From assembly GCA_945873095.1 (NCBI GenBank), contig CAMCBU010000015.1, positions 1 through 47,635 of the forward strand: a stretch of DNA of 47,635 nucleotides, read 5' to 3'. A program made the position numbers and the translations under genes. Origin of the DNA: Klebsiella pneumoniae. Lineage in GTDB: Bacteria; Pseudomonadota; Gammaproteobacteria; Steroidobacterales; Steroidobacteraceae. Below are positions 1-47,635 of the stretch, piece by piece (the stretch's first letter is position 1; each line of letters opens with the position of its first letter). A model generated the notes under the pieces. The model had not been told where the DNA came from. It did not search any database and saw only the letters and a list, made by a program, of their open reading frames with translations.

Positions 1-44
1 TTTTTGCGGTTGCGAGTTGGTGACGGGCTCGCGTGAGCTCGCGC

Positions 45-2798
45 ATGCGGTCGAGGAGTACAATTGCGGCTGTGAAACGCACGGAAATCGAGTTCCCGTC
101 CAAGCACGCCGCGCTGCGTGACGATGTGCACATGTTGGGTTCGCTGGTCGGCGAAGTCTTGCGCGAGCAGGGCGGGCCCGAGTTGTTCGAACTCGTCGAG
201 CGTGATCGAACCTTGGCCATCGCGCGCCGTAACGGCGATGCAGCCGCGGCCACTGAACTCGAGTCGCGCGTCGCCAACCGCACTCCGTCGATCGCCCGCG
301 ATCTGGAGCGCGCGTTCTCCAGCTGGTTCCAGTCCGTCAACCTCGCCGAGCAGGTACATCGTATCCGGAGGCGTCGGGCGTATTTTCAGGATGACGCCGA
401 GCGCCCACAACCAGGCGGCGTCGGCGACGCCATCGCCAAGCTGAAAGACCGTGGCCTATCGCGCGAGCAGGTGCTCGAGTTGCTCGCGGGGGTGCAGATC
501 CAACCGATCTTCATGTCGCACCCGACCGAGTCGACGCGACGAACCATCCTGCGTAAACAGCAGCGTTTGGCGACCTTGCTCTACGATCGTTTGAATCCGA
601 CGCTCGCGCCGAACGAGCAGCGTGCCTCGTTGGAGCGGATTCGCACCGAGATCACGACGGCTTGGCAGACCGAAGATCATCCGCGTCAGCGCCTCACCGT
701 TGCGGATGAGCGCGAACACGTCTTGTTCTTTTTGGCCGAGATTCTGTATCGCGTAGTGCCCGGGTTCTACGAGGAGATCGCCGAGGCCTTGACGCAAAGC
801 TACGGTGTGGAGACCGAAGCGGTCACGTTGCCCACGATGCTCCGCTTTGGCAGTTGGGTGGGCGGTGACATGGACGGTAACCTCGATGTGCACGCCAAGA
901 CCTTGCGCGAGACGCTCGCTCGTCAGCAAAAGACCATCGTCAACGCCTACTTTCTCGAGATGCAGTCGCTCGGGCAATTGCTCTCCCAGAGTGGCGGGCG
1001 CGTGACCATTTCGGTCGCGTTGCAGAAGCGGATCGATGAATACATCACGTTGATTCCCGCAGCTCGATCGAGCGCACCGGCACGGCACGACCGTATGCCT
1101 TACCGCGTTTTTTGCGCGCAGGTGGCGGAGCGGCTGCGAGCCACCTATGACGGTGTGTCGGGGGCTTACGAGTCGGTGCAGCAGTTTCAACGTGATGTGG
1201 AGCTGATCGCCGACAGCCTCGCACACAATCGCGGTCGACATGCCGGTCTCTTCGCCTTGCATCGATTGCAGCGTCGGATCGCCACCTTCGGATTTCATTT
1301 GGCGACACTCGATATCCGTCAGCACACCCGAGTGCACCATCGCGTGATCGCGCAGGCGCTCGATGACCCGCAGTGGATCGGACTCGACTCGCGCAGCCGG
1401 CATTCCCGTCTCGTCGAGATGGTCTCGCGTGATGCAAGCCCGCGTTGCGAGATGGATCCGGTGGGCAAGCGAACGCTGGCGGTTTTCGAAGCCATGTTGC
1501 AATGTCGTCGGCGCTTCGGGCCCGATTCGATCGGAGCCTATATCGTCAACGGCGTGCAAGGACCCGACGATATCGTCGCGCCGCTGTTGCTCGCGCAGTG
1601 GGCGGAGGCTTTCGATAAACGCTCCAACGCCTTGGCGATCGACATCGCGCCGATGTTCGATTCGATGGAAGCACTGGAGGGTGCCGGCGCAGCGCTAGAA
1701 GCGGCGCTCGCTGACCCGGTCTATCGCAAGCACCTCGATGGGCGGCAGCGTCGGCAGATGGTATTCGTGGGTTATTCCGAAAGCGGCAAGCAGGCGGGTG
1801 TTTGTGCATCGCGTGTCGCCGCCTATCGCGCGCAAGACGCGATCGAGGCTGTGCTGACCCGAGCGGGTGAGCAGTCTATCCTCGTGCATGCCCGCGGCGG
1901 CAGCATCGCCCGTGGCGGTGGTCGTATCGACACGATGGTGACTTCGATGCCGCCGCGCACGATCAGAGGCGGGTTGAGGCTGACCGAACAAGGCGAGGGC
2001 ATCACGCAAAACTACGGGCTCAGCCCGATTGCGCTCAGAACACTCGAGCGTGCCTTCGGTGCGTTGACGCTGGCATCGGCGGAATCTGCGAAGTCGCAGC
2101 TGCAATCGGGCGAGCAACGCGGTCTCGTCATCGCCACGCGGCTTGCCGAGGTGAGTGGGCGTCTCTACAAAAATTTCTTTGCAGACACGCCGGCGTTGAA
2201 TGCGTGGTTCCGTGACGTCACACCGATCGATGTGATCGAGCGCATGCAGATCGGCGCAAGACCCATCAGCCGCGAGGGGTTCGAGGGACTCGCCGCGTTG
2301 CGTGCGGTGCCCTGGGTCTTCGCTTGGACGCAAAATCGGATGATGCTGCCGGGTTGGCTCGGTGCCGGGCTCGGGCTGCAGACGATCATCGAGGATTTTG
2401 GCTTGGCGGAAGTGCAGACGAGCTATCGCGCCTGGCCTTTCCTCGGTCGATTGCTCGATGATATCGAGGTCATGTTGGCGCGTAGCGATCTGGAGATCGC
2501 GCAGCACTATTTGAGCTTGCACGCGGCACCCGTGGATTTCTTCGAGCAAGTGCTCAACGAGCAGCGCCTGGCGATCGCGGCGATTTTGGCGATCAAAGAT
2601 CAGCAGGATCTACTCGATACCGATCGAACCGCACAGCGTGCTCTGCAGCTGCGCAACCCCTATGTCGATCCGATGAATTTGATGCAGGTTGATTTGTTAC
2701 GTCGATGGCGCCAGAGTGGCCGCGAGGATCAAGATTTGTTTGAGGCGCTGCTCGCGAGTGTGAGCGGTATCGCCCTCGGACTGCAAAGCACAGGGTGA
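45..2798 (+). CDS. ppc: Phosphoenolpyruvate carboxylase
   Basis: Carboxylates phosphoenolpyruvate to oxaloacetate in the cytosol to refill the TCA cycle. The full family length (about 917 residues) is present. Signature motifs are intact: HPTES with the catalytic His near residue 159, GSWVGGDMDGN, the Lys in SGKQAG near 582, and the loop HARGGSIARGG (His about 615, Arg about 617 and 623). The C-terminus reads QLRNPYVDPMN, then ends STG, close to the usual NTG. The start is uncertain: the frame opens with GTG at 33, ATG at 45 and GTG at 72. A GAGGAG at 53-58 favours GTG 72, although its 13-nt spacing is long, and E. coli Ppc also has a short N-terminus. A small gene follows 7 nt after the stop, so the two are probably co-transcribed. 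Confidence 0.97.
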   Translation: MRSRSTIAAVKRTEIEFPSKHAALRDDVHMLGSLVGEVLREQGGPELFELVERDRTLAIARRNGDAAAATELESRVANRTPSIARDLERAFSSWFQSVNLAEQVHRIRRRRAYFQDDAERPQPGGVGDAIAKLKDRGLSREQVLELLAGVQIQPIFMSHPTESTRRTILRKQQRLATLLYDRLNPTLAPNEQRASLERIRTEITTAWQTEDHPRQRLTVADEREHVLFFLAEILYRVVPGFYEEIAEALTQSYGVETEAVTLPTMLRFGSWVGGDMDGNLDVHAKTLRETLARQQKTIVNAYFLEMQSLGQLLSQSGGRVTISVALQKRIDEYITLIPAARSSAPARHDRMPYRVFCAQVAERLRATYDGVSGAYESVQQFQRDVELIADSLAHNRGRHAGLFALHRLQRRIATFGFHLATLDIRQHTRVHHRVIAQALDDPQWIGLDSRSRHSRLVEMVSRDASPRCEMDPVGKRTLAVFEAMLQCRRRFGPDSIGAYIVNGVQGPDDIVAPLLLAQWAEAFDKRSNALAIDIAPMFDSMEALEGAGAALEAALADPVYRKHLDGRQRRQMVFVGYSESGKQAGVCASRVAAYRAQDAIEAVLTRAGEQSILVHARGGSIARGGGRIDTMVTSMPPRTIRGGLRLTEQGEGITQNYGLSPIALRTLERAFGALTLASAESAKSQLQSGEQRGLVIATRLAEVSGRLYKNFFADTPALNAWFRDVTPIDVIERMQIGARPISREGFEGLAALRAVPWVFAWTQNRMMLPGWLGAGLGLQTIIEDFGLAEVQTSYRAWPFLGRLLDDIEVMLARSDLEIAQHYLSLHAAPVDFFEQVLNEQRLAIAAILAIKDQQDLLDTDRTAQRALQLRNPYVDPMNLMQVDLLRRWRQSGREDQDLFEALLASVSGIALGLQSTG

Positions 2799-2805
2799 GC
2801 GCGAC

Positions 2806-3558
2806 ATGACCAAGTGGACCTTGTCAGTCTGGGCAGTCGGCACCGCGTCGGCGCTGTGGGCGCCCGCCGCCGTCTCCTCGCAGCCGCAGTTCGATCTCGA
2901 ATGGGTGCGCGCCTCGCAGGGTCGCAACGTCGTCCAAGTTCCGAACGACGTCAACGGCACGCGTTTTTCGCTCGATGCACTCTCAGGATCTGGTCCCATC
3001 GATGCGCCTCGGCTGCAAGTCAGTTGGCGTCGCGGCGAGAAACAGGAGTGGCGTTTGTTAGCCGCACCCTTGTCACTCTCCGGAAGCGATGTCAGTGTCG
3101 CGCCGATCCAATTTCAAGGGCAACGATTCGCCGCTGGCGTGGTGTCGATGCGCTACCAGTTCAACTCTTGGCGAGCCACGTGGCGCTATCGCTGGATCGA
3201 TCGCGAAGATCTCATCGTCAAGGTGGGTGCGACGGCCAAGATTCGCGATGCGAGCATCCGGTTGAGATCCGGTAGCCTCGCAGCGAGTAAGGACGACACC
3301 GGTTTCGTGCCGTTGTTGCATGTCGCGTTGGAGCGACCTCTGTCGGCGAATTGGCGTTTGGAGGCAGATGTCGACGCGCTGGCAGGTGGCCCGGGCTATG
3401 CCGTCGATGCGGGGTTGCGTGTCGCGCGCACGGTGTCTTCGACTTGGAGCGTGTACGCCGGTGCGCGCTATCTCGATGGCGGCGCCGATAACGATGAGGT
3501 TTACGCTTTCGCCGATTTCACGAGCGTCACGCTCGGGGTGAGTTGGCGCCCTCGCTGA
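2806..3558 (+). CDS. Hypothetical exported protein, possibly outer-membrane barrel
   Basis: Not recognised as a named family. The 250-residue product starts with a Sec-type signal peptide (MTKWTLSVWAVG..., likely cleavage after AVSS near residue 25). The rest alternates polar and hydrophobic residues in short strands (for example YQFNSWRATWRYRW and the last 30 residues, ending in VSWRPR), which suggests a small beta-barrel or a periplasmic beta-rich protein. It begins 7 nt after ppc and is probably in the same transcript. Its 3' end overlaps the convergent ccoS gene by 32 bp. Function is unknown; the barrel reading is inference from strand pattern only. Confidence 0.75.
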   Translation: MTKWTLSVWAVGTASALWAPAAVSSQPQFDLEWVRASQGRNVVQVPNDVNGTRFSLDALSGSGPIDAPRLQVSWRRGEKQEWRLLAAPLSLSGSDVSVAPIQFQGQRFAAGVVSMRYQFNSWRATWRYRWIDREDLIVKVGATAKIRDASIRLRSGSLAASKDDTGFVPLLHVALERPLSANWRLEADVDALAGGPGYAVDAGLRVARTVSSTWSVYAGARYLDGGADNDEVYAFADFTSVTLGVSWRPR

Positions 3559-3718
3559 CGCCATCACTGCGCGGCAGGGGGTCTTCCTCCAAAGCCGCCC
3601 GAGCAGATTCGTCCACGTCGTCGAACTGACCGCGATTGACCGCCCAAAAAAATGCCCAGATGGCCGCCGTCACCAACACGATCGACAGCGGGATCAATAG
3701 ATAAATACTCTGCAACAT
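3527..3718 (-). CDS. ccoS: cbb3 oxidase maturation protein CcoS
   Basis: A 63-residue protein with one N-terminal membrane helix (LLIPLSIVLVTAAIWAFFWAV) followed by the typical CcoS patch NRGQFDDVD and an acidic tail. CcoS is needed to insert cofactors into the cbb3 oxidase. The ATG at 3718 shares its A with the ccoI TGA stop (TGATG), so translation is coupled. It is the last gene of the cco assembly cluster, and its 3' end overlaps the convergent gene at 2806-3558 by 32 bp. An in-frame extension upstream to 3817 runs through ccoI coding sequence and is not used here. Confidence 0.9.
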   Translation of the reverse strand: MLQSIYLLIPLSIVLVTAAIWAFFWAVNRGQFDDVDESARAALEEDPLPRSDGVSEGANSPRA

Positions 3719-5913
3719 CAGGCCGCTCCGTGTTCGGGTTGTGATGCGCGCAGGATCCGGCGCGCATTGAAGACCACCAACAATGACGAGAGGGACATGC
3801 CGAGAGCCGCCACCCACGGCGGCATGAGACCGATGGCAGCCAGCGGCAGCGCGGTCATGTTGTAGATCACGGCCCAGCGCAGGTTCTGCCGCACGATCAC
3901 GAGGGTGCGAACGGCCACATCACGCGCGAGCGGTAGCGAGGCCAGCGACTCGCGCAGCAACAATAGATCGCCGGCTGCATGGGCGATGCTTGAGCCGCGG
4001 CCCATCGCCATCGATACGTCGGCGGCGGCGAGTACGGGCCCATCGTTGATGCCATCGCCGATCATCAGCACTCGGTGACCTGCACCCTGCAGGCGTTGCA
4101 AGGTGGCGAGTTTGTCTGCGGGGCGCAACTCGGCGCTTGCGTGGTCGATATGCAGTTCCGCAGCCGCCTCGGTGACGGCCGTCCGACGATCGCCGCTGGC
4201 AAGGTGAACGGCAAGGCCGCGCGACTGTAACGCTCGTACTGCCTCGGGTGCGTCGCTCCGTAAGGCATCGGCGATTCGAAAGCGAGCGCTGCGACCCTCG
4301 CGATCGGCGAGGACGATCTGCGAGTTGTCGCCTCGGGCATCGGCGAGCGCGAAGTCGGGTTTACCGATGCGCCACAGCACGCCATCGACATGACCTTCGA
4401 CGCCAACTCCGGCGATATCATGCGCATCGCTCGAGGTGATACCAGGGTCAGCGAATTCTTTGAACGCGGCTGCGAGCGGATGTTGTGAGCTCGCTTCGAG
4501 TGCCGCGGCGATCGAACGCGCCTGCGCTGGCGCGAGATCACCCGTCGTCTCGGTCGAGATCAGTCGCGGGCGCCCCTCGGTTAGGGTTCCTGTCTTATCG
4601 AGCATGACGGTATCGACACCGGCGAGACCCTCGATCGCATCGGATCGCATGACCAGCACACCGAGTTTGGCCAGACGCGAGCTCGCGGCCGCCAAGGCGA
4701 CCGGCGTTGCGATGGAGAGCGCGCAAGGGCAGGTGGCCACGAGCACGGCGAGCACGGCGGGGAATGCGCGCGTCGGATCAATCAGGTACCAAACCAGAGC
4801 GACCAAGCCCGTCAGTAGCAAAATACGTACGATGAACCAGGAGGCCATACGCTCGGCGGCAAGTCCCAAGCGTGGACGCTCGCTTTGTGCGCGCTCGAGC
4901 AATCGCACGAGACTGTGCAGCGTCGACTCCGTCGGCAGGTGAGTCACTGCCAGCGTGATCGCCGCACCGGCGTTGATGGAGCCACCGAGCAGAGCCTCGC
5001 CTTGGGCACGCCGGTTGGGCAGCGACTCGCCCGTCACGAGTGACTCATCGACGAGCGCGGTGGTACTCAGCACCGTCCCATCGACCGGAATGATCTGCCC
5101 CGTTCCGACCCGGATCTGGTCGCCGCGACGCAGCTCAGCTAGGGCGACTTTGCTCACTGCGCCAGAGTGGGCATCGATTCTTTGAGCCGTCGCGGGGAGT
5201 GCGCGAGCGAGCGCGTCGGTGACGTTGGCGGTTTGATGTCGACCACGCATCTCGACATAGCGACCGAGCAGCAGAAACAGAATGAACATGGTCACCGAGT
5301 CGAAGTACACCTCGCCGGTAGCCGTGACCGTGTTGTATACGCTCGCAAGATAGGCGAGCACCAGTGCAATCGAGACGGTGACATCCATGCCGAGCACGCG
5401 GCGGCGCAGATCGGCTACGGCGCCGCGTAGAATCGGCGCGCCCGAGTAGAGGAGCACCGGCGTGGCGACGACGAGGCAGGTCCAGCGCAGTGCGTTCGAC
5501 AGCTCGCTATCGATGCCTTGAAAGGCGCCCGCATACAAGCCACCAGCGTACATCATGACTTGCATCGAACCGATCGCAGCGAGACCGATGCGTTTGAGTG
5601 CGGTGCGACGTTCGAGCTTTTGGGATTGAGCGGCGGCGTCACCGACCAGAGGCACCGGTCTGAACCCGATCTTGGCAACGCTCCCCAAGATCGTGCCGAG
5701 ATTGACGACCCCGGGATCCCAACTCACCGAGACTCGGCTGCTCACGACGTTGACATCGGCTTGTTTGACACCCGGTAGGGTACTCAAGGTATTTTTGATC
5801 GATCGAGCGCAGTTGGCGCAATGAATCCCTTCGGCATTGAAGACCACGTGGCCTTCGCCGTCGGACTCGCTCGCCCAGTGCCCATCGAGCGATAGCGAGG
5901 CGCTAGCCGTCAT
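3718..5913 (-). CDS. ccoI: Copper-translocating P-type ATPase CcoI (cbb3 assembly)
   Basis: A P1B-type ATPase of about 731 residues that exports copper across the inner membrane for cbb3 oxidase assembly. In order: an N-terminal metal-binding domain with CANC near residues 32-35, paired membrane helices, the actuator TGES, the transmembrane CPC motif near 395-397, the phosphorylated Asp in DKTGT near 439, HP in the nucleotide domain, and GDGINDGP. The ATG at 5913 is preferred: it overlaps ccoH by 11 nt and removes 24 residues of non-conserved extension. The gene sits between ccoH and ccoS, which separates CcoI (FixI/CopA2 type) from detoxifying CopA. Confidence 0.95.
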   Translation of the reverse strand: MTASASLSLDGHWASESDGEGHVVFNAEGIHCANCARSIKNTLSTLPGVKQADVNVVSSRVSVSWDPGVVNLGTILGSVAKIGFRPVPLVGDAAAQSQKLERRTALKRIGLAAIGSMQVMMYAGGLYAGAFQGIDSELSNALRWTCLVVATPVLLYSGAPILRGAVADLRRRVLGMDVTVSIALVLAYLASVYNTVTATGEVYFDSVTMFILFLLLGRYVEMRGRHQTANVTDALARALPATAQRIDAHSGAVSKVALAELRRGDQIRVGTGQIIPVDGTVLSTTALVDESLVTGESLPNRRAQGEALLGGSINAGAAITLAVTHLPTESTLHSLVRLLERAQSERPRLGLAAERMASWFIVRILLLTGLVALVWYLIDPTRAFPAVLAVLVATCPCALSIATPVALAAASSRLAKLGVLVMRSDAIEGLAGVDTVMLDKTGTLTEGRPRLISTETTGDLAPAQARSIAAALEASSQHPLAAAFKEFADPGITSSDAHDIAGVGVEGHVDGVLWRIGKPDFALADARGDNSQIVLADREGRSARFRIADALRSDAPEAVRALQSRGLAVHLASGDRRTAVTEAAAELHIDHASAELRPADKLATLQRLQGAGHRVLMIGDGINDGPVLAAADVSMAMGRGSSIAHAAGDLLLLRESLASLPLARDVAVRTLVIVRQNLRWAVIYNMTALPLAAIGLMPPWVAALGMSLSSLLVVFNARRILRASQPEHGAA

Positions 5914-6400
5914 CACGAGATCCCAAAGCGATGCTGCCTCGGGTCGATTCGAGTCGACCGCGCAAGCGCCAGTCAGCCGCCGCAACCTCGATCAGCCACG
6001 CACCGGGCGGTGACGAATCGATATCGGCCCGATAGCGATCGGTGCCCTCGATCCGCGTGAGTTCGAGCGTTTGATCGAGCGAGGGAAGCGTGGCATGGGT
6101 CAGGCGCACGCTCAATCGTCGTGGAGCGGGGAGGCCGGAACGGGCGTTATAAGTGGCTTCGATCACTGCCGGTCGGGTTGGCGGCAACCAATCGAGGCGC
6201 ACCGTGATGCCTGCGTCGATGGCGCGTTGCGCCCGTGCGAGGTCGGCATCGAGCGCGGCACCTTCCGATACATATTGCGGCGGCAGCTCCGGCTCGGAGC
6301 CCGACACCGCTAAATAGAGCGTGTAGAAGCTGGCGAGCACGGCGGCTGCTGGTATCCCGATCATGGCCCAGAAAATCGGATGGTGACGCGTGGCCGACAT
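5903..6400 (-). CDS. ccoH: cbb3 oxidase assembly protein CcoH (FixH family)
   Basis: A 165-residue FixH-family protein: one N-terminal membrane helix (FWAMIGIPAAAVLASFYTLY) followed by a periplasmic domain. CcoH associates with the cbb3 oxidase and is needed for its assembly or stability. Two ATGs lie close together; on the minus strand AAGGAG stands 7 nt before the ATG at 6400 but only 1 nt before the ATG at 6406, so 6400 is chosen. The longer open frame upstream, to 6706, lies opposite ccoG codons and is not real. The gene follows ccoG by 28 nt and overlaps ccoI by 11 nt. Confidence 0.92.
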   Translation of the reverse strand: MSATRHHPIFWAMIGIPAAAVLASFYTLYLAVSGSEPELPPQYVSEGAALDADLARAQRAIDAGITVRLDWLPPTRPAVIEATYNARSGLPAPRRLSVRLTHATLPSLDQTLELTRIEGTDRYRADIDSSPPGAWLIEVAAADWRLRGRLESTRGSIALGSRDDG

Positions 6401-6428
6401 GCTCATGCTCCTTCGATCCGGTGGCGCG

Positions 6429-7883
6429 CTAGCGACGCGGCGCGAAGAAACGGGATTCTGCCGAGGCCCGCAAGTTCGGGTCATCCTCGGCGCGTATCTC
6501 GAAGCGGACTTCGGACACGCCCGTCTCGTCGCGCTCCTCTGGCTCGCGCTGATCATCCGCGACGGCCGAATCGTCCCAAGCACGTTTTCTGACCCGAACG
6601 GCCGCGTTGAAAACCTCACCTGCGGGGACGGTGAACACCGGCCGCGCCGGGTCGAGCCGATAACCGCCGGTCTCATTGCCACTCTCGCTGCGCTCGCTCG
6701 CGACACTCACCACGAAGCGACGCGAGATACCGTCCTTGTTCATGAGCTTCAAAAGATACACATTTTCGATCTCTCCGGTCTCAATGGATCGATACAAGGC
6801 ATTGCGATCATGTAGCACATCGAGTGCTAGCGGCTGGCGCATCGCCAAGGCGACGATGAAGCCGATACTCAATGCGAGCAATAGAACGCCGTACACGATG
6901 ACACGGGGTCGCAGCACTTGTGTTCGCTTGTGATCCACGGCGTTTTGAGTGTCGTAGCGAACGAGCCCGCGAGCATAGCCCAGCTTGTCCATCACGCCGT
7001 CGCAAGCATCGATGCAAGCGGCGCAAGCGATGCATTCGTATTGCAGTCCGTTACGGATGTCGATGCCGGTGGGGCAGACCTGCACGCAGAGTGTGCAATC
7101 AGTGCAGTCACCGAGACCCAGAGCGCGTGGATCCTTTCCTTTGCGTCGCCCGCCGCGGGGCTCACCACGGTCGACATCGTAGGTGATGATCAGAGTGTCC
7201 CGATCGAACATCGCGCTCTGAAAGCGCGCATAGGGGCACATGTATTTGCAGACCTGCTCGCGCAGGAAGCCGGCGTTGCCGTAAGTGGCAAAGCCATAGA
7301 ACAGAACCCAGAAGGTCTCCCACGAGCCGAGTGATAGGGTCAGCACTTTTTCGACGAGGCTATCGACCGGTGTAAAAAAGCCGACGAACGTCAAGCCCGT
7401 CCAGAGTGAGAAGACGATCCACAGCGTTTGCTTGGCCGCTTTGCGCACGAGCTTGTTGTTCGACCAAGGGGCGGCATCGAGCTTGATCCGCTTGGCGCGG
7501 TCCCCCTCGGTGATGCGCTCCATCCAAATAAACACTTCGGTCCACACTGTTTGCGGACAGGCATAACCGCACCAGAGACGACCACCCACTGCAGTGAAGA
7601 AAAAAAGACTCAAAGCCGCGATGACGAGCAACCACGCGAGAAAGATGAAATCTTGCGGCCACAGCGTGAGTCCGAGCAGATGGAATTTGCGCGCCGGCAG
7701 ATCGAAGAGGATGGCTTGCCGATCGTCCCAGCGCAGCCACGGTAGACCGTAGAAAAGGCCGAGCAACACCCAGACGGCGATCGCGCGTCGCGTCGCGAAA
7801 CGACCTTTCACCTCGCGCGGATATACTTTTTGGTGCGCTTGGTAGTAGGGCTCGTCGGCGGATGGTTGTTCGGCGCGGCTCAT
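6429..7883 (-). CDS. ccoG: cbb3 oxidase accessory iron-sulfur protein CcoG
   Basis: A 484-residue membrane ferredoxin of the CcoG/RdxA/FixG family, which reduces Cu(II) during copper delivery to cbb3 oxidase. Several membrane helices come first, with a conserved GRLWCGYACPQTVWTE segment. Two 4Fe-4S motifs follow: Cys 260, 263, 266 and 270 (CTDCTLCVQVCP) and Cys 284, 287, 290 and 294. The C-terminal part is a periplasmic Ig-like domain. The ATG at 7883 overlaps the stop of the preceding small membrane gene (ATGA). The open frame reaches 8093, but that extension lies opposite other coding sequence and lacks family similarity. Confidence 0.95.
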   Translation of the reverse strand: MSRAEQPSADEPYYQAHQKVYPREVKGRFATRRAIAVWVLLGLFYGLPWLRWDDRQAILFDLPARKFHLLGLTLWPQDFIFLAWLLVIAALSLFFFTAVGGRLWCGYACPQTVWTEVFIWMERITEGDRAKRIKLDAAPWSNNKLVRKAAKQTLWIVFSLWTGLTFVGFFTPVDSLVEKVLTLSLGSWETFWVLFYGFATYGNAGFLREQVCKYMCPYARFQSAMFDRDTLIITYDVDRGEPRGGRRKGKDPRALGLGDCTDCTLCVQVCPTGIDIRNGLQYECIACAACIDACDGVMDKLGYARGLVRYDTQNAVDHKRTQVLRPRVIVYGVLLLALSIGFIVALAMRQPLALDVLHDRNALYRSIETGEIENVYLLKLMNKDGISRRFVVSVASERSESGNETGGYRLDPARPVFTVPAGEVFNAAVRVRKRAWDDSAVADDQREPEERDETGVSEVRFEIRAEDDPNLRASAESRFFAPRR

Positions 7884-8182
7884 GATCGACGTGCCGACGG
7901 CGGCGCGCAGAGCAGGCTGGCGGTCAAGCCAGCCGAGACGGCACTGACCATCCAAAAAAAGAAAAAGCCTAAACTGTAGAGCGTCGTGCGACTCGGTAAT
8001 GCCTCGGTCGGTTGCAATACGGCGACGATGGGAGCGGGGTCGACGAAGGCAAAGAAAACGAGCGTCGCAACGCTCGCGGAGAGGAAAGAACACCAGGCAA
8101 CGGTGAAAGCGAGTCGGCCACGTGGGCCGAGCTCGTCTACTGCAGAGCCGCTGCCCGTCTCAGGGCTCGACTTGGGCGACAC
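7880..8182 (-). CDS. Small membrane protein between ccoP and ccoG, unknown function
   Basis: A 100-residue protein not assigned to a named family. It has two predicted membrane helices, FTVAWCSFLSASVATLVFFAF and LYSLGFFFFWMVSAVSAGL, joined by a short loop rich in Pro, Ala and Thr, with a polar N-terminus. It overlaps the end of ccoP by 23 nt and the start of ccoG by 4 nt, so it is almost certainly translated as part of the cco operon. The start is a GTG at 8182; no ATG is available before the first helix. A role in cbb3 oxidase assembly is inferred from position alone. Confidence 0.75.
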   Translation of the reverse strand: MSPKSSPETGSGSAVDELGPRGRLAFTVAWCSFLSASVATLVFFAFVDPAPIVAVLQPTEALPSRTTLYSLGFFFFWMVSAVSAGLTASLLCAPPSARRS

Positions 8183-9071
8183 GTGTGGCTCCCATGCTGA
8201 TCACGTAGGCTGCCAGCAGCCGGATGCGGGTGTCACCGAGGTGCTCCTGCACCGGCATCATATTTTGACGCCCGTTTGCGATGGTGTAGCGGATCGCTTC
8301 CATCGAGCCGCCATGCAACCAGATGTTGTCGGTCAAATTGGGAGCGCCGATCGCGGTCATGCCCTTGGCATCGGTGCCGTGACAGGCCGCACAGAACTGC
8401 GCAAAGTGCTGTTGACCTGCGGCGACATCTCCTTTGGGTGCTTTACGACCCGAGAGCGACATGACGTAGGCGGCCGTATCATCCAGACCTCGTTCGCCCA
8501 GGACCTCGGCCCATGGCGCCATCACACCCATGCGTCCGTATGCAATCGACGTCTGGATCAGTGCCGGTTCACCACCCCACAACCAGTCGCCATCCGTTAG
8601 GTTCGGAAAGCCCGAGCCACCGCGACCATCGGAGCCGTGACAAGCAGCGCAATGGTTGGCGAAGAGGTTGCGACCGATGGCGACCGCTTGCTCGTCCTCG
8701 GCGAGATCGTCGGGCTCGCGATCGGCGAATTTGGCGAGTATCACTCGCGCCTGCGTCTCTTGCTCGGCCTGCATCCGCTCCCATTGTTTGAGTTGTGTCC
8801 AACCCAAAGCACCCTTGGAGTTGCCGAGGGTGGGGTAGAGCACGGCATAGGCCACCGCAAAGAGCACCGAGAGCACGAACAGCCACAGCCACCAGCGGGG
8901 CAGCGGATTGTTGTACTCGCGCAGGTCTTCATCCCACACATGCCCGGTGGTGTCTTCCGTGCGCTGCGATTCGCCGCGACGCTTGCGCATCCACACCAAC
9001 AACCACACGGCTGCAGCGGTGTTTAGAACCGTGAGTGCGACGACGAAGAGGTTCATGGCGGAGCTGAGCAT
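8160..9071 (-). CDS. ccoP: cbb3-type cytochrome c oxidase subunit III (diheme)
   Basis: A 303-residue diheme c-type cytochrome that passes electrons to CcoO and CcoN. It has two membrane segments (about residues 8-28 and 60-80), which is the longer CcoP form, then two cytochrome c domains with heme motifs CAACH at 141-145 and 227-231. Each domain has a downstream Met region (GRMGVMAPW and NMMPVQE) that can supply the axial ligand. It lies 2 nt after ccoQ and overlaps the following small membrane gene. Confidence 0.97.
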   Translation of the reverse strand: MLSSAMNLFVVALTVLNTAAAVWLLVWMRKRRGESQRTEDTTGHVWDEDLREYNNPLPRWWLWLFVLSVLFAVAYAVLYPTLGNSKGALGWTQLKQWERMQAEQETQARVILAKFADREPDDLAEDEQAVAIGRNLFANHCAACHGSDGRGGSGFPNLTDGDWLWGGEPALIQTSIAYGRMGVMAPWAEVLGERGLDDTAAYVMSLSGRKAPKGDVAAGQQHFAQFCAACHGTDAKGMTAIGAPNLTDNIWLHGGSMEAIRYTIANGRQNMMPVQEHLGDTRIRLLAAYVISMGATRVAQVEP

Positions 9072-9073
9072 GG

Positions 9074-9226
9074 TTAATCTTCCTCGAGCGGCAAGTGCGA
9101 CGCTGCATCGAACTGTTCACGTCGGCGCCGGCTATAAGCCCACAGACACACGGCGACGAAAGCCAGCATGGCCAAGAGCGTGGCGATACCACGCACGATA
9201 CCGACGGCTTCGGGCGAAAGACTCAT
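9074..9226 (-). CDS. ccoQ: cbb3-type cytochrome c oxidase subunit IV CcoQ
   Basis: A 50-residue protein with one membrane helix ([19 protein letters not shown]) followed by a basic stretch (SRRRREQFD) and an acidic tail ending LPLEED, matching the CcoQ/FixQ pattern. CcoQ stabilises the cbb3 complex. The ATG at 9226 overlaps the ccoO stop (ATGA) and has AAGGAG within the end of ccoO as its ribosome site. The longer in-frame extension upstream to 9478 is read against ccoO and is not real. Confidence 0.93.
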
Positions 9227-9831
9227 TGCCACTCCTTCGAGGCGATGCCCAGACCTTGCAGGTAGGCGATCAAGGCATCCATCTCCGTTTTGCCTTCGAC
9301 ATCGGCGCTCGCTGCAGCGATCTGTGCATCCGAATACGGATGCCCGAGTGTGCGCAACGTCGTCATTTTCTTCGGTGTGAGACTGGCATCGATCTCGGCC
9401 TCGGCCAGCCACGGAAAACCCGGCATGTTGGATTCGGGCACGAGATCGCGCGGATTCATCAAGTGCAGGCGCTGCCACTCGTCGCTGTACTTACCGCCGA
9501 CACGGGCCAGGTCAGGTCCGGTTCGCTTCGAGCCAAACTGGAACGGACGGTCGTATACCGATTCACCCGCGAGTGAGTAGTGACCATAGCGCTCGACCTC
9601 GCCGCGCAAGAGGCGAATCATCTGCGAGTGGCAGGTGTAGCAGCCCTCGCGGACGTAGATGTCGCGACCCTCGAGTTGCAGAGCGGGGTAGGGCTTGATG
9701 CCCGGCGCGGGGTTGGTGATCTCTGCGGTCATGGTCAGCGGCACGATCTCGACGAGACCGCCGATGCTGATCACGATGGCGACTAGGATGCCGAGCAGCC
9801 CGACGTTTTTCTCGATGACGTCATGTTTCAT
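9223..9831 (-). CDS. ccoO: cbb3-type cytochrome c oxidase subunit II (monoheme)
   Basis: A 202-residue monoheme cytochrome c subunit anchored by one N-terminal helix ([19 protein letters not shown]). The heme-binding CYTCHSQ stands at residues 64-70, and a candidate axial Met occurs in [11 protein letters not shown]. It relays electrons from CcoP to the CcoN active site. It starts 18 nt after ccoN and overlaps ccoQ by 4 nt. Length and motifs are normal for the family. Confidence 0.97.
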
Positions 9832-9849
9832 GGTGTTGCTCCCTTGTGC

Positions 9850-11286
9850 TCAGGCGTGAGCTGATGCCGGATTCGGGATGAGGACGGGCGTTACCTGGCC
9901 TTGCCCGATCGTTTTGGCGACGTTGTAGACCATGAGGAACATGCCAAACAGCACCAACACGCCGCCTAGTAAGCGAATCCCGTAGTACGGATAGGTGGCG
10001 TTGAGCGCTTCGACGAAGGTGTAGGTCAGCGTGCCGTCGGGATTCGTTGCGCGCCACATGAGACCCTGCATGACGCCCGCAATCCACATCGAGACGGTGT
10101 AGAGCACGATACCGATGGTGGTCGTCCAGAAGTGCACGTCGATCAGCTTCGTGCTCCACATTTGCGTCTGACCAAACAGGCGCGGGATCAACATGTAGAG
10201 CGAACCGACCGAGACCATCGCGACCCAACCGAGCGCACCCGAGTGCACGTGCCCGATCGTCCAGTCCGTATAGTGCGAGAGAGCGTTGATAGTCTTGATC
10301 GACATCATCGGTCCTTCGAAAGTCGACATGCCGTAGAACGACAGCGACACGATCAAGAACTTCAAGATAGGGTCGGTACGCAACTTATGCCACGCGCCCG
10401 AGAGCGTCATGATGCCGTTGATCATGCCGCCCCACGACGGGGCGAGCAGCATCAATGAAAACACCATACCGATGCTTTGCGCCCAATCGGGCAGCGTGGT
10501 GTAGTGCAAATGGTGCGGACCGGCCCACATGTAAATGGAGATCAGCGACCAAAAGTGCACGATTGAGAGACGATAAGAGTAGATCGGACGACCCGCCTGT
10601 TTTGGCACGAAGTAATACATCATGCCGAGGAATGCGGCAGTCAGGAAAAAGCCGACCGCATTGTGTCCATACCACCATTGCACCATCGCATCGACCACAC
10701 CGGCATAGGCCGAGTAGCTCTTCGTGAGCGTCACCGGAATGGCGGCGCTGTTGACGATGTGTAAGACGGCGACCGTGATGATGAAGGCCGCGAAGAACCA
10801 GTTGGCGACGTAGATGTGCGACACCTTGCGCTTGGCAAGTGTTCCGAGAAACACGATCGCATAGGCGACCCACACCACCGCGATCAGGATGTCGATCGGC
10901 CATTCGAGTTCCGCATATTCTTTGCTGCTCGTCATACCGAGCGGCAAGGTGATCGCAGCCGATAAGATCACCAGTTGCCAACCCCAGAACGTGAACGCGG
11001 CGAGACCATCCGAGTAGAGTCGCGTGTGACAGGTGCGCTGCACGATGTAGTAGGAGGTGGCGAAGATGGCCGAACCGCCGAAGGCGAAAATCACGGCGTT
11101 CGTATGCAGTGGTCGCAGGCGACTGAAGGTCAGCCAAGGCGTGTCGAAGTTGAGTTCGGGGAACATCAACTGGGCGGCGATGATGACGCCCACGAGCATG
11201 CCGACGACGCCCCAGACGACGGTCATGATGGCGAATTGCCTCACCACCTTGTCGTTGTAGGACACGGCCGCGGTATTTGCAGTCAT
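9850..11286 (-). CDS. ccoN: cbb3-type cytochrome c oxidase catalytic subunit I
   Basis: The 478-residue heme-copper oxidase catalytic subunit, which reduces O2 to water with high affinity. Conserved histidines are visible in [14 protein letters not shown] (heme b), [10 protein letters not shown] and GPHHLHY (CuB region), and [12 protein letters not shown] (heme ligands). About 12 membrane helices fit the family. It lies 99 nt downstream of fixJ on the same strand. I could not find a convincing promoter or Fnr-type box by eye in that gap, so it may share the fixLJ transcript. Confidence 0.97.
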
Positions 11287-11385
11287 TCTGGAGAGCCCCC
11301 CGAGTGTTGAACGCGGGAATTTTCTCCGGCGGCGCGCCGTCGTTGAATAAGTAGATCACGCAGGCGTAAGCGCGCCCGCGCGAGA
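11287..11385 (-). promoter_or_regulatory. fixJ-ccoN intergenic gap, no clear control site
   Basis: A 99-nt gap between fixJ and ccoN where a promoter or FixJ/Fnr-type control site for the oxidase would be expected. A half-site TTGA and a TCA occur at 11343-11357, but their spacing does not fit TTGATNNNNATCAA. No sigma70 hexamer pair stands out. The segment is recorded as the likely location of oxidase control, without an identified element. Confidence 0.3.
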
Positions 11386-12000
11386 TCAGACGGTTTTGTC
11401 GAGCTCGAGCACCATACGCACGAGTTGCGCGAGCGATTGCGCCCCCATCTTTTCCATCACCCGCGCGCGGTGGATTTCGACGGTGCGTTGACTGACGCCG
11501 AGATCGCCGGCCATGACCTTGTTGGCCTTACCCTGCGTGACCAGTTGCAGGACTTCCTGTTCGCGCGGGGTCAGGGAGTCGAAACGGTGGCGTAGCGTTG
11601 CCCGTTGTTGCAACAACTGACGATGCTCGGCGTCACTCGTCAGCGCGCGCTGCACCCGATCGATCAGCTCTTGATCGCCAAAGGGCTTCTGCAAGAAGTC
11701 GAAGGCGCCGTGTTGGATGGCTTCGACGGCCATTGGGATATCGCCATGTCCGCTGATGAAAATCACCGGAATGATCGCGCCGCGTTGATTGAGCTCGGTC
11801 TGTAGTTCGATGCCGCTCATCCCCGGCATGCGCACATCGAGGACGAGACAGCCGGGTTGTTCGCCATCCCATGTGGCGAGGAATTCTTGGGCGGACGCAT
11901 ACGCAACGGTCGGGAGTCCGACCGACTTCAACAGCAGCCGCAACGAGCTGCGAACGGCATCATCGTCATCCACAACATGCACGGTGGCAGGGCGCGTCAT
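11386..12000 (-). CDS. fixJ: FixJ-family response regulator
   Basis: A 204-residue response regulator. The receiver domain has the acidic pair in VVDDDD near residues 10-14, the phosphoacceptor Asp55 in LVLDVRMPGMSG and Lys in LQKPF. A C-terminal LuxR/FixJ helix-turn-helix (SLTPREQEVLQLV...VSQRTVEIHRARVMEKM) follows. Its start overlaps the fixL stop by 4 nt (ATGA), so it is the cognate partner. In rhizobia FixJ activates fixK and respiratory genes under low O2. Here the next downstream gene is ccoN, suggesting control of the oxidase, direct or through an Fnr-type regulator outside the window. Confidence 0.93.
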   Translation of the reverse strand: MTRPATVHVVDDDDAVRSSLRLLLKSVGLPTVAYASAQEFLATWDGEQPGCLVLDVRMPGMSGIELQTELNQRGAIIPVIFISGHGDIPMAVEAIQHGAFDFLQKPFGDQELIDRVQRALTSDAEHRQLLQQRATLRHRFDSLTPREQEVLQLVTQGKANKVMAGDLGVSQRTVEIHRARVMEKMGAQSLAQLVRMVLELDKTV

Positions 12001-13529
12001 CGGGGTGGCTCTCCGGAGTAAGGAAGGCTCAAGGTAAATCGTGCACCGCCCGCAGAGGATGCGTCATAACTCAATTTACCCCGATGCGCTTCGGCGATGG
12101 TACGACTGATGGCAAGGCCGAGACCCGTGCCGGTCGCCTTGGTCGTGCAGAAGGGATCGAATATTCGACCGACGAGATCGGCGGGAACACCGGGGCCGGT
12201 ATCCTCGATGACCAGCTGGACGGTTTGATCAGACCAGCTCGTTTGCAGATGGATTTCACGTTGACCGCGCGGTCGCTCCGCTAACGCTTCGATCGAATTG
12301 CGCAATAGGTTCAAAACGATCTGCTGGATCTGAATTCGATCGAGCAGCGTGGTCGGCATGCTCGGATCGAACTGCGGCACGATACGTACCTCGTTCAATT
12401 TGGCATCGCCCGCCACGAAGCCGATGACCTCGGCGATCGCCTCGTTGAGATCCGACGGTTCATGCCGCGTCTGCCGATTTTGCACGAGTGCGCGCAAGCG
12501 TCGGATGATCTCGCCTGCACGCAGCGCCTGTTGACTGATCTGATCGAGCGCCATGCGCACATCGCCATCGGGATCGGCGATCGACAGATCCGCTTGCGCT
12601 GCCAAGCGCAAGGCCGCATTGGCGTAGTTGGCGATCGCGGCGAGCGGTTGATTCAGCTCGTGCGCGATTCCCGCGGCCATTTCACCCATGGTGGCAAGCC
12701 GCGAGACTTGGGTCATGCGTGCCTGCGAAGCTCGGGCCTCTTCCTCGGCTTTGCGTGAGTCGGTGATGTCTTCGCCCGAGGAGAAGAAGCCGGTGAGATG
12801 GCCACCCGCGTTGCGGATCGCAATGCAGCGCCAAGCGATCAGTCGTCGATCGCCGGTCGCCGAGAGCACATCGTGTTCGAAATAGCGTTCATCGCCGGTG
12901 GAGTTGGTCGCGACATCGCCGAAGGCGCGCGCAACGTCTTGATGTTGATCGGCGGGGACGGCGAGCTCTAGCCAATCGCGGCCGAGTAGATCCATCTCGC
13001 GTCGACCGAGCGACTCACAGCCGCGACGATTGATCAGTTGCACACGTCGGTCGGGCGAGAGCGCCAGCAGGATGACCTGCGCCATCTCGAGATACATGTT
13101 GGCGCGGTCGCGCTCGCGTCGAATGGCTGACATCGCCTCGCGACGTAGCGTGATGTCGTGTAGCAGTCCGACAAACCTAGGCGGGTTTGCACCGTGGATC
13201 TGTCCCACCGAGAGGAAAACAGGGAACACGGAGCCATCTTTGCGCCGCGCGTCGACCTCTCGGCCGATACCGATGATGTGCGCAACGCCAGTGGATAGGT
13301 AGCGACCCATGTAGTGATCGTGTGATTCGGAATCGGTCCGCGTCATCAAAACACTGACGTTGCGTCCGATGAGCTCGTCCGCGCGATACCCGAAGAGGCG
13401 TTCGCCGGAGCGATTGAAGCTTTCGATGATCCCGCGCGCGTCGATGATGATCACGGCATCGACGGTGGCATCGAGCAAGGCCTGCATCTCGGGCGGGCGT
13501 GGCGGGCTGACCTCGGGAGTGGGGCGCAT
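11997..13529 (-). CDS. fixL: Oxygen sensor histidine kinase FixL (heme PAS)
   Basis: A 510-residue soluble sensor kinase with two PAS domains and a HisKA/HATPase module. The first PAS carries the residues known to hold and read heme in Bradyrhizobium FixL: proximal His70 (ESHDHY), Arg76 (GRY), His84 (AHIIGIGR) and Arg90, equivalent to His200, Arg206, His214 and Arg220. The second PAS spans about 145-258. The H-box HELNQPLAAI places the phosphorylated His at 290, followed by an N-box and GTGLGLAI. No membrane helices are seen. By homology it is an O2 sensor that phosphorylates FixJ when oxygen falls. Confidence 0.93.
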   Translation of the reverse strand: MRPTPEVSPPRPPEMQALLDATVDAVIIIDARGIIESFNRSGERLFGYRADELIGRNVSVLMTRTDSESHDHYMGRYLSTGVAHIIGIGREVDARRKDGSVFPVFLSVGQIHGANPPRFVGLLHDITLRREAMSAIRRERDRANMYLEMAQVILLALSPDRRVQLINRRGCESLGRREMDLLGRDWLELAVPADQHQDVARAFGDVATNSTGDERYFEHDVLSATGDRRLIAWRCIAIRNAGGHLTGFFSSGEDITDSRKAEEEARASQARMTQVSRLATMGEMAAGIAHELNQPLAAIANYANAALRLAAQADLSIADPDGDVRMALDQISQQALRAGEIIRRLRALVQNRQTRHEPSDLNEAIAEVIGFVAGDAKLNEVRIVPQFDPSMPTTLLDRIQIQQIVLNLLRNSIEALAERPRGQREIHLQTSWSDQTVQLVIEDTGPGVPADLVGRIFDPFCTTKATGTGLGLAISRTIAEAHRGKLSYDASSAGGARFTLSLPYSGEPPR

Positions 13530-13611
13530 AGATAGCCCGATTCTGACGAACTCGGGCTCGTTGCGCGATACGCCTAGGTATTAATCGCTATGGCTGCTGT
13601 CGCGGTGAAAT

Positions 13612-13625
13612 GTGATCGTTATCAG
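13612..13625. promoter_or_regulatory. Crp/Fnr-like box between fixL and the stress protein gene
   Basis: GTGATCGTTATCAG matches the Fnr/Anr consensus TTGATNNNNATCAA at 8 of 10 fixed positions, and also resembles a Crp site (TGTGA-N6-TCA). Its centre is about 89 bp before the fixL start and about 30 bp before the stress protein start. It could activate fixL or repress the stress gene. Seen by eye only. Confidence 0.45.
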
Positions 13626-13648
13626 CCATCCATCAGGAGGATGACCGC

Positions 13649-14470
13649 TTGCATGCAGCCGAGTCGCCGAGCGCCGTGAACGCCCTCGCTTCCATTCTGG
13701 TTCTGGCCGATCGCGCGAGTGAGGCCCAAGCCGCCGTGCGCAAAGCGGCGGTGATGGCACGCCACTTCAAGGCGAGTATCGAGCTCTTTGCCTGCGATAC
13801 CGATCACGCTTGGGCGATCGACGATCCGTCGCCGGCTGCGCGCACGGCGATCACCGTCTGCCTCGCTGCCACGGAGCGCTATCTGGAGGCGCTGCGCGGC
13901 TCGGTCGCCGGCAATGACCTGCTGATCACCACGCGGGCTGTTTGCGCAAATTCGATCGAGGAGGGGATCGACGCTCGTATCCGCGCGTTGCAGCCGGATC
14001 TCGTCATCAAAACATTGATGTCCGTTTCAGACACGACACCGATGCCACCGCGTGCGCTCGAGCTGCAGTTGATGCGCGGCTGCGCGGTGCCGCTGCTCGT
14101 GACACGGGGTCGTTCTTGGCGTCCGACCACCAAGTTTGCCGCCGCTATCGAGTGGGACGGTCATGACCCACAGTTGATCGCCAAGCTGATCGAGTCGGCA
14201 CGGTTCTTGGCGCAGGGTTGTGGCGGTGAGTATTCTTTGATCTGGGAGACGTCGGTGGACGAGATACCGTGTTTGATCGAACGCCAATCGATCGATGTGT
14301 TGGTCATCGGCGGACCGGAAGCCGGCTCTTGGCGCGGGACGGAGCCTTCCATCACGGAGCGGCTGCTGAGCCTGGTCGAATGCGATGTTTTGATCGTGCC
14401 TCGCGGGGGCGCATCGTCAACCGCCGGGCCGACGAAGACCGGGTCGGCGACGACCGGTCTGCTCAGCTAG
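13649..14470 (+). CDS. Universal stress protein, two-domain UspA type
   Basis: A 273-residue protein with two UspA-like halves, about residues 12-150 and 158-258. The first begins SILVLADRASEAQAAVRKAA and the second ends LLSLVECDVLIVPRGG, the usual strand-closing pattern. No ATG is in frame near the start: TTG at 13649 has a strong AGGAGG at 13635-13640, 8 nt upstream, while GTG 13676 has none. It is divergent from fixL across a gap with a Crp/Fnr-like site, and stress proteins near oxidase loci are often induced by low oxygen. The substrate is unknown. The 3' end overlaps the convergent small gene by 8 nt. Confidence 0.85.
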   Translation: MHAAESPSAVNALASILVLADRASEAQAAVRKAAVMARHFKASIELFACDTDHAWAIDDPSPAARTAITVCLAATERYLEALRGSVAGNDLLITTRAVCANSIEEGIDARIRALQPDLVIKTLMSVSDTTPMPPRALELQLMRGCAVPLLVTRGRSWRPTTKFAAAIEWDGHDPQLIAKLIESARFLAQGCGGEYSLIWETSVDEIPCLIERQSIDVLVIGGPEAGSWRGTEPSITERLLSLVECDVLIVPRGGASSTAGPTKTGSATTGLLS

Positions 14471-14657
14471 CGATTTGCTGCTCAGCCGCGCGATCGAGTC
14501 GGATACGGCGAACGGTCATCCAAGAAAACAACCCGATCACGCCCACCAGCACGGCCATCAACAGGCCGAGCCACCATCGGACCTTCCAGGCCTCGTAGAG
14601 ACCCCAAGCGACGCCAATCGGCGTGCTCACCAGTAGAACGGGTTTTGCGATACGCAT
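14463..14657 (-). CDS. Small two-helix membrane protein
   Basis: A possible 64-residue protein starting at ATG 14657 (MRIAKPVLLVSTPIGVAWGL). It has two hydrophobic stretches, about residues 6-22 and 29-47, joined by YEAWKVRWW, and a charged C-terminus. No strong ribosome site is visible upstream. It is convergent with the stress protein gene (8-nt overlap) and divergent from the serine hydrolase gene 36 nt away. Not matched to a named family; its support is codon periodicity and hydrophobic pattern. Confidence 0.6.
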   Translation of the reverse strand: MRIAKPVLLVSTPIGVAWGLYEAWKVRWWLGLLMAVLVGVIGLFSWMTVRRIRLDRAAEQQIAS

Positions 14658-14693
14658 TGCAGGGCTGAAGCATAACTCGCTAGGCTCGCCTGC

Positions 14694-15941
14694 ATGAAGA
14701 CGATGCTCACCGTGGCGCTCATTGTGTTGACTTCGCTCGCCGCTCTGGCTGCACCGCCGGATGACGAGGCGGTGTATCAGGCGAGGTTTGCGCAATTGTT
14801 CGCGTCGTTTCGTGCTGGACTCGGCCTCGAGTCCTACGAGCCACTCGAGCCGGTGCCGGGCGCGAGCGATCATCAGCCCCTGCGATCGGCTAGCCATGCG
14901 AGCATCGATACTTCCGCCTTGCAAAGGGCGCGCGAGTACGCCGCGGCGAACCGTTCGTCGGCATTTCTCGTTTGGCGCGACGGCGTCCTCGAGGAGTCGA
15001 GCTATTTCGGCGACACCCGGGCCGAGACCTTGCTGACCTCGCGTTCGCTCGCCAAACCGATGACCGCCATTGCGATCGGTCGGGCGATCGCACTCGGCAA
15101 GATTCGATCTCTCGATCAAGCGGTGGCCGACTTCATTCCCGAGTGGCGTGACGATGCGCGTCGCCGTTCGATTCTGGTGAGACACATGCTCGATATGCGA
15201 TCGGGCTTTCTACCCCAAGCCATGTCGCCGGATCCGACGCACATTCTCAATCGCGCCTATCTGCATCCGCGCCACGACGAGATCATCATCCGCGAATATC
15301 CCGTGGTTGACGCGCCGGGCTCCCGCTACGAATACAACAACGCCGCATCGGAACTGGTGGCGGTGTTGATCGAGCGCGCCACGGGTCGGCGCTATGCCGA
15401 GTTCATCTCGAGCGAAGTGCTGCAGCCGATCGGTGCGCCCGGTGGCAACGTTTGGGTGAATCGTCCGGGTGGCGTGGCTCACTCCGGTTGTTGTTTGATG
15501 CTGCCCGCTGAAGCTTGGCTGCGTCTCGGAATTTTGCTCGCGAGCGATGGCATCTGGCAGGGTCGGCGCCTGATGCCTGCGGGGTATGTCGCCGAGATGC
15601 GTAGGCCGACCCGCGAGAATCCTTACTACGGCCTCGGCGTTTACGTGGCGGGCGAGTACACGCCGCGCCGGGGCTTTGCCCATCCCGAGCGCGAAGCCGA
15701 CTCGCGCAAGGTGCTGCATTCGGAGCCGTATCTCGCCGCGGATCTCTTCATGTTCGACGGCAACGCGAACCAAGTCGTCTACATCATCCCCTCCGAGCGG
15801 CTCGTGATCCTGCGGATGGGGGACAACCCGCCACGCGGCGAGGGTAAGGAATGGGATAACACGGTACTGCCGAATACCGTGCTCCGAGGTATCCTTCGCG
15901 CCCGCGCGGGAGCCGCCCCCAATGGGCCTGATTCCCGCTAA
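14694..15941 (+). CDS. Secreted serine hydrolase, class C beta-lactamase-like
   Basis: A 415-residue penicillin-binding-type serine hydrolase with a Sec signal peptide (MKTMLTVALIVLTSLAALAA). The nucleophile motif SxxK is SLAK at residues 118-121, and the second motif YxN is YNN at 214-216. The third motif is not KTG; HSGCC occupies the expected region, as in esterase or peptidase members of the family rather than true AmpC. The likely role is hydrolysis of an ester or amide in the periplasm; the substrate is unknown. It stands alone upstream of the RND operon. Confidence 0.85.
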   Translation: MKTMLTVALIVLTSLAALAAPPDDEAVYQARFAQLFASFRAGLGLESYEPLEPVPGASDHQPLRSASHASIDTSALQRAREYAAANRSSAFLVWRDGVLEESSYFGDTRAETLLTSRSLAKPMTAIAIGRAIALGKIRSLDQAVADFIPEWRDDARRRSILVRHMLDMRSGFLPQAMSPDPTHILNRAYLHPRHDEIIIREYPVVDAPGSRYEYNNAASELVAVLIERATGRRYAEFISSEVLQPIGAPGGNVWVNRPGGVAHSGCCLMLPAEAWLRLGILLASDGIWQGRRLMPAGYVAEMRRPTRENPYYGLGVYVAGEYTPRRGFAHPEREADSRKVLHSEPYLAADLFMFDGNANQVVYIIPSERLVILRMGDNPPRGEGKEWDNTVLPNTVLRGILRARAGAAPNGPDSR

Positions 15942-15944
15942 ATC

Positions 15945-15974
15945 TGTTATAGTGTTGTAGTCGCATATAACACT
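15945..15974. promoter_or_regulatory. Inverted repeat and promoter region upstream of RND operon
   Basis: A perfect 7-bp inverted repeat, TGTTATA at 15945-15951 and TATAACA at 15966-15972, overlaps a second 6-bp pair, AGTGTT at 15951-15956 and AACACT at 15969-15974. A TATAGT hexamer (15948-15953) and a TATAAC hexamer (15966-15971) fall within it. The position, 42 nt before the membrane fusion protein start, fits an operator over a promoter. The regulator is unknown and not adjacent. Confidence 0.5.
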
Positions 15975-16016
15975 CCTGGGGCGTGGCCTCACGGACTGCT
16001 TTTTACGGAAAACATC

Positions 16017-17126
16017 ATGGCTCGACTTGCTTTGTCATCGGCACCTCGCAGTGTTTATTGGGTTCTGGGCGTACTCGGCGTGCTGACGGTGCTTGGCCTG
16101 ATCCGCACCTTTTGGAACAGTGGTCCGGCTGCCGACGGCGGGAGTCAGCCGCCGCTCGTGAGCGTGCGCGAGGTGCGTCCGACGGAGCTTGCCGACAGCG
16201 TCACCTTCACCGGTGCGATTGCAGCGCGCGATGAGGCAGCGATCAGCGCCGAGGGTGAGGGCGGTCGAGTCGCGGCACTCTTCGTCGATGTGGGTGATCG
16301 AGTCAGTCGCGGTCAGGTGCTGGCCAAGCTCGATAATTCTTTGACTGCACCGCAGGTGGCGAGCCTCGAGGCCTCGCTCGAAGAATCGAAAGCCAATGCC
16401 GCCGTCGCCGAGGCGGAATACCGACGTGCCCAGGCCGTCGCCACGATCGGCGCCTTGTCGCAACAGGAGATCGAGCGTCGCGGCGCCGCTGCCGTCGCGG
16501 CTGCCTCCAAAGTCAAAGTGGTTTCATCGCAATTGTCTGAAGCACGCGCGCGTCTCGGACGCACCGAGGTTCGCGCGCCGTTCGATGGCATCGTGTTGAC
16601 GCGTAGCGCAGAGGTGGGTCAGTTGGGTTCGCCGGGTGCGGGTCCGTTGTTTCGGATTGGCCGACGCGGCAGTATCGAAATGCGTGGCAATGTGGCCGAG
16701 CGAGATCTCCCGCGTTTGAAGATCGGGCAAGCGGCACGCGTGCGCGTGACCGGGGTCGATCAGGCCTTCGAGGGTCAGGTTCGACTGATCGGCGCCGTGA
16801 TCGAGCCGACCACGCGCTTGGGCTCGGTGCGCATCGAATTGCGCGAGCATCGCGATCTGCGTCCGGGTGCGTTTGCGCGCGGTGAGGTCGAAACCGGTCG
16901 CGGCTCGCGTCCCGTCATTCCGCAGACGGCGGTCATGAGCGATGGTAAGGGCAACTATGTCTATCTCGTCGGTGCCGGCGATCAGGTCGAGCGCCGTGAT
17001 GTGCGCATCGCCGGTTCACGCATCGAAGGTTTGGTGGTCGAAGCCGGGCTCACTGGCGGCGAGCAGCTGATTACGACCGCGGGGCCGTATCTGCGCGTTG
17101 GTGAGAAGGTTCGGATCGTCAAATGA
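16017..17126 (+). CDS. RND efflux periplasmic adaptor (membrane fusion protein)
   Basis: A 369-residue HlyD/AcrA-type adaptor linking the RND pump to an outer-membrane channel. One N-terminal helix anchors it (VYWVLGVLGVLTVLGLI). A barrel-sandwich/lipoyl segment (AALFVDVGDRVSRGQVLAKLD), an alpha-helical hairpin rich in Ala and Glu (about 105-175), the second lipoyl half (VRAPFDGIVLTRSAEVGQLG) and beta-barrel and membrane-proximal domains follow. The stop overlaps the pump gene start (ATGA). No outer-membrane channel gene is present here, so a shared TolC-like partner is likely. Confidence 0.93.
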   Translation: MARLALSSAPRSVYWVLGVLGVLTVLGLIRTFWNSGPAADGGSQPPLVSVREVRPTELADSVTFTGAIAARDEAAISAEGEGGRVAALFVDVGDRVSRGQVLAKLDNSLTAPQVASLEASLEESKANAAVAEAEYRRAQAVATIGALSQQEIERRGAAAVAAASKVKVVSSQLSEARARLGRTEVRAPFDGIVLTRSAEVGQLGSPGAGPLFRIGRRGSIEMRGNVAERDLPRLKIGQAARVRVTGVDQAFEGQVRLIGAVIEPTTRLGSVRIELREHRDLRPGAFARGEVETGRGSRPVIPQTAVMSDGKGNYVYLVGAGDQVERRDVRIAGSRIEGLVVEAGLTGGEQLITTAGPYLRVGEKVRIVK

Positions 17127-20100
17127 AGAACATCTCCGCATGGGCGATTCGGCATCCGATCATGCCGATCGTTCTGTTCACGGTGCTCACCTTCGTCGGC
17201 ATCGTCAGCTTCATCCGACTGCCGATCAACCTTGCACCTGACATCACCTTCCCGTTGGTGTCGGTGTCGGTGTCGCAACCGGGTGCGGCACCGTCGGAGA
17301 TCGAAACCCAGATCACCCAGAAAATCGAGGGTGCCGTTCGCAGTGTTGCCGATGTGCGCACGATTAGCTCGCGCGCCTCCGAGGGTTATAGCTCGACCAT
17401 GGTGGAGTTCCAGATCGGCACCCCGATCGATCGCGCGCTGAACGACGTGCGCGACGCGGTCAGCAAGGTGCGGGCTGATCTTCCCGACGGCGTCGATGAG
17501 CCGCAGGTCACTCGCATCGACGTCGAAGGCGGCGCGATCGCTTACTACGCCGTGGTGACGACCGAGCGATCGCCCGAGCAGCTGAGTTGGTTCGTGGACA
17601 ACACGGTCAGCAAGCGTTTGCTGGCCATACCGGGTGTCGCGCAGGCCTCGCGCGGCGGCGGCTTCACCCGCGAAATTCGCGTCAATCTCGATCCGGCGCG
17701 GATGCAGGCGCTCGGCATCACCGCGACGGAGGTGAACCAACAACTGCGCACGCTCAATCTGAATGCACCGGGCGGTCGCGCCCAGGTTGGTGGCGGCGAG
17801 CAGGCGATCCGCGTGTTGGGTTCGGCTGCGACGGCGTTGGAGCTCTCCAACACGCAGATTCGCTTGAGCAACGGCACCAACGTGCGCCTGCTGGATATCG
17901 CCGAGGTGCGCGACGACGTTGGCGAACAGCGCTCGTTGACCCGTTTGAACGGTCGAGTGGCGACCACCTTCGGGGTGTTCAAAGCGCGCGGTGCCTCGGA
18001 TGTCACCGTGCTCGATCGGGTCGAGGAGGAGATCGACACGCTGCTCAAAGAATCGCCTGACCTGAAGATCACTCGGGTCTTCACGACGGTCGAGAACACC
18101 CGCGAGTCCTATCAGGCCGCTCTGACGGCGATGATCGAGGGCTCGATCCTCGCGGTGCTGGTCGTGTTCCTCTTCTTGCGTGACTGGCGAGCAACGGCTA
18201 TTTCGGCGCTGGCGATCCCCCTGTCGGCGATCCCCACATTCGCCTTTATGTATGCGATGGACTTCACGCTCAATGGTATGAGCATGCTGGCGCTGTCGCT
18301 GGTGGCGGGTGTACTGGTCGACGATGCGATCGTCGAGATCGAAAATATCGTCCGCCACATGCGGATGGGCAAGACCGGCTATCAGGCGGCGCTCGACGCC
18401 GCGGATGAGATCGGGCTTGCGGTAGTGGCGACCTCGGCGACCATCATCGCGGTGTTCGCGCCCGTTGGCTTCATGGGCGGTTTCGTCGGTCAATACTTTA
18501 AGCAATTCGGCTTGACCGTCGCTGCGGCTGTCTTCTTCTCGCTGTTGGTCGCGCGCCTGATCACCCCGCTGATCGCGGCTTACACGCTCAAGCCGCATGA
18601 CGAGATTCGTTCCGCGGATGGCCCGATGATGAATAATTATCTCGAGGTGCTGCGCTGGGGTTTGCAGCATCGATGGACGACCATCGCCGGCGGGACGACG
18701 TTCTTCATTCTGTCGGTGCTGTTGCTGGTGGCACTGCCGAAATCTTTGATACCCCCGCAAGATTTCTCGGCCTCGCAAATCACGATCGAACTGCCGCCGG
18801 GCGTGCAGCTGGAACAAACGGCGGCGGTATCGGCCAAGGTGCGCGATCTCGTCGCCGCGCAGCCCGAGGTGACCGACGTCATCGAGTCGATCGGTGGTGA
18901 TGAAGTTCGCACGGGCGAGCTCTACGTCTCGCTGGTCTCGCATCAGGATCGTAATGTCACGCAGAAAGAATGGGAAGAGCGGGTCCGACCGAGTTTCGCT
19001 GCGATCCCCGATGCGCGGATCAACTTCGCCGGTGGCGACCCCTCGGGTGGCGGGCGGCCGCTGACGCTGTACTTGATGAGCGACGATCCAGCCAAGCTCG
19101 AACTCGCCGCGCGTGCGGCGGTCGATGCGATGCGCAAGCTGCCCGAGTTGCGTGATCCGCGTATCAGCGGCGATCTCAAGCGCCCCGAGGTCATCGTCGA
19201 GCCAAGATTGGATCTCGCCGCGGAACTCGGTGTTTCGGTGGCGGCGATCAGTCAGACCATCCGTATCGCAACCTTGGGTGATCTACCGCAGAACGCGGCG
19301 AAGTTCTCGCTGTCGGATCGACAGGTGCCGATCCGCGTCAGCCTGCTCGAGAGTTCACGGCAGGATCTGACCACGCTCGAGAATTTACCGGTGCGCACCT
19401 CTGCGGGTGGCACCGTGCCGCTCAAGTCGGTCGCGGCAATTCGTTTTGGTGAGGGTCCGTCGGTCGTCCGGCGCTACAACCAGAGCCGTCGAATCGTCAT
19501 CGACTCCGAACTCAACGGTGTCGAGATCGGACCGGCGCTCGCGAAAGTCAAAGAATTACCGGAGCTGAAGAATCTTCCGAGCGGTGTCAGTCTGGTCGAG
19601 GTCGGACAGGCCGAGTTCATCAAAGATGTGTTCGAAAACTTCACCCTGGCGATCGGCGCCGGGGTGCTGCTCGTGTTCGCCGTGCTCGTGTTGCTGTTTG
19701 CGCGCGTGTTCCAGCCCATCACGATCTTGTCGGCTTTGCCGCTGTCGGTCGGTGGTGCGGCGATTGCGCTGATGCTCTTCGGAAAACCCTTCTCGATGCC
19801 GGTCGTCATCGGCTTCCTGATGCTGATGGGGATCGTCGGCAAGAACTCGATCTTGCTCGTCGACTTCGCGATCGAAGAAATGCGCGCGGGCAAGACCCGT
19901 ACCGAGGCGCTCATCGAAGCGGGCCACAAGCGCGCACGACCGATCATCATGACGACCGTCGCGATGGTCGCCGGCATGTTGCCGGTGGCGTTGGCCGTGG
20001 TGGGTGGCGAGTTCCGTGCGCCGATGGGCATTGCCGTCATCGGTGGTCTGATCACCTCGACGGTGTTGACCCTGGTCATCGTGCCTGCCGTGTTCTCGGT

Positions 20101-20173
20101 CGTCGACGATCTCGAAGGGTGGATCACCCCTCGTGTCAGCCGGCTGTTGAATTCGTCGGACGCGAGCGCCTAG
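17123..20173 (+). CDS. RND multidrug efflux transporter (HAE1 family)
   Basis: A 1016-residue proton-driven inner-membrane pump. The start is typical (NISAWAIRHPIMPIVLFTVL). The two repeated halves each have a large periplasmic domain and six membrane helices. The proton-relay acidic pair is in GVLVDDAIVEIEN in helix 4, and the second half carries GIVGKNSILLVDFA. Helix 1 and the porter domains look intact, and the length is normal. Co-translated with the adaptor (4-nt overlap). Substrates cannot be read from the sequence. It ends convergent with the YeiH-type gene, overlapping by 4 nt. Confidence 0.95.
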   Translation: MKNISAWAIRHPIMPIVLFTVLTFVGIVSFIRLPINLAPDITFPLVSVSVSQPGAAPSEIETQITQKIEGAVRSVADVRTISSRASEGYSSTMVEFQIGTPIDRALNDVRDAVSKVRADLPDGVDEPQVTRIDVEGGAIAYYAVVTTERSPEQLSWFVDNTVSKRLLAIPGVAQASRGGGFTREIRVNLDPARMQALGITATEVNQQLRTLNLNAPGGRAQVGGGEQAIRVLGSAATALELSNTQIRLSNGTNVRLLDIAEVRDDVGEQRSLTRLNGRVATTFGVFKARGASDVTVLDRVEEEIDTLLKESPDLKITRVFTTVENTRESYQAALTAMIEGSILAVLVVFLFLRDWRATAISALAIPLSAIPTFAFMYAMDFTLNGMSMLALSLVAGVLVDDAIVEIENIVRHMRMGKTGYQAALDAADEIGLAVVATSATIIAVFAPVGFMGGFVGQYFKQFGLTVAAAVFFSLLVARLITPLIAAYTLKPHDEIRSADGPMMNNYLEVLRWGLQHRWTTIAGGTTFFILSVLLLVALPKSLIPPQDFSASQITIELPPGVQLEQTAAVSAKVRDLVAAQPEVTDVIESIGGDEVRTGELYVSLVSHQDRNVTQKEWEERVRPSFAAIPDARINFAGGDPSGGGRPLTLYLMSDDPAKLELAARAAVDAMRKLPELRDPRISGDLKRPEVIVEPRLDLAAELGVSVAAISQTIRIATLGDLPQNAAKFSLSDRQVPIRVSLLESSRQDLTTLENLPVRTSAGGTVPLKSVAAIRFGEGPSVVRRYNQSRRIVIDSELNGVEIGPALAKVKELPELKNLPSGVSLVEVGQAEFIKDVFENFTLAIGAGVLLVFAVLVLLFARVFQPITILSALPLSVGGAAIALMLFGKPFSMPVVIGFLMLMGIVGKNSILLVDFAIEEMRAGKTRTEALIEAGHKRARPIIMTTVAMVAGMLPVALAVVGGEFRAPMGIAVIGGLITSTVLTLVIVPAVFSVVDDLEGWITPRVSRLLNSSDASA

Positions 20174-21222
20174 CGTCCTTGCCAAAGCCACGTCAGCATC
20201 AAGGTGGTGCTGGCGATGAAAACGGTCGCCGTCGCGCCGAGCGCGAGCGGCCGCCACCCTTGCGCGACGAGTTTGCGCAAGTCGGTTTCGAGTCCGACGG
20301 CAGCGAGGGCGAAAGCGAGCAGCGCCTGCGTGGCCAGGTTCGCACCGGAGCGCCATTCGGCTGCGACCCAGCCTGTGCCCGCAATTAGCACCATGCCTAA
20401 GAATCCGAAGACGAACCAGGGCATTGGTGTGCGGCCGCTGCCCGCGTCACTGCGACTCGATAGACGCTGTGCCCAGAGTCCCATCAACAAGACCAGCGGT
20501 GCCAGCATCAGCACCCGCGCGAGTTTGGTGACCGTTGCAAACTCGCCGCTGGTCTCGCCGCGCGCGAAGCCAGCGGCAACGACCTGCGCCACCTCATGCA
20601 CCGACGCGCCACTCCAGAGCCCATAGGCGAGATCACCCATCGGCAGTGCGCTCGCGAGCAGGGGATAGCCGAACATCGCGATCGTGCCGAACAGGGTGAC
20701 CGTCGCGAGCGCATAGGCCACCGACTCATCTTCGTCGCGCACCACGGTGTTGGCAGCCACGATCGCAGAGGCACCGCAGACCGAAGTGCCCGCGGCGATC
20801 AAGGTGGTGAGCCCGCGCGGCACACCGAGCCGCCGTCCCATCCAGATCGTAACCACGAAGGTGGCCGCCACCGCGAAGGTCAAGATCGCGAGCCCCGCCC
20901 AGCCGATCGCGAGAATTTCCGCCAGCGTCACTTGCAAGCCGAGCAGCACGATCCCTAAGCGTAATGGTGCGCGCAATGCGGCTGCCAAGCCGGCGCGCGC
21001 CGCCTCGGGGCGACCCCAAAGGTTGCGCACGCACATGCCGATCAAAATCGCAAGCATCAAGGGGCTGAGGCTCTCGAAGATCGGCACGCTCGTGGCCTTG
21101 AGGGCGAAAGCGCTTGCCGCGACGGCAGCGGCGAGGGCGAGGCCCGGCAGACGGTTCGGGCGCGCGCTATCAGGTCCAGAACGGTTGGAGCCAGAATCGT
21201 TTTGGGAAGGCGAGATGCTCAC
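20170..21222 (-). CDS. YeiH/UPF0324 family putative exporter
   Basis: A 350-residue inner-membrane protein with about ten hydrophobic segments. The family signature GTSVCGASAIVAANTVV and the later GASVHEVAQVVAAGFARG are intact. Members have been proposed to export sulfate or sulfonate-derived ions, but the substrate is not settled. It stands alone between the convergent RND operon and the divergent RNA-binding protein gene, with no LysR-type regulator beside it, unlike some yeiH loci. Confidence 0.88.
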   Translation of the reverse strand: MSISPSQNDSGSNRSGPDSARPNRLPGLALAAAVAASAFALKATSVPIFESLSPLMLAILIGMCVRNLWGRPEAARAGLAAALRAPLRLGIVLLGLQVTLAEILAIGWAGLAILTFAVAATFVVTIWMGRRLGVPRGLTTLIAAGTSVCGASAIVAANTVVRDEDESVAYALATVTLFGTIAMFGYPLLASALPMGDLAYGLWSGASVHEVAQVVAAGFARGETSGEFATVTKLARVLMLAPLVLLMGLWAQRLSSRSDAGSGRTPMPWFVFGFLGMVLIAGTGWVAAEWRSGANLATQALLAFALAAVGLETDLRKLVAQGWRPLALGATATVFIASTTLMLTWLWQGR

Positions 21223-21257
21223 GACGGCGCGAACTATACCCGTTTCAGCTAAAAGGC

Positions 21258-21284
21258 TTGACTTTCACAGAACTGTGTTAGACT
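21258..21284 (+). promoter_or_regulatory. Promoter-like region with palindrome, RNA-binding protein gene
   Basis: TTGACT at 21258-21263 resembles a -35 box and TAGACT at 21279-21284 a weak -10, with a 15-nt spacer. A perfect palindrome, CACAG-AA-CTGTG, fills 21266-21277 between them, as an operator would. A transcript from here would have a leader of about 160 nt before the ATG at 21453. The leader holds no other gene. Confidence 0.4.
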
Positions 21285-21452
21285 CGCGCGGGATCGTTGC
21301 CTTTCCGTCTGCATCTCTGGGTGTTCCAAACGCCGGTCTGCATTGCTGAATCGACTTCGATCAGGTGGCCAAAGGAGTCTGCCCGGTCCAACAAAAACCC
21401 GGACAGCTGGCTGAGGCCGGTTTGTTTGATTAATTAGTGAGTGTTTCCAGAG

Positions 21453-21860
21453 ATGGCGAAAATTTATGTAGGCAACCTGCCGTTTTCGGCAGACGAGGCG
21501 GCGGTTCGCACCCTGTTCTCGCAGCACGGTACGGTTGAGTCGGTTTCTTTGCCGGTCGATCGTGACACCGGTCGTCCCCGCGGTTTCGGCTTCGTCGAAA
21601 TGCCGCAGGACGATGCGGCTCGCGCGATCCAGTCCTTGAACGGCTACTCGATGGGCGGTCGCCCGTTGCGCGTGAACGAGGCCCAGGATCGTCCCCGCAC
21701 CGGTGGCGGCGGCGGTCGTCCGGGTGGCGGTTTCCGCGGTGGTAGCGGCGGCGGTGGATTCCGCGGCGGCGACGGCGGCGGCGGTGGTTATCGCGGCGGT
21801 GGCGGCGGTGGCGGCGGCGGTGGATTCCGCGGCGGCGACAGCGGCGGCGGTCGCTGGTAA
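21453..21860 (+). CDS. RRM-domain RNA-binding protein with Gly-rich tail
   Basis: A 135-residue protein with one RNA recognition motif (residues 1-78: RNP2 KIYVGNLPF, RNP1 RGFGFVEM) and a low-complexity Gly/Arg tail with GGGFRGG-type repeats. Such proteins bind single-stranded RNA and are often cold-induced; the RGG tail adds non-specific RNA binding. The frame opens at GTG 21441 but ATG 21453 gives the conserved MAKIYVGNLPF start. It has its own long leader and a strong terminator, so it is probably monocistronic. TAA is followed by a second TAA. Confidence 0.92.
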   Translation: MAKIYVGNLPFSADEAAVRTLFSQHGTVESVSLPVDRDTGRPRGFGFVEMPQDDAARAIQSLNGYSMGGRPLRVNEAQDRPRTGGGGGRPGGGFRGGSGGGGFRGGDGGGGGYRGGGGGGGGGGFRGGDSGGGRW

Positions 21861-21881
21861 TAAGCCAGTCAGCAGCGAAAG

Positions 21882-21911
21882 AGGCCCATGGAAACATGGG
21901 CCTTTTTCTTT
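21882..21911 (+). terminator. Rho-independent terminator after the RNA-binding protein gene
   Basis: A 9-bp perfect stem, AGGCCCATG (21882-21890) and CATGGGCCT (21895-21903), with a GAAA loop, runs into a T-rich tail (TTTTTCTTT). It lies 22 nt after the stop codon of the RNA-binding protein. Confidence 0.93.
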
Positions 21912-21934
21912 GGGGCTGCGGACTCCGAGTCGAT

Positions 21935-23548
21935 TCACCACTCGCGCCCTCGAGTCTCCGGCACAAATTTCAGCGCCAGCACGAAGGCGATCGCCATGAC
22001 CGCGACGGGATACCAGAGACCCGCGAGCACATCGCCCGAGCGGGCGACCAGCCAAGCTGCCGTCAGCGGCATGAAACCACCAAACCACGCGCTCGTGAGG
22101 TGATAAGGCACCGACAACGCCGTGTATCGGATGCGGGTTGGGAATGCCTCGGCCAACCACCCGGCGCCAGGGCCGCAGGTGAGCCCCGCGCCGATGATCA
22201 TCACCAGAATGAGTCCGACGAGACTCCAATGGGTGGCGTCCAGATCGCTCAGGCTTCGCAGAGGTTGGACGGCGGAACGCTCGGGGTAGCCCGCCGCGGC
22301 GAGTGCGGCGGCGAGAGCTTCGCGATCGAAGCCCGCGAGTTCCCGATCGGCGATGCGGATGATCAATGCGGGTCGATCGTCGCCCGCCCAAACAGGTGCT
22401 TCGTTCGAATAGGAGATACCACGTTTGGCGAGATAATCACGCGCCTTGGTTGCCTCATCGAGATCTTTGGGATCGGCGAGGGGATCAAAACGCGTCGGTG
22501 GTGCTACGACCACAATGGGCGCCTCGCGCTGCGCATTCTCGAGCGCCGGATTGCCGAGAGTGAGCATGCCGCGATAAGCCGGCATGATGGTGAGTGCGGT
22601 GAGCAGCATGCCGGTGAGGATCACGGGCCGCCGACCGATACGATCCGACAGGGCGCCGGCGGCCACATAGACGGCGATACCGAGCACGAGCGCGAGCACG
22701 ATGAGCGCTGAGGCGGTGGCAGTATCGATCAGCAGTGCCGTCTGCAGGAAGACGAGCGAGTAGAACTGCGCGGTGTACCAACTGAGCGCCATGGCCGCTG
22801 CGACGATGACGGCGCCGAGCATGCTGGCGCGATGTTCGCTCGAGAGCAGACTTTCTTTGATCGGTGATTCGGCGAGCTCACCTTTGCGCTTGAGCTCTTC
22901 AAAGAGTGGCGATTCGGCGATGTGCACGCGGATGTACACCGACAGCGCGAGTAAGACGACCGATAGCAAGAATGGCAAGCGCCAGCCCCACGCACGAAAT
23001 TCCTCATCGCCCAACACGAGTCGGCAGGCCACGATCACGAGCAACGAGAGTACGAGTCCGATCGTCGCCGTCGTCTGGATCCAACTTGTGAAGAAGCCGC
23101 GTCGATCGCTTCGACAATGTTCGGCGATGTAGATCGCGGCGCCACCATACTCACCTCCGAGTGCGAGACCCTGAATGAGCCGCAAGCTGACGAGTAGCGC
23201 AGGCGCCCACCAGCCGATGGTTTCGAAGTCGGGCAGAACCCCCACTAACGCAGTCGAGAGCCCCATCAGCACGATGGTGATGAGGAAGGTCTTTTTGCGT
23301 CCCACGCGATCGCCCAAGCGTCCGAAAATCAAGGCTCCCAAGGGGCGGATGGCAAATCCGGCGCCGAAAGTCGCGAGACTCGCGAGCAGTGCCGCGGTCT
23401 CGTTGCCCGGCGGAAAGAACAGCGCGCCGAAGAACGTGGCGAGACTGCCGTAGAGGAGGAAATCGTAGTACTCGAAGACCGTTCCCGTGGAGGCGGCGAC
23501 GACGACGCGCGACATCGGTGTTGTGGGAGGGGATGGATTCGGGCTCAT
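21935..23548 (-). CDS. MFS transporter, metabolite:H+ symporter type
   Basis: A major facilitator of about 537 residues resembling the MHS family (shikimate, proline/betaine, alpha-ketoglutarate symporters). The helix 2-3 loop motif is GRLGDRVGRKKTF and the mirror motif is GALSDRIGRRP. An unusual hydrophilic insertion of about 100 residues (TRFDPLADPKDLDEATKARD... to DLDATHW) separates helices late in the second half. The start is ATG 23548 or GTG 23554; the latter has GAGG 10 nt upstream. It is divergent from the alpha/beta hydrolase across 62-68 bp, so the two may share a substrate. The solute is unknown. Confidence 0.88.
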   Translation of the reverse strand: MSPNPSPPTTPMSRVVVAASTGTVFEYYDFLLYGSLATFFGALFFPPGNETAALLASLATFGAGFAIRPLGALIFGRLGDRVGRKKTFLITIVLMGLSTALVGVLPDFETIGWWAPALLVSLRLIQGLALGGEYGGAAIYIAEHCRSDRRGFFTSWIQTTATIGLVLSLLVIVACRLVLGDEEFRAWGWRLPFLLSVVLLALSVYIRVHIAESPLFEELKRKGELAESPIKESLLSSEHRASMLGAVIVAAAMALSWYTAQFYSLVFLQTALLIDTATASALIVLALVLGIAVYVAAGALSDRIGRRPVILTGMLLTALTIMPAYRGMLTLGNPALENAQREAPIVVVAPPTRFDPLADPKDLDEATKARDYLAKRGISYSNEAPVWAGDDRPALIIRIADRELAGFDREALAAALAAAGYPERSAVQPLRSLSDLDATHWSLVGLILVMIIGAGLTCGPGAGWLAEAFPTRIRYTALSVPYHLTSAWFGGFMPLTAAWLVARSGDVLAGLWYPVAVMAIAFVLALKFVPETRGREW

Positions 23549-23616
23549 GTTCACACAGAGGTAACCTCAGCCGATTGTAGGGCGAACCGGCAACCGGTGG
23601 GCGGTAGACTCAGACG

Positions 23617-24432
23617 ATGAAGATCGAATCACGCATCCGTCGCGGCTACTTCGATGGACACACCGGACAAGTGCATTATCGACTCATCGGTGCACGTGGC
23701 GGGCGACCTTTGTTGCTCTTGCACCAGTCGCCCTTGTCGGGAACCCAGTTCGATGCAGCAATGCCGTTGCTGGCGAGGCTGGGGTTTTGTGTCGTCGCTC
23801 CGGATATGCCGGGGTTTGGCATGTCAGACGTGCCGTCTGAAGCTGCCACTCTCGATGACTTCGCGAGCATCATCGATGCCGTGCTCGACGGGATGCAATG
23901 GTCGAAAGCGAGCATCGTCGGTCATCACACCGGTGCGGTGTTGGGCTCGATCTATGCGCGTCGTCGTCCCGAGGCCGTCGAGAAACTGGTGCTGAACGGA
24001 TTTCCCTTGTTGGGTGCAGCCGAGCGCGAGCACTTTGCGAGTTTCTATTTTGGACCGAAAGAGCCGCAGCTCGACGGCTCGCATCTGCTCAAGGCGTGGG
24101 AAACGCGACTGCGCGCCACGCCCGGTTGGACCGACATCCATCTGATGCATCGTTACACCATCGAGGCGCTGCATCGCGGCGCCACCAACTGGAAGGCGTT
24201 TCCCCTCGTGATCGGTGCGGATCTCGAGAGCGTGTTGCGTGAGCTCACCGTGCCGACGCTGATGTTCACCAACACCGGTGAAGATCTCTACGAGTCGACA
24301 CGTCGCGCATGGCAGTTGCGGCCCGATTTTTTCGCCTATGCAGAGCTGCAGGGCGGCACTCACGACATCGTCGATGAACAACCGCGAGCCTGGGTCGAGA
24401 CCATCGCTCGGTTTCTTGATACCGCTGTCTAA
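23617..24432 (+). CDS. Alpha/beta hydrolase with His at the nucleophile position
   Basis: A 271-residue alpha/beta-hydrolase fold protein. The oxyanion segment LLLLHQSPLSG and the strand APDMPGFGMSD are typical, and the C-terminal catalytic His is plausible in GGTHDIVDE. The nucleophile elbow, normally GxSxG, reads GHHTG near residues 106-110, with His where Ser, Asp or Cys is expected; the codons GGT CAT CAC ACC GGT are clear. It may act without a classical acyl-enzyme or use another residue. No signal peptide. Divergent from the MFS transporter and convergent (4-nt overlap) with the GntP-type permease. Confidence 0.85.
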   Translation: MKIESRIRRGYFDGHTGQVHYRLIGARGGRPLLLLHQSPLSGTQFDAAMPLLARLGFCVVAPDMPGFGMSDVPSEAATLDDFASIIDAVLDGMQWSKASIVGHHTGAVLGSIYARRRPEAVEKLVLNGFPLLGAAEREHFASFYFGPKEPQLDGSHLLKAWETRLRATPGWTDIHLMHRYTIEALHRGATNWKAFPLVIGADLESVLRELTVPTLMFTNTGEDLYESTRRAWQLRPDFFAYAELQGGTHDIVDEQPRAWVETIARFLDTAV

Positions 24433-25742
24433 AAACTGAGTAGCGCTACGGCAAGTGCGGTACCGATTGCAGGCACGATGACGGTGAGCGCGCCGACAGC
24501 CGGGTAGGCCGCCGCATAAGTTTCCTTGCAGATGCCACGCAAGGTGGTGACGACATAGCCGTTGTGTGGCAATGAGTCGAGCGCGCCCGACGAGATGGAT
24601 ACCACCCGATGCAGCCCTTCCGGATCGACACCGAGGTCTAAGTAGTGTGGTGCGATCAAAGGCAGCGCAATACTTTGACCGCCGGAGGCAGAGCCGGTCA
24701 ATCCGGCGATGACCGAGACGGCAATCGCTGCGCCGATCAAAGGCTCGCCGGGTAACGAGGTCATGGTGGCGACTGCTGCTTGAAAACCCGGCGTGAGCTT
24801 GGCGACCGAACCGAAGCCCACGACGGCTGCCGTGTTGGCGATGGCGATCAACGCGCCGAGCGCGCCGCTCGCCGCCGCTTCGCCGTAGCGACCGGTCAAT
24901 TGCGGCAGATGCAGCGTGATCGCGGCGATGACTCCGAGCCCGAGGGCCAGAATGAGAGCGGATTCTTTGAGCGTGTCGTGCCATAGGAACGAGACCGTCA
25001 AGACGACCAGTAGCGGCACAGCCCCGCGCCAGAGCGCCGGTAGTTCGCGCGTGACGGTCGAGGACGGGTCATTTGCTCGCGCTTCGAATATTTCACCGTT
25101 GGCCACTGCGCGACGAATCAGCACGCGCAGCCAGATATAGCCTCCGATCGCCATCGAGACCGCGACGATCAAACTGGTTTCGGCTGCCGCATAGGGTGTC
25201 GTTCCCAAAAACTTGATCGGGATCCAGTTCTGGATTTCGGGTGATCCCGCTGAGGTCATGGTGAAAGTCACCGATCCGAACGCGAGCGCGGCGGGTATGA
25301 AGCGACGGGGAAGATTCGCCACCTTGAAGAGCGAGAGCGCCATGGGGAACACGGAGAAGGCGACCACGAAGAGCGAGACGCCTCCGTAGGTGAGCACGGC
25401 GCAGGCCAGCACGACCGCCAGCGGTGCGTGTTTGGCACCGGTGCGATCGACGATCCAGGCAGCGACCGAGTCCGCTGCACCGCTCGCTTCCATGACCTTG
25501 CCGAAGAGAGATCCCAGCAAAAACATGAAGAACCAAGTTTGGATGAAGCCGACGAAGCCGCCCATGTAAGCGCTGGTGAATGCGGGCGCATCGCTTGCGG
25601 CTAAGGAGGGGAAAGGGACGATGCCACTCGTGGCCGCGACGAACAAGGCGCACAGTGGCGCTGCAATGAGTAACTCGACGCCGCGGATCGTCAGGTAGAC
25701 GAGCAGGGCGAGACCGACGATCAGACCGAGCAGGCTCAGCAT
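24429..25742 (-). CDS. GntP-family permease, possibly for 3-hydroxybutyrate
   Basis: A 437-residue permease of the GntP (gluconate/hydroxy-acid:H+ symporter) family with about 12-14 membrane segments. The family end-motif reads SISSGALDSLPHNGYVVTTL, and another conserved stretch is GLTGSASGGQS. Family members carry gluconate, citrate or D-3-hydroxybutyrate. It starts 1 nt after the 3-hydroxybutyrate-oligomer hydrolase gene, so uptake of the released hydroxy acid is the most economical reading. The family is secure; the substrate is inferred from the neighbour. Confidence 0.88.
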   Translation of the reverse strand: MLSLLGLIVGLALLVYLTIRGVELLIAAPLCALFVAATSGIVPFPSLAASDAPAFTSAYMGGFVGFIQTWFFMFLLGSLFGKVMEASGAADSVAAWIVDRTGAKHAPLAVVLACAVLTYGGVSLFVVAFSVFPMALSLFKVANLPRRFIPAALAFGSVTFTMTSAGSPEIQNWIPIKFLGTTPYAAAETSLIVAVSMAIGGYIWLRVLIRRAVANGEIFEARANDPSSTVTRELPALWRGAVPLLVVLTVSFLWHDTLKESALILALGLGVIAAITLHLPQLTGRYGEAAASGALGALIAIANTAAVVGFGSVAKLTPGFQAAVATMTSLPGEPLIGAAIAVSVIAGLTGSASGGQSIALPLIAPHYLDLGVDPEGLHRVVSISSGALDSLPHNGYVVTTLRGICKETYAAAYPAVGALTVIVPAIGTALAVALLSF

Positions 25743-25743
25743 A

Positions 25744-27465
25744 TCAGCGCAGTATGCCCGAGGCGGGCAGCGCTTTGCCTTCGGTCAAAAACGCCTGCAC
25801 GTCGTCCAACGAACGATCGACGAAAGGCTGCATGGGTACGAAAGCCGGTTCCATACCCGGTATGGCGAGAAAGGCGTCGAAGTGTTGGCCGTTGGCGATT
25901 TCGAGGAATCGGAATTTCGGGTTGCGAGCGGTGGCCAATGAGGCATACCGACGTGAGGTGTGTGCGATGGGAATCAGCGCATCGCCGCCGCCGTGCAGCA
26001 CGATGACGGGGCGCTGGCCCGTTCGTCCCCGGACGATCAGTGATTGGGTGAGGTTACTGATGTCGGTCGAGAGGCTGCGCAGGCAACGCGCCGTGTCGTA
26101 CGAGCTCGCGTTTGCGTTCGATAAACCGCCGGCGGCATCTCGCGCCACGATATTGATCCCGGCGGTCGGTGCGATACCCGTCCCATCGCTGAAAAGTGCG
26201 GCGCGCTCACTGACCTGTAATTCGCGCGGTTGACCACCGGCATCGGTTGCCGTGAAGGAAATACCGCACGCCGGTTCGTTCAACCCGCGACGCAGATACG
26301 TCTGCGCATAAGTCGCGGCGACCGATGTCCAGAGTCCAAATTGCAGATTGACCGCGCCGAGCCGCAGCGCGGCCGGCTCGATCCCGCTCTGCAGCAAGCG
26401 CTGTCGCGCGTCGCTGGCACGACTGGTCACATCGCTGCCGCTGACGAGCCCGTCTTGCGCAAGCCGCTCGCACCAAGCGGTATGTCGCGCGAGATTCATA
26501 CCGACCACGATACCCAAGGGTGCTTCGGTCAGATTTTCGGCGAGTATCGCGCAAGGTTGTAGCATGGCGTGCAATGTTGCGTAGTCGTACAACGCCGGCG
26601 CGCCGGCGAGGTGGACGTTGGGCTCCGAGGCCACAGCCGCATCGATAAACTGTGCGTCATCGGCCTCGAGCGCTTGCAGTACGGCAGCCCCGCCATTCGA
26701 GATGCCGGCGGCGATGATCAAAGTATTCTCGGCGGTGAATGCGGCACGCTCGGGATATTCGGCAGCGAGGAGTTGCAAGGCGAGTTTACCGGCGCGTAAC
26801 AACAGGCGACCCCAGTGGGGTTCGCTCTCGAAGCTCGCGTGCGCGTGCGCCATTTGCAGCGCATGCGGGAACGGACTTGCGGCCCGGGCGATCGGTTCGA
26901 TATGACCCGAGGCCGTGAGTCGCCAGCCACCCGTGGGGTCGGTGACTCGCATGCCCAGTCCCTTGTCGTCACTGACCACGGCGCAGCCTTGACGCAGGCC
27001 CCACTGACCGACGGTCGGCAAACTACCAAAAATCCCGCGCGATCCGGAGGCCGCCGTTACGAGTAGGCAAGGCTTGTTCGGGTCGAAGCTCGCGGGAATC
27101 TGCAGGAGGAACGACGACTCGGGAAGTCGCTCACTCGCTTTGACGTGAGCGACGTACTCGACGCCTGCGATGCGTGCCTCGCTGCCATACGCCCAACGTC
27201 GCAGATCGACGAGCGCGCGCCAACTCTGCCAAATCGCACGCCGCCGCCGATCGCGCCACTCGCTGAGCTTGGAAGGCTCGGCGATGCCCGGTTGTTGGGT
27301 TAGTCCGGTAACACCGAGGCCCGCGGTGAGTAGATCATCCGTGACACCGTCGAAGACGTGCCGTTCCGGCGGTTCGTGGTAAGGGCTCGGCTGCGCCTTG
27401 GCATCGACCGATCCGCACACGAGCAGCATCGCGACGAGCGCGCCCGAGGCCGACTTAGGCGACAT
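25744..27465 (-). CDS. D-3-hydroxybutyrate oligomer hydrolase, exported
   Basis: A protein of about 573 residues resembling the 3-hydroxybutyrate-oligomer hydrolase family (EC 3.1.1.22), which cuts short oligomers of poly-3-hydroxybutyrate to monomers. Family landmarks are HVFDGVTDDLLTAGLG, VTAASGSRGIFG, WGLRQGCAVVSDDKGLG and the nucleophile segment GISNGGA (Ser256). A Sec signal peptide is present (MSPKSASGALVAMLLVCGSVDAKA). The start is ATG 27465, overlapping the CoA ligase by 11 nt; ATG 27483 is an alternative, and the longer extension runs through ligase codons. It lies between an acyl-CoA ligase and a GntP permease in one operon. Confidence 0.85.
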   Translation of the reverse strand: MSPKSASGALVAMLLVCGSVDAKAQPSPYHEPPERHVFDGVTDDLLTAGLGVTGLTQQPGIAEPSKLSEWRDRRRRAIWQSWRALVDLRRWAYGSEARIAGVEYVAHVKASERLPESSFLLQIPASFDPNKPCLLVTAASGSRGIFGSLPTVGQWGLRQGCAVVSDDKGLGMRVTDPTGGWRLTASGHIEPIARAASPFPHALQMAHAHASFESEPHWGRLLLRAGKLALQLLAAEYPERAAFTAENTLIIAAGISNGGAAVLQALEADDAQFIDAAVASEPNVHLAGAPALYDYATLHAMLQPCAILAENLTEAPLGIVVGMNLARHTAWCERLAQDGLVSGSDVTSRASDARQRLLQSGIEPAALRLGAVNLQFGLWTSVAATYAQTYLRRGLNEPACGISFTATDAGGQPRELQVSERAALFSDGTGIAPTAGINIVARDAAGGLSNANASSYDTARCLRSLSTDISNLTQSLIVRGRTGQRPVIVLHGGGDALIPIAHTSRRYASLATARNPKFRFLEIANGQHFDAFLAIPGMEPAFVPMQPFVDRSLDDVQAFLTEGKALPASGILR

Positions 27466-29059
27466 GAGATTCGAGATGAGCATGAGTTTTGCGCAGCTCC
27501 CTTTTGAGGATTTTACCGTTCGGGTTACGGGGTAGGGCATCGACCAAGGCGACGCCCGCGACACGTTGCTGACGACCCACTCGGGCGTTGATCCATTCGC
27601 GCAACTCGATCGCAAGAGACTCGCTCAGTGCCTTGCCCTCGCGAGGGACGACAATCGCATACGGAGTTTCTCCCCACTTGGCACTCTTGATGCCGATCAC
27701 GGCAATCTCGGCAACGGAAGGATGGGTCGCGGCGACGGATTCGATATCGGCGGGATACACGTTCTGCCCGCCGGAGATGATCATGTCTTTCTTGCGATCG
27801 ACGATGAAGAGGTAGCCGTGCTCGTCGAAGCGCCCGATATCGCCGGTTCGCAGCCAAGTGGCCCCGGTCGAATCGATCCAACTGCTCTCGGCATTCGCCT
27901 CGGGACGACGGTAATAGCCCGTCATGGTGATGTGACCGCGCGAGACGATCTCGCCACTCTCGCCCAACTTGACCGGGTGATCGAATTCGTCGAGCAGTTG
28001 AATGTCCGTGCCGGGTAGCGGCTTACCGACGGACATCTCGCGGCCCTCGGCGTCCTCCGGATCGAGTGTCGTGATGACGCCCTCGGTCAGTCCATAGAGC
28101 TCGATGAAAGCGCAACCAAAATCGCGCAGTGCACGTTGCTTGATCGGCAGTGGCAATGGTGAGCCGCAGCACATCAAGGCCCGGAGCGAGTGCCTCTCGG
28201 TTTTGCCGAACAGGGGGCTCTCGAGCAGGCGTTGAACGATGATCGGTACGAGCGATCCGTGCGTAATCCGTCGGGCTTCGATGGTACGCCAGACGCGTTC
28301 GGGCTCGAAGCGTCGTTCGATGACGAGAGTGCCGCCGACGACGAAGGTGCTGAGCATGCTGACCCAGCTGATGTTCGAGTACAGGCCGATCGGGCAGAGC
28401 GTGATGGCGCGCGAGTCGTAGCGCAGCGCAAGTGCGATGGAGCGCGCCCAGTCGATACGGCGGCGGTGATCGTGCGTGATGCCCTTAGGCACGCCGGTCG
28501 TCCCCGAACTGTAGATGATGTTGCAGAGCGCATCGGGCGCAACTTGGTAGTGGTCGATGTCGTCTTGCAGCGCCACATCGACGGATGCATTCAGCCAACT
28601 CGCGTAATCACGCCACGGCGCTGCAAGCACGCCCGTCGGTGCCTCTGCAGCGGCGAGCCACAGTCGCACTTGCGGGTGTTTCGTCGGCTCGAGCGCGTCG
28701 ATGTAGCTGGCACTTGCGATGACGGCCGAGGCTTCGCAATCATCGATCATTGCCGCCATCGCCTCGGCCGATACCGATACGTTGAGCGGTACCACGCAGG
28801 CGCCGGCGCGGATGACGCCAAAGAGCGCCTCCAGCATCTCGGGGCCGTTGTTCATCACGACGACGACTCGGTCGCCGGGCTGGACGCCCGAACAGCGCAG
28901 ACGTGCTGCGCAGTGCCGCAAGCGCTGACCAAAGGTCTGCCACGACCAGATGAGATCGTCGCAGACCATGGCCGGCTTCTCGCCCAACCACCGCGACTGC
29001 CGGTCGATCAGATCCGGCAGCAGCGGCTCGGGCGCGTCGAAGTGCGCCATCGTCATCAC
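27455..29059 (-). CDS. AMP-forming acyl-CoA synthetase
   Basis: A 534-residue ANL-superfamily ligase that activates a carboxylic acid with ATP and CoA. Motifs are YSSGTTGVPKG (about 183-193), YGLTEG, RTGDIG, the hinge DRKKDMIISGGQNVYP and the catalytic Lys in NPNGKILKREL. The substrate is not readable. Its operon partners suggest a short hydroxy acid such as 3-hydroxybutyrate, but medium-chain or aromatic acids are possible. The frame opens at GTG 29059 with ATGs at 29056 and 29050, only 3 nt after the receptor stop. The 3' end overlaps the oligomer hydrolase start. Confidence 0.9.
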   Translation of the reverse strand: MMTMAHFDAPEPLLPDLIDRQSRWLGEKPAMVCDDLIWSWQTFGQRLRHCAARLRCSGVQPGDRVVVVMNNGPEMLEALFGVIRAGACVVPLNVSVSAEAMAAMIDDCEASAVIASASYIDALEPTKHPQVRLWLAAAEAPTGVLAAPWRDYASWLNASVDVALQDDIDHYQVAPDALCNIIYSSGTTGVPKGITHDHRRRIDWARSIALALRYDSRAITLCPIGLYSNISWVSMLSTFVVGGTLVIERRFEPERVWRTIEARRITHGSLVPIIVQRLLESPLFGKTERHSLRALMCCGSPLPLPIKQRALRDFGCAFIELYGLTEGVITTLDPEDAEGREMSVGKPLPGTDIQLLDEFDHPVKLGESGEIVSRGHITMTGYYRRPEANAESSWIDSTGATWLRTGDIGRFDEHGYLFIVDRKKDMIISGGQNVYPADIESVAATHPSVAEIAVIGIKSAKWGETPYAIVVPREGKALSESLAIELREWINARVGRQQRVAGVALVDALPRNPNGKILKRELRKTHAHLESHVA

Positions 29060-29062
29060 CGC

Positions 29063-31291
29063 TTAGCGAAAGGAGTAGGCGATGCTGACCGAATACTGGC
29101 GAGGCGGTGCGTAGAACGCGTTCTGGACGTTGCCAAACACGGGGCCGGCGAACACATAGCCACCGATGCGATAGCGCTCATCGGTGAGATTACGGCCTGC
29201 GGCGGTTACGCTCAGGCGTCCGCTCGCGGCCGTCCACGTCGCTGCGAGATCAACGATCGAATACGACTTTTGGTCGATGGCAGGGTTCGCGACTTCAAAG
29301 AGCTGATAGTCGTCACGATAGGAGAGCGCGGGGACGACGGTCAGTGAGCCGTTGTCGCCAAGATCCTGACTCCAGTTCAGTGAGAGAGCAGCCGTCCATT
29401 CCGGCGTGTTCTGAAACGCGCGCTGACTAGCGAGATTACGACGGGTCGCCGTCGCAGCATCGTAGGTGACGAACTCGTCGAATTTCGCGTCGATGTAGCC
29501 CACTTGGAAGGCTGCCGAGAGGTTCTGCGACAGTGACAGAGAGCCCTCCAACTCAAGACCCTCGATCGACGAACTGCCCGCGTTGTCCACGAAGCTGACG
29601 ACCGTGGTGCCAATGGCAAACTGCGAGGTGATTTGTTGATCGGTGTAGTCCGAGGTGAAGATCGCTGCGTTGAGTCGTGCGCGACCGCCGAGCAGTGAAC
29701 TCTTCACACCGAGCTCGAGCGTTTCCACGATTTCCGGCTCGTAACCCTTGACCGTATCGGCGTAGAAAATCGCATCGCCACGCATGTCGAAGCCACCGGA
29801 CTTGAAGCCTTTGCCCCAAGAGCCATACACGGTCAGCGCATCGCTCGGCTCATACGAGACGCTGATACGCGGCGTGAACTCCGAGAACTCACGCTCGTTG
29901 GTGTAGTTCGTGCGCAGCAGTCCGGGAATCGCGGCAGCGTTGCCGAACAAACTGCTCCGGATGCCCGTGAAGTTCTGACGATAGACGGTGCCTTTCTTTT
30001 CGTCTTTCGTGTAGCGACCGCCGACCGAGACGGACCATTGGTCCGTGAATCGGTAGCTGAGATCGGCGAAGGCCGCAAAGCTGTCGGTTTCGACTTGACC
30101 TGCGGTTGCGGTGGTGAGATTGGCGATACCGACGATGGTGTCAAAAGCGCCGGCGGCGGTGCCGTCCATCAAGAACACACCGGCGACGGCCGAGGCTCGC
30201 TCGCCCGAGTAAACGAGCTGTAGTTCGTGAGTGGTTTGATCGTCCTCGTAGAAAGCCGGCACATCGAGTGCGGCGGCCGGTGCGGTGTCGAAATCGATCA
30301 GTGTGTCGGTGCGCCCTTCGCGGCGTGCCGCGATGTAGCGCAGCATGTACTGATCACTCAGGGTGTATTCGCCCAACAGTGAGACGCCCTCGGTGGCGAC
30401 CGAGTTGTCATCGCCCAAGCCAGCGCGCGTGTCGTACAGATTCGGCAGCACGGTTTCGCCGGTCGTCAGACCCGAACCAGCCACTTCGCGGTGACCGTGC
30501 CGCGCGTTCGAGTCATCCTGCAGATCGTCTGCCGCGAGGCGAACGAACAGGTTCTCGCTCGGCTTCCATTCCATCGCCACTCGATAGGCGAGGATATCTT
30601 TGTCGTAATGCTCAGCGCCGGTGACCAGGTTCTTACCGAAACCGTCGCGATTGAGACTGGAGAGCGCTGCACCGAGCGAGAGGGTGTCGGTGAGGGGCAG
30701 TGCGGCCTTGACCGTCAGGTCGCGCTGCGAGTACGAGCCCAGCGTGACTTTGGTGTCGAACGCGGCCTCATCGCCGAGGCGCTTGGTGACATATTTGACC
30801 GCACCACCCACAGAGTTGCGACCGTACAGTGTGCCTTGCGGACCACGCAGCACTTCGATGCGCTCGACGTCGTAGAGCTCGAGAACGGCGCCTTGCGGTC
30901 TGGCGACGTAAACATCATCGACATACAGACCCACGCCCGGTTCGAAACCCCACAGCGGATCTTGCTGGCCGACGCCACGAATGAACGCGATGAGAGTCGA
31001 GTTGCTGCCGCGGGCGACTTGCAGTGTGAGATTCGGCACCGTTTGCTGGAGGATGGTGATATCCGTCGCACCGAATTGCTCGAGATCGGAACCCGAAAAG
31101 GTGCTGACGGCAACCGGCACGTCTTGCAGCGATTCTTCGCGTCGACGTGCCGTGACGGTGATTTCCTCCAGAGCAGCGGCGCCATCTTGTGCCCGCACCG
31201 GTGCCGGCAGCAGGGTGATCATGGTGGTTCCGAGTGCCAGCGCGACAGATAGCGCGATGCGGCGTTTAGCGGTGTTGTTGAGTCCGTTCAT
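29063..31291 (-). CDS. TonB-dependent outer-membrane receptor
   Basis: A 742-residue receptor. The signal peptide (about 1-34, ending PAPVRAQ) is followed by a TonB-box-like EEITVTARRREE, a plug domain with VERIEVLRGPQGTLYGRNSVGGAV, and a 22-strand-type barrel ending in the aromatic YSVSIAYSFR. It imports a bulky ligand across the outer membrane using TonB energy. It heads the operon with CoA ligase, oligomer hydrolase and permease, so the ligand is probably their substrate, not a siderophore. A GGGG/AGG-rich ribosome site precedes ATG 31291. Confidence 0.93.
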   Translation of the reverse strand: MNGLNNTAKRRIALSVALALGTTMITLLPAPVRAQDGAAALEEITVTARRREESLQDVPVAVSTFSGSDLEQFGATDITILQQTVPNLTLQVARGSNSTLIAFIRGVGQQDPLWGFEPGVGLYVDDVYVARPQGAVLELYDVERIEVLRGPQGTLYGRNSVGGAVKYVTKRLGDEAAFDTKVTLGSYSQRDLTVKAALPLTDTLSLGAALSSLNRDGFGKNLVTGAEHYDKDILAYRVAMEWKPSENLFVRLAADDLQDDSNARHGHREVAGSGLTTGETVLPNLYDTRAGLGDDNSVATEGVSLLGEYTLSDQYMLRYIAARREGRTDTLIDFDTAPAAALDVPAFYEDDQTTHELQLVYSGERASAVAGVFLMDGTAAGAFDTIVGIANLTTATAGQVETDSFAAFADLSYRFTDQWSVSVGGRYTKDEKKGTVYRQNFTGIRSSLFGNAAAIPGLLRTNYTNEREFSEFTPRISVSYEPSDALTVYGSWGKGFKSGGFDMRGDAIFYADTVKGYEPEIVETLELGVKSSLLGGRARLNAAIFTSDYTDQQITSQFAIGTTVVSFVDNAGSSSIEGLELEGSLSLSQNLSAAFQVGYIDAKFDEFVTYDAATATRRNLASQRAFQNTPEWTAALSLNWSQDLGDNGSLTVVPALSYRDDYQLFEVANPAIDQKSYSIVDLAATWTAASGRLSVTAAGRNLTDERYRIGGYVFAGPVFGNVQNAFYAPPRQYSVSIAYSFR

Positions 31292-31303
31292 CCTGGTCCC
31301 CTG

Positions 31304-31355
31304 TTGATGAAATTATGGTTCATTAATTCAACGATCGATGAAATCTAATTCAGCG
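31304..31355. promoter_or_regulatory. Candidate TetR operator region, receptor/TetR divergent gap
   Basis: Imperfect inverted repeat TTGATGAA (31304-31311) and TTCATTAA (31319-31326), 7 of 8 matching with a 7-nt spacer, sits just before the receptor gene. A direct repeat TAATTCARCG occurs at 31324-31333 and 31346-31355, 22 bp apart (two helical turns). The locally AT-rich 130-bp gap between divergent genes suits the promoters and the TetR binding site. Confidence 0.5.
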
Positions 31356-31420
31356 TTTGTTGAAAAACAAGCCGTCGGTAGGGTTTGCCTGCAAGCCATC
31401 GCTCGGGTCAGACTCGGCGT

Positions 31421-32140
31421 ATGGCGAAAACAATGAAGTCCGCACCCCTGCGCGGTCCCCGCAAAGCCGGTCCCGAGGCAACTCGACAAAAGATCCTCGA
31501 TACCGCCGAAATTCTCTTTGCAGAGCGCGGCTTTCACTCGGTTTCGGTCCGCGACATCACGGCCGCAGCCGGGGTCGATGTGGCGCTCGTTCATTATCAC
31601 TTCGGTAGCAAGCAACTGTTGTTCGAGACGGTGTTCATGCGCCGTGCCGAGTTGCTGAACGCCGAGCGCTTGCGGCGCCTCGAAGCGGTGGTGCAGCGCG
31701 CCAAACCGCGGGCACCGAAGGTCGAGGAGATCATCGACGCCTTCACCCACCCCTTGCTGGACCGTTCGGCGCGCGGTGGCCCGGGGTGGAAGGCGTATTT
31801 TGCCCTGATCGCCCAGGTCAATAACTCGACCGAGTTCGGCGGCTTGATGATGACGCGTTACTTCGACCCGGTAGTGCACGCTTTCATCGCGGCGTTACGC
31901 CGGGCATTCCCCGGCTGTGACGAGCGTGAGCTCTATTGGAGTTACCACTTTCTCTCCGGCGCACTCACCTTGACCTTCGCCGAGACCGGTCGCATCGACA
32001 ATCTCTCGCAAGGCGCCTGTCGATCGAATGATCTCGACAGCGTGCACCAACGTCTCGTCCCCTACGTGGCGGCGGGTTTTCGGGCCCTGTGTGCAAGATC
32101 GGCGACGACGCCCGCGCGTCGCAAGCGCAGGGCGTTATGA
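31421..32140 (+). CDS. TetR-family transcriptional regulator
   Basis: A 239-residue TetR regulator. The helix-turn-helix is clear: ATRQKILDTAEILFAERGF then SVRDITAAAGVDVALVHYHFGSKQ. The C-terminal domain (about 90-225) is the ligand pocket with a large YWSYHFLSGAL helix. ATG 31421 gives a normal N-terminus. The gene is divergent from the TonB receptor operon across 130 bp holding repeats suitable as operators, so it probably represses that operon until an acid or CoA-ester ligand is present. The 3' end overlaps the convergent PhoD-like gene by 6 bp. Confidence 0.92.
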   Translation: MAKTMKSAPLRGPRKAGPEATRQKILDTAEILFAERGFHSVSVRDITAAAGVDVALVHYHFGSKQLLFETVFMRRAELLNAERLRRLEAVVQRAKPRAPKVEEIIDAFTHPLLDRSARGGPGWKAYFALIAQVNNSTEFGGLMMTRYFDPVVHAFIAALRRAFPGCDERELYWSYHFLSGALTLTFAETGRIDNLSQGACRSNDLDSVHQRLVPYVAAGFRALCARSATTPARRKRRAL

Positions 32141-33694
32141 GGGCTGAATTCCGCGCTGACCGTCGGCGATGACGAACTTGGCCAGCGTCGTGGCGTTGGC
32201 ATCGCTCTCGCGCACCGAGGCGAAGCCGATCATCTCGGCACTCAGGCGCTCGGGGCTTACTTCAAGCCGCAGATAGCCGCGGTAATCGCGTTCCGCAAAG
32301 TGCACGCCGACCGCATCGCTGCGGCTGTAGGCTTCGATCACCTTTTTCGGTGGCGGACCCGAGGTGATCGAGCTCGTCACGAATTCGCTCGTCACGATCG
32401 GCGACTTCGGGTCGCGCGGCTCAATTCTTTGATCGCCCGCGATGAAGGCGTGGATATCACCGCCCAAGATCACCGGGTTGCTCGCGCCACTTGCCGCGAT
32501 GGTCTCGAGCATTCGGCGCCGCGCCACGGGATAACCCGCCCAACTGTCGTTCCAGTTGAGCGTTTTCGGACCCGGATCTTCGTCGATCCAAGTGAACACG
32601 ACGCCTTGGCCGAGCAGATTCCAGCGCGCTTTCGAGGTTGATAGTTGCTCGGCCAACCATTGTTCTTGCGTCGCTCCGAGCAGCGTTCGATCCGGATCGC
32701 GCCAATCGGCGCACTGCTCGACGATCACGCGCGCCCCGCCGCGACGAGGCGCTTGTGGGCACGCTTGAGGCGAGCGGTGTTGGCGCTCGTCGAGCATGTG
32801 GATCGCCAATAGATCGCCGAACTGTCGCGACATATACAGCGACATGTCGGTGCCTTGTGGTTTGGCCGACAGCGGTAGCGGCATGTTCTCCCAATAGGCT
32901 TGATAGGCCGCGGCGCGACGGGCAGCAAACTCGGCCTGCTCGGCAGGGTTTTCCGATTGCAGACCGGCGTAGTCGTTGTCGAGTTCGTGGTCGTCGTGGG
33001 TGACGAGCCACGGACAGTGAGCGTGCGCCTCTTGCAGCAATGGATCCGCCCGGTACCACGCGTAGCGACGGCGATAGTCGGCGAGCGTCTTGCACTCCAC
33101 GTTCGAATCGTGCGCACGGATCGGATTTGCCGTGTTGCCCTCGTAGATATAGTCGCCGAGATGGATGATCAGATCGCTGCCGCGCGACACCATATCGCGG
33201 TAGGCATGGTAGTAACCCTGTTCGTAATGTTGACAGCTCGCGACGCTCACCCGAAGCGTCGATCGCATGGATCCGGCCGCATCGGCTGTCCACGTTCGAC
33301 CGATCGGACTCGCATGCTCGCCGGCGCGGAATCGGTAGTAGAACTCGCGGCCAGCGGGCAAGCCGCTGATTTCAAGGTGCACGCTGTGACCGTCCGCGGC
33401 CGTGGCGATGACGGTGCCCGATTGCACACGACGCGAGAAATTCGGATCGGTTGCGATCTCGTAAGTCAGGATGAAATCCGCATCAGCGAGCTCGTTGGCT
33501 GCATCGACGCTCGGTGCGAGACGGGTCCAGAGAACCATACCGTCGTCGGTGGGATAACCGGAGGCAACGCCGAGGGTGAACGGGTTGGTCGCAAACTTGC
33601 GCAGGCGCAGCCGGGCCGCTTGGAGGGATCGCGGCGCGAGGACGAGGCCGACTCCGACCATCGCCGCTTGCAGTACGTGTCTTCGCAGGGGCAT
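32135..33694 (-). CDS. PhoD-like alkaline phosphatase/phosphodiesterase
   Basis: A 519-residue secreted metallo-phosphatase of the PhoD family. A twin-arginine-type signal starts at PLRRHVLQAAMVGVGLVLAP. The N-terminal PhoD domain contains LGVASGYPTDDGMVLWTRLAP. Metal-binding motifs follow: ASCQHYEQGYYHAYRDM, HLGDYIYEG, THDDHELDNDY and ILGGDIHAF. The likely activity is phosphodiester or phosphomonoester hydrolysis in the periplasm, with Fe/Ca-type metals in characterised relatives. The start at 33694 is chosen by the signal peptide; the open frame to 34003 overlaps the divergent methyltransferase. Confidence 0.9.
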   Translation of the reverse strand: MPLRRHVLQAAMVGVGLVLAPRSLQAARLRLRKFATNPFTLGVASGYPTDDGMVLWTRLAPSVDAANELADADFILTYEIATDPNFSRRVQSGTVIATAADGHSVHLEISGLPAGREFYYRFRAGEHASPIGRTWTADAAGSMRSTLRVSVASCQHYEQGYYHAYRDMVSRGSDLIIHLGDYIYEGNTANPIRAHDSNVECKTLADYRRRYAWYRADPLLQEAHAHCPWLVTHDDHELDNDYAGLQSENPAEQAEFAARRAAAYQAYWENMPLPLSAKPQGTDMSLYMSRQFGDLLAIHMLDERQHRSPQACPQAPRRGGARVIVEQCADWRDPDRTLLGATQEQWLAEQLSTSKARWNLLGQGVVFTWIDEDPGPKTLNWNDSWAGYPVARRRMLETIAASGASNPVILGGDIHAFIAGDQRIEPRDPKSPIVTSEFVTSSITSGPPPKKVIEAYSRSDAVGVHFAERDYRGYLRLEVSPERLSAEMIGFASVRESDANATTLAKFVIADGQRGIQPS

Positions 33695-33721
33695 GGAGGG
33701 TAAGTGTAGCGCTGTGCTAGC

Positions 33722-35272
33722 GTGCCGTTCCATGAAAAATCCGTTGCGCTCAACGTGACTCGGCCGAGTGCAACGCGCGTGGGCTCCCCTTTCGATGGCT
33801 ATGTCACCGAGATGGCTTACACGCGGCATCACCATGCGGCACTCGATCCCGGCAAGGCCGTGTGGGTCGCCAAGAAAGCGGGGGGCGCAACACCTGCGAT
33901 GCGATATGCCTGCGAGCTTGGCTTCGGGCAGGGTTTGAGTCTCGCCATCCATGCAAGCGCGGGCGAGATGCAGTGGTGGGGTGTCGATCTGATCCCCGAA
34001 CACGTCGAGTTTGCGCGCTCGCTGCTCGATGATCCGTCAGCGCGAGCGCGTCTCGTCTGTGCGAGTTTCGATGAATTCGATGCGCGCGAGGATCTGCCAC
34101 CGTTCGATTTCATCGCCCTGCACGGTGTCTGGAGCTGGGTTTCACCGCAAAATCGCGCTCGGATCACGGCGTTCATCGAGCGACGACTCGCACCGAATGG
34201 CATCGTCTATGTTGGCTACAACGCGCTGCCCGGCTGGGGTCCGGCGCTGAGCCTGCGCGAACTGCTGGTGGCGAGTGCAGCGCAAGTCCAGTCAGCGCGC
34301 TTGGAGGATCGAATAGAGGCGGCGATGGTGTTCGTCGCGCAGTTGGTCGCCGCCGATCCGCGCATCCTCGATTCCCAGCCGCAATTCGAGAAGCAGCTGC
34401 GCGAGATTCGCTCAAAGAAAAAATCCTATCTCGCACACGAATATTTCAACCGTGATTGGCACCCCATGCACTTCTCGCAGGTTGCGACCGAGTTGATGCC
34501 AATCGGTTTGCGCTACCTCGGACAGGCTGACTTCAGCGATAGCTATGATCAATGGCGCCTAAGCGAGACGCAGCGTGCGTTGCTCGGCGCGATCGATGAT
34601 CTCGTGCTGCGGGAGACCGCGCGCGACGTCATTCTGGATCGACGTTTTCGCCGCGATTATTGGCTGCGTAGCGAGGTTGCCGTGACGCGCTCGGCCTGCA
34701 AGCTGCGCGAGGCGCGCCTGTGGCTTCCGCCCACGATCAGCTCGCCGGGAGCTGGTGCGCGTGAAGAGACACCGGTCGAGGCGCCTATGGAGATGCCTAC
34801 GGAGGTGAAGGCGTGGGTGGCGTCGCTCGGCACAGCCGGTGCCATCGTCACGCGCTCGCTCGAAACGACGGCAGACCACGCAGCGCTGAGTTATGCGCTT
34901 GGCCGAGGTTGGGTGGAGCTCGCTCGCGAACCTGCGGCAAGTGAGGCGAGCCGCGACAGCGTCGCCAAGATCAATCGCCGGCTCTTGGAGCGCGTCGCAG
35001 AGGAGTCCGAGATCAGCGTTTTGGCGAGTCATCTGACCGGCAGCGGTGTCGAGCTCGGTTGGTGGACGTTGGCGCTGCTTGCGGCGATGCGTCGCGAGAC
35101 GCGCGCGGATGCGGTCATCGATCGGGTCTTGGCACAGGCAGCAGGACTTGGAATCGCGCTCGCGCGAGCGGGCTTTGCGCTCACACCCGAGGAAACGCGG
35201 CAGGAGCTGCAGACTCGTCATTCGGCGTTGGTGACTCAAGCCGATATCTTTCGCGAGAGCTTCGCGATTTGA
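33722..35272 (+). CDS. SAM-dependent methyltransferase with regulatory domain
   Basis: A 516-residue class I methyltransferase. Motif I is ELGFGQGLSLAIHA, followed by the acidic strand end GVDLIPEHVEFA and FDFIALHGVWSWVS. After the Rossmann part (to about 180) comes a region like the methyltransferase regulatory domain seen in some bacterial two-part enzymes, and a C-terminal helical domain. The substrate is unknown. The start is uncertain: GTG 33722 or GTG 33755, neither with a clear ribosome site; an ATG at 33732 is out of frame. It is divergent from the PhoD-like gene. Confidence 0.82.
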   Translation: MPFHEKSVALNVTRPSATRVGSPFDGYVTEMAYTRHHHAALDPGKAVWVAKKAGGATPAMRYACELGFGQGLSLAIHASAGEMQWWGVDLIPEHVEFARSLLDDPSARARLVCASFDEFDAREDLPPFDFIALHGVWSWVSPQNRARITAFIERRLAPNGIVYVGYNALPGWGPALSLRELLVASAAQVQSARLEDRIEAAMVFVAQLVAADPRILDSQPQFEKQLREIRSKKKSYLAHEYFNRDWHPMHFSQVATELMPIGLRYLGQADFSDSYDQWRLSETQRALLGAIDDLVLRETARDVILDRRFRRDYWLRSEVAVTRSACKLREARLWLPPTISSPGAGAREETPVEAPMEMPTEVKAWVASLGTAGAIVTRSLETTADHAALSYALGRGWVELAREPAASEASRDSVAKINRRLLERVAEESEISVLASHLTGSGVELGWWTLALLAAMRRETRADAVIDRVLAQAAGLGIALARAGFALTPEETRQELQTRHSALVTQADIFRESFAI

Positions 35273-35323
35273 GGCGCTGCAGCAAATAGTCGGGTGCTTC
35301 GGCGAGTTTTGGCGCTCCGACAA

Positions 35324-35378
35324 AAGTTGGATGAGTGTTAGCGTGCCCCGCGAGTGCTCACGCACATTCACCCAACTT
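35324..35378 (+). promoter_or_regulatory. Long leader hairpin upstream of the DUF4870 gene
   Basis: A 55-nt imperfect hairpin: AAGTTGG pairs with CCAACTT, TGAGTGT with ACATTCA (one G-U), and GCGTG with CACGC, about 19 bp in all around a 13-nt loop. It ends directly before GAGG (35379-35382), the ribosome site of the next gene. It could be an RNA control element or an operator. Confidence 0.5.
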
Positions 35379-35389
35379 GAGGTAGCGCC

Positions 35390-35758
35390 ATGCAAAACAC
35401 CGACCCTTGTGTTTCTTCCACCGCCCATTCCGCGAACTCACTGGCCGCGCTGGTACATCTTTCGGGTATTTTCACCTTGTTCGTCGGGCCGCTCGTCGTT
35501 TATCTCAGCCGTGGCGCCCGTGCTGATGTCGGTACTGATGCGGACCGTCTGCGCGATGCCGCGCGAGAGGCGCTGAACTTCCAAATCACGTTGCTGCTCG
35601 CTTGGGTTGCGACGATCATCAGCTTCGCGATCCTGATCGGGTTTTTGATCGTCCCGATTCTTGGTCTCGTCAGTATCGCCATGCCCGTTTGGGCGGCCGT
35701 GGTCGAGTCTCGGGGTGAGACCTTTCGCTACCCACTAGTCCCGCGGTGGTTGCGCTGA
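35390..35758 (+). CDS. DUF4870 membrane protein
   Basis: A 122-residue membrane protein of the DUF4870 (Tic20-like) type. Two or three hydrophobic segments (LAALVHLSGIFTLFVGPLVVYL, then LLLAWVATIISFAILIGFLIVPILGLVSIAMPVW) flank the family signature REALNFQITLLL. Its molecular function is not known. GAGG lies 7 nt before the ATG, and a long hairpin precedes it. The 3' end overlaps the convergent DUF3108 gene by 24 bp. Confidence 0.85.
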   Translation: MQNTDPCVSSTAHSANSLAALVHLSGIFTLFVGPLVVYLSRGARADVGTDADRLRDAAREALNFQITLLLAWVATIISFAILIGFLIVPILGLVSIAMPVWAAVVESRGETFRYPLVPRWLR

Positions 35759-36505
35759 GTCACTCAAGCGGGTCAAAACATAGCGCAAGCCGCGCGCAGG
35801 TAAGTCCGAGCGGATCACGATGCGCTCCTCGCCATGCACCCAAAGATCATTCATGCCGGCAAGCCGATACCGCTTCGTCGCGTAGCGGCCGGCGGGCACC
35901 TCGATCGTCTCATCGCCCACGAATTCTATTTGCAGCGGCAGTAAGGCACCGAGAACCGGTTTGGTGAGATCCGCGCTGGCTTCCACGCTATAGAGCGAGA
36001 TCGTCTGCCGTGCGGTGCCCTTCGGGTCGTGTAGTGCGGTGTGCCAACCATCGGCTGACACCGGATGAAGACCGAGTGAGAATCGCGCCGGTACTTTCGA
36101 TTGCTGGTGGTGTCGGCCGCTTACCGGTCCGTTCGATTGGGCCTGCACCGTCTCGTCGGTCACGAGGAAGTGCCCGCTGCCCTTGTATCGACCGCCGTTC
36201 CAGTAAAACGCGCTCGCCTCGAGGGGTCGGAAATTCGAATCCTGGCGCAGCACGACCGTGAACCAAGCATGGCGTGCGGTCATGTCACTGGTAATCGACA
36301 GGGTGTGCGAACCGTCGGGGTGCACCAGGAGATCGAACTTTTCGCTGCCGCGGCGCTCGCCGGTGGCGATGGACTCGTTGCGGTACTCACCGCTCCAATG
36401 GCGGACGACAGCGGCATTGGCCGCCGTCGCTACCGGAGCGGCGAGTGGCGGGGTCAGCAATCCGAGGGCGAGGCAGAGCAGGGCGGAGCGTCGTCGGGTT
36501 TTCAT
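35735..36505 (-). CDS. Exported DUF3108-like protein
   Basis: A 256-residue exported protein. The signal peptide (MKTRRRSALLCLALGLLTPPLAAPVATAA) is followed by a beta-rich domain resembling DUF3108 (SLYSVEASADLTKPVLGALLPLQ..., EVPAGRYATKRYRL, WVHGEERIVIRSDLPARGLRYVL). Members are periplasmic and of unknown function. ATG 36505 is used; the longer frame to 36676 runs through a tRNA remnant and is spurious. It ends overlapping the DUF4870 gene. Confidence 0.78.
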   Translation of the reverse strand: MKTRRRSALLCLALGLLTPPLAAPVATAANAAVVRHWSGEYRNESIATGERRGSEKFDLLVHPDGSHTLSITSDMTARHAWFTVVLRQDSNFRPLEASAFYWNGGRYKGSGHFLVTDETVQAQSNGPVSGRHHQQSKVPARFSLGLHPVSADGWHTALHDPKGTARQTISLYSVEASADLTKPVLGALLPLQIEFVGDETIEVPAGRYATKRYRLAGMNDLWVHGEERIVIRSDLPARGLRYVLTRLSDSAQPPRD

Positions 36506-36523
36506 GCCGCCAGAGTGTATGCC

Positions 36524-36575
36524 GCAGGAGATGGTCGGGATGAGAGGATTTGAACCTCCGACTCCTACGTCCCGA
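36524..36575 (-). repeat. Direct repeat copy 1 (tRNA-Pro 3' half, att-like)
   Basis: A 52-bp segment identical to 37565-37616. It holds the 3' half of tRNA-Pro(CGG), from the anticodon loop through the T arm and acceptor to CCA, plus 8 bp beyond. With the other copy it bounds a segment of 1041 bp (copy to copy), as site-specific integration into a tRNA 3' half would leave. Confidence 0.9.
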
Positions 36576-36682
36576 TCGCGAAAAGACACCTGTCGCATCG
36601 CAGTCAGCGGACTCGGTGGCGGCGGTAGGCGAGGGATCAAAAGCGGCTTGACGGACCGCTCTGCCAGGACGAGCACATCCCA
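36532..36682 (-). pseudogene. Split, decayed tRNA-Pro-like remnant
   Basis: Read on the minus strand, 36682 to about 36656 resembles the acceptor and D arm of tRNA-Pro (GGGATG, then GCTC, CCTGG and AGAGC; about 20 of 25 positions match). About 80 nt of unrelated sequence follow, and the exact 3' half resumes at 36575. The anticodon stem's 5' strand is not preserved, so a functional spliced tRNA is unlikely. Probably a relic of a second tRNA copy or of the element's junction. Confidence 0.55.
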
Positions 36683-36685
36683 GAA

Positions 36686-36714
36686 TTGAGATAGTATCCC
36701 TAAACAGGTATAAT
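36686..36714 (+). promoter_or_regulatory. Toxin-antitoxin promoter with overlapping operator
   Basis: TTGAGA (36686-36691) and a perfect TATAAT (36709-36714) are separated by 17 nt, a near-consensus sigma70 promoter. An imperfect palindrome, TATCCCT (36695-36701) and AGGTATA (36706-36712), 6 of 7 matching with a 4-nt spacer, covers the -10. That is where an autorepressing antitoxin would bind. The transcript would start about 36720, within or just at the first possible start codon. Confidence 0.75.
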
Positions 36715-36718
36715 CCGC

Positions 36719-37108
36719 ATGCGAAAGCGCATGGTTTCAGGTGAAAAGCCGCTGTACTGGGTCAGCTCGAGCAAGCGCGATCTCTTGGCCATGCCGCCTG
36801 CCGTCGTCCGGCACCTAGGAACTGCCCTGAGCGTAGCGCAATACGGCGGGAAGCATCCCAATGCCAAGCCTTGGAAAGGGCAGGGCCCTGGCGTATTCGA
36901 GGTCGTCAGCGACCATCGGACCGACACCTATCGCGCGGCGTACGTCGTGCGCTTCGAGAAGGCGGTGTACGTGCTGCATTGCTTTCAGAAGAAGTCACCG
37001 AGCGGACGTAGTACCGCGCGGACGGACGTAGACCTTATCGAGCGGCGCCTGAAGGCCGCCCAGTTGGATTACGAGGCAAAGTATGGGAAAGGCGGCGAAC
37101 AGGGCTGA
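36719..37108 (+). CDS. RelE/HigB-like toxin, phage Gp49-like family
   Basis: A protein of up to 129 residues of the Gp49-like (RelE/ParE superfamily) toxins, ribosome-dependent mRNA interferases in characterised members. Family landmarks are KPLYWVSSSKRDLLAMPPAVVRHLG..., FEVVSDHRTDTYRAAYVVRF and VLHCFQKKSPSG. ATG 36719 would be leaderless given the -10 at 36709-36714; ATG 36731 (MVSGEKPLYW) matches the usual family start and leaves a leader of about 10 nt. The end overlaps the antitoxin gene by 26 nt in the toxin-first order of higBA. Confidence 0.88.
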   Translation: MRKRMVSGEKPLYWVSSSKRDLLAMPPAVVRHLGTALSVAQYGGKHPNAKPWKGQGPGVFEVVSDHRTDTYRAAYVVRFEKAVYVLHCFQKKSPSGRSTARTDVDLIERRLKAAQLDYEAKYGKGGEQG

Positions 37109-37460
37109 ACGGATCGTGCCGAGCTCCGGTAACGTTTTTGCGGACCTCGGTCTGCCGGACGCCGCCGAGCTCGACACGAAGGTACGGCTCGCGGCCGCGA
37201 TCAACCAGTCGCTGGCGGCCCGTAAGCTGACCCAGGCGAGTGCTGCATCGTTGCTCGGGGTCAATCAGCCCAAAGTGTCGGCGTTGAAGAATTTCCGGAT
37301 CGACGGATTTTCCGTGGAGCGGCTAATGACGTTTCTCACGGCGCTCGGCAGCGACATCGAAATTCGCATCAAGGCGCCGCGCGGCGTCACGTCGAAGCCG
37401 GGGCGAATTGTCGTCGCTGAGGAACGCCGCGAAATGAGTAATCGAGGGCATGCAGCGTAG
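37083..37460 (+). CDS. Xre-family antitoxin (HTH type, HigA-like)
   Basis: A 125-residue DNA-binding antitoxin. The helix-turn-helix is LTQASAASLLGVNQPKVSALKN near residues 49-70, preceded by NVFADLGLPDAAE and followed by GFSVERLMTFLTALGSDIEI, the arrangement usual for antitoxins paired with Gp49-like toxins. GAGG at 37073-37076 lies 6 nt before the ATG. It should neutralise the toxin and repress the promoter at 36686-36714. Start and stop are clear, and the gene looks intact. Confidence 0.9.
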   Translation: MGKAANRAERIVPSSGNVFADLGLPDAAELDTKVRLAAAINQSLAARKLTQASAASLLGVNQPKVSALKNFRIDGFSVERLMTFLTALGSDIEIRIKAPRGVTSKPGRIVVAEERREMSNRGHAA

Positions 37461-37493
37461 AGGCGCGCCACTAGTAGAGGTGTGCCACTAGAA
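37460..37493. repeat. Two-copy 17-bp tandem repeat
   Basis: GAGGCGCGCCACTAGTA (37460-37476) is followed at once by GAGGTGTGCCACTAGAA (37477-37493), 14 of 17 identical. It lies directly after the antitoxin stop within the tRNA-Pro insert. No function is apparent; the remaining 70 nt to the tRNA hold no gene. Confidence 0.7.
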
Positions 37494-37564
37494 GATTGCA
37501 CAGCGTTCGAGATGGTCAGAGCCCTGCTCGGGCTCGTCGCCACGCAAACTGCTCGCATTCTTTG

Positions 37565-37616
37565 GCAGGAGATGGTCGGGATGAGAGGATTTGAACCTCC
37601 GACTCCTACGTCCCGA
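37565..37616 (-). repeat. Direct repeat copy 2 (within intact tRNA-Pro, att-like)
   Basis: The second identical 52-bp copy, forming the 3' half of the intact tRNA-Pro plus 8 bp beyond it. The identity stops at 37616, in the anticodon loop, which marks the likely crossover limit. Confidence 0.9.
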
Positions 37617-37649
37617 ACGTAGTGCTCTACCAGGCTGAGCTACATCCCG
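37573..37649 (-). tRNA. tRNA-Pro (anticodon CGG)
   Basis: A complete 77-nt tRNA with encoded CCA. The acceptor CGGGATG pairs with CATCCCG; the D stem is GCTC/GAGC; the anticodon stem CTACG/CGTAG encloses the loop TTCGGGA with anticodon CGG; the T loop is TTCAAAT. It reads CCG codons. It begins 12 nt after the ispB stop on the same strand, so it is probably co-transcribed with ispB and processed out. Its 3' half is duplicated at 36524-36575. Confidence 0.97.
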
Positions 37650-37661
37650 ATCCCGTCGACC

Positions 37662-38636
37662 TCAAGAACTGCGCTCGACCGCGAAACGGGCGAGGGCGGC
37701 GAGGCCTTGTTTGTGCGGCGATTCGGGCAGCGCGTGTAACGCTGTTAACGCCTTGTCGGCCTCGTCCTGAGCGAGGGCGCGAGTGTACTCAAGTGCCCCT
37801 GTCGATTCAATTGCGGCCACGATGACTTCAAGGTGCTCGAGGCCGCCGTTTTCGATGGCGCCGCGGATGACCGCCCGAACATTCGCATCGGGTGCCCGCT
37901 TGAGAGCCTGGATCAACGGCAAGGTCGGCTTGCCCTCGGCGAGGTCATCGCCTAGGTTCTTGCCGAGTTCCTCGGGGTTAGAGCGGTAATCGAGCACATC
38001 GTCGATGAGCTGATAGGCCGTGCCGAGATGTCGTCCGTAGTCGCCGAGCGCGCGTTGTTGGCTGGGGCTCGCCGCGGCGATGACCGCAGCGACTTCTGCG
38101 CCCGCTTCGAAGAGTTTGGCGGTCTTGCGATAGACCACTTCCAGATAGCGTTGCTGCGTGGTTTCCGGGTCGCCGGCATTCATCAATTGCAGCACTTCAC
38201 CCTCGGCGATGACGTTGGTCGCCTCGGACATGATCTCCATGACGCGCTGCGAGCCGATCGCGGCCATCATTTGAAAGGCGCGCGAATAGACGAAATCGCC
38301 GACCAGCACGCTGGCTTGGTTGCCGAAAACGGCATTGGCCGTCGCGCGACCGCGACGACGCGATGAGCCGTCGACCACATCGTCGTGCAACAGGGTCGCC
38401 GTGTGGATGAACTCGATGAAGGCGGCCGCATCGATATGACCGGAACCGCGATAGCCGCAGGCGCGCGCTGCGAGCAGGACGATCAGCGGGCGCATGCGCT
38501 TGCCACCGCCAGAAATGATGTGCTCGGCAATCTGGTCGACCAGATCCACGGAACTTTTCATACTGGCCCGGATGACGGCATCGACGGCCCCGAGGTCGGG
38601 GCGAACCAGGTCCCGGACTTGCGCCAAGCTGTTCAC
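37662..38636 (-). CDS. ispB: Octaprenyl (polyprenyl) diphosphate synthase
   Basis: A 324-residue trans-prenyltransferase making the ubiquinone side chain by adding isopentenyl units. The first Asp-rich motif is LLHDDVVDGSSRRR (Asp 85, 86 and 89) and the second is QLIDDVLDYRSN (Asp 212, 213 and 216). The upstream GGGKRMRP substrate-binding motif is present. It is divergent from rplU across 161 bp, the standard gammaproteobacterial arrangement, and the tRNA-Pro gene follows 12 nt after the stop. Confidence 0.96.
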   Translation of the reverse strand: MNSLAQVRDLVRPDLGAVDAVIRASMKSSVDLVDQIAEHIISGGGKRMRPLIVLLAARACGYRGSGHIDAAAFIEFIHTATLLHDDVVDGSSRRRGRATANAVFGNQASVLVGDFVYSRAFQMMAAIGSQRVMEIMSEATNVIAEGEVLQLMNAGDPETTQQRYLEVVYRKTAKLFEAGAEVAAVIAAASPSQQRALGDYGRHLGTAYQLIDDVLDYRSNPEELGKNLGDDLAEGKPTLPLIQALKRAPDANVRAVIRGAIENGGLEHLEVIVAAIESTGALEYTRALAQDEADKALTALHALPESPHKQGLAALARFAVERSS

Positions 38637-38744
38637 GGGGCGGGATGGTAGCCGAGCAGGCCGGGTATGACCATAACCGCAAGGGGTCTAGGCCCTCGAG
38701 TCTAAGCCCTTGAATGGATTAGCCGCACACGCCCAAAAAGAGGT

Positions 38745-38773
38745 TTGACCGACCGGGGGGGCGCAAGTAGAAT
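38745..38773 (+). promoter_or_regulatory. rplU promoter
   Basis: TTGACC (38745-38750) and TAGAAT (38768-38773) with a 17-nt spacer form a near-consensus sigma70 promoter. A GGAGG at 38788-38792 lies 5 nt before the rplU ATG, giving a short leader of about 18 nt. Confidence 0.85.
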
Positions 38774-38797
38774 GCGCGACCTTTTCCGGAGGTCTAC

Positions 38798-39112
38798 ATG
38801 TACGCGGTTATCGCCACGGGCGGCAAGCAGTATCGAGTCCAAGAAGGCAGTGTGCTGCGCGTCGAGAAGCTCGCGGCTGAGCCGGGTGCGGAAGTGAAGT
38901 TCGACGAAGTCCTGCTCGTGGGAGCGGGTGATTCGGTCAAAGTGGGCACGCCGAAGCTGGCGGGTGCCGTCGTCTCGGCCACCGTGCAAAAGCACGGCCA
39001 AGGCGACAAGGTGAGCATCGTCAAGTTTCGTCGTCGCAAGCACTACCTGCGCATGAAGAACCACCGTCAGTTGTTCACGGAAATCAAGGTCACTGGCATC
39101 CAGGCCGGCTGA
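38798..39112 (+). CDS. rplU: 50S ribosomal protein L21
   Basis: The 104-residue L21, which binds 23S rRNA. Standard sequence throughout: [20 protein letters not shown] at the start, [16 protein letters not shown], and ending IKVTGIQAG. First gene of rplU-rpmA, 21 nt before rpmA, with a clear promoter and ribosome site. Confidence 0.99.
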
Positions 39113-39133
39113 TCCATTCGGAGCTGAAGAACC

Positions 39134-39391
39134 ATGGCACATAAAAAGGCAGGCGGCAGTACCAAGAACGGCCGCGAGTCACACAGCAAACGTCTCGGTG
39201 TGAAGGCTTTCGGCGGCGAAGCCGTGTTGGCCGGCAATATCATCATCCGTCAGCGCGGCACCCAGTACCGCCCGGGCGCCAATGTAGGTATCGGCACGGA
39301 TCACACGCTGTTCGCGCTGAAGAACGGCAAGGTCGCCTTCAAGCGTCGCGGCGCTGCCCAAAAGATGTTCGTCGACGTGCTCGCCGATTGA
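39134..39391 (+). CDS. rpmA: 50S ribosomal protein L27
   Basis: The 85-residue L27, whose N-terminus reaches the peptidyl transferase centre. [20 protein letters not shown] and [13 protein letters not shown] are diagnostic. It has no cleavable N-terminal extension of the Firmicutes kind. Followed 24 nt after its stop by a strong terminator. Confidence 0.99.
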
Positions 39392-39415
39392 GCCTCGCCC
39401 GATCTACGATCCACG

Positions 39416-39445
39416 AACCCCGGCCTCGTGCCGGGGTTTTTGTTT
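39416..39445 (+). terminator. Rho-independent terminator after rpmA
   Basis: A stem of 9 bp, AACCCCGGC (39416-39424) and GCCGGGGTT (39430-39438), with a 5-nt loop, then the tail TTTGTTT. It separates rplU-rpmA from obgE, which starts 11 nt later and would depend on read-through or its own start. Confidence 0.92.
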
Positions 39446-39447
39446 AG

Positions 39448-40936
<1,489 letters not shown>

Positions 40937-40988
40937 GGCCGGTTCTTCGTAATGCGACGCGAGCCCGCGGAGGCTCGCACGAGCTCGC

Positions 40989-41252
40989 TCAAACGAGCTT
41001 CTTGAGCCGAGCAGCGAGACGCGCCTTGTGACGCGAGGCTTTGTTCTTGTGCACGAGGCCTTTGTTGACCAGCGAATCGACCGACGCGGCGGCTTCGCGG
41101 TAGGCGACAGTGGCATCGTCCTTCTTACCGCCGGAGATGGTTTCGATCGCTTTGCGGATGGCCGAGCGCGATCGCGAACGCAACGCGACATTGCGGGCGC
41201 GGTGCTTGACGGCTTGACGGGCGGCTTTCTCTGCGGACTTGGTGTTGGCCAC
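40989..41252 (-). CDS. rpsT: 30S ribosomal protein S20
   Basis: The 87-residue S20, which binds 16S rRNA. MANTKSAEKAARQAVKHRARN at the start and GLVHKNKASRHKARLAARLKKL at the end are typical. Monocistronic, divergent from murJ, with a good promoter upstream and an intrinsic terminator downstream. Confidence 0.99.
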   Translation of the reverse strand: MANTKSAEKAARQAVKHRARNVALRSRSRSAIRKAIETISGGKKDDATVAYREAAASVDSLVNKGLVHKNKASRHKARLAARLKKLV

Positions 41253-41285
41253 TGCTGTGCTCTAAGGGTCTGAAAAAAGGTGCGT

Positions 41286-41314
41286 ATTCTTGCGGTGACC
41301 CTCTCACTTGTCAA
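41286..41314 (-). promoter_or_regulatory. rpsT promoter
   Basis: On the minus strand a perfect TTGACA (41314-41309) stands 17 nt before AAGAAT (41291-41286), a serviceable -10. This gives a leader of about 27 nt before the rpsT ATG at 41252. The divergent murJ side has a TATAGT at 41338-41343 without a well-spaced -35. Confidence 0.8.
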
Positions 41315-41355
41315 CGTTTTCCGGGGTCTGGCTCCGGTATAGTCCGCCTTCCGTC

Positions 41356-42909
41356 ATGAGTCGCGCGATCTTCAAGAACACCTCCGTCGTCGGGTTGACC
41401 ACCTTGCTCTCCCGAGTGACCGGTTTGCTACGCGATATGGTCTATTCGCAGGCCTTCGGCGCTGGCACCTTGATGGACGCTTTCCTCGTCGCGTTCAAGA
41501 TCCCGAACTTCTTGCGTCGGCTGTTCGCCGAAGGGGCGTTCTCGCAGTCATTCGTGCCTGTCATTTCCGAATACAAGGTGCGGCGCGAGCAGACGGCCGT
41601 GAAGGAGCTCGTCAGTGATGTGACGGGCACGCTCGGGGTTGTGCTGTTCGTCGTATCGCTGATTGGCGTCGTCGCAGCGCCACTGATCATCCTGCTCTTC
41701 GCGCCGGGCTTCACACAGGCCGATGGCAAGTACGAGCTCGCGGTCGACATGTTGCGTTGGACCTTCCCCTACATTTTCTTTGTCTCGCTCACCGCGCTGT
41801 TCAGCGGCGTGCTCAACAGTTACGGTCGCTTTGCCGTCCCGGCGTTCACGCAGGTCATCATGAACCTCGTGATGATTTTCTTTGCGCTCGTCGTTGCCAC
41901 CAACGCCAGCAATCCCGGTGTGGCCCTGGCAATCGGGGTGTTCGTCTCGGGTGCGGCGCAACTCGTTTTCCAATTGCCGGCGGTCGCGCGACTCGATCTC
42001 TTGTCGTGGCCGCGGTGGCGGCCGGCGGCCGAGGGCGTGCGACGGATCGGCAAGTTGATGTTGCCCGGTATCTTCGGCTCGTCGATGGCGCAGGTGAGTC
42101 TGCTGCTCGATACGCTCATCGCTTCGTTCCTCGTCACCGGCAGCATCGCGTGGCTCTACTACGCCGATCGGCTGATGGAATTTGCGCTCGGTGTCTTCAG
42201 CATCGCGCTTGCGACGGTGATTTTGCCTGGGCTTTCTGCCCACCACGCCAAGGGGGATGGTGAGCGATTCTCGACCACGCTCGATTGGGCGCTGCGCCTC
42301 GTGGTGTTGATCGTCGTGCCCGCGTCGGTTGGGCTGTTCGTACTCGCGGGCCCCATCACAGCCACGATCTTTGGTTATGGCGCCTTCACCGATAACGACG
42401 TGCGAATGACGCAGTACGGCTTGATGGCTTACTCGTGGGGGCTCATCGGGTTCAGTCTCGTCAAGGTACTTGCGCCGGGATACTTCGCGCGGCAAGACAC
42501 CCGCACGCCGGTGCGTGTGGGTTTGATCGCGCTCGGTATCAACATGGGTATCAACGTCGCGGTGGTCTTGCCGGCGCATTACGCCGGCTTCGGAACTCCC
42601 TTCGTGTTGCTCGCGACCTCGACGTGTATCTCGGCCGCAATCAATGCGACCTTGCTCTGGCGCGGTCTGCGTCGAGACGGCGTCTATCGTCCTCTGTCGG
42701 GCTGGGGTGGGCTGATTTGGCGTGTGATGGCGGCGAACATCGTGATGGCGGTGTGTCTGATGGGGCTGGCCTCGATCTTCGGCGATTGGCTGGATGCGTC
42801 GGCGCTCACTCGGGTCTGGCAGTTGTCAGTTTGCGTGAGCGCCGGTTTTCTCGTTTATGCGCTTGCGCTCTTGGCATTGGGGCTGCGGCCACATTCACTT
42901 CGACTGTAG
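41356..42909 (+). CDS. murJ: Lipid II flippase MurJ
   Basis: A 517-residue MOP-superfamily flippase that moves lipid II across the inner membrane for peptidoglycan synthesis. The N-terminus has the conserved TTLLSRVTGLLRDMV, MDAFLVAFKIPNFLRRLFAEGAFSQSFVP stretch with functional Arg residues, then 14 expected membrane helices. ATG 41356 gives the conserved start; the frame's earlier codon at 41308 adds non-conserved residues through the promoter region. ribF follows after 13 nt. Confidence 0.97.
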   Translation: MSRAIFKNTSVVGLTTLLSRVTGLLRDMVYSQAFGAGTLMDAFLVAFKIPNFLRRLFAEGAFSQSFVPVISEYKVRREQTAVKELVSDVTGTLGVVLFVVSLIGVVAAPLIILLFAPGFTQADGKYELAVDMLRWTFPYIFFVSLTALFSGVLNSYGRFAVPAFTQVIMNLVMIFFALVVATNASNPGVALAIGVFVSGAAQLVFQLPAVARLDLLSWPRWRPAAEGVRRIGKLMLPGIFGSSMAQVSLLLDTLIASFLVTGSIAWLYYADRLMEFALGVFSIALATVILPGLSAHHAKGDGERFSTTLDWALRLVVLIVVPASVGLFVLAGPITATIFGYGAFTDNDVRMTQYGLMAYSWGLIGFSLVKVLAPGYFARQDTRTPVRVGLIALGINMGINVAVVLPAHYAGFGTPFVLLATSTCISAAINATLLWRGLRRDGVYRPLSGWGGLIWRVMAANIVMAVCLMGLASIFGDWLDASALTRVWQLSVCVSAGFLVYALALLALGLRPHSLRL

Positions 42910-42922
42910 TCAACGCAGCATC

Positions 42923-43840
42923 ATGGAACTCTTCCGCGGAACCACTCTACTTCGCGACTCGCAGCGTGGCGGCATCGTCACCTTGGGAAGTTTCGATGGC
43001 TTGCATCTCGGCCATCAGGTCTTGCTAGAGCAGACCGTGCAATGGGCGCGGCAACTCGCGGTGCCGGCCGCCATGCTGACTTTCGAGCCGATGCCGCGCG
43101 AGTTTCTGCAAGCGAGCAATCCACCGGCGCGGTTGACCAACTTTCGAGAGCGTTGGCGATTGCTCGAGTCGGCTGGGCTCGATGCGCTCATCGTGCTGCG
43201 ATTCAACGATCGTCTTCGCTCACTGACGGGCGAGCAGTTCGTCGAGATTCTCACACGTGATCTCGCAGTGCAGGGTCTCGTCGTCGGTCACGACTTTCGT
43301 TTCGGTAAGGCCGGGCAAGCCGATGCGGCATTTCTAGCCGAGGCGGGTCGGCGACATGGCTTCGCAGTGACCGTGGTGGAGCCGGTGGCAGCGGCGGGTG
43401 AGCGTGTCAGCAGCACCGTTATTCGCGAGGCGCTCGCGGCGGGGCGATTCGATCAGGCGAGGGTGCTGCTTGGCCGGCCGTACTCCATCCGAGGCCGCGT
43501 GGTACCCGGCGCCCAACTGGGGCGGCAACTCGGCTTCCCGACAGCTAACATTCGGGTGCGGCGGCGCAAGCTCCCGCTCGGTGGCATCTATGCCGTTCGG
43601 GTGCATGGCATCACGCCACGAGCGATGGGTGGCGTGGCGAGTCTCGGGACACGCCCCACCGTCGATGGTGTCGAGCCGTTGCTAGAGACCTTCGTATTCG
43701 ATTTTTCGGGCGATCTCTACGGACGGGAGCTCGAGATCGAGTTTGTCGCGCACCTGCGCAACGAAGAGCGCTTCGAGAGTCTCGATGCGCTCGTGACGCA
43801 GATGCGGATCGACGAGAGTCGAGCGCGGAATTTTCTTTGA
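42923..43840 (+). CDS. ribF: Bifunctional riboflavin kinase / FAD synthetase
   Basis: A 305-residue enzyme that makes FMN and FAD. The N-terminal FMN adenylyltransferase domain has the nucleotidyl-transferase motif GSFDGLHLGH and later STVIREAL. The C-terminal riboflavin kinase domain has GQLGRQLGFPTANI-like sequence (LGRQLGFPTANIRV) and GVASLGTRPTVDG. ATG 42923 places MELFRG at the start; the frame continues upstream into murJ. ileS begins 12 nt after the stop, the usual order. Confidence 0.97.
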   Translation: MELFRGTTLLRDSQRGGIVTLGSFDGLHLGHQVLLEQTVQWARQLAVPAAMLTFEPMPREFLQASNPPARLTNFRERWRLLESAGLDALIVLRFNDRLRSLTGEQFVEILTRDLAVQGLVVGHDFRFGKAGQADAAFLAEAGRRHGFAVTVVEPVAAAGERVSSTVIREALAAGRFDQARVLLGRPYSIRGRVVPGAQLGRQLGFPTANIRVRRRKLPLGGIYAVRVHGITPRAMGGVASLGTRPTVDGVEPLLETFVFDFSGDLYGRELEIEFVAHLRNEERFESLDALVTQMRIDESRARNFL

Positions 43841-43852
43841 GGACGAGATAAC

Positions 43853-46663
43853 GTGACCGATTACAAGCACACCATCAACCTGCCGCAGACGGACTTCCCC
43901 ATGAAGGCCGATCTCGCGCAGCGCGAACCACAGATGCTCGCGCGCTTCGAGAGCGAGGATGTCTATGGTGAGCTGCGACGGATTGCGGCTGGTCGCCCGC
44001 GTTTCGTACTGCACGACGGTCCGCCGTACGCCAACGGCACGATCCACATCGGGCACGCCGTCAACAAAATCCTCAAAGATATCATCGTCAAATCGCGCAG
44101 CCTCGATGGTTACGATGCGCCTTACATCCCGGGTTGGGATTGTCATGGCTTGCCGATCGAACTCGCCGTCGAGAAGAAACAGGGTCGGCCGGGTCAAAAG
44201 CTCGACGTCAACGCCTTTCGCAAGGCTTGTCGTGACTTCGCTGCCGAGCAGATCGAACAGCAGCGCCTCGATTTCAAGCGCCTCGGGGTGATGGGGGATT
44301 GGGATCGCCCGTATCGCACCATGGATCCGGCGTACGAGGCGCAGCAACTGCGTGCCTTCGGTCGCATCGTGCGCAACGGGCACCTTTACAAGGGCGCAAA
44401 GCCGGTGCATTGGTGTCTCGATTGTCGCTCGGCGCTCGCTGAGGCCGAAGTCGAGTACGAGGAGAAAACGTCGCCGGCTATCGATGTGGCCTTCGAAGTG
44501 GCCGATCTGGCTGATTTTGCAGCCCGCACCGGTCTCGATGTTGACAGCTCGCCCGTCAAGCCTTCGCTCGTCATTTGGACGACGACGCCGTGGACTCTGC
44601 CCGCAAACGAGGCGGTGGCTCTCGGCGCTGAGATACTCTACGCACTCGTCGACATCTCGGCGGGTGAGAGCCAACATGGCGACGCAACGCCCGCGCGTCG
44701 ATTGATCCTGGCCGATACGCTCGTGCCGTCGATCCTCGCGCGCTATGGGCTCGATGCGGCGAGCGTGAGCGTGTTGGGTCGATTCACGGGGCAGGCGATC
44801 GAGAAGTTGCTGCTGCGTCATCCGTTTCTCGATAAGCACGTTCCGGTGATCTTAGGCGATCACGTCACGCTCGATGCTGGTACGGGTGCGGTGCACACGG
44901 CACCGGCACATGGCCAAGAAGACTTTGCCGTCGGGCAGCGCTATGGCCTGCCTGTGAAGAACCCGGTCGGTGGCGATGGGCGTTTTTTGCCGGGAACACC
45001 GCTCGTCGAAGGTCAAAAAATCGACGAGGCTGGTGCCGTGCTCATCGCGCTCCTGCGGGAGAGTGGTCGCCTTGTGCAGCACGTGCCATTCAAGCACAGC
45101 TATCCGCATTGCTGGCGCCACAAAACCCCGGTGATCTTCCGGGCAACACCGCAGTGGTTCATCAGCATGGATCAAAAGGGCCTGCGGGCACATGCACTCG
45201 AGGACATCAAGCAGGTGGCGTGGACGCCGGCTTGGGGCGAGCAGCGCATCACCGGCATGATCGAAAATCGTCCCGACTGGTGTATCTCGCGTCAACGGAC
45301 TTGGGGAGTGCCGATCCCGCTTTTCGTTCACAAAGTCACCGGTGAGCTGCATCCGCGCACACTGGAGCTGATCGATCAGGTCGCTGATCGAGTCGAGCAG
45401 GGCGGCATCGAGGCCTGGTTCGCACTCGCGCCGGAAGAGTTGCTGGGTGCGGCAGCGGCCGACTACGACAAGGTGAACGACGTGATGGACGTGTGGGCTG
45501 ACTCGGGCCTCTCGTTCGAGTGCGTCTCGGCAGCGAGGCCCGAGATCGCAGGGCCGGTCGATCTCTACCTCGAGGGCTCAGATCAACATCGCGGTTGGTT
45601 CCACTCCTCGCTGCTGATGTCCGAAGCGTTGCACGAGCGGGCGCCCTACAAGGGCGTGCTCACCCATGGCTTCACGGTCGACGACAAGGGTCGCAAGATG
45701 TCCAAGTCGCTCGGCAACGTGGTGGCGCCGCAGAAGGTCATGCAGAGCTTGGGCGCTGACGTGCTGCGTCTGTGGGTTTCCGCCACCGACTATGCCAATG
45801 AAATGAGCGTCTCCGACGAGATCTTGAAGCGCACTTCGGATTCGTATCGTCGCATCCGCAACACGGCGCGCTTCCTGCTCGGTAATTTGGCGGGCTTCGA
45901 TCCGCAGAGCGATCTGGTACCGATCGAGCAGATGGTCGAGCTCGATCGCTGGGCTGTCGGCCGAGCTGCCGCGCTGCAAGAAGAGGTGACCACCGCGTAT
46001 CGAAACTATCAATTCCATGTGATCTACCAGCGCGTGCACCAATTCTGCGTGGTCGATCTCGGTGGTTGTTATCTCGATGTGTTGAAGGATCGTCTCTACA
46101 CGACGCCCGCCAAGAGTGCGGCGCGCCGCTCGGCGCAAACGGCGATGTTCCATATCATCGAGGCGATGGTCCGCTGGCTCGCACCGATTTTGAGTTTCAC
46201 CGCCGAAGAGATCTGGTCGTATCTGCCAGGTTCGCGGGAGAAGTCGGTGTTCCACAGTGTGTGGCATCGATTCCCACCGCTAGCCTCGAGCAGCATCGAT
46301 TGGGATGCGTTGCTAGCGCTGCGTGCCGATGTCGCCCGCGAACTCGAGCGACTGCGTGAGGCGGGTGAGATTGGTGCACCGCTGGAGGCTGAGGTGGAAG
46401 TGCGTTGTGCGGGCGTGACCTTTCAAAGATTGAACGCACTTAGCAGCGAGCTACGATTCTTCCTGATCACGTCGTCGGCAAAAGTCATCGAAGCAGGCGA
46501 GGGTGATGGGTACGTCATCGATGTGCGCGCGACGAGCGCACCGAAGTGTGTGCGGTGCTGGCACCGTCGGCCCGAGGTTGGCTCGCATGCCGATCATCCG
46601 GAGTTGTGTGATCGCTGCGTGACCAACGTCACGACGGCGGGCGAGGAGCGTCACTACGCATGA
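43853..46663 (+). CDS. ileS: Isoleucyl-tRNA synthetase
   Basis: A 936-residue class I synthetase charging tRNA-Ile. HIGH stands at residues 65-68 ([16 protein letters not shown]) and KMSKS at 615-619 ([10 protein letters not shown]). The CP1 editing domain lies between them ([13 protein letters not shown], and [15 protein letters not shown]). The C-terminal zinc-binding part has CVRCW and CDRC. This is the bacterial IleS1 type of normal length. It starts at GTG 43853 with GAGG upstream and overlaps lspA by 4 nt. Confidence 0.98.
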
Positions 46664-47172
46664 GTGAGCAGGCGGTGCGCAATGTGCCTTGGAGGCAAAG
46701 CGGTTGGCGTTGGCTGCCCTTGTCGGTCGCGTTGGTTGCCCTCGATCAGTGGACCAAGGGCTGGATCGAGCGGCATTACGCGCTTGGCGAATACACACCG
46801 GTATTTTTTTGGCTCGACATCGTCCGTCTGCACAACCCGGGCGCGGCGTTTAGCTTCTTGGCCGATGCGGGTGGTTGGCAGCGCTGGTTCTTCACGATCT
46901 TTGCCGTCGGCGTGAGCGTGATGCTCGTCGTGTGGCTGCGCAAGGTGCGTCTGAAGACCGAGCCGATACTCGCCATTGCGCTTGCGCTCGTGCTCTCAGG
47001 TGCCGTCGGCAACGTGATCGATCGCATCGAGCACGGCTATGTCGTGGACTTCATCCACGTGCATTGGCAGCAGGCGTATTTCCCGGCTTTCAACATTGCC
47101 GATTCGGCGATCACGATCGGCGCGATCCTGCTGTTGTGGGACGCCTTTGCCGATTGGCGGCGCAACCGGTGA
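46660..47172 (+). CDS. lspA: Lipoprotein signal peptidase
   Basis: A 170-residue inner-membrane aspartyl protease that removes lipoprotein signal peptides. Four membrane segments are visible. Conserved [31 protein letters not shown] (first catalytic Asp) and [11 protein letters not shown] (second catalytic Asp) are intact. The ATG overlaps the ileS stop, and its stop overlaps the ispH GTG. The fkpB gene that separates lspA and ispH in enterobacteria is absent. Confidence 0.97.
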
Positions 47173-47635
47173 AGATTCAGCTCGCTAATCCGCGCGGCTT
47201 CTGTGCCGGAGTTGATCGCGCGATCGATATCGTCGAGCGTGCCATCACGCTCTTCGGTAAGCCCATATTCGTGCGTCATGAAGTCGTACATAACCGCCAC
47301 GTCGTGGATCGTTTGCGCGACATGGGCGCGGTATTCGTCGATGAATTACACGAGGTTCCCGACAACGCCACCGTGATCTTCTCGGCGCATGGCGTCTCGA
47401 AGGCCGTCGAGGACGAAGCAAAGCGCCGAGGTCTTAACGTGTTCGATGCGACTTGTCCGCTCGTGACCAAGGTGCACATGGAAGTGCGGCGCTATGCGCG
47501 CGAGGCGCGCGATGTGATCTTGATCGGCCACGATGGGCACCCGGAAGTGGAGGGGACACTCGGTCGTTTTGATGCGAGTTTCGGTGGGCAGATCCGGCTC
47601 GTCGAGTCCGTTGAGGATGCCGCAGCGCTGCCCGT
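47169..47635 (+). CDS. ispH: 4-hydroxy-3-methylbut-2-enyl diphosphate reductase (partial)
   Basis: The first 155 or so codons of the last MEP-pathway enzyme, which makes IPP and DMAPP with a 4Fe-4S cluster. Translating from GTG 47169: [18 protein letters not shown] with the first cluster Cys, then [11 protein letters not shown] with the active His, [22 protein letters not shown] with the second Cys, and [11 protein letters not shown]. The GTG overlaps the lspA stop (GTGA). The gene is open to the window end and truncated only by it. Confidence 0.95.

Follow-up and report, generated by a model that had tools for sequence, protein, structure and literature searches.

The locus lies in a window of 47,635 nucleotides (the whole stretch of DNA that was analysed) and consists of four minus-strand genes, encoding in this order a TonB-dependent receptor (TBDR), an AMP-forming acyl-CoA ligase, a hydrolase of the 3-hydroxybutyrate (3HB) oligomer hydrolase (3HBOH) family and a GntP-type permease, with a divergent gene for a TetR-family regulator (Table 1). 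Gene content was read from the list of open reading frames (ORFs) and from Pfam profiles, which covered ten ORFs between 20170 and 35272. The initial annotation had described a single operon with a divergent regulator, and this was reproduced: the ORFs have the same coordinates and identical spacings, namely a 3-nt gap between TBDR and ligase, an 11-nt overlap between ligase and hydrolase and a 1-nt gap between hydrolase and permease, and all five protein families it had named were matched by Pfam profiles. Its start codon for TetR, a TTG at 31385, is less likely than the ATGs at 31421 and 31433, the latter being the start placed by the gene caller; with either ATG, the intergenic region holds both operator-like palindromes.

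Table 1. Genes and regulatory features of the locus.
Feature	Position	Strand	Basis
GntP-type permease, proposed inner-membrane 3HB importer	24429..25742	-	PF02447, relatives beside 3HBOH
Exported 3HB-oligomer-hydrolase-family esterase	25744..27465	-	PF10605, invariant triad residues, model, signal-like N-terminus
AMP-forming acyl-CoA ligase, proposed 3HB activator	27455..29059	-	Pfam AMP-binding and C-terminal domain
TonB-dependent outer-membrane receptor, proposed 3HB-oligomer importer	29063..31291	-	Pfam, model fold, PHB-gene neighbours, tree
Tandem operator-like site: two 16-bp palindromes TTCANC-N4-GYTGAA, centres 22 bp apart	31327..31364	.	
Promoter-like TTGTTT, 16-bp palindrome as spacer, TTAGAT	31343..31370	-	by-eye reading
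Divergent TetR-family regulator with TetR_C_30 domain	31385..32140 (start probably 31421 or 31433)	+	PF00440, PF17939

Properties of the encoded proteins and the intergenic region

The receptor matched the TonB_dep_Rec barrel (141 bits) and Plug (65.8 bits) profiles and its structure model (pLDDT 80.8) shows the TBDR fold, which places it among the TonB-dependent receptors; a signal peptide and a TonB-box-like EEITVTA were read by eye. The ligase matched the AMP-binding (262.9 bits) and C-terminal domain (66.8 bits) profiles. Among the best 25 of its 108 NCBIfam matches none exceeded the cut-off of the respective model (top score 401 vs 476 bits), and its sequence supports assignment only to the general acyl-CoA ligase family, not to a model with a named substrate such as 3HB-CoA or acetoacetyl-CoA.

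The hydrolase belongs to the 3HBOH family, as the profile search proposed in the initial annotation revealed (PF10605, 386.7 bits, cut-off 27), and a second in-frame ATG at 27483 offers an alternative start. Residues S256, D495 and H528 are invariant across 25 aligned rows and are proposed to form the catalytic triad, with putative roles for D495 and H528; in the alpha/beta-hydrolase-like model (pLDDT 88.1), S256 sits in an SNG elbow between strand 249-255 and helix 257-268. Family and conserved triad together suggest that the enzyme cleaves 3HB oligomers; a PDB sequence search gave no match. By a crude export test the N-terminus is signal-like, as in 21 of the 23 scored 3HBOHs from loci with a TBDR vs 36 of 50 others, a difference that was not significant (p 0.075; 8 of 81 enzymes were left unscored because the start motif was not found).

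The permease matched GntP_permease (PF02447) over part of the profile with 30.5 bits vs a cut-off of 22.5 and is thus only a distant member of this family; on the NCBIfam gluconate models it scored 24 bits vs cut-offs of 647 and 293, and the PDB sequence search returned chance-level matches only. Relatives encoded beside 3HBOH share 94-95% identity in the nearest relatives and 63-76% in the remaining Steroidobacteraceae-like loci and those of Cellvibrionaceae; in Lysobacteraceae and Marinicella the identity is 35-37% across most of the protein. Moreover, in two of six plasmid records opened, more distant relatives lie beside 3-hydroxybutyrate dehydrogenase. This linkage suggests that the permease imports 3HB into the cytoplasm.

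The regulator matched TetR_N (58 bits) and TetR_C_30 (124.2 bits), and its relatives (53-74% identity) are divergent from receptor relatives, or upstream of one in a single locus (L109). In shuffles of the window, the stricter palindrome pattern had an expected count of 0.00; the tandem form occurs once in the whole genome, in the gap between TetR and receptor genes, and the motif is also present in the TetR-TBDR region of relatives. The promoter-like pattern was found in 8 of 161 loci, representing seven distinct places, every one in a TetR-TBDR region; a scan with the sigma-70 consensus listed no promoter, the pattern of Table 1 included.

Conservation of the receptor with genes of PHB metabolism

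Among 81 3HBOH loci, a TBDR was found in 26 and TBDR and permease together in 24, while 53, some of them ended by contig ends, had neither such TBDR nor permease. The 24 loci belong to four gammaproteobacterial families (Steroidobacteraceae, Lysobacteraceae, Cellvibrionaceae and Marinicellaceae) and to unplaced MAGs; 18 of them also hold a 3-hydroxybutyrate dehydrogenase or ligase and 21 a hybrid sensor kinase. Receptor and hydrolase genes are thus kept together across lineages, in the manner of a polysaccharide utilisation locus (26/81 loci vs 0/20 control TBDR places). The receptor of L042, which has 25% identity and lies at a distance of about 7.5 kb, was left out of this count and kept under the poly-3-hydroxybutyrate (PHB) label in the receptor tree, where it falls outside the PHB group. 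The tree is partly circular, most of its receptors having been reached by way of 3HBOH, and a ranking by the TBDR only is the cleaner test. In such a ranking across 98 genomes, 13 of the 16 top places were near PHB genes or a close permease vs none of 20 places hand-picked, not at random, from the lower part (p 2e-7), and 10 of 13 top places (p 3e-6) after exclusion of three genomes that have the operon in common (the window genome, G001 and G005). At ranks 17-20, three of the four places were viewed (L121, L122 and L124, with G094 left out) and showed no PHB gene.

The PHB neighbours of receptor relatives are 3HBOH with permease, a type-2 extracellular PHA depolymerase, or a PHA synthase with PhaR; four relatives in genomes lacking 3HBOH sit near an extracellular PHA depolymerase. 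Additionally, when the search started from the depolymerase only, 10 genomes had the type-2 enzyme over the cut-off, and in seven of these its contig also encodes a TBDR relative (at least 39% identity) no more than about 16 kb away. Regarding the permease, 3HBOH was present in 13 and a GntP protein of at least 65% identity in 12 of the 98 genomes, both in nine (Fisher p 9e-8); dropping the window genome, G001 and G005 left six (p 2e-5). 3HBOH occurs with no close permease in four genomes of the family (G035, G037, G054 and G056), and a close permease with no 3HBOH in three congeners (G009, G015 and G017). The ligase cluster occurs in seven further 3HBOH loci, including L089 as a weak 25% match, and by sequence clusters ligase and dehydrogenase are together in none of 28 module loci; this exclusion is not absolute, because in G011 a dehydrogenase-cluster gene adjoins its TetR (L123), and both are present outside the module in L040 and L043.

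In the window genome, rated 100% complete, no match was obtained for PhaC_N or for either of two extracellular depolymerase families (Esterase_PHB and type-2), and none over the cut-off for PHB_DH, the 3HB dehydrogenase, a combination that suggests an oligomer scavenger. G001 and G005 likewise had no PhaC_N or type-2 depolymerase match. PhaC_N exceeded its cut-off in 42 of 98 genomes, five of these by short weak matches only, and, as a control, the type-2 depolymerase profile did so in 10 of 98.

Proposed function of the operon and alternatives

We propose, with a probability of about 0.7, that this operon serves the TonB-dependent utilisation of 3HB oligomers freed from PHB by other organisms, with substrate and transport steps deduced from family and linkage. 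Oligomers would be imported through the outer membrane by the proposed importer TBDR on TonB energy and split to 3HB in the periplasm by the exported esterase; the GntP-type permease would then carry 3HB to the cytoplasm, where the ligase may form 3HB-CoA, taking the part that 3-hydroxybutyrate dehydrogenase has in many sister loci. TetR would repress the receptor operon, and probably itself too, from the tandem site within the promoter until an acyl-CoA or a similar ligand frees it. The reading as 3HB-oligomer utilisation had been put forward in the initial annotation and is supported by hydrolase family and receptor linkage alike, the neighbourhood survey having tied receptor relatives to PHB genes and not to an unrelated substrate. 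Its statement that every step from uptake to CoA activation is encoded goes too far, as the locus carries no gene for 3HB-CoA oxidation or a polymer depolymerase; the softer points are the ligase substrate and a TetR-TBDR-ligase trio seen once without a PHA gene.

The stretch fetched around this copy of the trio (G029, L116) holds no PHA gene, which might indicate that TetR, TBDR and ligase serve another acid or ester, such as longer hydroxy acids or lipid or aromatic esters, with the 3HBOH enzyme as a broad esterase for that substrate. In line with this, the nearest solved relatives of the ligase are fatty-acyl and feruloyl-CoA synthetases, the best NCBIfam match of TetR is PsrA (120.9 bits vs a cut-off of 300), and the hydrolase fold is close to feruloyl esterase and MHETase, among others. 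Furthermore, two PF10605 members of about 30% identity lie in different surroundings (AtuA; transport of tricarboxylates or citrate), and the family may therefore be functionally mixed; in G022, a TBDR with a nearby 33% ligase was shown with no PHA gene. Against this, trio relatives in G075, G060 and G079 adjoin a type-2 short-chain PHA depolymerase, and the 3-hydroxybutyrate dehydrogenase beside receptor relatives was over the cut-off in 4/4 tested, so that another substrate appears unlikely.

It is quite improbable that the hydrolase recycles PHB of the cell itself and that the receptor, though adjacent, has nothing to do with it: although in Lysobacteraceae PhaE and a PhaC-like gene are downstream of 3HBOH, and some 3HBOH genes lack a signal-like start in the crude test, the window genome has no PhaC_N match, its hydrolase has a signal-like N-terminus and the tight operon is common to G001. 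A class III synthase could escape the PhaC_N search, since a class III PhaC-like protein scored 19.6 vs the cut-off of 23.7. Finally, a plain iron-siderophore importer beside 3HB genes by chance, as the solved structures nearest to the receptor (mostly siderophore receptors) might suggest, is hardly credible given the neighbourhood contrast described above, the recurrence of the linkage in distant lineages and the fact that the other three operon genes belong to no iron-uptake family.

Relation to known systems and implications

Among known systems, members of the D-(-)-3-hydroxybutyrate oligomer hydrolase family (PF10605) are alike to the window enzyme in profile, invariant Ser/Asp/His and export signal, whereas the latter has 573 aa, a match that stops at 645 of 688 profile positions, and a place in a receptor-led operon, which to our knowledge is known for no described PF10605 member. 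The pair of GntP permease and 3-hydroxybutyrate dehydrogenase in plasmid records of Cupriavidus taiwanensis and Rossellomorea, presumably also found in Pseudomonas aeruginosa, ties the same broad permease family to 3HB use, but the window permease is coupled to a ligase, not to the dehydrogenase, and further to an exported hydrolase and an outer-membrane TBDR. Polysaccharide utilisation loci with TBDRs combine a TonB receptor, a periplasmic hydrolase, an inner permease and a local regulator. The window locus shares this logic, with a polyester instead of a glycan and a receptor of the siderophore-receptor type: on the SusC model of NCBIfam the latter scored 27 bits vs a cut-off of 368, and no SusD-like match completing a Bacteroidetes-type SusC/SusD pair was found among the ten profiled ORFs. 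With respect to regulation, sister loci carry a hybrid kinase and a LuxR-type regulator as in the NahK/ErcS and ErdR systems (one of each was compared with NCBIfam, both under the model cut-offs), a sensor-regulator system which we take to be the one named CrbS/CrbR, whereas the window locus has TetR instead. In open-licence papers, no description of a TBDR for PHB oligomers, or of oligomers crossing the outer membrane, was found.

Beyond this locus, we lean towards a widespread gammaproteobacterial TBDR clade dedicated to polyester oligomers, its receptors remaining linked to a periplasmic oligomer hydrolase and a 3HB permease. In the window species, such a locus would have become a pure scavenger module, in a cell that would neither store PHB nor secrete any depolymerase from the families searched. 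Named strains also carry the module of receptor and permease (Lysobacter niastensis, Luteimonas abyssi, Simiduia aestuariiviva, Marinicella marina and Pseudoxanthomonas), which makes the question directly testable. As a biodegradable polyester, PHB is common both in nature and in commerce; the cell of the window genome would live on the degradation products of other species, and the module points to scavengers that cross-feed on the products of polyester breakdown.

The operon and its hydrolase

The initial annotation had described a minus-strand operon with a divergent TetR gene, and a six-frame ORF list bears this layout out, with four minus-strand ORFs whose spacings are, in turn, 3 nt, -11 nt (an overlap) and 1 nt, and a TetR ORF on the plus strand; the operon is real. 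The families that had been read from motifs were all recovered by Pfam searches (see table). The TetR start placed at 31385 did not hold up, the codon there being TTG, and an ATG at 31421 or 31433, the latter taken by the gene caller, is likelier. The hydrolase ORF has in-frame ATGs at 27465 and 27483.

Features of the operon and its surroundings (window coordinates)
Feature	Position (strand)	Assignment	Source
TonB-dependent receptor	29063-31291 (-)	plug and barrel domains	Pfam
Ligase	27455-29059 (-)	AMP-binding	Pfam
Hydrolase	25744-27465 (-)	3HBOH (PF10605), 386.7 bits, cut-off 27	Pfam
Permease	24429-25742 (-)	GntP permease, 30.5 bits, cut-off 22.5	Pfam
Regulator	31385-32140 (+)	TetR with C_30 domain	Pfam
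First palindrome, 16 bp	31327-31342	TTCANC-N4-GYTGAA	
Second palindrome, 16 bp	31349-31364	TTCANC-N4-GYTGAA	
Alpha/beta hydrolase gene	23617-24432 (+)	convergent with permease, 4-nt overlap with its end	
MFS protein	21935-23554 (-)	metabolite/H+ symporter-like, 362 bits, under cut-off 443	
Serine hydrolase gene	14694-15941 (+)	beta-lactamase family	Pfam
Two-component genes	9850-13487 (-)	PAS histidine kinase and LuxR-type response regulator, then COX1-family oxidase gene	

The profile check placed the hydrolase, as claimed, inside the 3-hydroxybutyrate (3HB)-oligomer hydrolase (3HBOH) family, to which it belongs. Residues S256, D495 and H528 were invariant in 25 aligned rows, that of the window included, and S256 lies between a strand and a helix in the predicted structure (pLDDT 88.1). 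The closest solved folds of this model were alpha/beta hydrolases, feruloyl esterases and MHETase among them, at weak TM-scores of 0.25-0.39 on the query; a PDB sequence search gave no match. The family may not be uniform: members with 30-34% identity occurred in four plasmid records, and in the Microvirga and Pseudomonas luteola records examined (L159, L160) the distant member adjoins AtuA-type and tricarboxylate or citrate transport genes and may act on another substrate.

Several genes near the operon were also observed. The convergent alpha/beta hydrolase might act as a partner esterase in the cytoplasm; among the 81 3HBOH loci compared, its sequence cluster was confined to the window, L029 and L030. 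The match of the MFS protein is split into two stretches, as with an insert; the protein is conserved in the nearest relatives. The serine hydrolase is perhaps an esterase or peptidase.

Gene neighbourhoods of hydrolase, receptor and permease

A bacterial-genome scan with alignment A1 gave at least 485 confirmed 3HBOH places, of which the best 80, together with the window, were gene-called and clustered; because flanks reached at most 10 kb per side and contig ends cut some loci (the window being taken at full length), counts over these 81 loci are lower bounds. A TonB-dependent receptor was found in 26 loci, leaving out a distant copy in L042, and a GntP permease in 26; both occurred in 24, one or both in 28 and neither in 53. 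The 24 loci with both came from Steroidobacteraceae, unplaced MAGs, Lysobacter, Luteimonas, Pseudoxanthomonas, Marinicella and the Cellvibrionaceae Simiduia and Pseudoteredinibacter; two Rhodanobacter loci carried the receptor, one of them also with a GntP match cut by the locus end. Judged by record title, none of the Burkholderiales or Rhodocyclaceae loci among the best 80 and the window carried the receptor-permease module, and gene order differed among groups.

A hybrid kinase cluster accompanied 21 of the 24 loci, a dehydrogenase cluster 14 and the ligase cluster four. The dehydrogenase is a 3-hydroxybutyrate dehydrogenase (TIGR01963 over cut-off in 4/4 tested). Over the 28 loci with one or both partners, the dehydrogenase cluster occurred in 14, the ligase cluster in six (a weak match in L089) and both in none. 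A counter-example is the relative G011, where a dehydrogenase-cluster gene lies on the contig that holds TetR, the receptor and the beginning of the ligase. The end of this contig is identical over exactly 99 bases to the start of another that carries the remainder of the ligase together with an alpha/beta hydrolase, 3HBOH and the permease; the gene order is therefore very likely that of the window plus one inserted hydrolase gene.

The kinases identified as examples were PAS hybrid histidine kinases of ~1,120-1,180 aa with a LuxR-type regulator, nearest in NCBIfam to NahK/ErcS and ErdR, under those cut-offs; they are a possible 3HB or acetate-type sensor. In L065 (5644-9675), as in many sister loci, this pair adjoins the 3HB import genes. 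The LuxR-type regulator at the window's own two-component genes falls in the same sequence cluster as those of the sister loci and is probably a paralogue. In Lysobacteraceae, the hydrolase is followed by a PhaE gene and a PhaC-like gene, whose identities were tested in L076 and L065, respectively.

Further comparisons did not start from the hydrolase. Among 98 genomes, that of the window included, 13 had 3HBOH, 12 had a permease with ≥65% identity and nine had both (Fisher p 9e-8); without the window genome and the two relatives sharing its operon (G001, G005), they occurred together in six among 95 (p 2e-5). The three permease genomes without 3HBOH all belong to the window's genus, and the four 3HBOH genomes without permease to other genera of its family.

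When receptor places were ranked by the window receptor alone, 13 of the 16 best shared their stretch with 3HBOH, a type-2 depolymerase, a close GntP or a PHA synthase plus PhaR, as compared to 0/20 lower-ranked places (Fisher p 2e-7; 3e-6 with G001, G005 and the window genome left out), which upholds the expected linkage of the receptor. Of the 13, G042 shows only permease, kinase and regulator on its stretch (3HBOH and depolymerase lie ~15-20 kb off). G011 would join them solely via the contig overlap, and the places in G029 and G022 lack poly-3-hydroxybutyrate (PHB) genes or a close GntP. The 20 lower places (30-35% identity) were our own choice among the remaining matches, five being on stretches <16 kb, one of 4.5 kb; 3HBOH, type-2 depolymerase, PhaC, PhaE, PhaR and GntP were found in none. 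Some held genes generally related to the dehydrogenase (29-33%) or to the ligase (26-33%), and in one there was a TetR gene at 37%. Of the four places at ranks 17-20, three were examined (L121, L122, L124) and had none of the 3HBOH, PHB or GntP genes.

The type-2 depolymerase, searched alone, was over cut-off in 10/98 genomes, seven of which also carried a receptor with ≥39% identity (p 4e-5), located no more than ~16 kb away on the same contig; depolymerases beside receptor relatives exceeded the NF050059 cut-off in 4/4 tested. A quick tree of 63 receptors placed 33 of the 34 rows labelled PHB-linked in one 37-row group with four others, which adds little independent weight since most receptors were picked via 3HBOH. 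The window receptor is a member of a group that is linked with PHB genes across several lineages. At L111 (15393-18202; G092), PhaR, a class I-like PHA synthase (under cut-off) and a phasin-like gene lie ~4 kb from a receptor relative.

GntP relatives occurred in 101 plasmid records; in the six examined (36-42% identity), the gene adjoined 3-hydroxybutyrate dehydrogenase in two, CoA-transferase, thiolase and FabG in one, and other genes in three.

Operator-like sites

The tandem palindromes in the TetR-receptor gap occur once in the window genome, and their stricter form was expected 0.00 times in window shuffles. The single pattern gave six hits at four genome places, two of them the gap sites, vs five for a reversed control; specificity therefore lies in the tandem form alone. 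Across 161 scanned loci, the GTTGAA motif was found in the TetR-receptor region of L016/L029, L019, L109, L116, L117, L118 and L123, and outside such regions only in L022/L042 (one same place); Marinicella has a looser copy, as judged by eye. In seven distinct places, L116 not among them, the first palindrome lies between TTG-like and YTA-like hexamers 16 bp apart, a layout that would suit a repressor site within a promoter. No promoter was listed at this site by a scan for the sigma-70 consensus.

PHB genes of the window genome and the proposed pathway

The assembly to which the window belongs, as contig 15, spans 2.49 Mb, is rated 100% complete and has a single PF10605 copy. Profile searches of this genome for PhaC_N, Esterase_PHB and type-2 extracellular depolymerases returned no match, and the top 3-hydroxybutyrate dehydrogenase score was 199.1, below the cut-off of 307. 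The same PhaC_N profile was over cut-off in 42/98 genomes (five by short weak matches only) and the type-2 depolymerase in 10/98; Esterase_PHB matched in 2/14 control genomes, one over cut-off. G001 and G005 (77% complete) likewise had neither PhaC_N nor type-2 depolymerase matches. Because these searches were empty, it is probable that the cell does not make PHB and does not secrete any depolymerase of the searched families. That the hydrolase instead recycles the cell's own PHB is very improbable; a class III PhaC-like protein scores 19.6 with PhaC_N, under the cut-off of 23.7, and this gap in the search raised our estimate slightly.

In the open-licence literature, alongside which subscription papers could exist, no paper was found linking 3HB-oligomer hydrolase or PHB oligomers with a TonB-dependent receptor; one article describes PhaZ and PhaY (PMC7830162), and the words TonB, permease, transporter and outer membrane do not occur in its main text. 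Taken together, we consider the operon to be a 3HB-oligomer utilisation locus with a probability of about 0.7, in which the receptor would take up oligomers derived from PHB, the permease would import 3HB and the ligase would activate it.
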